64,000 bases of DNA. Origin: Calonectria ilicicola (lineage: Eukaryota; Ascomycota; Sordariomycetes; Hypocreales; Nectriaceae). The notes below the pieces were generated by a model. The model had not been told where the DNA came from and did not search any database. It saw only the letters and a list, made by a program, of their open reading frames with translations. Position numbers and translations under genes: made by a program. Location: positions 3,410,001 through 3,474,000 of the forward strand of contig CP085832.1 of NCBI GenBank assembly GCA_020809705.1, read 5' to 3'. Each line of letters opens with the position of its first letter. Positions within the stretch are counted from its first letter, which is position 1. This document shows, piece by piece, positions 1 through 64,000 of this stretch.

Positions 1-523
1 CTTGACTACATGTTTCTCTGATCGCTGAACGGTAATGAAGTCTGCTTAGCTCTCAGAGTTGAGAATAAAGGTGCACTTGACCTTGCCAATGTTGCTGTAG
101 TTGTTGACCGCATTTAACTCTTTTTCTAGAATTTATCAGTAAGCAGAATCTACTAATAATCAACGCACACTTTACTGACAACTGTAGATTCAAGCTGCAG
201 ACATTAGTTCTTTGCCCCAGTCTGAGATAGTCATGGCAAATTTGAGCGCGAGCCAAACTACCACTTTTATTTATCTACTTCAACAATATTAATACTGTTT
301 CTAACACCATATCATCACTGAGAGATAACTGAAGAGTATATTCGCATAGGGCTTGCGAGACTCACATGTTTCAGAGTAATCTCGAGGGCAAGGGAAAGTA
401 AGCCACCAAGTCAATACTGGAGCTTCTATTGGATTTTGTGAGCTAATTCTTTTCACGGCCAGTATCATTGTTGCTTCCTACTAGCAGGTCGACATTGTGG
501 TTTTTGCTACCGTGGCGGAAGCC
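1..523. other. Left edge, upstream of the first gene
   Basis: No reading frame here could be tied to a known protein. The frame of the first gene stays open back to a CAG ending at 487, which could be a splice acceptor, so part of this stretch may be 5' exon or intron of that gene. The one candidate upstream exon tried (ATG at 366, donor at 398) does not join in frame. Confidence 0.4.
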
Positions 524-981
524 ATGAAGATACCCTTCGAAAACCAAAAGACTTTCAACTTTGAGATTCTTGACGAGAACGGCTTTAAAAATGACAGGAC
601 CTCGGGTCATGGCTTTGTCGATGCGCTGAAGAACAATGCTTCTACCCTATTGAATGGAAAGGATTTTATCTGCCAAGCAATCAACGACTTCCTTGACGCA
701 ACCGGCAGATTCACTCATCCCGCTACCGGCGAGTTCAACCTTATGGACCCGATTTTCAACCGAAGGGTCTTGGTTACAGCAAAGTACAAGACGTGAGTCA
801 ATCTCGAATTTGTTGTATTCTTAAAGATGCTAATTCCATTTGCAGGCCACAAAAAGGAGTTTTGCAGTTCGAAATGCCAGTTGTCGGAGATGAGGTCCAA
901 CGAAGAGACCCCAATGAACCTGGCAACTTTTTCAACGCTAGTGGCGATGCTGAGGCGAAATTAGAAGAGAAGGGCAAGTAG
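524..981 (+). CDS. Unrecognised small protein, two exons, 5' end uncertain
   Basis: Exons at 524-792 and 846-981 join in frame across a 53-bp intron (donor GTGAGT, acceptor TGCAG). They give 134 residues if the ATG at 524 is used. The frame remains open upstream to a possible acceptor at 487, so the true start may lie in an earlier exon. The product is soluble, with no signal peptide or membrane helix, and ends in a charged tail (EAKLEEKGK). I do not recognise the family. The clean splice and the intron stop codon that it removes argue that this is a real gene and not a chance frame. Confidence 0.45.
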
Positions 982-1362
982 TAGAATAATTTATGTGAGC
1001 ATTCTGGCCCTATGGTAGGACTACGGTATGGTTATAGTAGAGCTATGGCGAAGTAATACAATTACAGTTTATCACAAACTCTACCCAATGTACCATGACC
1101 AACACTGTCCCAATTAAACGCGTCACTTTACCAACTATTATTTCCAACAGGTCCTTTCAAATGGAGGGCTGACTCAAATGTCTCCCTTGTCTGGGCTTCT
1201 GCTGCCTTCATTTCTCCGCGTCCCGCTTACTCTCACATTGAATAGGTCGGTTTTCTTCTCGACGTGTGCTTTGACTTTAGGGTGATTAAAGATGGAGGAC
1301 TTGGGTGGAACAAGTTGCTCATCAACAAACCTGACCTGTTTATTTCGTCGCATAGGAGATGG
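982..1362. other. Spacer
   Basis: Converging 3' flanks of the small plus-strand gene and the minus-strand repeat protein. No gene or RNA was seen. Confidence 0.5.
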
Positions 1363-2131
1363 TTAAGGGGTGTTCTTTTTGATTGGATCAGCTGTCGGGA
1401 CAGAGTTCGACTCCGGTTTGGCAAACCATTCTCCAAACCTCTGGTTTGGCTTGCGGGTGAGGGAACGATCAATAAGCCATCGCTTTTGGCTGAGCGGAAC
1501 ATCAGAGTCCGAGTCGATTTCAGAAGATACTATGACATCAGATGTTGAGTTTGGCATAGAGACAGAAGAACGGGCCATGGGATGTCTCTTTTGACGAAGA
1601 GGAACGTCAGAATCAGAATCGCTCACGGAATAAGTGCTAGTATCATGCGCTGGGCTCGAGATGGCGAAAGAAGACTGGGCCATTGGCCATCTCGTCTGAC
1701 TAAGTGGTTGATCAGAGTCTGAATCGTTTGTGGATGGTTCTTGGATGTCCTCAATCGGCTGGTCCAAGTACTGTGGGCGCTTCTCCGTTTCACACAATAC
1801 TCGAGAAGGCGAATCATGGCCTATTGTGGATTTTGGTGCATGAGAACTGATGGTTGCAGCTAGCGGAAAGGCCCGTGGGTTGTTGTTTTTAATTTTCGGT
1901 CGCGTCATGTTCGCTGAATGTTGGCGCAGGAGAGAGTATTGTGTATGAGTAGATAATGGCGGTTAGACTAACCAAAAGAGCTGCTTCAAAGCCCACAAGT
2001 ATTAACAAGAACATGTTGCGGTCGAGCTTTGAGGCGAAGTAGCGAAGAAGAGAAAATGGCAGGGCTAATCTTGCTAAGACTATAATGATATGGTATGAAT
2101 GTATGAGCTGTTTGTTCACTGTTTCCCACAT
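1363..2131 (-). CDS. Putative membrane protein with three acidic DSDSD repeats
   Basis: The clearest part is 1363-1908, an ATG frame of 181 codons. It carries three spaced copies of a motif of the form DSDSD-x-PL-x-Q-x-R-x-(P/I)-(M/D), roughly 35 residues apart. Upstream, 1889-2131 holds an 80-codon ATG frame with two hydrophobic segments. The two frames can be joined in frame by a 55-bp intron (1914-1968, donor GTCTAA, acceptor TTCAG), giving exons 1969-2131 and 1363-1913 and a 237-residue protein with an N-terminal membrane region and a repeated acidic/basic tail. The donor is not a strong consensus, although a GTCTGT donor occurs in the neighbouring ankyrin gene. If the splice is wrong, the start is the ATG at 1908. 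Short Ser-Asp acidic runs followed by 'PL' and basic residues occur in chromatin-associated proteins, but no function can be assigned. Confidence 0.4.
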
Positions 2132-2510
2132 AGAAACGGATCTCCTGACAGTGATTCACAGTCAAAACACAGTTCATGTTCTTTTATTTATATGTCAATC
2201 AACATATCCGACAGTGAAAGACGGAGGATAGCAGCCCAAACTCTCAAAGGGAAAGCCTGATGAGTAGCTGGTCTATGTTAGTGAGTTTAAGAGGAGACAT
2301 TCCGTTGGCGAATATTTGTTTACTTGGCACACTTGCATAATAGAACAAACGCGGCAATAGTTCCAACTGAGTCATTCCGTGCTCGTATTTTCCGACACAA
2401 TTCATTATTTGTTTATATGAGACTAACAACACTTTTGGACACTTGAATCTGGAACAATTAAGCGCTCTATATTGACGATTTCCCACCATCACTGGAACTC
2501 GCATTCATAT
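2132..2510. other. Spacer
   Basis: AT-rich sequence between two minus-strand genes. It should hold the promoter of the acidic-repeat gene and the 3' flank of the ankyrin gene. Nothing else was seen. Confidence 0.4.
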
Positions 2511-5500
2511 TTATATCTCCCACCCTATGTCAACCATACAGTCTTCGTTTCCATCAATTCCGCCCAGATGCAAACCGCAGTTTCTTTGGTGCTCTTCCAG
2601 AAGGTCCGAAATATGCAGATGATAATTTTCTTTGGCAAGTTCAATAGCCCTGCAAAAAGCAGTCTCTCGATCTGGCTGAGCGCCTTCGTTCAGAAGAAGT
2701 CGTACAATGTCTTCTCTTCCGTGCTCGGCTGCTCCTTCGACAGCAGTTCTGCCTTCTTCGGCTGCTGCGTCCGCGCTAATGTCAGCCCCATGCTCGAGAA
2801 GCAACCTGACGAGTTGAATGCTGCCTGTGATGGAAGCCCCCTGTAACGCTGTGACGCCTCCGATTTTCGCGGGCGCAGCGTTGACTTTGGCGTTCTTGTT
2901 TAGTATTAACTTGGCAAAATTGATGTTAGGTTGTGGATTTGAACAAACTGCTTGCAGAGTGGTGCGACCGTAGCATTCAGCTGGGGCGGCATGTACGTCT
3001 GCGTTATGTTGAAGCACAAGCTCAACAGCCTTGATCTGGGTATCGAAGGAGCGGCCATAATCATGTCGCAGACCAAAAAGATCTTCTGCTAGTGCAGCCT
3101 GAAGAGCAGTGAATCCACGGTTGGAACTGGCAGGTGCATTCACGGCCGCACCGTGCTGGATGAGGAGCTGCATTGCTTCTAAATTCAAGGCGTTAGAAGC
3201 TACCTGCAAAGCAGTCATTGAACATTCAACTTCTTCATATTCAACCTCCTCATATTCAACCTTCTTATAATATTCGATAGCAATTATTTCATATCGGTCA
3301 TCGACTTTGGTGCCTGCTCCAAGTGCCAGCTTCAAGCACTCGTTACTTGGTGCAAGGACAAGCCAGTGAAGAAGGCTGCCACTGCCGCCGTCTGCGCGAT
3401 TCAGTGGGGCTCCATGTGCGATCAATTTTTTGAAACTGGCCACAAATATCCTCAGTAGACGTTCCAGATCGTCCCCAGAATACATTTGAGATCTGATGTC
3501 TGCCATATGTTTGGCTGCGGCCTCCAAGACAGTGAGTCCATTCTTCTTTGCAGGTGCTGCCTGAATGTCGGCACCGGCCTCGTCGAGTAGAAAGTCAATT
3601 GCTTCGAGGGAACCGTCTTCAGCTGCAGCCTGGAGGGCAGTGCGTCCCCCAGAATCGTGGGCGGGGAGGTTGACGTCGGCTCCACTGTCAATGAGAAATT
3701 GCAACTGAGGGAGGTACCCGTGCACGTCTCGGGTTTGAATGGCGGCTCTCCGCGACACTGGGTCATATTCGTTTAATGGGCATCCTGCATCCACCAATAT
3801 GCTCAAGTCGTACAATTTGACATCAAATGAGTATTCCCTGAAATATAATCCAAGAAGAGAAACACCAATATCTGACATGTCATGTCTCGCTTGCGCTAAT
3901 GCCATGAAGTTATCCCTTCCCCAGTCACTATCATCCTTAGGCCAATGTCTGAGCCGCGCCCCACCCTTGACCAGCAGAAAGACCATGTCATTCCCAAAAC
4001 TGTCGGGCATGGCCAGTTCTAAAGGATGGATGCATCCACGGCCCTGGCTGGTGCAATAATTCTCAGCGTTGGCATCCACCCCACGGCGCAGCAGAGTTCG
4101 GACGGCTGATTCCCTTCTCCATTTTACCGCATGCCACAAGGCTTTCTCGAGTGCCACACCCTGGGCCATGTCTTCTTTGTTGATCATGTACTCTGCCAGC
4201 CCTCGGTTACCTCTCTCCGCTGCTTCCACTAGCAACCAAGTCGTAGATTCTTCGTCATGTACCAAGTGCGACTGGAGCAACTCATACATCTCTAGTGATT
4301 TTCTTTTCGCATACTCAAGCATGCTCTCCCCTCTGATCTCGTACTCGACCTTCACGGTAATCCCTGCCTCGATCAAAATCGCAACCTTGTCGATTCTACA
4401 ATCTCGTACTGCTCTCTCCAAAGCACCTCGACCAACGTTAGAAATTGACTCGCCAGCTTGTAAACTGACACGATGACTCGCACCAGCGATGAACCTAAGC
4501 ATATCCAAGTCTGTGTCCGAGGCTGCGGTGTTCAGAAGCGAATCGTAGGTATCCAAGTCCAGTTGTGCACCAGCTTCAATTAAAAGTCGGCTCGCATCAA
4601 TCGGTATTCTCTCTCTTATTTGGTTCAAGATATCCCTGCCCAATGGACCCGAGAGAAGCCTTTTGTCTATGACAGACAGCAACTCACAGGAGAACCAACC
4701 CCATAGACTATCGCCATTGTCGTGTACCGGGGGATTTCTGCTGCCATTGAGTCTTAGCGCCTGTAAAACTTTTGACTGTAGCGGGATTGTGTTGTTTCTT
4801 TTCCGTAAATATTTGGCAAAATGACTTATAAATCCGTTGTCAGCGCCTGAAATAAGAAACCTCTCAACATCATAATGGTTGATTAAGTCATTGGCGGCCA
4901 AATAAGTCAAGATTGCAAAAGCTAGTTGCAGTGACTTCTCGTCAATCCTTTCGGAGTCCAACTGGCTGCGGCGACCTTGTTCACTTGCACGTAGAATCTG
5001 TTCGACTTGGCCCGCAACCTGATGCAACACTTCCAGTTTTTGACCAGCAGCAATCAATTGGGAAGTAAGCCACCCATCTTCTCCCTTTGAGGGTTGACGA
5101 TGAATCTCTATCGAGTGGGAATTTCGGAGCTCACTATTTTGGAAAACAGGGGCTCGTGGACAAACATGAGGTAAATTACTAGTAATGCCTAGATGTTTCT
5201 TAGAATCGTCCTAATATCATTAAGAACACGGTCAACAACATACCTTCACAGTCCCAAAATAGAGGGTATGATGGCCTTTTCGGCCACAAAAAGTCAAAAT
5301 TCAACGGTGAAGCAATCGAAACAAGATTTGGGATTTCATGTGAGGTCAACCATTGGTCCTGCTCCCATAACAGATTGCTCGGGTTTGATCCGATATCAAC
5401 TTCCCCCAAAATTACTGATGGTGACATTAGGAAAGATGTGTTGTACAAGTTGCACCTTGGACTTGGTAAAGCTTCAAAAGTGTCAGGAAGTCGACTTGGC

Positions 5501-6152
5501 TGTATTGGTGTATCAAGGCCACGACTCTGAGCGAGAGACTCAATTTCAGCGCCGGGTGGGGATATTAAACTTGGAACATCCACTGATGGCTCAGTAGTTT
5601 GATTTGTTCGTTGTGTTCTAGGTTCTGGAGGCCGAGAATTTTCTCGATATGGCAGGACAATCGTGTTGCTAGCTGATGTTCGAATTTCGATTCGATGTTT
5701 GCCAATAGTGTCAACACCCCAGTCTGTTCAAGAATTAGCACCCATTACGAAGTGTTGAGAAATTCAAAGACAGACCAATGCTAGAACTATCTAGTTCTCT
5801 GGTACGATTCTTGTAACGGCGAATTTCTTTCCGAACACGGTGTGGATCTTGAAGACGGCCTCGGAGATACACCGCCCACGCCTGTCCTTGGGCTTCTCGT
5901 TTGGATATTTCACAACCTATAAGGATCCACTCATCTGCCCGCAAAATTTTCATTCCGCGTAATTTTTGTTTTAGTTGTCGAGTACTGTTATTTTGTAAGC
6001 AAATATATTTTGAACCGCCCACTGGTGACTCACGTCATTCGGATATCATATATCTGTGATAGCCGCTTCACCGTGTCGTCTGCTGATTTCTTTTCATCCA
6101 GGTAGAATTTGATAGCATCTTGGTACAAGGAGGGAGTCCAATCAAGAGACAT
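2511..6152 (-). CDS. Clr5-domain ankyrin-repeat protein, 1161 aa
   Basis: Four exons (6152-6034, 5984-5776, 5723-5244, 5188-2511) with introns of 49, 52 and 55 bp splice exactly in frame. Residues about 4-55 match the fungal Clr5 domain (start MSLDWTPSLYQDAIKFY, then TTRQLKQKLRGMKILRADEW). The usual Clr5-adjacent segment follows, with the pattern of a glycine-rich stretch and a P-x-R-V-x-KEI-R element. A low-complexity linker of about 250 residues leads into an all-helical region. From about residue 450 to the end there are many ankyrin repeats (GADVNLPA..., ALQAA, LLLEHGAD patterns). Clr5-ankyrin proteins are common in filamentous ascomycetes and are often multi-copy; the domain is named after a fission yeast silencing factor. 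Ankyrins suggest protein binding. The target and the cellular role are unknown. The acceptor of the last intron could alternatively be 24 bases further in. Confidence 0.85.
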
Positions 6153-6992
6153 GATGAATGAATTGCCAGTATGGCGCGACGGAAAACTACAGAAAATATA
6201 ATGGAAGATGTGTCTCCTCAGGAAAAGCGCGTGAGGAGAACTCAAGTTGACAAGTTTCGGCGATCGGAAGGAGCTGCTATTGGGTTGGGAACGGCTTTTT
6301 TATAAGCCTCACCGTCATCATTTTAATTTCCTGGGCGAACCAGGATGGATGCCTCGTTTCCCAAGAAATGCTGACACAATGTGCAGCAATTGCATTACTG
6401 TCCAATAATCGTAGGACACGCCTGGCGGGTGAAACTCACCCAACCAACCAAGAGCCATTTCTGACGCCAAAGCCTCGTGTACTTTTGGCCATGCCCCACA
6501 GCCAGTGTTCCTTTGGTAGGCAAGTGATACAGTGTGCTTTTGGCTTGCCTTATCATGTACTTTTGAGCCGTTACATGACTTGTTGCTATAGAGGATAGGG
6601 TCTCATCAATTTCCCCGTAAAGCAATTTTTATCTCGGTACTAGTTCATCAGATGTCATAGCCATAACTTGAAGACTTGAATAAAAAACAAAGCAATGGGC
6701 TGCAACCTCATGTTAGTGCAGCTAACCTTTTTGTTCTGCGCTTCCAAGGTAAAGGCTTCAAAAGTTCGATTGTCTGGGTCAGGATAAATTCATGCCTGCA
6801 CATGCTTCAAAAGCATGTGTTTAGTTTGGCTAGAAGTCATGATTCTCTGCGATTTCGGATTTCAACACAATCAAATTATCCACATATCCCGGATGAAAAC
6901 AAGAAAGGAGTCCGGACGAGATCCCCACATACGCTATGAAAAGATCTAGAGTGGACTCCATACTAAAGAATCAGGAACCGCCCTAATTTTAC
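6153..6992. other. Spacer between ankyrin and DJ-1 genes
   Basis: About 840 bp with no convincing gene. It should carry the promoter of the Clr5-ankyrin gene and the 3' flank of the DJ-1 gene. Small frames here show no conserved motif. A short direct-repeat set is listed separately. Confidence 0.45.
6478..6568. repeat. Three imperfect direct repeats (GTACTTTTGGC-like)
   Basis: The phrases GTGTACTTTTGGCC (about 6478), GTGTGCTTTTGGCTTGCC (about 6532) and ATGTACTTTTGAGCC (about 6555) recur within 91 bp, about 325-400 bp upstream of the ankyrin gene start. This may be a degenerate minisatellite or repeated binding sites. Confidence 0.4.
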
Positions 6993-7773
6993 TCAGGGCT
7001 CATCCTTGTAATCAACATCTCTGTCAGGCCAAGCACAAAGCTTGATGGTAGCAGCCACCAAGCTTCCCTCACCTGCACCCCATGTCTCCTTGCAAAAGTT
7101 GGTCATCAAGTCCTGGCCATTGAGTAGAGTGCCGCTGGTCCAGAGTTTCCCATCACGAACCCATCGCTTCTCAACCCAGTTGACTCCAGGCGCATCCTTT
7201 CGTAGAGCTGGGATCGCTACACGAGGACCCGTTGCAGTCTTGCCCTGGAAAATTCCCGCCTTCAAAGGATAAAACATGCCACCACAGATGGTGATGAAAG
7301 CAGAGCACTCATCCCAGGCCTTGCGGAGGTAGGCGAGCTCGACCTCGTTTGGCTCATAACCGCCGTGAGCAGCTCCAATCAGGGCAATGTCGAGTGGAGG
7401 GCACGTCTCGAAGGAATCCTAGACTGGTCAGAATTTTTTATTCTGAAAACATGTGGATTTCTTACCGTGGGAAGGAGATTAATGCCGCTTGTGAGGCGGC
7501 TTGGGTTTGTGATGTCCTCAGCGACCCAATGGAACTCAAAGTCGATGCCCTGGCTCTTGAACTCGGGCGACAAGAAGAAGTCCGGCAAGGTAGACAGGAA
7601 TCTTTTGTCTAGCCCATGCAAAAAGTCGACAGGGGCAACGTCAAGAATCTCGGTCAAACTGGCTATGTGTTAGCAAGATAAGGCGCAAGGAGAACTGTAA
7701 CGTACCCGCCCATCAAGATGACGCCGACGCGGATAGGGCGTCCGGCATTCTTGAAATCAATTGGGGTAGACAT
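6993..7773 (-). CDS. DJ-1/PfpI (class I glutamine amidotransferase-like) protein, 228 aa
   Basis: Three exons (7773-7706, 7658-7466, 7418-6993) with two 47-bp introns splice in frame. The N-terminus (RPIRVGVILMGG) is the first beta strand of the fold. The segment FITICGG around residue 129-134 places Cys132 at the nucleophile elbow. An upstream acidic and His-containing loop (IGAAHGG) is also typical. The protein has no signal peptide and is predicted cytosolic. Family members act as glyoxalases, deglycase-type stress proteins or proteases of unknown substrate; which applies here cannot be read from sequence. Its length is normal for the fungal ThiJ/PfpI group. A TATA box lies about 90 bp upstream of the ATG, as expected for an inducible gene. 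Confidence 0.88.
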
Positions 7774-8308
7774 GTTGAAGTGTTTTTGTGTAAATTCTGT
7801 GTTGATTGATTTTTTAGTTGTAGTGTACAGTATTTTTCTCTCCCTGAGCTCTCGTTTATCCTTTTATACGACGTTGTATTCGACCTTCCGATTGCGGCCG
7901 GATGCTATAGGCGAATATTCGGCCGACTCCGACGAGCCCCGGATGTAAGAGCGGGGAGCCCTGGAGTGGACCTCCAGCTAAACGAAACTTGCGTATATTA
8001 ACATTTAGCAAATCACAACGAAAAAAGAGGACGGAGAAACGTTAAAATTTAATCCAAAAATTCGCATAAGCATTGCAATATACATTCTGATATAGTTGGG
8101 CCTATGCCCCTGTCTTGCTGATGCCCCAGAACCTCAGCACCCTATCAACCCCGGTCCCTGGGTGGCAACCCCCACTACACCTTGAAGTGGTTAAGCTGTA
8201 ACTCCACTTCCGATGAGGCTCGGTAGATTGTATGTTATTTTTGGTCTGATACGAACGGCAACGATACCAGCTTAGCACCAAACTTTTCCTACGTACACTG
8301 ATAACGGG
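7774..8308. other. Promoter of DJ-1 gene and 3' flank of the large two-part gene
   Basis: No coding sequence was seen apart from the TATA element listed. Confidence 0.4.
7861..7868 (-). promoter_or_regulatory. TATA box for the DJ-1 gene
   Basis: The minus strand reads TATAAAAG about 88-95 bp upstream of the ATG at 7773. It is followed by an A/C-rich leader typical of fungal 5' UTRs. Confidence 0.6.
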
Positions 8309-11300
8309 TTAATGAATAACAGCCTCGGCCGTCTGCAGACCAGCTACAGCAAGATTAGCAGCTGTCATGATGCCGATGGCAACCTGCTTGGTCACCTCCT
8401 CCGGGTCGTTGACAGCTACAGAGTACGACACCCTCGAGACGTAGCTCGTTACGTTCGACACCTCACCCACAATGGCCGCCGATCGAACCACGTCTGCGCC
8501 GTATTTTCCGAGCTCACAGAAGTGCTCAATGGTAACGCAGAGCGCCGGGATGACCAAGACGACATTGACGACTGATCCTGTGGCTCGGCCGTCATCAGGT
8601 GTTAGGAAGCTCATTTTACTACTGGCCTTGAACCGATTCTGAACGGGCCCGCTAAAGATGACCTTGGCCAGGATAGTGGCTGCGCTGGTTATCTCAGACA
8701 GAATCTTGAAGCCCTCGTTCTGGATCGGATCTTTAGGCAGGGCCATGTCTGCGATCGCTCCAGAAGCTGCACCGATAACGCCAATGACCGCAGAGGGGAT
8801 GCCCCACGGATTTTCGTCGTTGGGAAGTTCAGCTTCAAAGCCTGAGACGAAGACGGACATGAGACTCATAAAGCCCGCAATTGAGTGTCCTGCCACATAC
8901 AGAGTTTTAGCAACCCCATCAGATATTGGGATAATGCTAGATGACGGTGCCTTGGGAACAGTCAGCAGCTCCGCATCTGGTCTCTCTGACAGAAGGGCCG
9001 CTAAGGGTGCCGCGGCAAACGCATGCATAACCGATGCCTCTTCCCTCAAGGCAGAGGGAGGCGGAGGTGGCTGGCTACCAAGCAGCGATTGGAGAGTTTC
9101 CCAACTGTCAGCATTTATGAGAGATTGAACCTCGGCGTTGTCAGGGAATGGAGCCTTGTCTTCAGCTATCTTATAGATGACCGTATAAGCAACAGCAGGA
9201 ACCCAGCAAAGAAGATCAAGGAATGAGATGTCCGGGATGCCAATGGCATTTAAAATATCAGAGATGATTGGAATGTGGATCTTTGTGTCCAAGAGGCCCA
9301 GAGCCGTCTGAGCAAGGTCCACGAGAATATTGAAGATGGTATCAGCAACGACTTCGATGCTGGAAAGTAATCCATCGGCGAATATGGCGACCAACTTCTG
9401 CAGTATTTGACCAACACTGAGGCTAGCAAAATCCTTTGCAAGGTTTTTGAGCTGGGAGTAGACAGCCGAGAGCACCTCTCCCTCCTGTTCGAGAGCACTG
9501 AGGAGGTCATCGATGATCTGTTGCGTTGGATCCAGGTCTGGAGTCGTTCCTTTAACTGCCAAGTTAGACCCGTGGTTCTTGTAGTGATTCGACAGCATTT
9601 GCGATCCCGAAGTGTGTCCTGCCGTTGGATCTGATGCTTTTGCGCTCACAGGCTGTGCCGCCACTTGTCCGATCGATGTTGACCAGTCCGTGATGCCCGC
9701 CCACTCGTTGATGCTGACCTCCAGATTCGTAATCTGCTCGTTAAACAATTGCTTGCCCGTCTGGATATCCCCTATTCTGCCCTGCAACCACTGTTTCGTC
9801 AGGTTGTGCAGCACCTCCTTGGTTCGCTTGACATCATCCCAGTCAAAGAGGAACTCCAAAAAGTGGATGACATCTTCGACAGCCGTTTTGATGGCCTTGA
9901 ATACCATCTGCACCGCAGCGACCACGGCGTCAACCGTCTTCAGGACAGCCCGGTAGACCTTGCCTGCAATAGTGACTAGGAAAGACCAGGTAGCCTCTGC
10001 AGCATCCTTGACCACTTCGACTAAGAACTCAATACCGGATTCAACCCAGTTCAAAACATCGCCAAGTGCAACGGCGATTTCGTGTCCTACGCTCCTGAAA
10101 GCAGGCGATGCATGGAACATATTCCGAGGAACATGCGTGGCCGAAACTCCGGGAGTGGCTAACAGAGCATGAGCGGCAGGTAGATTATGAGCCGGTGTCG
10201 AGTTCACGGATCCATACACAGCGTTGAGCTGGTCCATGCTCTTTGCAGCAGCCGTGGCGTCGTCTGATGAAGTTGACGATGCCACAAGGGGAGCTGAGGC
10301 AGGGGTACCGAGGGTTCCGCCTGCAACCGTGTTGGTAGGGAATTGGGCACCACGCAAAGATTTCTCTGTGTTAAGGGCAGCCATGGTTTTGAATGACTTG
10401 TCCATAGGGTTAATGGTTGTAAATGTTGCCCCGTGATCACATGATACCCTCAAAATGGTACCATTGATGCTCTTATGCACAGGCTCAATGACTGTAACGG
10501 TTCCCGTCGCATCTGTAGTCACACTGATTTGTGCCGGGCTAAGGACGTAGTACAGCCCATTGATATAGGCAGGCGCTCTAGAGGCTGCAGTTACTATCAC
10601 TTCAGCACCGCTTGCTGGCAAATTTTGACCGTCAAGAAGCTGGATGGTGGTTGTATAGGAATTAAAGGATAGTGACTTCTCTGTGGGCGGGGACTCGAGC
10701 TTGATTTCGTCGGCGCGCCAAATCTTTGCATCGGTATCAGTGGCTTGTATCAATCTCCTCAGTTTGTTGCCGCCACTCGCAAAAATGGTATTGCCACCAT
10801 CCGTCCGATTGATGTAGGGGGACATCTGCTCGATGCCAGTCAAGATGGGCAGAGGTGCACTCCAAGATCCAGGGTCGGAGAGTTGGGTGCTGTGGCATGA
10901 GACGTAGTAGACCTGATCGCTACCATTCTTACCCCAGATGGTTGTCAAGCCATCATGGGTCATGGATGATAGCTTTGTGGTGCCAGACAAGAGGTCATCA
11001 GTCAGCAAAGCGGTGCCCACAGCCCCATCCTCCTGTTTTTCTGCAGCAAAGCGATACAGTGTAGACCCGCCGATTGCGTACAAGTCGGTTGTTCCATAAA
11101 GCTTTGAGGAGGGAGCAGCATCGACATTGCGAGCACTGGTGATGGCCGATGCCTGAGCACCATCGGGCAAGCTGAAACGAGAGGGTGTCGGGGGGCCGCC
11201 GAATGGATTCATGACTGGAACATAGACAAGCTGCGCTGATGCACCGGAAGTTCCTGAAGTATAAACGCCGTCCACGAATTGACCAGGAATTCTGCCCACA

Positions 11301-12055
11301 CAACTCTGATAGTTGCCATCCTCAATATCCACTGGAACATTGTGTTGGCTCCATTTCCCTGATGGCTTCGAAGGGTCGATAAAATAACGGGCAATGTCCT
11401 TCTTGGCGTTTGTGGTTGATCGATCTATGTCAACCATGATGTATTGCTTCTTGTTCTTTGTCTCGGCGAACATGATGCCTACAATGGTGACCAGCGGCTT
11501 AGTTGTGCCACTAACTGGGGCATCGTAAGGAACAGACACCCAGCTCGGCTTTGTAGTCCAAGATACGTCGGAGCTCGAATTGGACAGAGAGAGGAAGAGG
11601 TGGTCTGACCCGCCCGAAGATACCGCCACTGCCATTCCAATCGTGCCGTCCACAGCACTCTGGCCCACGTCAAACGTGCGCAGCACAGCCTTTTTATCAT
11701 TGGCGAAGTTGGAAGCGAGGAGGTCAGTTGAAAGATCTCTTGATTCCCAGCCGGTAGTTCGTGCTCCACTCTGCTCTTCTATGACTGTGAATACGTTATC
11801 AGTACTCATCTGGAAGAGTAAAGAGTGGCCATCATCCGTTTGCAGAGCCTCGAACTTGGCCGTGGGAGAGACTACCTCTCCTTGCACATAATTCTGAATC
11901 ATGTCCGAGGTGTGACTGAGCGTTACAGGTGCTGGAGCCGCTTCTGGTACCATTTCATTCAACATGACGAGAGGAGCAGCCATCCGGGGCTGAGCCCTCA
12001 GAATCTCGCGCCGCTCGTCCTCCGAGAGATCGATCGACACGGTGTGGTCGGCTAG
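8309..12055 (-). CDS. Readthrough extension (large beta-rich and amphipathic-helical module)
   Basis: This frame is in the same phase as the upstream P47-like frame and is separated from it only by the TGA at 12058-12056. It runs 1,248 codons to a stop at 8311-8309 without an intron. The first ATG lies at 11983, but the 24 codons before it are GC3-rich and coding-like (DLSEDERREILRAQ), which argues that translation enters from upstream. Roughly residues 40-480 are rich in repeating beta-strand phrases (TDLYAIGGSTLYRF, GLTTIWGKNGSDQVYYVSC) reminiscent of a beta-propeller. About 490-570 resembles an Ig-like or carboxypeptidase-regulatory fold. About 640-780 is a long run of amphipathic helices (VLNWVESGIEFLVEVV). 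The C-terminal third contains hydrophobic helices (AVIGVIGAASGAIADMAL). I know no characterised homologue. The alternative is a separate gene starting at 11983 or a pseudogenised fusion. Confidence 0.6.
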   Translation of the reverse strand, partial: LADHTVSIDLSEDERREILRAQPRMAAPLVMLNEMVPEAAPAPVTLSHTSDMIQNYVQGEVVSPTAKFEALQTDDGHSLLFQMSTDNVFTVIEEQSGARTTGWESRDLSTDLLASNFANDKKAVLRTFDVGQSAVDGTIGMAVAVSSGGSDHLFLSLSNSSSDVSWTTKPSWVSVPYDAPVSGTTKPLVTIVGIMFAETKNKKQYIMVDIDRSTTNAKKDIARYFIDPSKPSGKWSQHNVPVDIEDGNYQSCVGRIPGQFVDGVYTSGTSGASAQLVYVPVMNPFGGPPTPSRFSLPDGAQASAITSARNVDAAPSSKLYGTTDLYAIGGSTLYRFAAEKQEDGAVGTALLTDDLLSGTTKLSSMTHDGLTTIWGKNGSDQVYYVSCHSTQLSDPGSWSAPLPILTGIEQMSPYINRTDGGNTIFASGGNKLRRLIQATDTDAKIWRADEIKLESPPTEKSLSFNSYTTTIQLLDGQNLPASGAEVIVTAASRAPAYINGLYYVLSPAQISVTTDATGTVTVIEPVHKSINGTILRVSCDHGATFTTINPMDKSFKTMAALNTEKSLRGAQFPTNTVAGGTLGTPASAPLVASSTSSDDATAAAKSMDQLNAVYGSVNSTPAHNLPAAHALLATPGVSATHVPRNMFHASPAFRSVGHEIAVALGDVLNWVESGIEFLVEVVKDAAEATWSFLVTIAGKVYRAVLKTVDAVVAAVQMVFKAIKTAVEDVIHFLEFLFDWDDVKRTKEVLHNLTKQWLQGRIGDIQTGKQLFNEQITNLEVSINEWAGITDWSTSIGQVAAQPVSAKASDPTAGHTSGSQMLSNHYKNHGSNLAVKGTTPDLDPTQQIIDDLLSALEQEGEVLSAVYSQLKNLAKDFASLSVGQILQKLVAIFADGLLSSIEVVADTIFNILVDLAQTALGLLDTKIHIPIISDILNAIGIPDISFLDLLCWVPAVAYTVIYKIAEDKAPFPDNAEVQSLINADSWETLQSLLGSQPPPPPSALREEASVMHAFAAAPLAALLSERPDAELLTVPKAPSSSIIPISDGVAKTLYVAGHSIAGFMSLMSVFVSGFEAELPNDENPWGIPSAVIGVIGAASGAIADMALPKDPIQNEGFKILSEITSAATILAKVIFSGPVQNRFKASSKMSFLTPDDGRATGSVVNVVLVIPALCVTIEHFCELGKYGADVVRSAAIVGEVSNVTSYVSRVSYSVAVNDPEEVTKQVAIGIMTAANLAVAGLQTAEAVIH

Positions 12056-12058
12056 TCA
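12053..12058 (-). promoter_or_regulatory. Candidate stop-codon readthrough site, UGA CUA G
   Basis: The minus strand reads AGT TGA CTA GCC. UGA followed by CUA (and here G) is the established high-readthrough context described for fungal and animal genes. A small imperfect stem (ATCTCTCG at 12030-12023 with CGCGAGAT at 12010-12003, one mismatch, 12-nt loop) follows about 25 nt downstream. Confidence 0.55.
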
Positions 12059-13984
12059 ACTGGAAGGTTTGGCATGATTTGGGTTTGCGTAGACGATGTC
12101 GCAGATCAAATCCTGGTAGTCGGAGAAAGTGGCAGAGGTAAAAGCGAAGACATTTGCGCCGGGGAACACAAAGCTCTGCAGTTTGCTAAAGTCGATGGAG
12201 CTCAGCTCGGGGGACACAAGACCCTTGATCCCCTTCTTGATATCACCAGTGATATCGTTCACGTTTGTGAATAGGTTGGTGAGCCAGTCCTTATCAGGGC
12301 TCTCGGAATTGTCTTTCTCCTCATGCTTGTCGGGGTTGCTGGTTATTTGCAAAGCACCATTTTGGTCGACGGAGACGTCATACACATCGGTAATGTTCAC
12401 GTCGTATCCGTTGATGCCCTCGCCGGTGGCATCGAACTTGTACCAGATATACACCCACAAACGCTGCTTGATGGTGATAGAACTACCTTCCAAGCTCACT
12501 GTGCAAGTATAGTGTGGTTGAATCTTCAGGTAGTGATAGGCTGCAAGGTAACTGTCTTCAGATGACGTGCCCTTGTCGTTTTCAGAAGTCCACTCGATGT
12601 TGATCACCTCGGAGCCCTTGTCCCCATCTGTCACTTTGCTAGTTTGAGGAGTTTCGCCATATGTCAGGGTATAGTTCCACTTCATGCTTCCAACTCCGTC
12701 AGTTGCATGGACGTGTGTATCTGAGGTAATGCAGGCGTTCTGAGCGTGGGGCGTAATAGCGTCTAGCAGGTACTGGCTGAAGGCTTGCCTATTGATTGCC
12801 ATAACACCGCTCTTGTTGGTGACCTCGCTTGGTTGAACCCAGTTCCATGTAAACTCACTAGCACCTGCAAATTTATGGCCCTTGATCATACAAAGGTAAT
12901 CAAGCGTAGTGACGGCAGTACTGTTTGCGACGACCTCACCCTTTGAATCCCTGAACGGGCTAACTTCTCGCTCAAACGACGTCATTTGAAGCTGGGAGCC
13001 GTCGGGGTCTTGGACTACAGCAGTGATGCCCAAAATGGGCTCTCCATGCAGTTTTGCAGATTTGGACCACCCATTGACAAAAAACTCAGTTAAGACAGCC
13101 TGAACCTCTTGTGGAACATCCTTGAACGTGGGCATGCTTTGCATGGTAGCATTTTCCAAATCGAGCAGCAGTTGCTGCAGACTGAAAGCAGTATCGGACA
13201 AATTCTCAAGCTGGGCTAAGATGGCGTTCTTCTTGTCCGGGTTGTTCTTGAAATAATCCGAATTTTCCAGCTTAGAGTCCAGGTCCGCAACAAGAAGATC
13301 CACAGTCGTTGTGACGTACCATGGCTCTGGCCCAGACTGGTCCCAGACTGTCCAAACCCCGCCATGGTACTCGTCACCAGGCTTGTAATGAGCGACTTGA
13401 AATTCAGAGCACAGCATGTTGAAAGTCACATTGTTGGCGCTATTCCCGAAGTCCACAACTGGGGGGAGGGCGGTGGGATCGACGTCCGAGGGTATGCCAA
13501 GGCGCATCTTGAATCCGGTGAGAAAACGCGGCTTCTTGATTGCGACAATCCTCTCATCAGTTGGTGGAGTCCCGGATGGGATAGAAAAAGGGTCGACTCC
13601 GCCTGTCAATTTGAGAAGATCATCAAGACTGATAGGGTCCTTGGGTTCCCCGGTCTCTGGGTCCTAAATGAGTTCGATCAGCAACGCACTCCAAGTAAGT
13701 TGTGTTCATAATACAAGCTAGGAGAGAATAGTAGATGCACATCTCTCCATGTTGGAGATGCTAAACAGATTAAGGTTTTCTTTCGTCGCGGGAGAAAGTT
13801 TTGGAATCAGGGACAAAGGATTCAGCTAGTCACATACCGCGCAGAAGCACAAGCAGGTAGACGGGATCTGATCTGACCCGCTCAGATATTCCATCAAGCT
13901 AGAATTGATACTGGCTTGCGTAGTTGACACCACAAAGTCATATCCATACTTGCTAGATGCCAAATTGGACTTTGCTGCGTCCAT
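12056..13984 (-). CDS. P47/TULIP-like protein (tentative), 584 aa to an in-frame UGA
   Basis: Exon 1 at 13984-13838 (49 codons) joins exon 2 at 13663-12056 across a 174-bp intron (donor GTATGT, acceptor TTTAG). The N-terminus (SKYGYDFVVSTTQASIN, about residues 11-27) and the C-terminus (FVFPGANVFAF and then SDYQDLICDIVYANP) match a family I remember from bacterial and fungal genomes. These segments resemble the N-terminal YGWD-type and C-terminal FPG elements of P47-type TULIP proteins, which have lipid-binding folds. The middle, near FSLQQLLLDLENATM, also fits that family. There is no signal peptide, so it is presumably cytosolic. The family call is from motif memory and needs a structure search. 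The frame continues after the UGA for another 1,248 codons (8309-12055), so this may be the short product of a readthrough gene. Confidence 0.7.
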
Positions 13985-16105
13985 TTTCAACAAAGAGTCG
14001 GTAGAAAGTGGATTGAGTATTGGGATAGTGGAATGTTCCGTGTGATGTGAGGGGCGATGACCTTCTGGCCTTCAAAGATTCAAGGAAGAAATCCCGAGTT
14101 CATATAGTTTTCTGCCGCAAAGCTGGATTCACGTCCTAGAATTCGATCGCCGATCGCATCACCCATGCCATGCTCTTCAAATTCCCATGTCTTGGATCCG
14201 AGGACGAGTACACGACTATTGCCCCCTCTCGCCCATCCCGCATTTGTCCTCTTTCATGCCCTCTTTTTCGATTCTGGTTAGCACTGCTTCGTGCCTCAAT
14301 CTACCGAATTTCAGGGGTGAGACACTATGGATCACCAAGCATACACTTCATTCGGTCGGATTACACCTCACCAATGATATCCATACACAACACAGCCATA
14401 TCACATAATGAACCAGCCACAAACATTGCCAATCAGGATTTATGCGTCGAATGCTTTACCCAGTCAGACAGAAAAATGGAATTGAAAAATGCCGAGCGTT
14501 TTGTGAGACCAGTTCTGCTTAGTGTATCGCCATTCAGACACTCGCGTCCAGGGATGTAGATCTGTACCAGATGACCTATAATGGATAAGTAGACTTTGCG
14601 ATTCGGGTTGAACCGTGTTTATGCTAAATTTCGAGGCCATTTCATGCCTTAGCCATTCTGGTAGAGTGATGAGCGGGCTGATGCATCATTGGGGCCCCTC
14701 AGTCATACGAAACGAACCACTCACTTCCGCAAACTATCATTTATCAACAATACTATACATGTTCGGCCATCTAGCGCCACATTAGCTTAACATGGGCCGC
14801 GCGAAATGACTCCACAGCGGGAGATGCAGTCATCCCATATGCAGGATATAACCGAAGTCACACTATGGGCGAATGAACATTTTACGGCATGTTGAGCAGC
14901 TAGTAGGGATCTATACTGTGGTCAAATCGATTTGGGTAGAGAAGCGCCATGGCTTCTTGGTCTTCAAAAATCCCTCACATCAAGATTTTGTGCCATTGGA
15001 CTATCTTTCTGGATACCTTATTTCCCAAGCTGAATGTGACAAACTTCGCTTTAGATCGCCTAGTCGAACAAAAGCAATGCCCATGGCACAGCACAAAGGC
15101 GACAATGAGCGGGGTAAGCATTTGTCCGTACAACCTTAACATATGTTTTCCCAGGCTTTCTACTCCTTAATCCCTTTCGCAAGCGCATATTTCCTCTCAT
15201 CCGAATGAATATTCTGTATAACGCTCAGTATCGTTGAGTGGTCTTGAAAATTCCGCATATTAATTGAGCCCCTTTGGCTGACTGGAAATCGCGGGTTTCA
15301 TTACATTACATAGCAATGCCGTCATGGCGCTGAAAGGCGCTCGCTGAGTATTGAACAGTACGAGTCATTTTGGCCAGTTTTATCTTTGGTTGCATGAGGT
15401 TGACCAGTAATAGAGCTTTTCGCTTGAAAAGTGGCGAGCGGGACAGCATTTCAGCCGCGGGCAGCGGTTACAACCAATCATAGAAGTCATTAGAAAAGAT
15501 GTATGGCCTCATTTGTAGGGTATCGGTTCAAAAGCATTTCAGCTCGTGGGGCACTATATTCTCATTGGCAGAATATTACAAGGATATAGGTGATCTTCCT
15601 GATACTATTCGCCTTTGGATTGGAAGTTTATGTTGAATGCCCAACCAAGCCATGTACTTGGAGGAGCCAAGCGATGCATTAAAAGCCACAATGCATCCAA
15701 ACAGAAAACGTATGGCCTTCATTCTAGTGCAACCCAGATGTTAGAAGTGAGAATCCCCCGCAGTGTCCTGGCACCACAATTTTAAAACACGGCGCCTTAC
15801 ACACTCGGGTCCCAACAAGGTTCACTTGGGGTGCATTCAAAATTATCCGTCAGGAGCATGGGGTAAGGGATCTTGGATTTACCCGGTCACCGCCGAAGTC
15901 GACATTTTCGGCAGATGCTTTCAAGGCACAGATAGTACCAGATTAAAAGAAGGTCACCCTTGGCATCGAAGCCCCGTGGGCGAAGGGAAGTGCCTCTCAA
16001 TTAGACTGATTGGTGAAAAACGGTCACTTGCATGCGTTTGTCAAAATCCAAGTTCAATATTATATGTAGGTGGTACACGACAGAAATTTTATAACGAATC
16101 TAGCT
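13985..16105. other. 2.1-kb AT-rich spacer
   Basis: No frame here has a recognisable domain, clean splice signals or a convincing start. The first 130 bp should be the promoter of the P47-like gene (a TATATGAA-like element is near 14101-14108, minus). It may contain decayed coding sequence, but I could not identify any. Confidence 0.4.
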
Positions 16106-16960
16106 TTACTCAGCCAGTAGTCGAAGTGGCCCATAAAATGCTGATAGAAAGGGGTCTTTCACCAGGTCAACCGTCTTGGAAGTAATCCATCTTCCCAATG
16201 TGACAGATTGGCCATTCTCGACTCCGCAAGTAAGAAAGCCATCCCCTCCACGTATACAATTGACATAATCACGATTGCCCAGTTGGCCAATCATTTGGGT
16301 TGTCATAAACGACAAGTTTCCAGAACCACCGGAGATATCCCTGCGGATAACCGCCCACCACACACGGTCATCGCCATCCAATACGACGGATACACGGTTT
16401 GTGTCGGGGTAGATAGTTAGAGCGCCAGGCGACGGTGTGTAGCCAGTGTTCCAAGTTAACACAACAACAACATCGCCGTCTTCTTCGATGCCCAACCAGG
16501 AGTCGTGGGGGGTATTGTTTTCATCGTAGGCGGTAAATTTTGTGAAGGTGGGAGGTGCATCGGTGGTGGTTGTAGCGGCGGTGGCCTCTGTAGTGGAGAT
16601 AGGAGTGGTGAAAGACTCGGCGGTAGAGTCAGAAATGGTGAAAGACTCTGTAGTAGAGGCAGGGGTGGTAGAAGGCTCTGTCGTTGATGCAGAGGTTTCT
16701 ATTGTTCCGGACGTCTCTGTGGAAGAGATGTCCGCAGTAGTGGTCTGTGTGATAGGCGTGGAAGTCTCTTCGGCGAAGGTGTTTGTAGCGGTCGAAGCAA
16801 TGATACTATCCGTGGAGTCAATGCTACTGGTGTCGACGGTACTGGCAGCAGCATTTGTCGTGGCAAGGTCAGATGTGCTGATACGCGATACACATAGTCC
16901 CGCAATCGCGACCTGAGCAAGCAGGGAGTAGCAAAACGACGATAAAATTCGAGTCTTCAT
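16106..16960 (-). CDS. Secreted Ser/Thr-rich protein, 284 aa
   Basis: A single exon starts at the ATG at 16960; an in-frame extension upstream lacks support and would bury the signal peptide. Residues 1 to about 22 form a signal peptide (KTRILSSFCYSLLAQVAIAG). About residues 25-135 are almost entirely Thr/Ser/Ala with repeated STTE-type phrases, the pattern of a heavily O-mannosylated stalk. The C-terminal 150 residues form a compact, probably beta-rich domain with several Trp and two Cys (DYVNCIRGGDGFLTCG). There is no obvious GPI signal at the C-terminus. It is likely a cell-wall or extracellular protein. The domain family was not recognised. A TATA box sits 60 bp upstream. Confidence 0.75.
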   Translation of the reverse strand: MKTRILSSFCYSLLAQVAIAGLCVSRISTSDLATTNAAASTVDTSSIDSTDSIIASTATNTFAEETSTPITQTTTADISSTETSGTIETSASTTEPSTTPASTTESFTISDSTAESFTTPISTTEATAATTTTDAPPTFTKFTAYDENNTPHDSWLGIEEDGDVVVVLTWNTGYTPSPGALTIYPDTNRVSVVLDGDDRVWWAVIRRDISGGSGNLSFMTTQMIGQLGNRDYVNCIRGGDGFLTCGVENGQSVTLGRWITSKTVDLVKDPFLSAFYGPLRLLAE

Positions 16961-17018
16961 GCTGATGTACGACTGATGGTGGGGTCTAAAAAACCGCCAA
17001 ATGGAACAAGGCGAGTTC

Positions 17019-17030
17019 TTTATATCTATA
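17019..17030 (-). promoter_or_regulatory. TATA box for the secreted protein
   Basis: The minus strand reads TATAGATATAAA about 60-70 bp upstream of the ATG at 16960. This also supports the choice of that ATG over an upstream in-frame start. Confidence 0.55.
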
Positions 17031-19237
17031 CAAACTACACCGCACAATTAATTCCATTCCAATCAAATATTCGCGTTGGAGCTCTTGGATTCAATTTCCA
17101 CATTTACGCATGAAAAGAAGGTTAGTTTCTTTTCGTCTCTTGCCCAACTAGCCATACCTTCAAAATGGCGCTGCTAGCCGAGTCTAGAAGAATCGGCGCT
17201 CAATAGTTTATGGATACTAATATCGAGTACTGCAGTCAGGGGGGTACCGATCTCGGCTTAGAGGACCCTCGAGCACCAATTCATGCAATTATTTGGTGAC
17301 CCCCATTGATGGTGGCATCGTGGATTCAACATCGATGTCTGATTTCCAAGCCTCTCACACGTTGGTGGACATGGTGGGTCGGTTGACATACTTCTCCTCT
17401 TTAGGCAGATGGCTAGACAACGATAGCTTGCCCGCGTAGATACCTTCGCCAGGCTCCAAGCATCCAGTTTACCTAATAAAAAATTGAAGACTTGATTGCG
17501 ATGTATTCAATAATATGGGTTCTTTCATTAGAATAGGCCATGTATCTTGTATCAATCGCATTGCGGCGGTCTCATCCCAACATCTCCCAACTAGCTAAAG
17601 CTAATTGCAGATCATTGCTGGCGTGCTCCGCTAGCACCCACATATCTCCGGCGCCAAGACACCCGGCGGTCCAAAATAGATTGAGACAGGCAGTTAAATG
17701 GCTTCTCAAAGGTTAACATCAATCAACTGGTAGCTCTAGGTATTTGTAGAAAACAGCTCCTTCCCAATGGGAAGCGCTCCAGATGGAATTGAGGCGATTT
17801 ATCGATTACGAATGTGCGCCATGAGATCAGATTATTAAACCACCGTGTGGCTTGCCAAGCCAACCACATATACAGGCGTTGGTGATGTGTTGGACCAACA
17901 GGCTGGTCTGCTCAATGAAATGAATCATCCAGGAGACATAATTCAATTATCGGCGACGCCTCCCAGGGGCTATCCGGTGTTATGGTGCTCTAGGGGCTCA
18001 TCATCATGGCACCAGTTCTTACGGATACAGCCATTTCCCAAATCAATGTGGGGCCCGGCTGGTGGTGTTGGCTTGGCAAGTTTTCTGGGTGATTCTTTAT
18101 TAGAATGGCATTTACCAACAAAGTCCAGGCTAGAACAAAGGATAAGTCATGGCATTGAGGGGTACCAATTCACTTAGCTTAGTACAAAATGGCCAATTGG
18201 AGCGAGAGAGCAGAATATTATACTACGAGTTTGATTCGTAAGTCAGTCTGTGATGACCTCTTAGCTCCAGTCACAACAGGCAGACGGTACATACATGAGA
18301 GAGGCATTACCAGAGCTAAAGGGAGAGACCCGAAAGAAACCAATCAATTTTCCTAATATATATTGAACTCATCAAACGAACCTCCGATTTATTTGTGCAC
18401 TTTCCCTTCGCTTTTCCCCTTCTTTTCCGTGTATCAATCAAGTCCACCTACGTCCTTCACGCGTCTTGATGATGGCCATATACAACACCCACTCTTCTTT
18501 ACTCAAAATAAAGCGCAGCAGCTCTTCAATCACTTACCATCTTCAAACAAAAGTCCCATGCTCAACACCATGGGGGATGCAGGTTTCTTGTACAAACTCG
18601 ATATCCACTCTGAAGTGGAGGCGTGGCACCAGGCCACCACGCGGTGACATCACCTTATCTTAGTTTCAAACACCAATTCTTCAGATAGGAGATTCCATGA
18701 AATCTTTAAATCTCCCTCTTGTCTTACTTCGGCAATCTTTCATGATAAATAACCCCTCGGATCCCTGGAGGCCATCTCATATCTCAGCAAAGCGCCCGCA
18801 GTTTCGCATGCCCTTATCTGTGGCACGACGTAGATGCAAACTCTGATCTCTGACAACTCATGGCAAAATACTTCATCCTCAGTCAATAGTAGAGAAGGGG
18901 AGAAATTGAGGAGAATTAGGCATCGTATTGTCGTGTCACTTACACCGAAGCACCCCCGAGTTGAGCCGCATCTAGAACCCGCAGAGAAGCCTGCATGGAA
19001 AACCCAAATATAATTATTCCGCACCACGTTCCGGCAAGACGCTGCCGTCTCCAGCTTACGAGAAATCGCCGCCGTGATGCAATGCGGGTACGTCGTTGCG
19101 TGCTCTGTATAGGGCTGCGTCTTTCCCGGGTCAGCGGAACCCCCGTGGCCTCGGTTATGCCACGCAAAAAACCGCGTTGGGGGTTGCTAAACTCTAAAAT
19201 TCCCCAATCTACCTCATGGTCTGACGAGAAAAAGACA
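17031..19237. other. 2.2-kb spacer
   Basis: The sequence is AT-rich and no gene could be supported. Several frames of about 60-110 codons lack motifs and plausible starts. It should include the distal promoters of the secreted protein and the permease. Confidence 0.4.
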
Positions 19238-19273
19238 CCATTTAAATGCTTGGATAAGCTAGCATTTAAATGG
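19238..19273. repeat. Perfect 13-bp inverted repeat, 10-nt loop
   Basis: CCATTTAAATGCT (19238-19250) faces AGCATTTAAATGG (19261-19273). Each arm contains the palindrome ATTTAAAT. It lies about 430 bp upstream of the permease ATG. It could be a hairpin or cruciform, a dimeric activator site, or the remnant of a small element. Confidence 0.75.
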
Positions 19274-19567
19274 GCTGCGGGTAGTGGGTCGACAGGGTGG
19301 CATGGCTCACCGAGAGCCAGCGTTGTGTGGTGCAGCAGTTCGCGTTATCACCAGACTTGACGGAGCCGCGATGGGTCCCCCCTTGTGCTTGGAGGGATCC
19401 GCCAGGGAGCCGCTTCATCCCACGGTGGTTTTTCAGGTTCTGAATGGCTCAATTGGGGGAAACTAGATGATGTCGTGCTCGCAGCTAGCACCGACGTCCT
19501 CGAGTGGGTGAGCTGAATTCGTAATACGCCCAAAAAGCTTGCAAGCTTATGCTCGGGTCCAGAGAGA

Positions 19568-19573
19568 TATAAG
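19568..19573 (+). promoter_or_regulatory. TATA-like element of the permease gene
   Basis: TATAAG occurs about 130 bp upstream of the ATG at 19701 in an otherwise GC-rich promoter. Confidence 0.45.
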
Positions 19574-19700
19574 TACAGGGAAGATGCGGCTCCAAAACAC
19601 AGCTTTCTTTTTCGAGTAAAGAGCTCTCTTGGCAACGCGTCTTGGCGTGTGGAGCTAAATCGTCCTTTTGTGCCCATTGCCGTCCCGCCGCCCGCCCAGC

Positions 19701-21418
19701 ATGGCCAACCAGATCTCTGAGAAGCAGGTCCCCACCACCACTCCATCTGAGCTCAGCGTGCCCTCATCAAAGGACCGAGTGGTTTCCAAGCAGGGCGCCG
19801 ATGTGACGCTCGAGTTTGTAGAGCTTCACGGAGAGTCCTTTGAGATCTTGACCGAGGAGGCGGAGAACAGGCTAACATGGAAGCTCTACATTTCCATCAT
19901 GGGCCTGGTGCTCTTCATCAACCTATGGCTATTTGTTAGTCAATCACTTCTCAATTCAACTCCCCTTGCAGATCCAATGCTAACGTCAGGTTGATGACTG
20001 CAGATTGACAAAGCTACTCTGTCTTATGCCTCCCTCCTTGGCATCTATGATGAAACCCACATCACCGACACCGACTACAACAACCTCAACACGCTCTTCT
20101 ATGTTGGTACGTACATGCTTACAAAAAATGAGTGGCCTCTACTAATTCATCCACAGGATACATTGTCGCCCAAGCCCCAGGACACTATCTCATGCAACGC
20201 TTCCCCCTCGGCAAATTCGTATCCATCAGCATCTTCCTCTGGTCCATCATCGTATTCCTCCACTGCACGGCCGAGAGCTATGGCGCCCTCATCCCGCTGC
20301 GCTTCTTCCTTGGCTTTTGCGAATCAGTCCTCGTCCCAGCCATGGAAATGACAATCAACATGTTCTTCACCCCGCAGGAGGTCATCCGCGTCCAGCCCAT
20401 CTTCTGGGCCACCTGCATGGGCGCGCCCATCCCCGCCGGTTTCCTCGCCTACGGCCTGCTCTTCTCCAAGTCGTACATCCTCCCCTGGAAGTTCTTCATG
20501 ATCATCACCGGAAGCGTCACCTTCCTGCTCGCCATCTACACCTGGTTCTACTACCCAGACAACCCGACCAAGGCCAAGTTCTTGACCCTCGAGGAAAAAG
20601 TCCACACGATTCGACGAGTCCACAGAGCGACCAAGAGCTCCATCGAACAAAAGACGTTTAAGCCGTACCAGGCCTGGGAGGCAGTCAAGGACCCAATCTC
20701 GTGGCTATTCACTCTGGCAGTCTTTGCCCTCATGCTCTCCAACAACTTGGCTTACCAGCAAAACCTGCTCTTTGTCAAGATTGGAGTTTCAGACCTGGGA
20801 TCTACACTTGTTTCGGCTGCAGGAGGAGGCTTCTCGGTCATTTGCTGCATTCTGGGCACAGTTGGATTGAAATACGTGCCCAACCGAAGTGCATTCTGGG
20901 GCACTTTTTGGTGTCTACCCGCCGTGGCCGGTGGTATTGGCATGGTTGCACTCAACTGGGACAAGAAGATTTCGCTTCTAGCATGCATGTTACTCGCTGG
21001 CAACACATTTGGCATTACATACATCATCGCTCTCGGTTGGACGAGTGCTACAGCGGCAGGCTACACCAAGAAGCTTGTGAGGAATGTCTTGTGGATGGGC
21101 GGATACGGAGTGTCAAACATCATCTCGCCCCAGATCTGGGTTGCAAAAGATGCACCCCGATACTACGGTGCTTGGATTGCTCAGATTGTCATCAGTTGGG
21201 TGGGAACACCTGTTTGCTTGCTCGTAATTCACTACATCCTATCTCGCAGAAATGAGGAACGCAGAGAGTGGATCAGGGAGCAAGAAGCACAAGGCAAGAG
21301 ACCGGTTGGCCTAGTTGAGGAGCTGGATGAGTCTGGCAACCTCGTCAAGGTCGAGGTGGATATTTCCCTCCTCGATCTGACTGATCTGGAGAATAAGTAT
21401 TTCATCTATGAGCTTTAA
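19701..21418 (+). CDS. MFS transporter, allantoate permease (Dal5/ACS) family, 532 aa
   Basis: Exons 19701-19934, 20004-20106 and 20157-21418 splice in frame (introns of 69 and 50 bp). The first helix ends in the segment [16 protein letters not shown], and the following [20 protein letters not shown] is the family signature around helices 2-3. [17 protein letters not shown] corresponds to helix 4. About twelve hydrophobic segments are visible, with a central cytoplasmic loop near residue 270. The Dal5/anion:cation symporter family imports allantoate, ureidosuccinate, nicotinate-type acids and other organic anions with protons at the plasma membrane. The exact substrate cannot be predicted. 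Length is typical. In fungi such permeases are usually controlled by nitrogen repression, but I did not verify a GATA-site cluster here. Confidence 0.92.
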
Positions 21419-22043
21419 ACAGCGTCGGCGTCAACGCGTAGGACTACATTAGTACAGAAGATTAATCTGAACAAAAAGACAAATCAGCTTCGGACCTGGA
21501 ACATTCCCTCGAACCATGACCAAAAGACAGAAAGTGCAGTGTCCAAGAATCCAATAATAGATACAAAAATTAGGTAATATGATCACATTGAGGGAATAAA
21601 AAATCAAGGGTAACAATTTGATTGTGTTTGAACGGCATAATATAAAGGGCATACATAAGCCCTGTCATGTCTGGGGTCATGAAGTCGACAGCAAGGTAGT
21701 GTCGAGCGAAAACAAAAGAACAAATTAACCACTAGGTCCTCTCCGGGTTTTTGGGTTTGTCATGAACAAAAATAGTTCATAAACGAAAAAGTTGTCGATT
21801 TATAGTACTCCGATTCTATGCAATATGTAAAGGGTGAAAACGCTTTGCTTCATCAGCGGGTATAGTGTGTGCTGCGAAAGACGACGCGAAACAAATGGGA
21901 GCGCGCAAAGGTAGGGAACGAGACATGCATGAAGCGTCATCGTCAAAGGGCGTGATTGGTGCAATTTTCGTCAGATTCGTAAGGGTAGCGTTGTCGCGTG
22001 CGTGTCTATGTCATTGTCCTGACTCGCCATGGTGGGTGAGACG
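21419..22043. other. Spacer between convergent genes
   Basis: 3' flanks of the permease (plus) and the coiled-coil protein (minus). AT-rich; no gene seen. Confidence 0.5.
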
Positions 22044-23348
22044 TCACCTTGCAGGTGAGTTGGGATATGAGCCGAGGGATGAAAGTGTGTTGAAGTTGGA
22101 GCGGCTCTGGCGCTTGCGCTTAAGAGCCTGGTAATCTTGCTTGAAGCTAGAGATGCAGCGCTGCAATTCTCTGTCAGGGTGAGGGGGCAGTTGGATCTCA
22201 ACTGCCTTTAGCAAGATGCGCAGATGTTGGAGCTCATCATCATTGTCATGAAGCTCTTGCTCACTGGACAAGGTTAGCAATGATGTCATATGAAGCAGGG
22301 GGAGGTAAACCTACAGATGCTTAATGCGGCTCTGCAAGAAGATGATGCGCTGCGCAGCTCGTTCTGCACGCTCAACGAGGAGATGGTGGATGTGCTGCGA
22401 CATGTTAGCTTCAGGAAATAGTGGACAGCAAGGTCGGCGGCGACGGCTTACATCAGACTCCTCCTGGCGAGCTTGGAGATTTTTGACGAGTTGAGATAAT
22501 TCTTCGTTGAGCTTCATAGCTTCGGCGATGACCTTTTTGGCTTGGGCGGCGGACATGCCTTTTTTCTGAGGCGGGTCTTCCGGCTCCGGCTCCGGTTCGG
22601 GCGCCTTGCGGATGATGGAGGCGGATAGGTCCGAAAAACGGGTGCGGAGCACGGAGGAAGGAGGTGAGCTGAAGATGGAATCGCTTGGACTACTGCGAGT
22701 TTCGATGCTCATGGCTCTCTGCGGAGTGGTGCGCGGCGACGGCGTTTGGGGCGCAGAAAAGTTACTGGTGGTGGATCTCTTCAAAACGGCTCCCTCGAGA
22801 TGGTCCAATTGGGCGGTGAGCATATCGATGCCCTCATCATCCATGTCGTCGTTGCCGCTGGTGAGCTCGTGGGCAAGCTGACTTAATCTCCTGGCAAGAG
22901 CATCGCGAGTCCTGCGGCTTGAGCGATTGGCCCTACGGGCTGTGGGCGATGCGTCACTGATGCCTCGGGTGTGGCTCTGGTAGGGTGACGAGCGAGACAC
23001 CTCCCTCTTGAGGGGGCTCATACGACCAGTGCCCGTGGAGAAGCCCAAGCTCGATGCGACGCTGGGACTGGACAGCAGCGACGGAGTTCGAATTCCAGGT
23101 GCGTCGGCCTCATTAACCCCCTCGATTTCGTCGTGAAATGCATGGCGATAGCTGTTGTGGTAGTCGCTGGAATAATTGAAGAAGCTGGGGGTTGGCGTGA
23201 TGGCTGTGGAGTTGACAAACGACTTTTTGGGGCGGTCAGGAGTCGCAAGAAAGCGCATACCGACAGCGAGGTCCTCTTCGGCGGCAGCGGCAGCAGCAGC
23301 AGCGGCGAGGGCAGCCGCATGATCCTCGTCGACAGGTCCCAGATCCAT
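22044..23348 (-). CDS. Disordered/coiled-coil protein, 398 aa, unrecognised
   Basis: Exons 23348-22452, 22394-22315 and 22263-22044 splice in frame (introns 57 and 51 bp, with GCTAAC branch sequences in both). The N-terminal 250 residues are low-complexity and Ser/Pro-rich with many SP/TP sites (LLSSPSVASS, QTPSPRTTPQ), which suggests phosphoregulation. An alanine run lies near residues 13-23. The C-terminal 130 residues, from KKGMSAAQAKKVIAEAMKLN on, are strongly heptad-like and end in a basic stretch. The start is the ATG at 23348; further upstream only non-ATG codons are in frame. The architecture would suit a cytoskeletal or spindle-pole adaptor, but this is only a guess from composition. 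Confidence 0.8.
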
Positions 23349-24239
23349 GATGCGATGCGATGCGCTGCAAGATGCAGAAGCAGAGGTAGAGGTGGGAAGA
23401 GCGCAGTCAGGTTTCCCTGGTCTGGTTGACACGGACAACGCACAAGTTCACACACAAGACGCGGAGAGCCGCAACGGCCACAAACGGGGATTGGGTCAGG
23501 ATTGGGTGTGTCTAACCGCCGCCCAAAGGAAAAAAAAAACTGGACTGCTAGCTCAGACCCCAAAAACCAGCCCCTGGGTTCGAGGTGGGCGCCAGCCAAA
23601 ACGGGCCAAACAAATCCAGGCCCAACCCAGCCTGTCCTGGCCTAAGCTCTGGCAGAGTTTCCCTGTGTGAGCGTTCCCAGCCGCGCGAGCCAGCCTGCTG
23701 GCCGAACTGGTGGCCGCCCTGAACAACGATTGGGACCCAGGAGGTCGATGGGTCCCGCGGACGGAAAGGGGGGCCGCCGGGAGGGGGGAGGAAGAAGAAG
23801 GGAGAGAAGGGGTCGGACTCAAAGAAATACACAATGAGAAGAAAGACAGCAGCCAGCCAGGGGGGGCAGTCCAGTCCAGGTTCAGTTGCGGCGTCTTGGT
23901 CCAGCTGAGACGATGCGGTTTGTCGTTGGCATTGATTCCCGAAGCCCTCCGATGGGCCGAGTCTTTTTGCTTCGCGGATGGATGGAGAGATGTGCGAGAC
24001 GTGGAATGACGATTGTGAGGCGTTGCAGCAACTCGGCATGTGACTGGAAGAATCGTGATTGGACAGTGATTGGACGCGGCGCGCGGGTGTGGGGTAGCGG
24101 AGTAACTTGCAGCCACCTGCAGTCTGCAGAAGGGAGAACGCAAATCGAAATGGCTGGGCGCTGGCCTTGGGCTTCTTTGGGCAAGGGTTTGGGATTTTGG
24201 GCAGGGCAGGGTCAAGGGCGGTGCTGGTGACATGGCATG

Positions 24240-24430
24240 GCATCGCCGCTTGTTCTGTTCTGGTCTGCTCTAGTCCGTAGTCTGCTTGGTCTGTTCAGTT
24301 TGGGGCCTGTCTGTCTGGTCCTGCCCTGCTTTGCTCTACTCTGCTCTGCTCTACTGCACTACACTGTCTGCCCTCTCCGCACTGCACCATCTAAACTAGC
24401 TACCCTACTGTCTGTCTGATTTGCAGCTCA
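24240..24430 (+). repeat. CTGCTCTG-like low-complexity tract
   Basis: About 190 bp built from imperfect copies of CTG/TCTG words (TGTTCTGTTCTGGTCTGCTC, CTGTCTGTCTGG, CTCTGCTCTGCTC). No coding potential was seen. Confidence 0.6.
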
Positions 24431-26128
24431 TGCAAGCGTGTCGTCGGCGTGCTTCGCCGTGCCCTGCCCTGCTCCCCCGGACACTTCTTCCTCCTCCGAG
24501 TTTACAAGGAGCAGGAGCAATTACAGTTATGTAACCCTTGGCGCATTGTGCATGGTGGAAGTTTCCCGAGATGCCAGGTACGTTTGCGCAGTGGCTGTCA
24601 GCCTGCGTCTCACACACAATGGCAATTGTTTTGTTACCGAGTGACTTATTCCCATGTGCTGTGCCATTCCGATGGTGGCTTTCCGAGGCGCCCAAGGCAC
24701 TGTCCCAGATATGCGGCGCTCCAGCCCGGCGCTTCTCCGAACAAAGTGCGCCGTCTCAAGGAATTACGAGCTATAGCCGAATCGTTTTCCGACGTCCCCA
24801 GCATTGAAACGACGACACCAACTCGCACGGTCAGAAAGACAAGGTGATGGCCGCATGATTGCCCCAGGTTTTTTCTCGCCTCCTCCAGACTATTATCTCC
24901 GCACCCCCATACAGTTTGGCCATGGTCTGAGATGCAATTATGAGGAGATGGCGGAGAAGAGCAAACCGTGCCCCGATGAACAAGAGGGGGGGGGCCCAGT
25001 CGATCCCCCATAATCCCATAAACCCACGTAACAAGAACTTATCTGATGATATAAGATATAATAACACACAAGAGTCATGATACACCGGCCTGTGGCGCCA
25101 TCCAGAAATCTCCCCCCGCGCTGCCCCAGGCCACGGGTGCCGTAGGCATTCGTTTTCGTGGCATGCCCGGCAAAACGTTTAACGGGTGTGCACCTCTACG
25201 ACTGACCTGCTTCTCGTCTCGCATGTTTTGCAGGGAACCCCTCCTGTGAGGATACTGCACAACGGACGTTGTCCGCGATGTCGATGGGCTGACCGGGCTG
25301 CTACCCGAGGTGAGAGGCTGCTTGTATCCCGGTGTGCCGGGAGTCGAGTGTCATCGATTTACACCAGCCGGGCATAGCGAGTGACTGATGATGGTGTACA
25401 TGGACAAGCTCCAGCAACAAGCTCCAGTGACAGAGCGGCAGAGCACTTCCGCCGCCGCAGCGCAGGACCCTTCCCGGGCAGATAAACGCGGCAGGCCGGT
25501 GGATGAAGCCGATAATGGTCCCTGTAGGCGCAGACCGCCCGGGAGTTGACGACCCCGTATGCAATGGTCCCCCCATGTATTGGGCCCGCCCACGACGTTG
25601 CCCCCATCGAACTTGTCATGTGCCCCTCGATCCAATCCCAATCGCGGGTACTGTAATTACCCTACATGTACACAAATAAACCCCAGACCAAGGACTCTCC
25701 CCAAGGCACAGGTCACAGGTACGCAGTACCGCGGCCTATGTACCCCTCTAACAGATGGAGAATGGCCTCCCCCGAAATGACGTTTGCCCTGGCTACCCCA
25801 AAAAAAAAATAATGCCAAAGTGGGCTCCCGCAATGGCTTCTCCCGGGCCTCGACTTTGGACCATCGCCGGCACATCCCATCCCATGCCCCATGCCCTTTC
25901 GCCCTCTCGCTCTCTCTGCCCCAGAACGGGTAAATGGCAGGTCTCCAGCTAGTGTCTAGCTTCGTAAAGTTACCTTGTTGCTTGCTGTGCGCACCAGAGC
26001 GCTAGGTCATCCATTGCTGTTCATCAACCGAACCCTCCCGCACCTGACCTGACCTACCCCGGGACCACCAGACTACCCCATACAGCCGTCTCTGTGACTC
26101 TTCCTCACCTTGATTGCCTCTTCCAATT

Positions 26129-26152
26129 CTCCTCCTCCTCCTCCTCCTCCCT
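26129..26152 (+). repeat. (CTC)n microsatellite in the PDK leader
   Basis: About eight uninterrupted CTC units lie in a pyrimidine-rich stretch some 450 bp upstream of the PDK start. CT-rich tracts are common in fungal promoters and 5' UTRs near transcription starts. Confidence 0.7.
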
Positions 26153-26601
26153 CTCACGCGACACTTTTCTTTTTTCTCTCTATTTTGCTTCTGTCTCCCA
26201 TTGTCGAATCCTTTTTTTTTTCTCGCTTGTTCCCATATGCGCCACTGACGAATCACTGTCCAATCAATCCATGCTCCAGTCTGCCTCGGCTTCCACTTGC
26301 ACTCCCACCACCCGCGGGGCCACCATCTTGATCGAGCCTCGCCATCGCCATCACCACAACCGCAGAGCCCCCATTTGACTCATTCCTCGCTGGTGTCTGA
26401 CCCGAGGCGCGCGCGCAATCCCTCCCTCGGCCGCTCCCTCCGATTCCTCAATGTCGGCGCCGTGAGTCGATTGCCCGCTTGCAATTCCTCGCAGCAGCCG
26501 CCGCCCCGGCCTTTGCTCCCTCCGCCCGAGCTTTCGTCCGACCGAGCCCGAGTTTTTGCGTTGCCTCAGAGCCCTTTCCACCAGACAACACACTGCCCGC
26601 C

Positions 26602-28229
26602 ATGTCGTGGAAAGCTTCGGAGCGCCTGATGAACACCATCAGGCACTATGCCAAGTTCCCGGCAACCGGCGTCAGTCTGCGCCAGATGGTGCAGTTTGGC
26701 GAGAAGCCCTCGGTCGGTATGTTGGCGCCGCCCGCATCACGCTTCACCCCCAGCCCGCTGACTCGCTCTCGATAGGCACACTGTTCCGAGCTTCGCAGTT
26801 CCTCGCCGAGGAGCTGCCCATTCGTCTGGCTCACCGTGTCCAGGAGCTCGATGAGCTACCAGACGGCCTAAACGAGATGCCCTCCGTTATCAAGGTCAAG
26901 GACTGGTATGCCCAGTCATTCGAGGTACGCCCGAATCCATGAGGCAGCCATGATGCGCCGCGCCCGTTTTGCATGTGCCTAGTAGCCATTACCACCACCA
27001 ATTCCAATTCAGCATTGACTATCGCCTTTGTTCTTATCGCGCCAAGCCAAGCCAAAACAACAGAAACAAGCTAACATGACTTCCCCCTTCAGGAAATTAC
27101 ACAGCTTCCCCGGCCAAATCTCGACACAGACACACGCACCCGCCTCATGAAACCCGGCAAGGCCTATGGTCGCCAGGCCGTCCGTCTACCCGCCGCAACA
27201 CCAAACCCCTCCATCGACGAAGGCGACAGCTCTGGCTGGGGCGGCCTCCAGGTCAATGGCAACGGCAACTGCAATGGAAACGGTCGCAGCAAGGCCATGA
27301 CTCGTCGCTACTTTGCCGTTGTCGATGACTCGGCCGAGTGGCCCGCTGAGCTGCACTTTTACAACCAGCGCTTCGCCCAGACTCTCCACCACATCAAGCG
27401 CCGCCATGACAGCGTCGTTACCACCATGGCCCAGGGTATCCTGGAGTACAAGCGCAAGCGCCAGCGCATGCAAATCGACAGCACTATTCAGTCTTTCCTC
27501 GATCGCTTCTACATGTCCCGCATTGGTATCCGCATGCTTATCGGCCAGCACATTGCCCTAACCGACCAGAGCCACCACCGCGACCCCGCCTATGTCGGCA
27601 TCATCTGCACAAAAACCAACGTCCAAGATCTTGCCCAGGAAGCCATTGAGAACGCCCGATTCGTCTGCGAGGACCACTACGGCCTGTTTGAAGCCCCCAA
27701 GATCCAGCTTGTCTGCAACCCCAACCTAAACTTTATGTACGTGCCGGGCCACTTGTCGCACATGCTCTTTGAGACGCTTAAGAACTCGCTGCGCGCTGTT
27801 GTCGAGACCCACGGCCAGGACAAGCAAGCCTTCCCCGTGACAAAAGTCATTGTCGCCGAGGGCAAGGAGGATATTACCATCAAGATCTCCGACGAGGGCG
27901 GCGGCATCCCGCGCAGCGCCATTCCTCTCGTCTGGACCTACATGTACACAACTGTCGACCGAACCCCCAGCCTGGACCCCGACTTTGACAAGAGCGACTT
28001 CAAAGCCCCAATGGCCGGTTTTGGCTACGGATTGCCCATCTCGCGCCTCTACGCGCGCTACTTTGGCGGCGATCTTAAGCTCATTAGCATGGAAGGGTAA
28101 GTTGCCATGAATCCCGATTTTCACATGTCAGATGCGCTAACACATGGGTTTTCCCCCAAATTCAGATACGGCACCGATGTCTACCTCCACCTAAACCGCC
28201 TCTCATCATCGTCGGAACCTCTCCAATAG
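26602..28229 (+). CDS. Mitochondrial pyruvate dehydrogenase kinase (PDK/BCKDK family), 443 aa
   Basis: Exons 26602-26716, 26776-26924, 27093-28096 and 28166-28229 splice in frame. The N-terminal four-helix domain is recognisable (MNTIRHYAKFPATGVSLRQM, then LFRASQFLAEELPIRLAHRV). The H-box region is LHHIKRRHDSVVTTMAQG (about residues 186-203). The GHKL ATPase motifs are all present: N-box ETLKNSLRA, G1 DEGGGIP, G2 GFGYGLPISRLYARYFGG, and the final YGTDVYLHL. These kinases phosphorylate the E1-alpha subunit of pyruvate or branched-chain keto acid dehydrogenase in the matrix and switch the complex off. Which E1 is targeted is inferred; the pyruvate enzyme is more likely. An insert at about residues 127-155, rich in Gly/Asn (GNGNCNGNG), is fungal-specific low complexity. 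Confidence 0.93.
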
Positions 28230-29320
28230 CAATTACACACCGCTGGCGCATCATCTATCCCCCTCGTCCTTCGCAAGCGTCTCAAGGACCGGGAGGTTTC
28301 GGAACGGAAGCAGGTGGGCGATGCCGAGGCGGTGGTGAACGCACCCCCGCGAAGCAATTATAGCAGTCCCCAGGAAGTTTAATAATTGGGAAGAAAAAAA
28401 AACATATTTCGACGGGAGGAATATATTCAAATGGGGTTCTTTTTTTGATCAGACATGGCTGCACAATACAAAGAAAAAAAAGACCAAAAGATGGAGAGAA
28501 AGTGTGAGTATTCACTATATAAGAGAGGGGGTTGGGGAAACCATATCACAATGAACGAACAAGAGAATGGATGCACACACGCACACACACACACCGCTTG
28601 TGCATCCAAGAACGAAGCGGCGCTTTTTCAAGGCCGAAGGCAATGTACGAACCAAGGCAGCACAAGACCTAGGTGCTCATGACGGGGATTGGAGGACAGA
28701 AGGGGTAGTCCGTGTATGATGGATTGCAAGGGATACTTTTTTTATTTCTTCTCCGTAAACGGGGAAGACGCAACGAACGAGTGGGAGAAACAACCAGGCA
28801 GGCCAATGAATATTGAACGGGGGCGGCTCTGTTGTCTGAAGCATGCATGCATGTACATGGAAAACCATTACGGGAGTCGGGTTCATGGGTACGAAATATC
28901 ACTGCATTGTTTTTTTCTTTGGGTACATGTCAGAGCTCCTGTAGCATGAATTGATGCCATGTGATGAAGTAGTCATGTTGTATTACGTCTCATCAGTCTA
29001 GTTTGCTACGCGCTTAATGATTTTGCGCTGTTCAATTATCTGTGTCACTAATGCTGATCATCTATGAATGCATTCGGCTGCCTTCGTGAAATCATTCTCG
29101 CGACTGCCCCCATCGACTCGCTGTTGGAAATTTCCTTGGTGTTTCCTCCTGCCATACTCTCATCCACCTAAATTGCATAAAGACGTCATCTAAGAGCTCT
29201 AGGTGTGTGTTCCAATCCAAAGTGACAGCTGGATATGAAATGAAACCGCTGGCGAATCAAAACATGTTCCGAGTCGACGAGGCCCAGTGCGCTGGTAGAA
29301 GCTCATCAAACTGAAGGTTT
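28230..29320. other. Spacer between convergent genes
   Basis: 3' flanks of the PDK gene (plus) and the Stc1-domain gene (minus). It contains a CA microsatellite at 28572-28594 and a short GCAT run near 28840. No gene was seen. Confidence 0.5.
28572..28594 (+). repeat. (CA)n microsatellite
   Basis: A dinucleotide CA run with one G interruption. Confidence 0.65.
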
Positions 29321-30690
29321 TTAGTAATCCGAGTCATCAGAGTCGCAATAGTTCATGCGACGTTGTCGATCAACATCGGGATTGATGTGCCTGGCCGATA
29401 CATGGGTCAGGATTGGCTGCTTCTTGAGCTCTGCTTGAGGAATACGGGTCGATTTGGGATCGGCCCATTTGCCCTTTCCGATATCCGGCGTCTCGTTGGT
29501 AACGGAGCTCCAATCGCCAATGACGTTCTCATCGTCTGTAGAGTTCAAGGGTTTGGATTTACTGGCTGAGGAGGCCGAAGCGGCACTCGAGACGGTCGTG
29601 GCCGTGCTTGGATTCTTGACGCCCTGGTGTCGCTGTCCACCGGCATCCCACGCGTTGAATGGAATCTGTCGTGACTTTTTAACCTCTTCCTGCTCCTCCA
29701 TCTCATTGCGTCGAGTCGTTGCAGTGGACACACTCATACCAGAGCCGAGATATTCGCGATGTGCCTGCAAGTGAGGAGGGAGACTACCGACAATGCGAGA
29801 ACCTCCAGCGGATGAGGCAGAGGCCGATGCGACGGACTTGGCGGTGGTAGACATTCGACCCGCAAGATGGGGAGGTAGGGCCTTGCTTGAGGTCACAGAT
29901 TCCCCAGAGACGCTGGCCGTATCGGTCTTGGGGTATGACATTTTCGATTGCTTTTCGAGAATATCGGAAAGCATCTTGCTCGCAGTTCCATCGGGATTCC
30001 CATACGGGTCAAGGTCAGCAAGGCCAAGAGCAGCAAGATCCGAGATAGGAGCCTAAATCGTATCAGCAAATGTTATGGAGCAGAGGTGGATGTATATCTT
30101 ACTCGGGGCAAATCATCATCGAAGAAATCATTGCTATCGACAAAACCGCTCTCCCAAACATCGGTGTTGGCTTCCTCGGTCGAGATGTGTCCGGTTTCGA
30201 GGGGAGCAGGGACAACTTCGGGCTCCTGGGTCTCGGTCCAAGCAGTGCAGCGCATACAAACCTGTGAACAGTTAGAAGGCGTTCTCGCGGTAGTTGTCCA
30301 ACTCACGAATTCTTCATTCTTGAGAGAGTTTTTGCTGAACTGCTCTCGGGGCTTGATCAATTTGCAGACATCACACCGAAGCTCGCTTTTGGCTTTCGAT
30401 GTATGCTCAATGCACGTCATTCCAGAATGGGCTGCATCAATTTTCCCGGTATTCCATCGAATCAACTTCTGCTGGTTTCCGGAGAATTTGTCAAGCGGTT
30501 GCCACTCTCCACCAACTTTGCATCGGAACCTAGAAGGGTAAGCAGGAGGGAACTCAGCGGGAGAGCAATGACGACTTACCGGGTCGGGATTTCCCGTTCA
30601 GTTTTCCTGTATGCTGGTTATTTTGATCCTGTTGTTACAGGAGGAGCAAACTTACGGCTTGAAAACGCCCTTATTGGTATTAGGAGCCAT
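29321..30690 (-). CDS. Stc1-domain protein, 391 aa
   Basis: Exons 30690-30656, 30606-30580, 30529-30307, 30261-30103 and 30052-29321 splice in frame with introns of 45-50 bp. The Stc1 domain spans about residues 20-105: FRCKVGGEWQPLDKFS, GMTCIEH, ELRCDVCKLIKPREQFSKN, CMRCTAWTETQEP. Cys24, Cys60, His63, Cys73, Cys76, Cys97 and Cys100 would form the LIM-like zinc fingers of this fold. In fission yeast, Stc1 links Argonaute-bound RNAi to the Clr4 H3K9 methyltransferase complex; filamentous ascomycetes have longer proteins of this type whose role is less clear. The C-terminal 240 residues are disordered and Ser-rich, ending in an acidic DSDDSDY tail. The domain call is firm and the silencing role here is inference. 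Confidence 0.88.
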
Positions 30691-30815
30691 GATGAACACG
30701 GTGTGCGTGTAGCAGAGCGAGATGAGAATCGTATCTTGAGGTACCAATTTAGTAGATGCACGACAGTTTATTCCACAGGAGTTTAGCGATAAAATGGCCG
30801 AAGAGGAATAAGAAC

Positions 30816-30846
30816 AAGAAGAAGAAGAAGAAGAAGAAGAAGAAAA
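30816..30846 (+). repeat. (AAG)n microsatellite upstream of the Stc1 gene
   Basis: About ten AAG units, the last with an extra A, about 125-155 bp upstream of the Stc1-domain ATG. It is read as (CTT)n on the gene's sense strand. Confidence 0.75.
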
Positions 30847-31470
30847 GTAACATGAGCAGAGGAAAGAAAGAGTGATTACTCGTCCCCAATTGGTTCTGGA
30901 TAGGGGAAGAGGATAAAGAGCAGCGGATGAAGCTGTCCTGAGCAGAACAGTGATTTACTCACGGGTAAGAGTGTTTTCCGAATGATCTGTAGTCGGGATA
31001 AGAAGATGTTTGGGAAGAAAAGTGAAAAAATGGGTGATGTCGGGAGCCCTAAGGTTCAGGCAGAGCAGAGAGGAGAGGGGGCAGCAGGATTCAAACGGGT
31101 TCACCTGCCTCGTCACCTGCAGGATTACGATTTCAGCACGGCAAGCAAAGGTTGTGAAATGCAGGTGCCCGCAGCTGCACACATCCGCTCAGGTTGAGAG
31201 GATGCGAGTGTTCAAAGTCCAAAGCCTCACAGAGCTGAGCCAGGTTGAATGTTACTCTACATAAGCCCCTTGGGAGCAGCAAATAGCTGTGATTCATCGC
31301 CGGCTCAGTGCATCACACGAATATGCGTGGCGAAAGCTGCACGACCTCGTTTGTCCGTCGGCACCGGTTGCCTGCAGCAGGCTCATCGTGTAATTAGGCC
31401 TCGTTGACGCCTGTGAAGCAATCACCACCAGCCTAGCTGCTGACAAAACCGGCCTACTTCGGAAGATTGC

Positions 31471-31735
31471 AGGTTACAGTACATAATGGCTACGTAACCT
31501 GTAACACAGACACATGTGCAAATTCCCAACCAGATAGCCCAACGGAAGCAGTAATACGGCTGTCGGCATAACTCACTGCGACCTTGTGTATCGCGGCATA
31601 GCCCGCCCCTCTTCCCTATAGCTTTACTGGAGCTCGTTATAGCTATGTACCCTACACGCATTAAAAATAGATGACCCAGACTGTTACAGATGCGAACAGA
31701 CTTAATGAACCGTTACTAAGCACTATACGGTTCAT
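31471..31735. repeat. Cluster of short inverted repeats
   Basis: AGGTTAC (31471-31477) pairs with GTAACCT (31494-31500). ATGAACCGT (31705-31713) pairs with ACGGTTCAT (31727-31735). Both lie in a locally AT-richer patch of about 300 bp. This may be a remnant of a small inverted-repeat element, or hairpins; no flanking target-site duplication was identified. Confidence 0.4.
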
Positions 31736-34700
31736 CTAAAAAATTAAGTGCAACCTTATAGCCACCTCGAAACACCCCCCCATCTAATACATTGCGGATG
31801 ATATCCGAAACAGGCATTGATGGCCAACCATTTACCTGTTGCAGCATCTACCTCCCACATCGGCGCGTCGAGCATTCTCCACGCGAACCACATTTTCTCC
31901 CTCAAGATGATCAAAATATTTTCAAAAAAAATCCCGTTGACCGGACACTGCTCTCAACAGCTCCCCTGCCCCTTTATTCACCGCTCTCTACCCTATACTT
32001 TCGCCCGGTGCGTTCACCGCCACCCCTCAAGCCAAGGGCAAACCGAACCACCAAACAGCCTAGCTTGATGCACAAACCCCGGATGGCCAACTGGCTCGCT
32101 TCTTTGCTCGGCCATTCACGGAAACCCCTCAAAAAGAAGGAGCGCTGGACGCCGATGGTGGCGGGACACTGGCCAACGACATCGAGATCCGGTTCCCAGG
32201 GCATGGGTAAGCTCGGCGCCGTGAGGACCGGGCGAGGGAGCGACCTGGGGGTGCTAGCCAGTCTGACAGCTCTGGTGTGTCGATGAGGTGGTCCGGGCTG
32301 AAGCTATTGGGTATTTTTGCCATGTCTGTACATGAAGATCTGCGAGTGACCACCTCACCAGACGTAGCTTTGGATGCGAGTGGTTGTCTACTAGTCACGC
32401 CATGTTAATGCAGTCACTCTACAAAACCAGTCTACAACCAGTCTACAGCCAGTCTAAGCCGGTACCAAACTTGCCCGGCCGAGGGGAGAGATTCCCCCGG
32501 CCTCCTTTCTCATGAGCACACGACTTCTTCCCTTCCCTCCCTCCCTTGACCGGTTCGTCTGCGGACCACGACGGATGGAGAGCCAAACCCGCCGTCCTCC
32601 GCCGCCGCCGCCGCCTCCCACCGTCTTTGAGTATCCACCATATGGATACATGCAGACGTGGATACAGCATGGAAAAAAAAAAAGGCAAGCCCTAAACCGG
32701 AAGCGCTCACCTTCTTTTTGATTCGGGCGAGACGAGGCTCAGTCGGGTTGCCGGAATGTCTAGGCCAGTACTAAGCTGGGCGAGGAATCTGGGGTAGACA
32801 GGTTCAGACATGCAGCATCAGGCCACGGCTAGACCGTCTACAAAGGTGTGCCTGCCACTCAAACGTGGGACCCTGGGACCCTCAGAGGACTCACTGGCTC
32901 CCACTGTCCATCCCTGTGACAGATTGAGACAAAACTGTAAAAAAAAAATCCTGCGCCGAGACAGGCCGATCGATCCACGGAAGGCTACCGGCGGTGCAGT
33001 GTTTTCTCAGCGCGGAGCTTTATCCAAGTGGCCGACACTCTCTTTCCGCCCGCTTCAGCTCCCAGTGATGAGATGAACCAGCTCATTAAGCTCACTACTG
33101 TTTCAGTCCCGGATCGGCAAACACTTGCCACTGCAAAGCAGCCCATCGCCCGTGTCTCCAAAGCAGGGACCCGTTCGTATGGATGGGTCAACGGCGCGGA
33201 ATTGCTGACGAGTCACCCGGTTCGGTTAGGATCGACAGGCCACAGCTCGGGATGAATTTTTTGAGGTAGATGCCACAAGGGGACAGTGAGGTTGCCACAT
33301 TCGTACTCGATCCACGTTTAGCCAGGAGAGCACAGCTCTGTCTTGGCTAGTCAGCTCGCCAAACCACGTTCACGCGAGACGAGAATGGTTATCGTATGGG
33401 CTGGGCAGAAGCAAAAGGGTGGCGCGTCAGCTCCATCGAGGCTGGAAGGCTGGGTCCTGCGTTCTGGGGAATCGGAGGCTACCCGTCAAGCCGGCGAGGC
33501 TTATTCTCTCACTCTAGAAATGGAGCTCCCCGAGAGACGGACGCCTCCAGATGTAAGACCCAGCCAGCCCCTGAGCTGATGATCACTGGACGGGCGAAAA
33601 AAGCATGAATAGTTCTCTTCTCAAACACGGTATCGAATGGCTGGTAATTGACTTATGGCGCTGACGGGCACTAGCTACGGTCAATAGTCGCAGGGGCCTT
33701 GCCGTGAGCTCCAGACCAGCCCGGTGGGGCTAGACGGGGCGTCCCAGCGGGAGGAACCCTGGGCTGGGCGCCATCTCCACAGCTGCCATTGGTGTTTTCA
33801 TAGGGTGAAAGCCGGAGGCTGGGATAGACTAGGGAACGAAAAAGAAACAAGCGTGAAAAAGCAACGCAAAGATTACTGGACACGAAGTCGAGAAGCGAGA
33901 GACTTGCGGGTGGCGGATGAACCCAAGGGCTGCCAACGGGCGCCAGGTTTGGCAATTGAGGTCGCCAGGAGGGGTGAATTTCAAGGCATGATGACGGCAC
34001 ATGACGCAAAATCCCCTTCCATCTCGGCCGTGAAAATCATAATAGGGTGAATAATGCTTATGGATAGATAAGACTAAGCTAGGATTGTGTCATGTACATT
34101 GTGTATGTACCTCAATTCGTTATTCGGCTTGATGGAAGTTTGTGAGAAGACATGTTTCTGATCACCCCCACGGGTGACAGAGTACACGGCACACGTTGCA
34201 AAATTTCCCTCCAACCCACCTGTAAGAAGAATTGCCTTAGAAAAAAAAGAACCAATTGGTATAATCGAATAAAATAAAATAGATAAATAGAGCGAAATTG
34301 TTGGTTTACTAATTAGCCCTAAATTCACTCGCCGTTTTCTTATTTGATTGATATTACTATCAGATTCCTGATTTAATTTAAAACATTGTGTGCCATAATT
34401 TTTTGTCACCCGTGTACATGCATCTGACATGTCGGGACGAGTGTTTTATGTTTTCTTTTTGATCGGGGGGCAGGTAATGCGCAAGGGAGTCCGCATGACG
34501 AGAAGAAAATTCTGAAATCCTGTTGACACACTGGGCCGGAATGCAAGAATGAGTAACAACAGGAAAAAAAAAAAAAGTGACAAAGAGCTGAGCGACAGCA
34601 TGTACACGCGAGTTGCACAACGAAGCAGGGCAGGCTTTCTTGGTGCATGAGCAAACCATGCAATGGTGTCGACACTACTGCATGCTCTCGCATAGCCAGG

Positions 34701-37700
34701 CACATTCTCAATGCAAGGGCCACACTTGCTTGAATTCCAGACCCACGAGAGCTGAACGAAGAGACCCGAAAAAGCAAAACTTCACACAGAAGACCTCACA
34801 CAGTGGGAGAGACTTGCAGGTTTTTTTCCCTTCGCTCTCGCCCCTCCATCTAAGCCCCTCCAAGAAAAAAAAAAAAGCTCTCGCCGCCTCCGACTCCCTA
34901 CAGGAGACCCCTCTACATGCTAAGACAGCGCGACCCCTCCACCGCTCACTGCCCAACCACCGACGTAGCAATGTCTGTGAACGGGCCTCAATGAGGATCT
35001 TGTCACGTACCTGTGCGCATTGAAACAATGTCGCGCAGGGAGCTCCTAGGCGGGAACCGGAGACGGCGACGACGCTTCTGCCACCAGGCGCCGTGAGAGC
35101 CGAAGCGAAGGTCTTTTTCTGCACCCAAAGTAGCAAATGGTGGGAAAAAGGTGAATGTACAAATCAAGGTTGGGCGGATCACCAGCAGCGACGAGGACAG
35201 GGGAGGCGATTTGCATAAACTCGGGTTCCCTCAGGTCTATCCGGTTACCTCGTTGGCGCCTTCTGCGTCCGTCGCCTAGTTCCCCGCTTGATCTGATGCT
35301 CCTGCGATATATCGTGTTCTATTTCTGATCTTGATCGCTCCCGACGCGGCCAAGGACGAGGCCGCATCGTATTCCTAGTGCAGTGCCCAGTACCCAGTGC
35401 GGTGCAGGCCACAACCGCGCGCGTCAGCAGCCGCTGGCCGGCATCTGCATGCTGCACACGTTGCTGATGGCAAAAGGTACAGTAGGTAAGCAGGCCCTAT
35501 TGCGGCGGTTGTTTGCGGGCTCTCCCGTTTCATACCAAGGCCGACTTGGCGGCCGGCCGGCGTCAACGACGTGTAGGAATTTGTAAGGGAGGGATCCAAT
35601 GCGCATGGAATCCAATCAAAAAAGCAACTAAAGCCAAATTGTTGCGAGCTCGGCAAAGACACCGCATGCAGCATCAGAGCTGTATGAGTTTGACTGCACG
35701 GAGAGCAGGCGGGCAGAGGGATCGACGACCAGGGCTTCCGCTCTGTTGGGGGACGACAGTGATCAATGCCGGGATTTGGTGACTGCACAATGTTCGAGAA
35801 GACTCTCTCGCCCAACCCTTTCGTCACAAGACCCGGCATCCCTGGCCTGCACTGTCGAATAAAGCCATCTATACGGTATCCGGCCCCGCGGGCAGGCACA
35901 TTAAGGCAATCTCCGTGCCTCGGAACCCATGTTTACTTTGGATTTCGTGATATGGAGCATCTCTGGATCCTTCTTCTGTCTCTGCCAGAGCGGGAAGATG
36001 ACGAGACGGTCCACAGGGTCGGGTAGTTATTTTGAATCATGCCTGGTCGGGAGGCCGGGGGGTACCTGCCATTCTGTAGACAGTACTCACAATGGCACGC
36101 ATTTGCAGCGCATGGCAAATGTATCAGACAAATTGCGCTTGGCCCCGGCCATGGTTGGGACCCGACCCTGGGCGAGCGGCGGCCCCACCCTCCGGAGGCT
36201 GGCTCAGGGACGATGGCTCTGTCGAGGATGGCGTCGTCTCAAGATGCCTCTGCCATTTTCACGGTTTGGATTCCGGAGGGTTGGGAATGTGAAGTGGTGG
36301 AAATAAGGGAGGAGGAGATTTGCAAGATGCGGGGAGAGTGCGTCGTTGCAGGAGGAGAGAGCGAAAGCCTACATATTGGCTGGGTCCAGGGATGATGAGG
36401 CGGACATACGTCAGACAGAAGGCAGCGTCGTGTCCAATCCATCCATGCAAGCACTTGATGGATGGGCTCTGGGGGCCCCTTGAAGCTCAAGGCCCCGGGG
36501 AGCACGGTGCCTGAATGCAACGCTGTCGACGTACCTGAGATTGGAGACGACTCAACGGTAGGCTCTAGAAACTGCATTCCGTCACATCGCGCTCTCGCTT
36601 TGTCTATGGCCCATCGCCCGCCGCCTATCCCCGTGAACGTCTTGATTGGGCCCTGAGCAGTGGCACCAGACACCCGCGGGTTGGTTCCTGCACATCCCTG
36701 CTGCAAGCTTTTCTGGAGCGGTAGCGTGCTCACCCAGGTACTGGAGACGAACGTTGCATCCCAAGAGGGGCCGACGCCCTCAAGAGCCGACGATCACGGC
36801 GCCCTGTTTCCTTTGACATGTTGAACCTCTGGCCGGAGTTATGCCTGGGACGACGCAGCGGGACACAGCGGCGGGCTTCCCGTACACGTGTGCCAGGGGG
36901 CAATGTTGAGAGTTTCTCATGCGTTGTGGTGGTGCCGGATTGCGTTACTGCTGCTTTCTGCACCGCTGTGGTGCTCGTGCTATTCGGTGAGTCGTCCAGT
37001 CCAACGCCTCCCGCACCTCCCGCCTCTGGGGCACTATAGATGCGACACCACACATCTAAGCACGTACATGAATCGACTTGTCTGCAGCGCCCATGCTCCG
37101 TCATCTAGAGTCGGCTTCCCCTCCCCAGAGGCACATTAATCACTGATCCCCTCCATTCCCCTCCTTTCACTTGGGGTTCCCCTCCCCCTTTTCCGCTCCC
37201 AGGTCCCTGGGCCTCAATTTCTCTCCACCGTTGCAGGGCCTGGCATGGGAGTAAAAACACAATTTGTGAGGCTAAACGACTGGTTTGATTAACCCACCCT
37301 GGCGCCCGGCGCTGGACGACGGGCTTTGGAGGGTGCGAACTAGCATGTCCAGCAAGGGCTCCCTGAAAAAAGAAACGCTGTGAGATCACAAAATAGGGTC
37401 GAACCCAAGGAATGGCGAGCCTCGTGGAGGGGCGGCCCCGGGAGTCAATTCATACGATCCGGGACGCCGAAGAAAAAAAAAAAAAACCGTCGCCTACTAC
37501 CGCCGCTGGGTCTAAACTTGTGTGTGGCAACTGCAGGCTGGCTCACCATCCAGGCAAGACTTACGAGTCTTCTAGTTCGTGGTTACCCTTTGGGGCCGCC
37601 CAAGGCTAGAAAAGGAGCCCTCAACACTATACGCCAGGCGCTCTTGGGAATGGGTTGGCCTGGCGGCCCGCTTGGCCTCGTTGCCGGATTGGCTACGGGC

Positions 37701-39725
37701 GAGCACTACACGCAAATAGGAATCGTAGCGATGGTCCCGCGAAAAACGGGGGATATTAACTTTTTGGTAGCCTTGCCGTTGATTTGTGACTCGTGTGTGA
37801 ATCTGAGCGCCTCGTGCAAGTGGTGCGAGTGCATGCAAGCCTCTGGTGTGATGAGGTACAGTGCCACTGCTACTACTGCATGTGCCACGACGTGAAGTGA
37901 TATCACGATTCGGACCCAAACGCGTGAATATTGGCTCACGGCACAACGTGCCTAGAGACGAAACGGGGACTTCCAGTGACGATTCCAATCAGCAGGGGAG
38001 CACGGCAAGCCCCCCGGAATCGATACATTGCCCATACCACTTTCATCTCTCATCAATCTCAGCAAACGGCGGCCCTAAACCCTGTTGATCCCCTGCTCAG
38101 ACGGCCCCCAGCGACGCCCTCATGGCGGGCTCAAATTGCTTCGAGGCGGGTGTGACCTCCCGGAACGGCGGGCTCTGTGCCCCTCTTACGGCCAAATTTC
38201 TTCCAAAATTACCACTCGGGAGCCGGTCCCCAGTCCCCAAGTCTAACGAGAAGAAGAAACGAGAAGGGAAACAAGCAACGGCGGGCACTTTTGGGCGTGG
38301 CCGGGGAATTTTTTTCTTTGCCTCGTCCATTGCCCATACACGGTAGTTGGTTGTTCTGGCGGCGCGCGCCGCGTCGTCTTGAACACGGGACCCCTCCTGC
38401 GAGATTGGCCATTTAACTGCTGCCCCATTGATTCTGCTCGTCGTCCTGCCAAGCGCATTGTGTAACAGCCGCGTCTGGTGGGCTTCATAGGCATCAGCGA
38501 TATTGGAATGGATATTGATACGGCAAGCTCTTCACAATCTGCAAGGATTCGGGCGGACGGTTAGCGAGCCTGGGACGGGATGCCGTACATCTGATGCACA
38601 TGCTAATGCCATTGACATGTCCCGTTTGTCCTGAGTATCAATGCCCTCGCGCAAGCCTCCAACGCGTCCAAGGGCAACTACGTTGCCAGCCGGACACGCG
38701 CCAGTCCGAGCCCTTACTCTGCCTCCCACAAGCCTAAAAAGCCAAAGCTAAAAGCCATGGCAAACACCAAGCCAAAACGAGTCGGGTCCCCATGATCCAT
38801 TCATTGCCCCATGCCAATCCTATGCTTCCCATGCCAACCCAGATTAATCCAGATTCCATCCCATACCATACCAACCAGAGCAGCGGCACGCCCGCGTCGT
38901 TGTCCTCTGACCCCCCGTTGAAGCCTATGGGGTGTCAGGAGGCCCCCATCTTATGCTTGATCAAGCCTTTGATTCGCATCCAACGGTTTTTTTTTACTGG
39001 TTGGCACAGTGCGCCTAAGAGATCGGTCATACGCCGTCGAGAAGGCGGCAGGCGCTTGGTTTGCGAGCATTGGCTGGTTAGGGTCATGACTTGGGCGACC
39101 TCATCTGCGACAACGCCGGGCCATTGCGCAACAGGAACCTGGGCATCTTTCCCCACGCACCCTTTGACTGACTGACTTGACTTACTTGACTTGAGAGATG
39201 GCTGATCTGACACCCTGTTTTTGCCCTCGACGTGTTTACTCTGTCTGGTCTCTGCTGGGCGACATCAAATAGCATTCTTTTGCCCAGAGCACGAGTCCTG
39301 GGTGGCTGTAGAGGGGCAAATTTGCGAAAGAAACCGACGCGGTAAACAAAACGTGCAGTGCAGTGCATGTAGCGAGGCTCGAAACGATTGCGCCTCTTCC
39401 TCCTTTGGAGTCGTCCAGCGAGGCTACCACATCCCTCGCGCCTCATGGTTGGGCGCTGGCTGGGCCGCCGCGGTACAGTATCGCACGTACAGTGTCACTA
39501 CATGACCTCTTTTTGGTCTCTTCAGCGCATTTTTTTTCTCTTGCCATTGAACCACCATCCTGAACTGTGCCCCCCCTGTAAACCAAGGCTAGAGCCTAGC
39601 ACCAACTGGAATAGTGGAGACCCGCGAGTCCATGCCTTTTTCCTTCTCCCGTAGGTTCCTGACCCTTGGCCCTTGGCCCTTGGTCCATGTGTCGCTGTCT
39701 TCCCACCTCTTGTCGGGGACCACTC

Positions 39726-39883
39726 GTACCTCGCAGTGCAGGGCAGGGGAGCAGAGGTACATGTGCCATGTACCTCCCGTGCCTTGCTCGAGGCACGGGC
39801 AACAGCACGGGCAATAGGGTACGTACCCAGAGTCAGGCGCTCTGGCCGGGGGAGGGGGTTGGTACCTCGGGTAAAGTACCTCC
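39726..39883 (+). promoter_or_regulatory. GTACCTC element cluster upstream of the Ime2-type kinase
   Basis: Four forward GTACCTC words (39726, 39770, 39862, 39876), one reverse AGGTAC (39755) and the 12-bp palindrome GGGTACGTACCC (39817-39828) fall within 158 bp, about 1.2-1.35 kb upstream of the kinase ATG. The spacing is irregular. It is a candidate binding-site array; no factor is known to me. Confidence 0.4.
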
Positions 39884-41067
39884 GTCTGAGAGCTACCTCC
39901 ACTCCCAGCCACTGGGCCGCTGGGGACCAGGTTCTCCCGTCTGTGAGATACGCGCCCTTTGATCTTTTCGCAGTCTCAGTCCTGTCCTGAGCTGTCTCGT
40001 TGCTGGCGACACTCCACTGCGCCGCCGTCGAGCCCACGCCCCCCAGCGACTCTCTTCTCAGTCGCAAGTGAGAGTTGACCTGTGCCGGGTCGCCCCCCCA
40101 GTCCACTGTACCTCTAGCGTTCCCCCGTCTCACGCTCTCGCTGCACGCACTATTTGCTCGCTGGCTTGCACATCTGCACCTCTGCTTCCAGGGCACCACT
40201 CGCGCCGCTGCACCTCTGGCACCTACCTCACATCATCCCTCCCTCGCCGCTCGCCTGTTTCTGGTCTGCTTTCCCTCCTCTTTCCCCCTCGTCTCATCCG
40301 ACTTGCAACCTGCATCACCCAGTTGCTGTTCCTCGCCGCTTTCATCGCCCTCGCTCACTCAGTCTTTCTGCCTCGCTGCCATCAACCAACCGGCAGCGCC
40401 CATTTTACGAGCCGGGGGCCATCGAAGCACTAGTGGCCTGAGGATCCTACCCCGATCGGCAGGTTCAAGCCACTCCCCCCCCCCTGGACCAGGTCCTGGC
40501 CCAAGAGCTTTCCCTCCCCTTTTCGTTAATATCGACTCTATCCACTCTGCAATCACCCTCACTTCAGTCACTCCTTTTGCCTTTCAGGCTCTCCTCTTCA
40601 ACACCCCCCCCTCTGCTCTTGACCCTCATCTCAAGTTCCTATCCTCCCCCTCCACCTCAACCTCTATCTTCATTCTTTTTCCTTCCTCAAACGGTCTCTT
40701 GTCCGCCAGCCCGCCAGGACATTCGCTTTCCGACCAACATCGGTTTTGTCGCCAATTCGCATCGCATTTACATGCTACAAAGTTTGGGAACCCAACGACA
40801 CCACAACTCGTATGCACCCGCCCTCATTATATCCGCCACTTTCCCGCACCTGCATACCGTTCAAGTCGCCTCCAACTGTCTGAATGCAACAATAAACCGT
40901 TCGTAGCTCTTTGACAGAGCTTCTCTTTGGCCTTGAATAGGTACAATCTATTGCTGATTCCCATTGGGATCACAAGAGTCAATCCTAACGCCGACGGTCA
41001 GGATCTCTCGACCCGAGTACCACCTCGTTCACTCGAAGCCTACAGCACATTTTAATATTCAGCAAAA

Positions 41068-43476
41068 ATGACGGGACCAAGCGATTTGACTCACCGAAGC
41101 CCCTCGGGCGGCGCTCTCGCCCTCGAAGACCGATTTGAAGTGTTGAAGGAGATTGGCGATGGCAGTTTTGGAAGCGTCGTTTTGGGTAGAGTCAGAACTG
41201 CTGGCTCCAACATTGCCCGACGAGGTACTGTCGTAAGTTGCAATCCCTTGCCTTGTGCCCCTCGAGCTTGTTCGTAACCAAGAATTTAGGTTGCTATCAA
41301 GACAATGAAGAAGAGCTTTGAGTCCTTCCAGCCCTGTCTTGAACTCCGAGAGGTCGTCTTTCTGCGTACTCTTCCTCAGCACCCTCACCTTGTCCCCGCT
41401 CTCGACATCTTCCTGGACCCCTACAGCAAGAAGCTGCACATCTGCATGGAGTACATGGAGGGCAACTTGTACCAGCTCATGAAGGCCCGAGACCACAAGG
41501 TCCTTGACAACGCCAGTGTCAAGAGCATTCTTTTCCAGATCATGCAGGGTCTCGAGCACATCCACTCCCACCACTTTTTCCACCGCGATATTAAGCCCGA
41601 GAACATTCTCGTCACTACTTCTGCTCACAGCGACTCAAACACCTCTTTCCGACGATACTCGGCTCTTGTGACTCCTCCCTCCACTCCTCCCACATACACA
41701 GTGAAGATCGCCGATTTTGGTCTCGCTCGTGAGACACACTCGAAGCTGCCCTACACTACTTACGTCTCAACAAGATGGTACCGTGCTCCCGAGGTTCTCC
41801 TCCGAGCTGGAGAGTACTCCGCTCCCGTCGATATCTGGGCCGTTGGTGCCATGGCCGTCGAGATTGCCACTTTGAAGCCTTTGTTCCCCGGTGGTAACGA
41901 AGTCGACCAGGTTTGGAGGGTCTGCGAGATCATGGGCAGCCCCGGCAACTGGTACAACAAGGCCGGTGCCCGCGTCGGAGGAGGAGATTGGCGTGAGGGT
42001 ACCAGACTCGCTGGCAAGCTTGGCTTTTCGTTCCCCAAGATGGCTCCTCACGCCATGGATACCATTTTGCAGGCACCTCAGTGGCCTTCGTCACTGAGCC
42101 AATTTGTGACCTGGTGTTTGATGTGGGACCCCAAGAGCCGACCTACCTCGTCCCAGGCTCTCGCTCACGAATACTTTGTCGACGCTGTCGACCCCATGCG
42201 CCCCAAGTCCTCTGCTTCGAGAATCCTCGGTCGCAAGCAGTCCGATATCAGCCGGGGCAAGGATTCCACCGCTACCACTCCCACCTCTTCCTCCAAGCAG
42301 TCTTGGTTCCGCAAGTCTCTCATTGGCCGCACAGAGAACGGTGAGGCCGTGGCTGCTCCTCAGATTACCACCAAGGACGCCTCCGCTCCTCGACCCGCTC
42401 CCGTCGCCGCTACGCCCGAGCTCCAGGCTCAAAATTCGGCGAAGCAGCGCGCTGGTGCAGGCAAGAGGACAACATGGACAAATGGTCCTTCCAACGTGGC
42501 GCCTATGCCCATCCTACCGACGATTCGGCCGATTTCGCCAGTCCCGGATGCTGTAAATGCCCGCGCCAACAACGGTTACGATTCGAACGCTAACGGACAT
42601 GGCCAGGGGAAGACCAAGAAACTTGGCCGACAGCTGTCTGTCGCATCGAGCACCAATAACTACACGGAGATGCACCGACAACAGGCCGAGCGTGCCCTCA
42701 ACGGAAACTCTGGACTCGCCTCCCCTCCGGGGGGGCAGAAGGAGAGCTTTTTTTCACACCTCAGGAAGCGTGCACGGCGTTTCTCCGGGCGACACCAGAC
42801 CCCAGTCTCCCCAGCCTACGACGACTTGGAGGCCCAGGCTGGATGCGGTCCTTGGGCTAGCAACAGGTCGTCAATGGTTATTGACCAACAGGCACAACCG
42901 GTCCCAGCTGCAAAATCGGAGGTCTATGAATCCCTGGACAAGGCTCTCCGCGACGTCCAGAACAACCTTGACGCCCGCCCTCCCGTCCCAGCTCACCAGG
43001 TTTCGCCCACGAGCAACCTCAAGCGTCACCACTCCCTTCCGCATCACCAACCCAGATCCGTGGATAACCTCATTGGTGCCGCCCGCACTGGGCCCGTCTC
43101 GAGTCGCACGAGAAGAGCCCACGCAACCCACGGTGTTCACCAATATGAGGCTCCCGATGAGGAGGAGGAACTCCTTGACGAGGCTCTCACGTCAACACAG
43201 CGAACCGTGAAGCGCATGGAACGTGAAGCTAACAGCAAACCCCTACGACAGTCGGCCAGTAACCTTGGCCTTAGCAACCCCTACCCCACTCCTTCCCCTT
43301 CAGCGAATGGCAATCAGGTCCTCTTTGGAGATGGCCAGGAAGCTGTGACACCTAAGCCCCTCGACTTGAACAAGAAGACGGATGACCAGTACAAGTGGCC
43401 CACGCCTCCCTACGAGGAGAGTGAGTGGGCAGCTTCTGCGTCGGCCAGCATTTGGGCTGCCAGCAACCGCTTCTAA
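41068..43476 (+). CDS. ime2: Ime2-type (RCK/MAK family) serine/threonine protein kinase, 783 aa
   Basis: Exons 41068-41232 and 41290-43476 join in frame across a 57-bp intron. Catalytic motifs are complete: glycine loop GDGSFGSV (31-38), AIK with Lys59, HRDIKPEN (153-160), DFG (197-199), and the MAPK-like activation lip TTY (211-213) followed by STRWYRAPE. The insert of about 20 residues between HRDIKPEN and DFG is a hallmark of the fungal Ime2 group. The C-terminal 430 residues are disordered, Pro/Ser-rich and contain many SP/TP sites. In yeast Ime2 drives meiosis; in filamentous ascomycetes homologues influence sexual development, light response or protoperithecium formation. The gene sits downstream of an unusually long gene-free region with a pyrimidine-rich, uORF-laden leader (about 40070-41060), which suggests elaborate transcriptional and translational control. 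Confidence 0.9.
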
Positions 43477-45568
43477 AATGTCTATGCATACGGGAACCTA
43501 GCCCGGTACGATTACGTCCAGTGGTGTGGAAAAAGTTCTTGGTGTATCATCTCGCATGGTCACGGTGTTTGGTGTTCAAGCACAATGTTATTTTCATTAT
43601 TGTGCAGGTGGTCATTTTCTGATTTCATTTTCTGGCTTGGCTATAAACCCACTTTTTCGATTCGACTTTGCAACTTCTTTCGACGTTATATCCGAATACC
43701 CGGCCCTTTGGGCGCCGCCGACTGCTCATTTTTTCGTCTTATTTTTTCGTTTCAGTCGCCTCGAGTATCAAATACCCCTTATAGACCGAGACAGGCAAGC
43801 TCAGACTCACTATGCTTGAAGCAAATGCCACTACAACCGGACCAACCAATTTCCTTTGTCAAAATTTTCTTATATAAGATGGCAGTTTGGAGTATGAGGT
43901 GCTTTGGTTGGACGTGGACCAACTCTTTTTTATCGTTTTATTTCTTCTTTATTTTGTCGTTTCATAAAGGGTCAACCAGGATACCTTTCATGCGGATAGG
44001 GGGAATGTCCTTTACTATTTTGAAGCTGTTGTAAAAAAGGTCAGCGAGCATAGTATTATTATTCTTATTATTTGTGTTTCATTATTTTTTTTTTTATCTT
44101 TTCTTATTTTCTTTGTCGCATTGCTTCAACAAGAATCACCGATTAGAAGGGATTTTCAAGGCCAGGATGCCCGGACTATAGTTTGCAATATAACGGTCGA
44201 CGACATGGTACATATAATTTTTTGGGAGGCAGATGAATCGAGGTTCGGACAGACAGGCCTGTACCTAAGCGCGACTTGAAAGTAATGGAACTGAGTGGAC
44301 AGACAACTCTACTTTGCATAAACAATCTTATCAGATCTCATAATGTGCCCTTTGTGTGTGATACGTGTCTCACTGGTGAGGACCCAGATCGACAGGGTCC
44401 AGATGTCTAGAGTGGGAGGGATGCGATGTGTGTTCATCCTGGGTAGTTCAGGCTCCAGGAACCGAGCATGGTGGAGTTCGTCCATACATAGGTACATATG
44501 CAGTCAAAGCGTCCTGGCTATAGCAAGTATTGGATTATTGCAGGCAGGGAAGGGCAAGGCAGAGATAGTAGGGCAGGGCAAGGCAGGATGAACATGGAAA
44601 CATTTTTATTTGGATGCCTGGTCGGGGGGGACTAGCATGCAAGGGACGTTTTGGACGAGCGTGGCTTAGATGTGGCCGGCCATGACGTCGACCCTGATAG
44701 TGTGGATCTGCACAGATGGCGGCGAGTGAATGCGATGTTGGAGAAAGTTGAAAGTGTGTGTGTGCGTGCTGGTCAAAGTGGTGAGGGAAAAAGCGCAGAC
44801 GTGATATCTATCTGCTTCATGCTCAAACTGGTCGAGGATTCTGGCGTCGCACTCATGGCATCAATGCGAAGCAGAAGCAGCCTGCAGCGCAGCAGCCAAG
44901 GCCGACTCGGACGTCACGTGTCGCGGGCGGCCAGTGAGGATCCTTTGGCGCAATGCCGCATCGTAAGGCTTAGGCAGCACACTTCCCCTGGTCCCGCTTC
45001 CTTAATTACTGAACTGAGGTGAGCTGGCACGACTACGAGAGAAGAGAAAAAGGCGGCGATAGCCTTTGCTCCCTCCCGTTTCCGAGACTCGTCCCTCTTG
45101 TCCTGTCTCGTCTCCATCACTCGACTCGACCTGTCGCTTATCGCTCCGGCCGGCGGGGTCATTGTTTTCCGCACTGACAAGCGAGCGACTCTCTTGTCGG
45201 CTGACGATTGGACGAGGAGGGGTTGTGCTGTGCTTGCTGTGCCGTGGTGCGCGAGTGCGTTTGAATCGAATGGAGTCTGTAAGACGACGTGGTCCCCTTG
45301 AACCAAACCTGCCGCCTCTGCTTGCTCCAGTCCGACGAGGATAATCCCCGAGTTTCTCTGCCCGGGTCCACAAGGTGCATCGGCATCAATCCAACCACGT
45401 TGGCGTCACCTTCTTTCTGCGCGGGGGAGGGGTAAAAAGTGCCATGGTAACGGTCCATGCGACGTGAAAGGAAAACCCCGTGTCCAAAGAAGCGAAGCAC
45501 AGCAAAGCAAAGCAAAACAAAAAACGACGAGTTAGACTGACGGCCCGACATTTGACTTGGCCGCAACC
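43477..45568. other. 2.1-kb intergenic region
   Basis: The first 600-700 bp is T-rich and suits a long 3' UTR of the kinase. The rest contains purine words (GGGCAAGGCAG repeated near 44547-44588) and the promoter of the Hsp70-like gene, with AGCAAAGCAAAGCAAAACAA just upstream of its start. No gene was seen. Confidence 0.45.
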
Positions 45569-47722
45569 ATGAATCTCAATCTCCCCATCCGGACCAGCAC
45601 CAGCAGCCGGCGCAACCAGGAGAGCCGCAACTACTTTACCAGCTACACACCCCCGAGCTCCACCGAAGCCATCAATGGCCCCGTCCGCGAGCCCGCGAGG
45701 GAGCAGCCGCCTTTGGGCGACCGCTTGATTGTCGGCGTCGACTTTGGAACCACCTTTTCAGGGTCAGTCAGTCTTTTATCTTTCATCCTTTTTTTTTTAC
45801 CGGTCCTTTTTGCCGGATGCGCTCATCGTAGCCAAAGGCTAACTCGCCTGCAGTGTCGCCGCCGTCTACACCTCCACGCCAGATGATGTCGAAATCATCA
45901 AGACTTGGCCTGGCGGCAATGGCATCACCTCGGACAAGGTTCCCACCGAGATTGCATACGACCTCCCTGCTAATGCATCCCCAGGCACTGAACCAACTGT
46001 AAAATGGGGGTTTCAGTTCAAGCCAGAGGAGTCGCGTCTGCGATGCATCAAGCTGTTTCTTGACCGTTCTCAAAAGTTACCCTTTTATGTTAGCCCGCTT
46101 GACACAGCGGCGCAGCTGAAGCGCTTCAACAAAAATGTTGTCGATGCTGTCAGCGATTACCTGACTCAGATTTACAAGCACACCATGGACACACTGACCC
46201 GCCGATACGGCGAATCCTTCATGGCTTCCACCAAGGTTGAATTTGTCCTCACATGTCCGGCCGTCTGGAGCGATGCGGCCAAGAACACGACCCTCCAAGC
46301 CGCTGAGCGGGCTGGCATGGGAAGTAAATCTGAGATTCAGATGATCAGTGAACCAGAGGCTGCAGCAGTATACACGCTAAAGGCCATTCAGCCAAACCAT
46401 CTCAATGTAGGAGACAACTTTATTGTTTGTGATGCAGGTGGTGGCACTGTTGAGTAAGCTTTCTCCATCCGTCAATCGGCACCGTCAACGGTTTTATGCT
46501 AACCTACCAAGTCTTATCGCCTATAAAATCATATCTCTCAAGCCACTCAGAGTGGAGGAATCCGCCGTGGGAACGGGAGGATTATGTGGCAGCGCATTCT
46601 TAAACTATCGCTTCGAGGAGCATGTCAGAACTCGTCTAGGCCAAAGCAGGTTCGACGAAATGAAACTGAAGAAGGGAAAGACATGGCAGATGGGTCTTCG
46701 CTACTTTGAAGAGTTTGTGAAACGGAACTTTAACGAGGATGAGCATCAGGAAGTCAATGTTCCGTATGTAACCCCCTTCCAACGTTTGACGTCACTGACC
46801 GTTTAGGTTTCCTGGATTGCCCGACGATGAAGAAGTTGGTCTGGACTCTGGTTTCTTGGTCATGTCGGCGGAGCAAATTAAGGATATTTTCGAGCCGGTG
46901 GTTAAGGAAGTATGTGACCTTGTGCAGGGCCAAGTAGAAGGCCTGCGGGCCAAGGGCGGTATCGTGTCGGGCATTGTCCTCGTCGGAGGTTTTGGTCAGA
47001 GCGACTACCTCTATCGTCGCTTGAAGTCTCACTTCACGAGCGCTGCTCCCCCACCGTACAGCGAGCGCCCAACCCACGCGAACCTCAATGCTACTCAGGA
47101 AGCCGGCTCCATCGAGGTCATGCAGCCCGTGTATGCTTGGACCGCGGTGGTGAGAGGTGCTGTCCTTCGAGGTCTGGAGGGTAACATGGTCATCTCTCGC
47201 AAATCCAGAATGCATTATGGTACATCATATGCCACCGTTTATGACGAAGAAAAGCACTCTGTCAGTGAGAGATACTGGTCGCCGCTCTGGGAGAGGTGGA
47301 TGGTTTCTGATCGGATGCAATGGCACATTGCCAAGGTATGTCTTATCTCTTAGCACCCGAGCCACACTGACACGTCACAGGGCGAGGCTCTATCTCCATT
47401 GGCCCCCATTGCCTTTCACTACACCCGAAACTTCCGCCCTGGCCAGTCTCTGATCGTCACAGACGATCTTATTGCATCTGATGCTGACGAGCCTCCTGCA
47501 GCATACACACGTGATCTCATCCACGTTTGTACACTAACCACAGACCTGAATGCTGTGCCCAGGAGTCTCTTTACGCGACTTACCACGACTCGGGGCGTGG
47601 AATTTGACAATTTGGACTTTACTTTGGAAATGCGCATGGAGTCGGCTGGGCTCACGTTTGAGCTCAAGGTGGACGGTGTGAGATATGGAAGGGTTGAAGC
47701 TGAGTTTCATTCTGCCACGTAG
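45569..47722 (+). CDS. Atypical Hsp70-family (actin-like ATPase) protein, 638 aa
   Basis: Exons 45569-45762, 45854-46453, 46512-46763, 46807-47335 and 47381-47722 splice in frame. The ATPase motifs are present: phosphate-1 VGVDFGTTFSG (about 55-65), phosphate-2 CDAGGGTVD, and the adenosine motif VLVGGFGQSDYLYRRL. EFVLTCPAVWSDAAKN and ISEPEAAAVYTL are also typical Hsp70 nucleotide-domain segments. The C-terminus is not a canonical substrate-binding domain with lid and EEVD, so this belongs to the divergent fungal Hsp70 group near Hspa12, whose clients are unknown. It has no targeting signal and is likely cytosolic. The first 50 residues are a disordered extension. Confidence 0.87.
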
Positions 47723-48148
47723 GCTTTGTTTGGGCGCGGGAGTTGTAATGGGATAAACGGCTGGGAGCCATATGGCGACAAAATACAGTATGAGCATACG
47801 CTCATATTTGATGTTTTTATCTTGGTGCATAAGTTTTGGTCTGCTGTGTTTTTGTGTGCTCATTTTCAAGACTTGATTCTCAGCTAATAATACGAAGGGA
47901 TGTCCTTTTTTCCACAACACAATACACTGATAACCACGCCTATGCTTGGCTGTCATATAGACCGCCTCGTTTCGGAATAATGGTCCCCTCTTCTCTCATC
48001 TGCCGTTTTGGTTCGATCATGCCAGAGGCCGGGTGCAAAATACTTGATCAAGAGCAAATAGATGCTCGTGAAATTCTTTGAGACACGAGAATGGACAAAT
48101 TTTCTGGCCATAATCTAGCCCAATACATCGTCAGTTAAATAAACGTCT
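47723..48148. other. Spacer between convergent genes
   Basis: 3' flanks only; AT-rich, nothing else seen. Confidence 0.5.
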
Positions 48149-49006
48149 TCAAGGGCCTTCATAATCGGGCGGGCTGCATGGCTTTCGAAGCGCCTCACTC
48201 AGTGCAGTCGAGGTATTCTGCATGTCAGAGACCACGTCCTCGATGAGCTCCAATTGCACCAGCCCCTTGATCCTGTCCTCTTCGTGTACGACTGGGTTAT
48301 TGCGACTTGCATCTCCTGCTCGAGCAAATTTTATGATGCGCCGACGCCCATAAGCAGCAGCTAGTTCATAGTTGTACGTGCACACCCGATCTCTCTTAAC
48401 CCGATCGTTGTGGATCATGCTTTTAACTTTGCTGGATTGAATATCTAGGCCCTTGTCAAACTGGATGCGTTTGAGGTCAACAGGTCGATCTTTCACATCC
48501 TTGAATCTCCATAGTACGCTCTTCGCTTCGTAGTCAAGGACTGGGGTGATGAAAACCGGGGCGCCAACCTGGCGTGAAGTATCCATTTCAACCACAGGGG
48601 ATCCGTCTGCCTTTCTCTTGAGGGGTATGATGGGGTGGTCCTCACGGAGCATGCCGATCTGGAGGGTGATATCTCCGACTGTGCGTTCGGTGGGCTTGGG
48701 ATTAAGGACGATTGTAGAATTAGAATTCCATGATTCGAAAACTCGCGTGAAGAAGCAGTCCCAGAAACATGGCGCAATATCGATGGCATCGGAATCTGGT
48801 CTGGGCCAACAGAACCACAATTTCACCACAATATCCTTCAGCGCATTTCTTTCCTTGTCGCTCAAATCATCTGGCGAGCCGATGACACGTCGGAGAAAGG
48901 GAAAAGTGAATTTTGGCTGAGAAAAGGCCGCAGCAGTATCATCGGAATTGGGAATCTGACACACCTATTAGTTTGGAAATTCAGAAGAGGGGTGGAAGCA
49001 TACTTC
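48149..49006 (-). CDS. Unrecognised protein, 5' end unresolved
   Basis: The main exon is 48964-48149 (271 codons to the stop). It is preceded in frame by a probable exon ending at 49004 (sense ...RGCVPTLKQDK, FREAKDRE) if a short 39-bp intron (49003-48965, GTATGC to AATAG) is accepted. Further upstream the frame stays open through a Cys-containing stretch (EIRCLSCSLN) to a stop near 49165, with no ATG, so at least one more exon is missing or the gene is broken. The visible protein contains SDKERNALKDIVVKLWFCW and RRRIIKFARAGD, with no known domain recognised. The 39-bp intron is shorter than the others in this window, so a frameshifted pseudogene is possible. Confidence 0.5.
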
Positions 49007-49773
49007 GCGATCTTTGGCTTCACGGAAGAGCGTTTTGGGTGCCTCGGCTGCTGGAGAAGTTTTATCTTGCTTCAATGTGGGGACGCAACCACGATAAAGA
49101 CCAACTTTGCTAGTGGAGTTCAAGGAACAACTTAAACATCTTATTTCAGGGTTAGGTGAAGGGGCAAATCAAACCAAGGTTTGAATTTCTGAATACAAGT
49201 GTGATACAAAGAGCATTACATAAAATGACAGCCAACCAGGGCGTTTCAGAGATAGCCCTTCCTGCCTGAAGAATCCCTACCAGGAAATTAGGGCTTGCGA
49301 GGCGGAAAAAAAGATCACAGAAATGCCTTCCCATCCATTATTACTTTTGAAAAACCTCTGTCTTCGAATAAAATAGAGCTAGGTGAATGCCTCTGATTGG
49401 AGGTTTTCGTGGAACGTAGTTTGGCAATAACCTGGTGACGTGGTTGATCAAAGTCGGTATTTAAATCCAGAGTTGAAGTCAGGAATACATATAGTGAGCG
49501 GTCTGTCTGCATTTTAGAAATTAGCATCCTTGCTTGGTTGTCACAGAAAAATATGCTTACAATGTCAAATCGACAAAATGCATTCCCTTGTTGCCCTCAT
49601 CTTGGTGTGACGCTCTTGACGATCACAGTAAATGTGGACATAGACAGCTGGATCTTTTACTCCATCGCCGTCTTTATCTCCTCGTTTATAGGCGTTTTAT
49701 ACATGGTTGAAGACTGTACTCGAAATTGACCGCCAACTCGGCCATGGGACCTTGGGATTTGAAGCGTTCATAG
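49007..49773. other. Spacer, possibly containing 5' exons of the preceding gene
   Basis: Short minus-strand frames exist at 49152-49334 and 49315-49527, but I could not splice them convincingly to the gene at 48149-49006. Confidence 0.35.
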
Positions 49774-50997
49774 TCACATGGCATGCCCATATTCCGACCT
49801 CTGAGCTACTTGCTGTCTATTTTGGACCTTGGTCAAAAGCGGGTTTGTCTTAAAAAGAAGACCCCTCTGGTCGTTTTGGACCGTGACAGACACGGATATA
49901 CAGTGTCCGTGGTCATGAACCGGGCAGCCATTTTCACCTGGATGGTAGACTTTGCCTACGTTTGCCCCATGGTGGTTGACCTTTGAAAGACAGAACCAGG
50001 TGTTTAGATTTCCATGATCGAGAAATTCCTTGAGACGGCGACGGGACAGTGCTTGTGTCAGCATTAAATAGAGTACTGGTACTGGATTGTTACCGAGCTC
50101 GCCAACCACATTGAACGAAGTAGCGAGTTCTGAAAGCTCAATGAAGTGCTGGGATAGTGCATTGAAAGTAACTTTGGGAGAATGAGGATGTTGTAACTTG
50201 TCGTGGGTTTCTTGATTGGCGTCAGCACGGACAAGCGAGTCCCGCAGCGACTGTAAAACTTCTCGGTCGTGTTGCTGTCGCATCACGAATTCCTCCTCAG
50301 TCTCCTTGAGCATACAAATTTGTTCCTCCATATCTTCTACATTCTCCGAAAGACGTTGGTTCTCAGCCTTTAAATTGGTTACCAGATCGCCCATAGATAT
50401 GAGATCAGCCAGACAAATGTCGCGACTTTGTTTGAGTTTTTCCATTTCCTGCCGTTGACGCTCTAGAGTATCCTTGAACTCGTTTACTGTTAACGTATTT
50501 TCTGTGTTACTCTCGGCCACACGAAGGCTAGTACGCGTTTCTTCGGGATTGTATTTCGACTTCGTATTGATTGCCTCCTTGGCCTCGGCTTCAGGGATTC
50601 TGTTGGGCATGTTGAGCATGTCGCACTGAATGCCCATCGCCAAAGACTTTTGGTCTTTGTAGGTATCCAGTTTTACTTTTAGCTCATCGGAAGTCCTGCG
50701 CAACTCACGGAGCTCTCGGTTTTTCTTCTCGAGTCTCAAATCGCGCTCGGAAATGGTCTCCAAAAGTAGTTCATTTTTTCTGGTAATATGGTCAAGCTGA
50801 AACTGTGTGATTTCTAGCTTTGCGTCTGCTTCCTTGCGTCTATTGTCGGTCTCTTGTCTTGCCTGATCAAGAGCAGATTGAAGTTCGATGGATATGGTTT
50901 TTATGTTCGACAAAAGGTGAGAAAACTCATCTGGATTCTCGAACATCAGGTCGCAGAGAAGCGTGATGAATTCCAATTTCTCCCTCGAACTCTCCAT
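49774..50997 (-). CDS. Coiled-coil protein with C-terminal Cys/His cluster, 407 aa
   Basis: A single exon with a clear ATG at 50997. Residues about 25-250 are almost continuous heptad coiled coil (TSDELKVKLDTYKDQ, LKAENQRLSENVEDMEEQI). The C-terminal 120 residues are globular and contain a dense Cys/His segment (NTWFCLSKVNHHGANVG, then ENGCPVHDHGHC) that could bind a metal. No family was recognised. The composition suits a scaffold or dimeric adaptor. It is surrounded by accessory genes and AT-rich spacers. Confidence 0.72.
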   Translation of the reverse strand: MESSREKLEFITLLCDLMFENPDEFSHLLSNIKTISIELQSALDQARQETDNRRKEADAKLEITQFQLDHITRKNELLLETISERDLRLEKKNRELRELRRTSDELKVKLDTYKDQKSLAMGIQCDMLNMPNRIPEAEAKEAINTKSKYNPEETRTSLRVAESNTENTLTVNEFKDTLERQRQEMEKLKQSRDICLADLISMGDLVTNLKAENQRLSENVEDMEEQICMLKETEEEFVMRQQHDREVLQSLRDSLVRADANQETHDKLQHPHSPKVTFNALSQHFIELSELATSFNVVGELGNNPVPVLYLMLTQALSRRRLKEFLDHGNLNTWFCLSKVNHHGANVGKVYHPGENGCPVHDHGHCISVSVTVQNDQRGLLFKTNPLLTKVQNRQQVAQRSEYGHAM

Positions 50998-51661
50998 TGT
51001 AGGAAGTGGTGAAGTTTGACTGGATGTTGGGTTTGGAGGAGGGTTGAGGGAAGTGAGGCTCCGTCGCTCGGTTTAGGGAGGGCCTAAGCAGTAAGGAAGG
51101 TAATCAAACGCATCTGCGGGTTTATTTTATTTTGGCGCGTTTGTGCCCTTAGGATCCCCCTAAAAAAAAAAAAAACCTTAGCACTGCCTGCCAGGTGGTC
51201 GAGTTTCGCGAGGGGTATGACACTTGGCTGGACTCACTCCCGTCCAAGATCGCAAAAGTCTCATGTAAACTACATATGACCAAACAAGGGATTCTAGGGT
51301 GCAAATTTCGTATTGGTATCAGGATTTAGAAGCAAGTTAGTGAAAAAAAAAGGAATCTTTAATGCAATTAATTGGCCACCGAGATTGCTTTCCATTATGG
51401 AGACATCTTAGTCACGAAGAAGAAAAATACCAAACAAACGAAAAGGGTAAGGCGTAAAAGAAGAAAACAGATGAAAATGGACATTTTCTGGCTCCAGTTT
51501 GGTTTGGTATTCAAGCTTAGACGCGTAGTAAAATCCGACTGTCACAAGCACCAACACGCCAATGACTGGCATCAACAAACACTCAGGCCAAACCTATAAA
51601 GAAAATTAATCTATTATTCCGATCAATAAATTCTGTCTTATAGTATTCGCTCAATAAACAA
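50998..51661. other. Spacer with A-tracts
   Basis: Promoter of the coiled-coil gene and 3' flank of the monooxygenase. It contains a run of A residues near 51162-51174 and is purine-rich from 51350 on. No gene was seen. Confidence 0.45.
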
Positions 51662-53354
51662 TTAAATGAACGAAAGAAGATCTTTCCGTCGCCTGTCAAC
51701 GACAACCCAGCTTTGCTTTTGACTCTCACCAGTGGATGCAGGCCTCAAAGTATCTTCCTCTTCCTCTGCTTCGCCATTCCCCGGCTCTGGATACTTTTTG
51801 ATATGCTCAAGTGCCCATATCAATTCTTTGCCCATGACTGGAGGGATTCTTCCGTCGCCGCTCAGTGTACCCAGGCCGGCAATCTCGAACAGGTTTGTAA
51901 ACCAGTCAAGCGTCTCTCCAGTCTCCCAGTTGATGTCGTGAAACTTGACCCTATTAGTCCTGGAATATGCCTCTCGCTCCCTTTCCCATCTCTGTTGTTC
52001 CTCAACTGGTGGGAGTGGCTTCGAATTTCGACCAGACCAGAGTCGCGCGATTGCGATCGCTTGGTACTCGAAGCTGCGAAACGTCAATACCCGCGGGATC
52101 CCGACAGCAGCCAGAGTGGGAAAATCCTGTAGAAATGTGTGCTGGTAAACATTTATTAATTTTCCCTTTTCATAATCCCACAGAGGCCGCCCGTTGACCT
52201 TGACGTTCCAGAAAGGAAATGACGGTCTGTAGCCAGTGCAGTAAATGACCTTGTCCACGTCGAGGGTCGTGCCATCGGCAAAAACGATGGCACCATCGCC
52301 CCTGAACTCTGATATGATCGGCTTCCATGCAATGCCATCTGGCGGGTTTTTACCATCCCACCTAGATTTCGACCGCCGTGATTGGTACACTGGCAATTTG
52401 GCGGCTTTGATAAGCTCGATCGCGACATCGTGTCCGGATGCCGAATTGCCGATGACCACCACTTTTTGGTTCTTGAAGGCGTAAGGCTGCCTGTAGCCTT
52501 TTGAATGAACGATGCGATCGGGATATTTTTCAATGTACTCGTCTAATCCCTTGACGTGTGGTATCTGGGAATACATTAGTTACGTTTGTAGAATCATGGC
52601 GGCCATCTTACATATGGAACAGAGTAGTGTCCATTTGCAAAGACGACTGCATCAAAATTTTCCTCCCACCAAACATCAACATTTCGGTTCTTGTCAAATC
52701 TTCGAAGAGTGAGCTTCCAGGACTCTTCACCGCGCTGTGCGCCATCTATCTTGGAAACATCTTCAACAGTGGTGTTGAGCACTAGAAGCGAGTCGACTTT
52801 GTGCGTGGATACATAGTTCTCAATGTATTGTCGCGGAATGTGATGGGGTGCAAATGGTCCATAGGCAAACCGGGCATCAGAAAAGCACATGGCAATGTCG
52901 GGCACATTTGTTCTGCAAAAGTCAATTTACAGCTACGGACGGTGATGAGCAATGAAACCCACGTCAACGATTCATAAATCGGCGTTTGAGTGAAGCGCTC
53001 TTGTTTGGAAGGCCGAGTGGCCCGAGGCAAGTTTTCAGGTATTTCTAACCGCGGATCAACGTCTGGGGGCAATCCACCAGGCTGAATACGAAAGTTAAAC
53101 GTGGGATTGGGGTCATGAATCCTGACAATAATTAGCATGTGAAAACAGTCGGACTTTGCCAACAAACCAAGTCCCTCCTGCTGTTTCTCGTCGCTCAAAT
53201 ACTCTTATTCGATCAAAATAGTTCTCTGCCTTTAGCGCAGCGGCGGTAACGGAGCCTGGGCTTGTTAGTCGCGATCAGGTTGTAAGCGGCGACACATACC
53301 AGAAGCCCCAGCGCCGATGATGGCCACCGATTTAATTCGCAGGCCTCCTCCCAT
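51662..53354 (-). CDS. Flavin-containing monooxygenase, 501 aa
   Basis: Exons 53354-53300, 53255-53168, 53121-52963, 52912-52612 and 52564-51662 splice in frame with introns of 44-50 bp. The FAD dinucleotide motif GAGASG is at 14-19, preceded by SVAIIG. The NADPH motif GNSASG is at 240-245. The ATG-like motif YCTGYRPSFPFW is near 309-320. The FMO identifying region is VVFANGHYSVPYIP, joined exactly across the last intron. Such enzymes add one oxygen atom to N, S or carbonyl carbons using NADPH and O2. In fungi they act in xenobiotic handling or in secondary metabolism; no biosynthetic core enzyme lies nearby in this window. No signal peptide; cytosolic or loosely membrane-bound. Confidence 0.92.
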
Positions 53355-53724
53355 GATGAATTATAATTTTGTTTATTGATTGAATGAGATCACTGGAATG
53401 GCTCGATTCTTAAGAGGGGGAAACGTCGGCATCCCGCATTCGCCATCGGTGAGAGCCATGCCATCATTACACGTGACACTTAGATACACCGAAATAAGAT
53501 GCTGAATAAAAAAGTAAAGCCATTACACAAATGGCACATGGAATCGACTAATTTTGCCATAGAAAATTTGCCGCACATAATTGGGTATTTCTCGTGTACC
53601 AATCACCGTGTGTCCGTTGCAACATTACCCACACGATCCGAACATCGTGGCCCAACTCCGATGGGTATTTTTACCTCGTGAGCTTGACATTTCAAGCAAT
53701 TATATAACCTCAATTTAATTATCA
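53355..53724. other. Spacer
   Basis: Promoter of the monooxygenase and 3' flank of the MARVEL-like gene. No gene was seen. Confidence 0.45.
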
Positions 53725-54731
53725 TTATCTCCTGCGCTCCTCTTGATTGACACCGGCCTCCTTGTCGGCCGCATAATTATCAGCCGGCATTTCCACAGGC
53801 CCAACAGGCAATTCTGCGGGCCGCGACTGGCTATCCAGTTGAGCATATTGTGTTCGCTGCGAATTTGTTGAATCGAGTTCCGTTCGCGGGGAGCTCCCTG
53901 TGGGCGCGCTACTTCTTGATGGTGCATCGAGCTCGCCGTACCTTGACTGTGATGTCTCAAGTTCAGGTGGTCCTGGATTTACCACGGGCGCAGCGGGGTT
54001 CTGTATACCTAGCCCAGTAGGCGTCTTTGTGGTATTGGGTTGTGGATCTCGGTTTCGTTGGTAGAGATCGTAGCAATCAAGCCCAAAGAACGTTAGGTGA
54101 ACGAGTCTAACACGGTGAGCTATAGTCTTTTGACTGGAATGAAGATACTAACAGCAAAAGAATGGCAAAGGCCAAGGCCGCACGGGCTGAGCTGCTCAGA
54201 CTACTTCCACCAGACCACCACGTATTTCCGTCACCATCGGAGCCTCGTACGATCGCGACGGCGAGAAATGTAACCCAAAGGGCCAACTCAATTATGATAT
54301 GAATATATGCGTGAATAGGACTTATACCTTGACGCCGCCTGGTTGAAATAACGTCAAAAATATCCCATGCCAACGCGATGAATGCCTACAAAATGGTCAA
54401 TGCTGTTGCGACATGGGTCCGAGTCACTTACAGGTGGGCCGTAGTAGGCAAATTGCCATCCACTTCTTCCCGCAGAGACGGTAAGTGGGGGGATACATGA
54501 AATTATGAGAGCAATGCAAAATAGGCCAGACGCAATACGAAGGCCGAATTTGACCTGAGAGTAGATTTCAGGAGCACTATTATCTTGTGGGAAGGATTGC
54601 TTTTGTGAGTATGGCTGGAATGGGGGCTGTTGGTATTGCTGAGTCGAGGTGTATTGTGATTGCCTGTATGGTGACCTTGCTTGTTCAGGATCGTGTAAAG
54701 GTCGATAGTGTTGAGGCGGCGGCTGACTCAT
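53725..54731 (-). CDS. MARVEL-like four-helix membrane protein, 304 aa
   Basis: Exons 54731-54432, 54385-54153 and 54106-53725 splice in frame (two 46-bp introns). A Gln/Pro/Tyr-rich cytosolic N-terminus of about 60 residues precedes four hydrophobic helices at about 62-82 (RIASGLFCIALIISCIPP), 92-112, 125-147 (IHIIIELALWVTFLAVAIV) and 165-190. A hydrophilic tail of about 115 residues follows, rich in Pro/Ser. Helix number, spacing and the short loop pattern match fungal MARVEL-domain proteins, which sit in the plasma membrane or eisosome-like domains. The start is the first ATG after an upstream in-frame region with no conserved content. Confidence 0.8.
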
Positions 54732-56292
54732 GATGCCAATTGCTTCTGTGAATGGTGTAGGAGGTCTTGACTTGCTATTGGCGAGCACACAACAGAGTGA
54801 GCGCGAAATATCAAGTTCAAAGAGCGAAAACCGGAAGTAATAACGGAAAGCCAAGGACAAGTTATGGAGCTCAACGTTCTAGTTTTAATTTGCCTTGCTC
54901 CATAACACTGGAAAATCAAGGCCAGCCATCTTTCTCAAACAGCATGACACCACCCAAAGTTGCTTCGCCTCAAACGAAGCGTGGCTTGGGCGGTCAATCG
55001 GTTGGCCAGCAAGGCGACGCATTTAGCTTGATGCAGCTAGGATGTGCTATGATGGTGTAGAAATGTGAGTTCTTGGCAAAGCTTGATCGTAATACCGGAA
55101 TCTTTTCTCGGCATGGTGATTCCAAAGATCATTTCGGCGTTTTTGTAACCAACCCTCGTTTTAAACTCCCGTGGATTGTGAATTGATGTTCAAGTTACTG
55201 GAAAGTTGTTCATTTCTTCTAAAATGCTCGATATCTGTCACTTGATGAACGTTCGATAATCGAGATAGCTTACGTCTGCAAACCGAAGTGTTGTGTTGCA
55301 TTGCATGTTTCAACTTGCTGGTTTCTGCGTGGCTTGGCGGAAAATCGGCGCCAACGCACAATTGTCAAAAGCCGAAGTGCGAACCGATGCAACCCAAGAT
55401 TTTGACAAACGGGGGCACTCCTCGCCCCATTCGCTGCCGATATCCAAGGGTGTTGGTTTAAGCCACGCGATGTCGTGGCCACCCCTGCAAAGTATAAAGT
55501 ACCGTTCTGCCCTGCACCAGAGTCCACCAAGACGAAATAGAGCCCGTTTCCCTCTCTTTGTAGGGCCCAACAGGGCTGCCTTGGTAGCACTAGTGTCCGC
55601 CACATCCGATGTCAAGGGCTGTTGAAGCCCAGACATTCGTTCTCAGCAGGCGACCCGATGTGGAACCCGAACCCGAGCCTTGTTGGCTCCACAGTTCGGA
55701 TCATGCTAATATCGTAAAAGCCCCTCACAGGCACTTGATGTCATGCTCTGTAATAAATTTTCCAGGTTTAATGGGTCATGTCATCCTTATATTTGTTGTT
55801 TTTCAAATCATGTTTCTCTTGATGGCCAATAAAAAGCCGACGGTCCCCTTTGATTCAGATAAACTCCACCATTTATCAAAGCGAGGCTCGTTTTGCAATC
55901 ATACCTATCAAACTTTAATAAACACCATGGTTCCGGAATCTTTCATCAAACATTCGCCCCAGATCTGAAAATCCTTATTTCTCATCATGTTCAATGCTGT
56001 TCCGTCGATTTCCGTGCTGTTACTCCAAATCCTAGACGTCATGTTTGACTGGAGCCAGTTGCCGATTGTGTTCCAGCATGCCATGGGCCAAGATTATAAC
56101 TGAGGGGTAAATGATCTTACTCAAGCGCGGGTTCACATTTGATATTTTAATTAGGCGTGATATCGTTGATTAAGCTTATTTAGTGTTTAAGACGCCCACT
56201 ACCTAAGCTGCCGGCTCTTGCCTATGCAACTTGATTTGAACAAGTGTAATTAGTATTAATGATGACCTTTAGCTGCCATCTTAGAATATCAT
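54732..56292. other. 1.6-kb spacer
   Basis: No supportable gene. Overlapping frames on both strands at 55270-55636 are stacked and lack motifs. AT-rich towards 56.2 kb. Confidence 0.4.
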
Positions 56293-58417
56293 TTAATGCT
56301 TAACAGGCCCAATAAAATGCCAAAAAATCTCACCAACTTGACTTCGTGACATATTTGTTGCCGCTTTTTCAATCAATTCAAGCGCTGACAGTGTTTCAGT
56401 CACACGGCGATTCCTTGCCAAAATCTTCTGCTTTCTGTAGCTAAACTCGACTGGCTCTGATGGATTCACACCGTTTCTCATGAGCATCTGCACTGCCTGA
56501 GAGAATCTCACAATGCTCAGGGTGGGGAAAACCCACTGATTCACCACAACTTGCTTTTCTTCCTTCTGTCTCTGTTGCATGAAATCTTCGATAAGGTAAT
56601 GTAAGCAATCAACCCGTGCATACGGCCTCCTCATCAATACTTTGACGCATTCCCAAGATTGGCTGCGCGCTGCGCAAGATACTGCTCTTTTCCAAAGTAA
56701 TGAATCCTCGGGCTTGACCTGGCTTGACAGCAATGATAACAGTTTATCGTTTCCAGACCCTGCTGCCACATGGAACGGATTTTGACTACTGATTGTGTCT
56801 GATTGAATCGGGAGCCACTGGAAATTTGTTCTGGACCCAGACTCTATCAATAATTTTACGAGGAAGAGTGCAGCAAATGGATTTGTTCTTGACCAGGAAA
56901 TAATTGCAGATGATATTGGGGAATGGAGTCGGTGAGTCCTGCTGCATTTACTACAGCCGGTGTCGCTAGTGTTTGCGCCATTTGCGACTAGAAACCTGAC
57001 AATTCTGACCTGCGTATTGACTTGATCAAAAGACTTTGGGTTTAGGGCACACAAAAGTGGCGTATAACAAGAATGCTTGTCCTCTTCTCCAGCACACTGG
57101 GGGCAGTACACAGCAGTGTGTGGCGGGTTGACATGTGCACCCGCCATAACCAATGCCCAGACCGCGTGTTCGTTACCGATCCATGCTGCGTAGGCTAATG
57201 AGGTATGATGGAACAAATGATTTTTCCGTTCCTCTGGTTGTTGTTTGGACGGCCAAGGCGTTGTCAAGTTTGGATCTACACCGCACCTTAATAACGCAAA
57301 AACACACTCAGCATTGGAATAATGTATTGCTTGACGGAGTGGTGTGTCTCTGGACCTGGAACAGAAATTCGGATCAGCTCCATTGGTGATGGTAGCAAGA
57401 AGAAACTCAGTGGTAGAGTGTTTTTGTATACTGGCGAGGGTATGATCCATTGCTACTCGTGACAGCAAGGAGAGCTTTTGCCTTCTCGTTTGACACAATT
57501 GGACCAACTCTACATCATACTGCATCAGCGGTACAATCCTCATGATTTCTTCATATAGATCCATGATGCCATTAAAGGAAGCTCGAAGTGGTTTGTTCGG
57601 AAAGAAGACATTATTGCGGGGACTGGTGACCATCGGACTTTGAGGAAACGAAAAATAGTGCTCAGCTCCCATACCAAGAGTTTGGTGTGTTGCATTATTG
57701 GCGGGGGTTACGTTCAAATTTGAGGGGCAAGGCAAAGGTTCTGATGGGTCAACGGTTGTCGCCATGTAGGTAGTCTCGGCATATGAACTTAAAAGAGACA
57801 TATCCTCAATCCAGTCTTCAACCTTCTTGTTTTTTCTGGGAGGAGCTGCTTTATGACGAATAGATTTGACTCTTGCCAAGATTTCATCGGTATTGAGCTT
57901 GACCTCTTCAACCTGAGTTCGGATTACCTCGGTGTTGTGTTTGATTTCTTGCCCAGTGGTGCTTGTCACGGGAATTAACGGCGGGATCATGATAAATAGA
58001 GCTTGGAAGAACTTACACAGATATAGTGTGTAGACCAAGACCAAGTGCTAGCTTGTAGAACTCTAGACTTTTATATAACTTGTGGACATCATCCTGACCA
58101 AATAGGGCCCATTTAGCTTTGGTCCACGTCTTGTCAAGCTCATATTTGCGGACACTTTCTTCAATTTGCTCGACTACAGATACACAGCCAGTCAGAATGG
58201 TGGCTATCTGTTGGACAAGCGCATCAGGCAGAGTGGGAGACAAGGAACGCGTGATGGGGTCCAGAATTGCGGCTAGAGCTTGCATCTCGTTTGATATTTG
58301 ATCAAGGTCCTCTAAGCAGCCCCGAAAGTCCCGCGAGAACCGAGTCAACGCCAATGACGTCCTCGCAATGCCAGTGGCAAGGGCCAAGGACGTGGCCGCG
58401 ATGGAGAGGGGATCCAT
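56293..58417 (-). CDS. Fungal STAND-type N-terminal domain fused to ankyrin repeats, 689 aa
   Basis: Exons 58417-58017 and 57961-56293 join in frame across a 55-bp intron. The start MDPLSIAATSLALATGIARTS and the following helices match the fungal N-terminal domain of STAND proteins (Helo-like/NACHT-sigma group). The next segment (TTGQEIKHNTEVIRTQVEEV) is the usual tail of that domain. A NACHT or NB-ARC domain would normally follow; none is visible (no Walker A GKS/T). Ankyrin repeats follow instead, at about residues 320-520 (NGADPNFCSRSRDTPLRQAI, RCGVDPNLTTP). STAND N-termini act in fungal non-self recognition and programmed cell death; a form without the nucleotide switch could be an accessory, a decoy or an unrelated use of the domain. 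Confidence 0.8.
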
Positions 58418-59313
58418 GCTTTAGCGTGATAGTGGTTGTCTCAGGGTTGACCGGAGTTGAGTTGGCCACGGGCGAGCTGCAGCTACAGCCTCGACGCAGG
58501 GGTATTTGGGCACGGGTAAATACATGGGGAAATTTTGTTCCGAATAGTGGGTCTCGGTTGTTGCTCACACGGCACATGTTGCTCTTTCATGTTGGTTGTT
58601 GGTTGTTGGTTGTTGGTTGACTATGATGTTCCTACTTCATTAGCGTGGTCGCGTGACCCCAAGAAGGTGGGAACAACGCCACTATTAGACCAAAATATTT
58701 CCTAATGCACAAGCCACTCACACCGAATTATGCAGAGAGATGTGCTAAGCATAGTAATACTTTCTGAACTCTTCGGCGGGTGCATGTTGGCAAGCAGTGG
58801 GTAAGCTGAGTGGGACGGACAACTAAAAATTGCATGGTGATTAATGCCATAACCGAACCTCTACGGTGATAACAACCCAAGAAAAAGTCTACATTTAATA
58901 TATCTGGCTGGGAACCTATCAGTATCACAACTATTTTTTTCACCACGATTAGAAATTTGGCATTGCTGGGTTCGTCGCTTGAAACAGCGCTCACATAATG
59001 TGTAGCGTACTGAGAACATAATAAAAGAATAACAAGAATCAAGTTGGGAAAAATGTCAAAGTATCATCCAATTGGCTATGCACAAAGAATGCTAGGCCGT
59101 CTGGGCAATTTTTCCACGTATGAGAACAGCCCATCTTTAGTTTTGTTTGATAACACTGCTTTATTCATTTCATCATTAAAAAATCCGGTTAATCCACCCC
59201 ATGTTCGTACACACATCAGAATACCGTCTCTGGGGTATCATTTACAAGACGCAATATTTATACAAGAACGACTCATGCCCTTCAACCCTCCTAGTTGTTC
59301 TTGGCTTGACCAT
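58418..59313. other. Spacer
   Basis: Promoter of the STAND-ankyrin gene and 3' flank of the next gene. It holds the heptamer minisatellite listed separately. No gene was seen. Confidence 0.45.
58591..58620 (+). repeat. (GTTGGTT)4 heptamer minisatellite
   Basis: Four tandem copies of a 7-bp unit lie about 175-200 bp upstream of the STAND-ankyrin start. It is AACCAAC-type on the gene's sense strand. Confidence 0.75.
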
Positions 59314-60078
59314 TTAAGCCGTAACTGCGGTGACAGCAGCATTTGCAGCGGCTCCTGAACCAGTCTGGTCATTCTCTTTTGCAAGTTGATGCTGCATGAG
59401 CGTGATTGCAGATAGAAGAGCCATGAGAGCCCAGTGGTAGCCCATCTCAGGTGTAGCTCCACTGCCGAGGAACTGGAAGCCTCCACAGTCGGTTACTGAC
59501 ATCGACATGGTTTTGGCGTGGGCGAATACAGCAACGACTTCCTTTCCGTCGCTTGCATAGCCGAGGCCTTTTCCTGATGAACTTCCGCTGTGCTTGCTGG
59601 GCTTTGTTCTGACCAGCTTCCAGCCAGAGCCCGACAGGCCAAGAGACTTGACTTCTTGGCCATTTGTACGTCGCCACTCAAAAGATTCGAACTTCTGCTT
59701 CTTTCCGTTGCCGACGGGCAGGGTAAACTCGTACCGAGTTTTTGTGTAGGGGTTCTCGCATTTCATGGCTGCTTGTGAAGGCTTGAGTCCATAAGTAGGA
59801 ACTCCTGGGAGTTGAATAGTGAAATCATTGTGCTTTCGCTGAACGTAGCCCATTGGAGGAGCCTCGATATTATCGCCAGCAACGAAGACAGTAGCGCCTG
59901 GGAAACCGCCTGGCATGTGAGCGGCGTAGAGTGGGCGCCCTCCTTTGTGTGTTGAAACGAGCAGGACCATCTTGGACCACGACCTCGTCCAGGTGAAATG
60001 AAGAGTGTGAGGGAATCCGATGCGAGCGATGTGGTCAGGAACCAGGACCCCCTCGGGTTTTGAAGAGCCGCTGCCCAT
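59314..60078 (-). CDS. Putatively N-myristoylated protein, tubby/LURP-one-like fold suspected, 254 aa
   Basis: A single exon with a clear ATG at 60078. The N-terminus MGSGSSKPEG fits the N-myristoylation consensus (Gly2, Ser6, basic residue at 7). The body is a run of beta strands and turns without membrane helices (ARIGFPHTLHFTWTRSWSKM, MVLLVSTHKGGRPLYAAHM, GSGWKLVRT). The strand order and the late hydrophobic segment (ALMALLSAITLMQHQL) resemble tubby-C/LURP-one proteins. The family call is weak. It ends in a Gly/Ala-rich tail. Two TATA elements are upstream. Confidence 0.7.
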   Translation of the reverse strand: MGSGSSKPEGVLVPDHIARIGFPHTLHFTWTRSWSKMVLLVSTHKGGRPLYAAHMPGGFPGATVFVAGDNIEAPPMGYVQRKHNDFTIQLPGVPTYGLKPSQAAMKCENPYTKTRYEFTLPVGNGKKQKFESFEWRRTNGQEVKSLGLSGSGWKLVRTKPSKHSGSSSGKGLGYASDGKEVVAVFAHAKTMSMSVTDCGGFQFLGSGATPEMGYHWALMALLSAITLMQHQLAKENDQTGSGAAANAAVTAVTA

Positions 60079-61819
60079 TTTGACTGTGTGATGGCGAAGA
60101 TTTGTTGTAGCTTGCTGTGCCTCTCGACGAGTGAATGATGGCGGGTGTGCTTGTGGGAGTCGAATGCTGCGCTTTATAATATCTCAATTGGTTGAACAAA
60201 TATACCATGGTCCGGAACGCCAGGACAATGGCCAAGCCTTTTATATTATCTCATTCGGCCAAGCCGAAGGAACTTGCTGTTGCCCATCACCATCAAGCAT
60301 GGTTGGCACCAACCATGCTCCACCTTGGGGCGCAGGATCCAATCCCTACTGTGGGAAGGTGGGCTCATGTTGCGCGCAGCATCCCGCAATATGCTATTCA
60401 TAGCGGATGAGACCAAATGAACCAACATATCTGGGGCCTTGTCGCGAGGTAGAGGCTTCTCATTCGCCCTCTCGGCAAGCCTACTAGAACAATCCAATCA
60501 ATTCCCTTCCCGTCCGCCACTGTCCTGTAAGGCTTCTCGTCCAAGTCAGGCTCGTTGGGCCAAGTGTCAGGGATTCCCCACCTTCTAGCGCAGGCACACT
60601 GGCTGTGCCACTGCCACAGCCAGGATGAGCCCCTGGTTTCATCCAGGACTGATACGAGTAATCCCGGGTTCTAAACGCGCAAGCCACATCGTGGGCAAAA
60701 CGGCGATACGCACGTCCAATGAGCATCATTGCCAAGATGGATAAGAAATCACCAAGGGAGGCAATGCAAATGGGCCCCCCTCACGCGACCGTGTACGCCA
60801 CGATGAACAAAATTCGCGGCGTCGAGGTATCCCCCGCAGAACTGTCAATAGAATGTTCGATTGTGGCCTTAATTAATCTTCAAGGACTCTAGTCGGAATT
60901 AGTTGTCTCTCCACGCAGTAGCCGTCTTCTCGAAGCCAAGAAGCTCCACCAAATAAACTCTTGACGGCGTTCTCGCACACCAGCAATGTTGTGGCACCCT
61001 CGACATTGCCATCCTCACGATGACGTAGGTGCCAGCCCGGATGCCCCAGTGGGAAACATGTCCAAATTTGTCAACGTCCCACTCATCATTTGGTCAGGCT
61101 GTGTGAACGCCCGGGAAATATGTCATTAGCTGTCAATTATTGCCATAGTCAAGAGGTGGTGATACCACATCTACAATTACGCTACCGAGGTGAAAGTAAT
61201 GCGATTTTCTAGGCCAATGAACAAATTTCTTTGTACCATTAGTCTAATTAAATTTGCCAAACTCTATAGTAGTCTAAACATGCAAGCCTCTGGTATCACA
61301 ATCACTACCTGCTGGTACCAGGTGCTCTCTTGAGCGAGAGTCAATCGCATCGTATCCTTCTTGTCAAGATCTGTTGAGCACACTTAGCAAAGCCGACGTT
61401 CAAATTACTTTATGGAACTAGCTGTCATAAAGATGGAGTCAAAGCTGGTGATGTGAAAGAGAAGGTTCTTTTGTAGACTGGTTGGTACAGGGTAAGTCAA
61501 TCTAACCAGACGGAGAGAAGAGACAAGACAGCAAACCCAAAGGCCTGCAGAAATCTAAAAGGTGCTAGAAAGCTTATTCCAGCGAATCTTGTTAATTAAT
61601 TAGGAGGATATATGCATCTATAGCATTGCTGCTTGACCATGATGCCAGAATCCGAAGTGAGGTAGTATTGGGGCTTGGTTTAACAGATAATAGCTAGCGG
61701 GCCATTCCATCCCCGAAAAACCACAACACAGGCTGTTTTATCAGGTGGTGAATTGCATTAATGGAAAGTAATTAGCATAGAAATTTCCAAGTTCAGAAAT
61801 TCTCTAGCTACACTAACAC
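60079..61819. other. 1.7-kb spacer
   Basis: Apart from the TATA elements, no gene or RNA could be supported. The frame at 60484-60735 (minus) lacks any motif. Confidence 0.4.
60173..60178 (-). promoter_or_regulatory. TATA box of the putatively myristoylated gene
   Basis: The minus strand reads TATAAA about 95 bp upstream of the ATG at 60078. A second TATAAAAGG lies further up at 60245-60237. Confidence 0.5.
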
Positions 61820-63082
61820 CTATAACCGTTCTAACAAATGCATCTGAAACTTGGTATTTTCCAGGCTGGCAGGAAATCTTAGACCCTTGGCTAGCTCAAA
61901 TAAGCCATTGTCCTCTTCAACCAGTTTCTCCCACGCCACCTCCTTCTTCTCCTCATTTTCTCCCACTTTTCGCGTTTCCTTAGGCAGCAGAGTCTGGTAC
62001 ATTAGCCAGTGTATAGGGTATCTTTTCACCTGCGCTTCCTTGTCATCACGAACTTTACTCTCCACATAGGCACCTGGACTATCCATAACAAGCAAAAGGC
62101 TCCCTTTAGGTACCACCGCTGTCAGATTTCGTAGAAAGGCTGTCGTTTTGGGGATGGATGTCAGATAGAGATCGCTCAAGGTAAAGAATAGAGTGAGTAA
62201 CGCCGGGTCGGGACCGACCATCGAGCGCAAGTCTTCAGCCCCGCATTCGAGAATATTGAGTTGATTGAACTTCCAATTTAAAGCTTGAGGGGATAGGAGA
62301 GAGATATTTGAAGCCCGCGCCTTGTCAGTAGCATATTTGGAAAGAGGAGGGGGCGTCGTAAGATAGTGGTGCAGTTTTGAGACAACGTTGGACCAGTTTG
62401 CTGTGTCCACTAGGCACATATTCATCAAGGCATTTTTAGGAGTAGACCGAGACTCGGAGATGGCCAAGGAGTCCAGAATTTCGGACACTTCTTTCGCTTC
62501 GTTTGATGGCGACTCGTCTGCGGAGTTGGAATGAAGGTACTTCAACGTTCCTACCAAGGCCATAAATCCTCCCGCACCTCGGCCAAAGCTGGTGACGTTT
62601 GCCGGAGCCTGTTCGTTGTCGCCATTGAACCGTTTGACCCATTCGTTATCTTCCCGTTCTCTGCAGATCCAAGCCAGGATGTTGGAACATGCTAATGCCT
62701 TGCTCGGACCCCAACGGATTGTGTACCTCTCCAAGCACTGCTCCGTCTCGAATGCCCGCCCAAAGTCTCTTTGATCAATGGCATCCTTAATCTCCCGCAA
62801 CGCTGGTTTTATCGCATCAAAGTCGTTGGATTCTGGGAGCGTGCCTCGAAAGACATCGAGAATGAGTTGCTGAATGTCTTTTGGGATGACCTGCTCTTCA
62901 AACATTGAGCCAGCCTTTTGGGCTGCCGAAGGAGGCGGTTTCCGCACGACTTTCTTAATATAGCTGGGCCCTTTCCATCCTGGTCGACGAACGGGAGGTG
63001 CAACTGGAGCTTTAGATGCGCTGCTAACTGAGGGCGGTCCGTGCTTCGGTTGTGACTGCGCTTTGCGCTCAAATTTCCTCAT
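61820..63082 (-). CDS. 25S rRNA (uridine-N3) methyltransferase, Bmt6-like, 420 aa
   Basis: The start is the ATG at 63082 (MRKFERKAQSQ); the in-frame extension upstream begins with a non-ATG codon. The N-terminus is basic and Pro-rich (RRPGWKGPSYIKKVVRKPPP), usual for nucleolar ribosome-biogenesis factors. The conserved helical region follows (KDIQQLILDVFRGTLPES and ERYTIRWGPSKALACSNILA). The SAM-binding core is around TSFGRGAGGFMALVGTL, where the family has a G-x-G-x-G loop. Later conserved segments are CLVDTANWSNVVSKLHHYLT and LLTLFFTLSDLY. Bmt6 methylates a uridine in the peptidyl-transferase region of 25S rRNA in yeast. The loop here reads GRGAGG, close to but not identical with the usual pattern. 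Confidence 0.82.
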   Translation of the reverse strand: MRKFERKAQSQPKHGPPSVSSASKAPVAPPVRRPGWKGPSYIKKVVRKPPPSAAQKAGSMFEEQVIPKDIQQLILDVFRGTLPESNDFDAIKPALREIKDAIDQRDFGRAFETEQCLERYTIRWGPSKALACSNILAWICREREDNEWVKRFNGDNEQAPANVTSFGRGAGGFMALVGTLKYLHSNSADESPSNEAKEVSEILDSLAISESRSTPKNALMNMCLVDTANWSNVVSKLHHYLTTPPPLSKYATDKARASNISLLSPQALNWKFNQLNILECGAEDLRSMVGPDPALLTLFFTLSDLYLTSIPKTTAFLRNLTAVVPKGSLLLVMDSPGAYVESKVRDDKEAQVKRYPIHWLMYQTLLPKETRKVGENEEKKEVAWEKLVEEDNGLFELAKGLRFPASLENTKFQMHLLERL

Positions 63083-63745
63083 CGTGGGATTTATTGGTAA
63101 TGAACACCTTTTGTTGCCGGCGTCCTTGGCTCTTGGATGATATCTCAGAAAATTGGAATACACACTGTGACACAAATATGGTAATTTAGGTTGTGAGGTC
63201 AATTATGGGGCTGGCAATAACTATTTTCCGAGTCCCATTTGAGACTCGTGCACTGTGAACAGCCGGCACTAGATCTCGTTTTTCACGGTAGCGCAGATAA
63301 CATAACCACTAAGAGAAGGAAGGATATTGTCTGACTAGGAGGGGACGAGTTTTAGAATGAAACATGCCGGTATGAGATGCCTATTGGTGTATTAGCAGGA
63401 TAAATTACAGCAATGCATAGCAAAACCTCAAAGTCGTATGTACGGGCGAGCTAGTGCTTACACAGATCGTAGTTGAATGGACTTATCAGCACCAAAATTG
63501 GGGATCAAGTTCCGTGGGGATTCAAGGCTGAGACCACCGGCGCAGTATCCTTCCCAGTTGGGTATCATCCACCTCTATGCTTATTACTTTGCCACGCATA
63601 AGTTCCATGCCAGCAGTCTCAATACAGCCACGCACTTGGTGTATAAAGAATCAAGCAAGGGCCTTTTTTCCGGATTCTTATTATGGGCTATATTTAACAC
63701 ATCTTTCCATTACGAAAAAAAAACGAACCATCCTCTCTACATACA
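63083..63745. other. Divergent promoter region
   Basis: It separates the methyltransferase (minus) from the gene at the right edge (plus). A TATATTTAA element is near 63688-63696, about 55 bp upstream of the plus-strand ATG. Confidence 0.45.
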
Positions 63746-64000
63746 ATGCCCTCTCAAGCTGGCACGACGCCATATGTGACCTTTGTCGGTCCCGAAGACA
63801 ACACCATTTTCCTTCGGGATGGGCAAGGCAATAAAATCCCATGCTTCAAAATCGAGATTCCAAAACACTCCAAGCCCAACTTGCGCATGTTTCGCATTAT
63901 GCCCGATGGATCACAGATCCCCTTTGCCGAGGCCTCAATGTCAAGCCTATCTGGCAATGTCACCATATCAATGCAGGGCCAGGAAGCGCACGTGAAAATA
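63746..64000 (+). CDS. Gene cut by the right edge, first 85 codons
   Basis: An open frame starts at the ATG at 63746 (MPSQAGTTPYVTFVGPED) and is still open at the last base. It has no signal peptide and alternates short strands and turns, with a central FKIEIPKHSKPNLRMFRIMP segment. Strand/turn composition is similar in style to the protein at 59314-60078, but I could not establish homology. A TATA element lies about 55 bp upstream. The full protein is outside the window. Confidence 0.6.
   Translation, partial: MPSQAGTTPYVTFVGPEDNTIFLRDGQGNKIPCFKIEIPKHSKPNLRMFRIMPDGSQIPFAEASMSSLSGNVTISMQGQEAHVKI

Follow-up and report, generated by a model that had tools for sequence, protein, structure and literature searches.

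A UGA CUA G stop between the halves of a P47-like TULIP–propeller fusion gene in Calonectria ilicicola, a candidate for readthrough on the scale of a whole domain

The extensions added in the known UGA CUA readthrough genes are short. In the genes of Stiebler et al. 2014 (PMC4207609, in its available part) and in mammalian MDH1 and LDHB, UGA is followed by CUA G, and the extension carries a peroxisomal signal. The available text of the same source states that in Ustilago maydis CUA after UGA alone is enough for readthrough, with a following G noted as favourable, and that replacing UGA by UAG or UAA lowered it. UGA CUA G is termed a high-readthrough motif in the accessible portion of PMC12233894, where U at -1 is associated with reduced readthrough in mammalian cells. 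Downstream RNA structure has been reported for higher readthrough and is not required. The gene described here resembles these cases in having UGA followed by CUA G and conserved in-frame coding sequence 3' of the stop, but its extension is 1,248 residues long, double the length of the base protein, which would be unusual, and, unlike theirs, it is the customary second domain of a fused family. Moreover, contrary to what is expected for such genes, the stop is absent from the nearest open-frame relatives. Among the literature matches listed, no title reports domain-scale readthrough in a fungus, and none reports a fungal P47.

The gene lies on the minus strand of a 64,000-nucleotide stretch of Calonectria ilicicola DNA, hereafter the window, and reads in one frame throughout as ATG, 49 codons, an intron, 535 codons, TGA, 1,248 sense codons and TAA. 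We call the part 5' of the TGA the A half and the part beyond it the B half. Positions are those of the window.

13838..13984, minus strand: exon 1, A half; ATG at 13984-13982, 49 codons; many homologues begin similarly, ..YGYDFVVSTTQASIN
13664..13837, minus strand: intron 1; GTATGT ... CTGAT ... ATTTAG, 174 nt, score 8.25
12059..13663, minus strand: exon 2, the remainder of the A half; 535 codons, P47-like TULIP fold
12056..12058, minus strand: the sole in-frame stop, TGA, then CTAG
11927..12082, minus strand: variable linker joining the conserved halves; 51 sense codons and the stop, bounds set by the analyst
11981..11983, minus strand: first ATG 3' of the stop, at B residue 25 and 72 nt downstream, with C at -3 and G at +4; a possible candidate start for a free B protein
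8309..12055, minus strand: B half; 1,248 codons and TAA (8311-8309), with a propeller, a short beta region and a long helical part

The layout proposed in the sequence-only reading, namely an intron-containing run of 584 codons, a single TGA and 1,248 further in-frame codons (1,832 in both halves together), is exact in its coordinates on recheck. From 14100 to 8200 the frame of the gene contains 7 stops (one upstream of the ATG, four intronic, the TGA and the terminal TAA), as against 74 and 100 in the other two minus-strand frames, and since homologues span both halves, the open frame is not a product of chance. The intron, 13837-13664, ranks top by consensus among the 15 frame-keeping options listed, and its CTGAT begins 18 nt before the intron end. 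The existence of the gene and of both its domains is secure.

The propellers of PLL/PHL lectins are seven-bladed, and it is to PLL-type lectins that the beta-propeller of the B half is nearest in fold class, the PLL/PHL lectins of Photorhabdus (e.g. 8Q82, 6T96) having the PLL-type propeller fold in common with it. Beyond the propeller come a short beta region and then a long helical part, for which the model is of low confidence. A beta-rich and helical module about twice the size of the first protein had been predicted from the sequence, in agreement with the propeller and helices and with the 1,248 codons against 584. The A half has a P47-like TULIP fold, recognised via its relative P0129, which is 43% identical to the window row of the A-half alignment. 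Identity to the P47/OrfX TULIP structures (PDB 5WIX, 6EKT, 6EKV) is only about 11%, with a high rmsd, and, unlike P47/OrfX, the A half is partnered by a propeller-helical protein. The Pfam family of P47/OrfX is PF06597, according to the available text of PMC7020563; in 22 A-half members, including exon 2 of the window gene, no match to PF06597 was found at E 1 or better in a library assumed to hold this profile. The earlier assignment of the short protein as P47/TULIP-like therefore holds at the level of the fold, and its sequence profile is not matched. Searches of the window gene against Pfam, NCBIfam and PDB sequences gave nothing reliable, with neither half reaching the Pfam cut-off; the relative P0085 has a phasin match at 7.7e-06 in these searches. 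Of ten large open reading frames of the window compared with Pfam, six were matched (two ankyrin proteins, a transporter, two kinases and a flavin monooxygenase) and four were not.

Relatives of the B half are numerous: of 7,991 candidates scored, 154 proteins reached E 0.001 or better, and among the 120 of these that were listed, 84 carry both halves in one chain and 36 have B alone. The fused chains are mostly 1,650-1,960 residues long (77 of 84), and named sources of fused or B relatives include Dactylonectria, Ilyonectria, Neonectria, Fusarium, Colletotrichum, Xylaria, Aspergillus and Penicillium. With exon 2 of the A half as the query, in a search designed so that it can retrieve only proteins of comparable length, 29 proteins were returned, mostly A-only and some of them cut-off A-B forms. 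At the junction of the halves, the relatives have a linker that varies in both length and sequence, and it is within this linker (51 of 1,832 codons, 2.8%) that the TGA lies, so that both domains are left intact.

The closest of the matches listed, P0002 from Dactylonectria (marked partial), is 63% identical and fused in its gene model, its linker being about 22 residues shorter just at the position of the TGA; this shortening could be an intron predicted in the gene model. Two metagenome proteins, P0003 and P0004, have residues all through the linker, with no W there. Both begin at a methionine downstream of the intron position, a start that was presumably chosen by an intron-blind gene caller, which would make both of them direct open frames. 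The stop is thus absent from P0003 and P0004, all relatives compared being at most 63% identical, and because these two are open through the linker, the stop was most likely acquired in the lineage of the window gene. When orthologues are compared for the stop and the frame, therefore, the conserved coding frame supports the sequence-only reading, and the UGA CUA is not shared. Separate forms also occur among the relatives. In Fusarium proliferatum, A (FPRO06_13005, 488 residues) and B (FPRO06_13004, 1,044 residues) are two adjoining gene models, both closest to P0002; P0122, an A protein 65% identical to P0002, terminates inside the linker, and the B proteins P0007 and P0009 start inside it. 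P0122 (contig 64,630) and P0007 (contig 64,885) may be pieces of one interrupted gene. These splits may represent stops, introns or choices of the gene models.

A tree of B built quickly from 67 of the 120 listed relatives, the window gene and a second copy on C3 (LG+G4, SH-aLRT only) places every named fungal row used on one branch with support of 100, and some B-only relatives, including Aspergillus rows, fall within this branch. By path, P0002, P0003 and P0004 are the rows nearest to the window gene. The tree gives it no exact position among 14 rows, the smallest well-supported group enclosing it having 16 rows, and its terminal branch is 0.33 long, compared with 0.13 for P0002, 0.24 for P0003 and 0.31 for P0004. 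The pyruvate dehydrogenase kinase encoded in the window is 95% identical to the one of Ilyonectria destructans, which points to a Nectriaceae fungus as the probable source.

In bacteria, A and B are mostly neighbours rather than one chain. A scan of bacterial and archaeal genomes, in which an alignment of 15 B-only sequences was used, found nine bacterial loci with B, and in seven of them (Accumulibacter, three Algoriphagus, Longimonas, Owenweeksia and Actinoplanes) an A-matching stretch lies upstream on the same strand as a separate gene. In five of these seven, the A and B frames either leave a gap of 31-75 nt or share 4 nt; in Accumulibacter an additional open reading frame fits between them, and in Actinoplanes the A frame continues and overlaps B. 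The Paraprochloron locus has no A at E 1e-5, and in Leptolyngbya B begins near the contig end. Viral contigs gave no match. Given this adjoining arrangement, the fungal gene looks like a fused form of the bacterial pair, and the direction of change was probably from the pair to the fusion.

The state of the two halves was assessed at near-invariant columns (at least 95% identical among the other rows), with the 77 fused chains of similar length as the comparison and the seven shorter ones omitted. The A half shows 0 departures at 33 such columns and the B half 4 at 118, which places B inside the range of the 77 fused relatives (it ranks 61 among 79 rows, for which the median is 2 substitutions and the maximum 10). 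The identity values for P0002, P0003 and P0004 are 0.67, 0.60 and 0.59 in B against 0.56, 0.53 and 0.56 in A, so that, taken over the entire lineage, drift has been no faster in B than in A. There is no second stop across the 1,248 codons of B. In a neutral simulation with substitutions only (200 runs at each load), B acquired no new stop in 37% of runs at 1% load, 12% at 2% and 2% at 3%; the stop-free runs at 1% leave room for a very recent stop. Rank 61 of 79 falls in the weaker half of the rows.

The genome contains only one other close A-B gene, the copy on C3. It has two TAG stops, each in the context TAG GAA, one in the linker and the other at codon 23, a site that was located in 83 relatives, 79 of which have Q there and 4 have E. 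In its B half there are 9 changes and 3 gaps at the 118 near-invariant columns, which is rank 79 of 79 if gaps count; in substitutions alone, one other row exceeds it, with 10 changes. Its A piece has 1 change and 5 gaps at the 33 columns, gaps being expected there because only part of A was used. From its sequence we read this copy as probably decaying, which would mean that copies of the A-B gene do decay in the Calonectria genome, and the idea that linker stops in both two-part genes point to a function was dropped in view of the second TAG at codon 23; a decaying copy lends no support to a functional linker stop. A paralogue on C5 consists of A only; the 5.6 kb downstream of it contain no match to B. 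Weaker matches are those of A on C7 (not recovered by tblastn) and of B on C5 and C10. Repeat-induced mutation was rejected as a cause, since A, B and the C3 copy have dinucleotide indices similar to those of the whole window. Apart from its one stop, the window gene has no signs of decay of the C3 type.

The surroundings of the stop are CCT TCC AGT TGA CTA GCC, with TGA CTA GCC at 12058-12050. The sequence-only reading had recognised the motif here, and the available parts of PMC4207609 and PMC12233894 back it as a named high-readthrough context. Some leakage at UGA CUA G is to be expected if the gene is transcribed. The base at -1 is U, and no stable RNA structure was found in the 116 nt 3' of the stop (z -0.06, with equally good folding in 82 of 200 shuffles). 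Since the site was chosen for looking notable, the argument from context is made after the fact. The 9-mer TGACTAGCC is common, with 326 places compared with 297 for the reversed control.

We consider it about an even chance that this is an A-B fusion gene with a leaky UGA CUA G, giving mainly A and, by readthrough, A-B, with the leakage being used. A recent or tolerated nonsense mutation, with B lost in the strain or species and in early decay and with CUA G arising by chance or lowering the cost, is a serious but less than probable alternative. It accords with the open linkers of the nearest relatives, with the visible decay of the close C3 paralogue (TAG at codon 23 and in the linker) and with the C5 paralogue with A alone, and a stop younger than about 1-2% neutral divergence need show no further stops in B. 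Yet when all single-base changes that create a stop in the gene frame are weighted with transitions counting double, just 1 of 705 yields TGA CTA (5 of 705 yield TGA CT), the linker makes up only 2.8% of the codons, and were B dispensable, a stop would be just as likely to arise in its 1,200 other codons. A base-calling or assembly error is the least probable explanation: a single base does decide the case, but the remainder of the gene is open and the assembly, in 12 contigs of 70 Mb total, looks chromosome-scale. Removal of the TGA by an intron, so that the protein is simply fused, is hardly more plausible. The shorter linker in the P0002 gene model is in its favour, but among 63 in-frame GT/GC..AG candidates spanning the TGA, scored crudely from the splice consensus, the best reaches 0.8 as against 8.25 for intron 1 with the same weights, so that splicing-out is unlikely. 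The same scan of the C3 copy gave 109 candidates, the top one at 5.3 with a rare GAG acceptor, and a splice is thus less firmly excluded there than at the window gene.

By start-context rules, C at -3 of an ATG is poor. The first ATG beyond the stop has this context, which speaks against a two-cistron arrangement, an unlikely one in our estimate, where B would be made separately, by reinitiation at the ATG 72 nt past the stop or from a transcript of its own, which would bring back the bacterial two-protein state. Such an arrangement would fit the separate A and B of seven of the nine bacterial loci, the 36 B-only proteins among the 120 relatives listed, some of them inside the fungal branch, and the separate models FPRO06_13005 and FPRO06_13004. 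Yeast can be made to reinitiate when the preceding stop is poorly recognised (PMC11952965, available part), and a polycistronic operon is described in the fungus Glarea lozoyensis, with two coding frames per transcript, as reinitiation would need (PMC11677970, available part). In contrast to that operon, A and B here share one frame, the next ATG is 72 nt on and many relatives are fused; the available text of the same source also has reinitiation declining with the length of the upstream open reading frame, and A has 584 codons.

On the preferred reading, leaky termination, the gene would be a member of a fungal family that joins a P47-like TULIP (A) through a loose linker to a PLL-like propeller and helical part (B), itself a fused version of the bacterial neighbour pair, and in the lineage of the window the linker would have acquired UGA and then CUA G. 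The majority of ribosomes would terminate at the UGA and release A alone, while a minority would insert an amino acid at the leaky stop and complete the A-B protein, so that the ratio of A to A-B would be set by the stop. We infer that readthrough takes place and, as the weakest step of the argument, that it matters to the cell. The short protein with a rarer readthrough fusion that had been proposed from the sequence is therefore plausible: the motif, which 1 of 705 weighted stop gains would give, the position of the TGA in the linker and the conserved open B are for it, and nearest relatives without the stop, the lack of RNA structure, the U at -1, the probable decay of the C3 copy, the longer terminal branch of the window gene and its rank in the weaker half are against it. 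More tentatively, and rather doubtfully as a whole, a eukaryote may have fused the bacterial A-B pair and then regained two products through UGA CUA G at the domain boundary, with readthrough setting how much free P47-like lipid-binding protein is made relative to a propeller-tethered fusion. Should B indeed be produced through readthrough, leaky termination would go beyond short targeting tags: it could control the dose of an entire second protein and would give a fusion gene a way back to two products. Should there be no readthrough, the locus still unites a widespread family of P47-like TULIP, PLL-like propeller and helical region, which is one fused gene in many fungi and a pair of adjacent genes in bacteria, and it shows a fusion gene either in the course of splitting or at the onset of decay.

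Stop-joined pairs of open stretches, each of at least 400 codons, occur twice in 264 kb of the genome (the window together with 10-kb samples, twenty in number, from contig 1): one is the gene described here and the other a Ser/Thr-rich low-complexity stretch.

The genome in which the window gene lies (G000) holds further sequences that match its P47-like TULIP half (A) or to its half with a PLL-like beta-propeller and a helical part (B), on contigs C3, C5 and C10:

L015 (G000:C3:5548300-5557000), 7390 and 5381, minus strand: two TAG stops of an A-B paralogue
L014 (G000:C5:5849000-5857500), 977-2902, plus strand: A-only paralogue with terminal stop TAA
G000:C5:1465031-1466611: weak match to a piece of B
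G000:C10:1150809-1152047: weak match to a piece of B

The C3 paralogue is likely a decaying copy; one of its TAG stops stands at codon 23 and the other in the linker between the halves, each directly followed by GAA, and the rest of the A-B gene is open. A search for B 3' of the A-only paralogue on C5 gave no match within the next 5.6 kb. The two weak matches, which range together from 22 to 40% identity and lie in open frames of 713 and 1,097 residues on C5 and C10, respectively, could be far relatives of B.

The same genome also has a stop between open stretches of another kind:

L042 (G000:C1:6900001-6910000), 3669, plus strand: single TAG joining open stretches of 449 and 488 codons, both of low complexity and rich in Ser/Thr

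In bacteria, A and B are found as separate neighbouring genes, with an A-type (P47-like) gene followed by a propeller-helical gene (L017-L019, L021-L023 and L025), and this pair, for which no name was found, is present in Accumulibacter, Algoriphagus, Longimonas, Owenweeksia and Actinoplanes. Fusarium proliferatum is a possible second split case, in which A (FPRO06_13005, protein P0125) and B (FPRO06_13004, protein P0048) are two gene models with adjacent numbers. Among fungal gene models B can also occur without A, as in six Aspergillus proteins (P0033, P0038, P0040, P0047, P0082 and P0095), of section Flavi, two of which cluster with the metagenome protein P0022 in the B tree.

The intron of the window gene begins with GTATGTGACTAGCTG (13837-13823, minus strand) and thus carries a second TGACTAG just inside its donor site, so that retention of the intron would bring an early translation stop. 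On each side of the gene the window encodes a large ankyrin-repeat protein:

2511-5057, minus strand: large ankyrin-repeat protein
56293-58044, minus strand: large ankyrin-repeat protein
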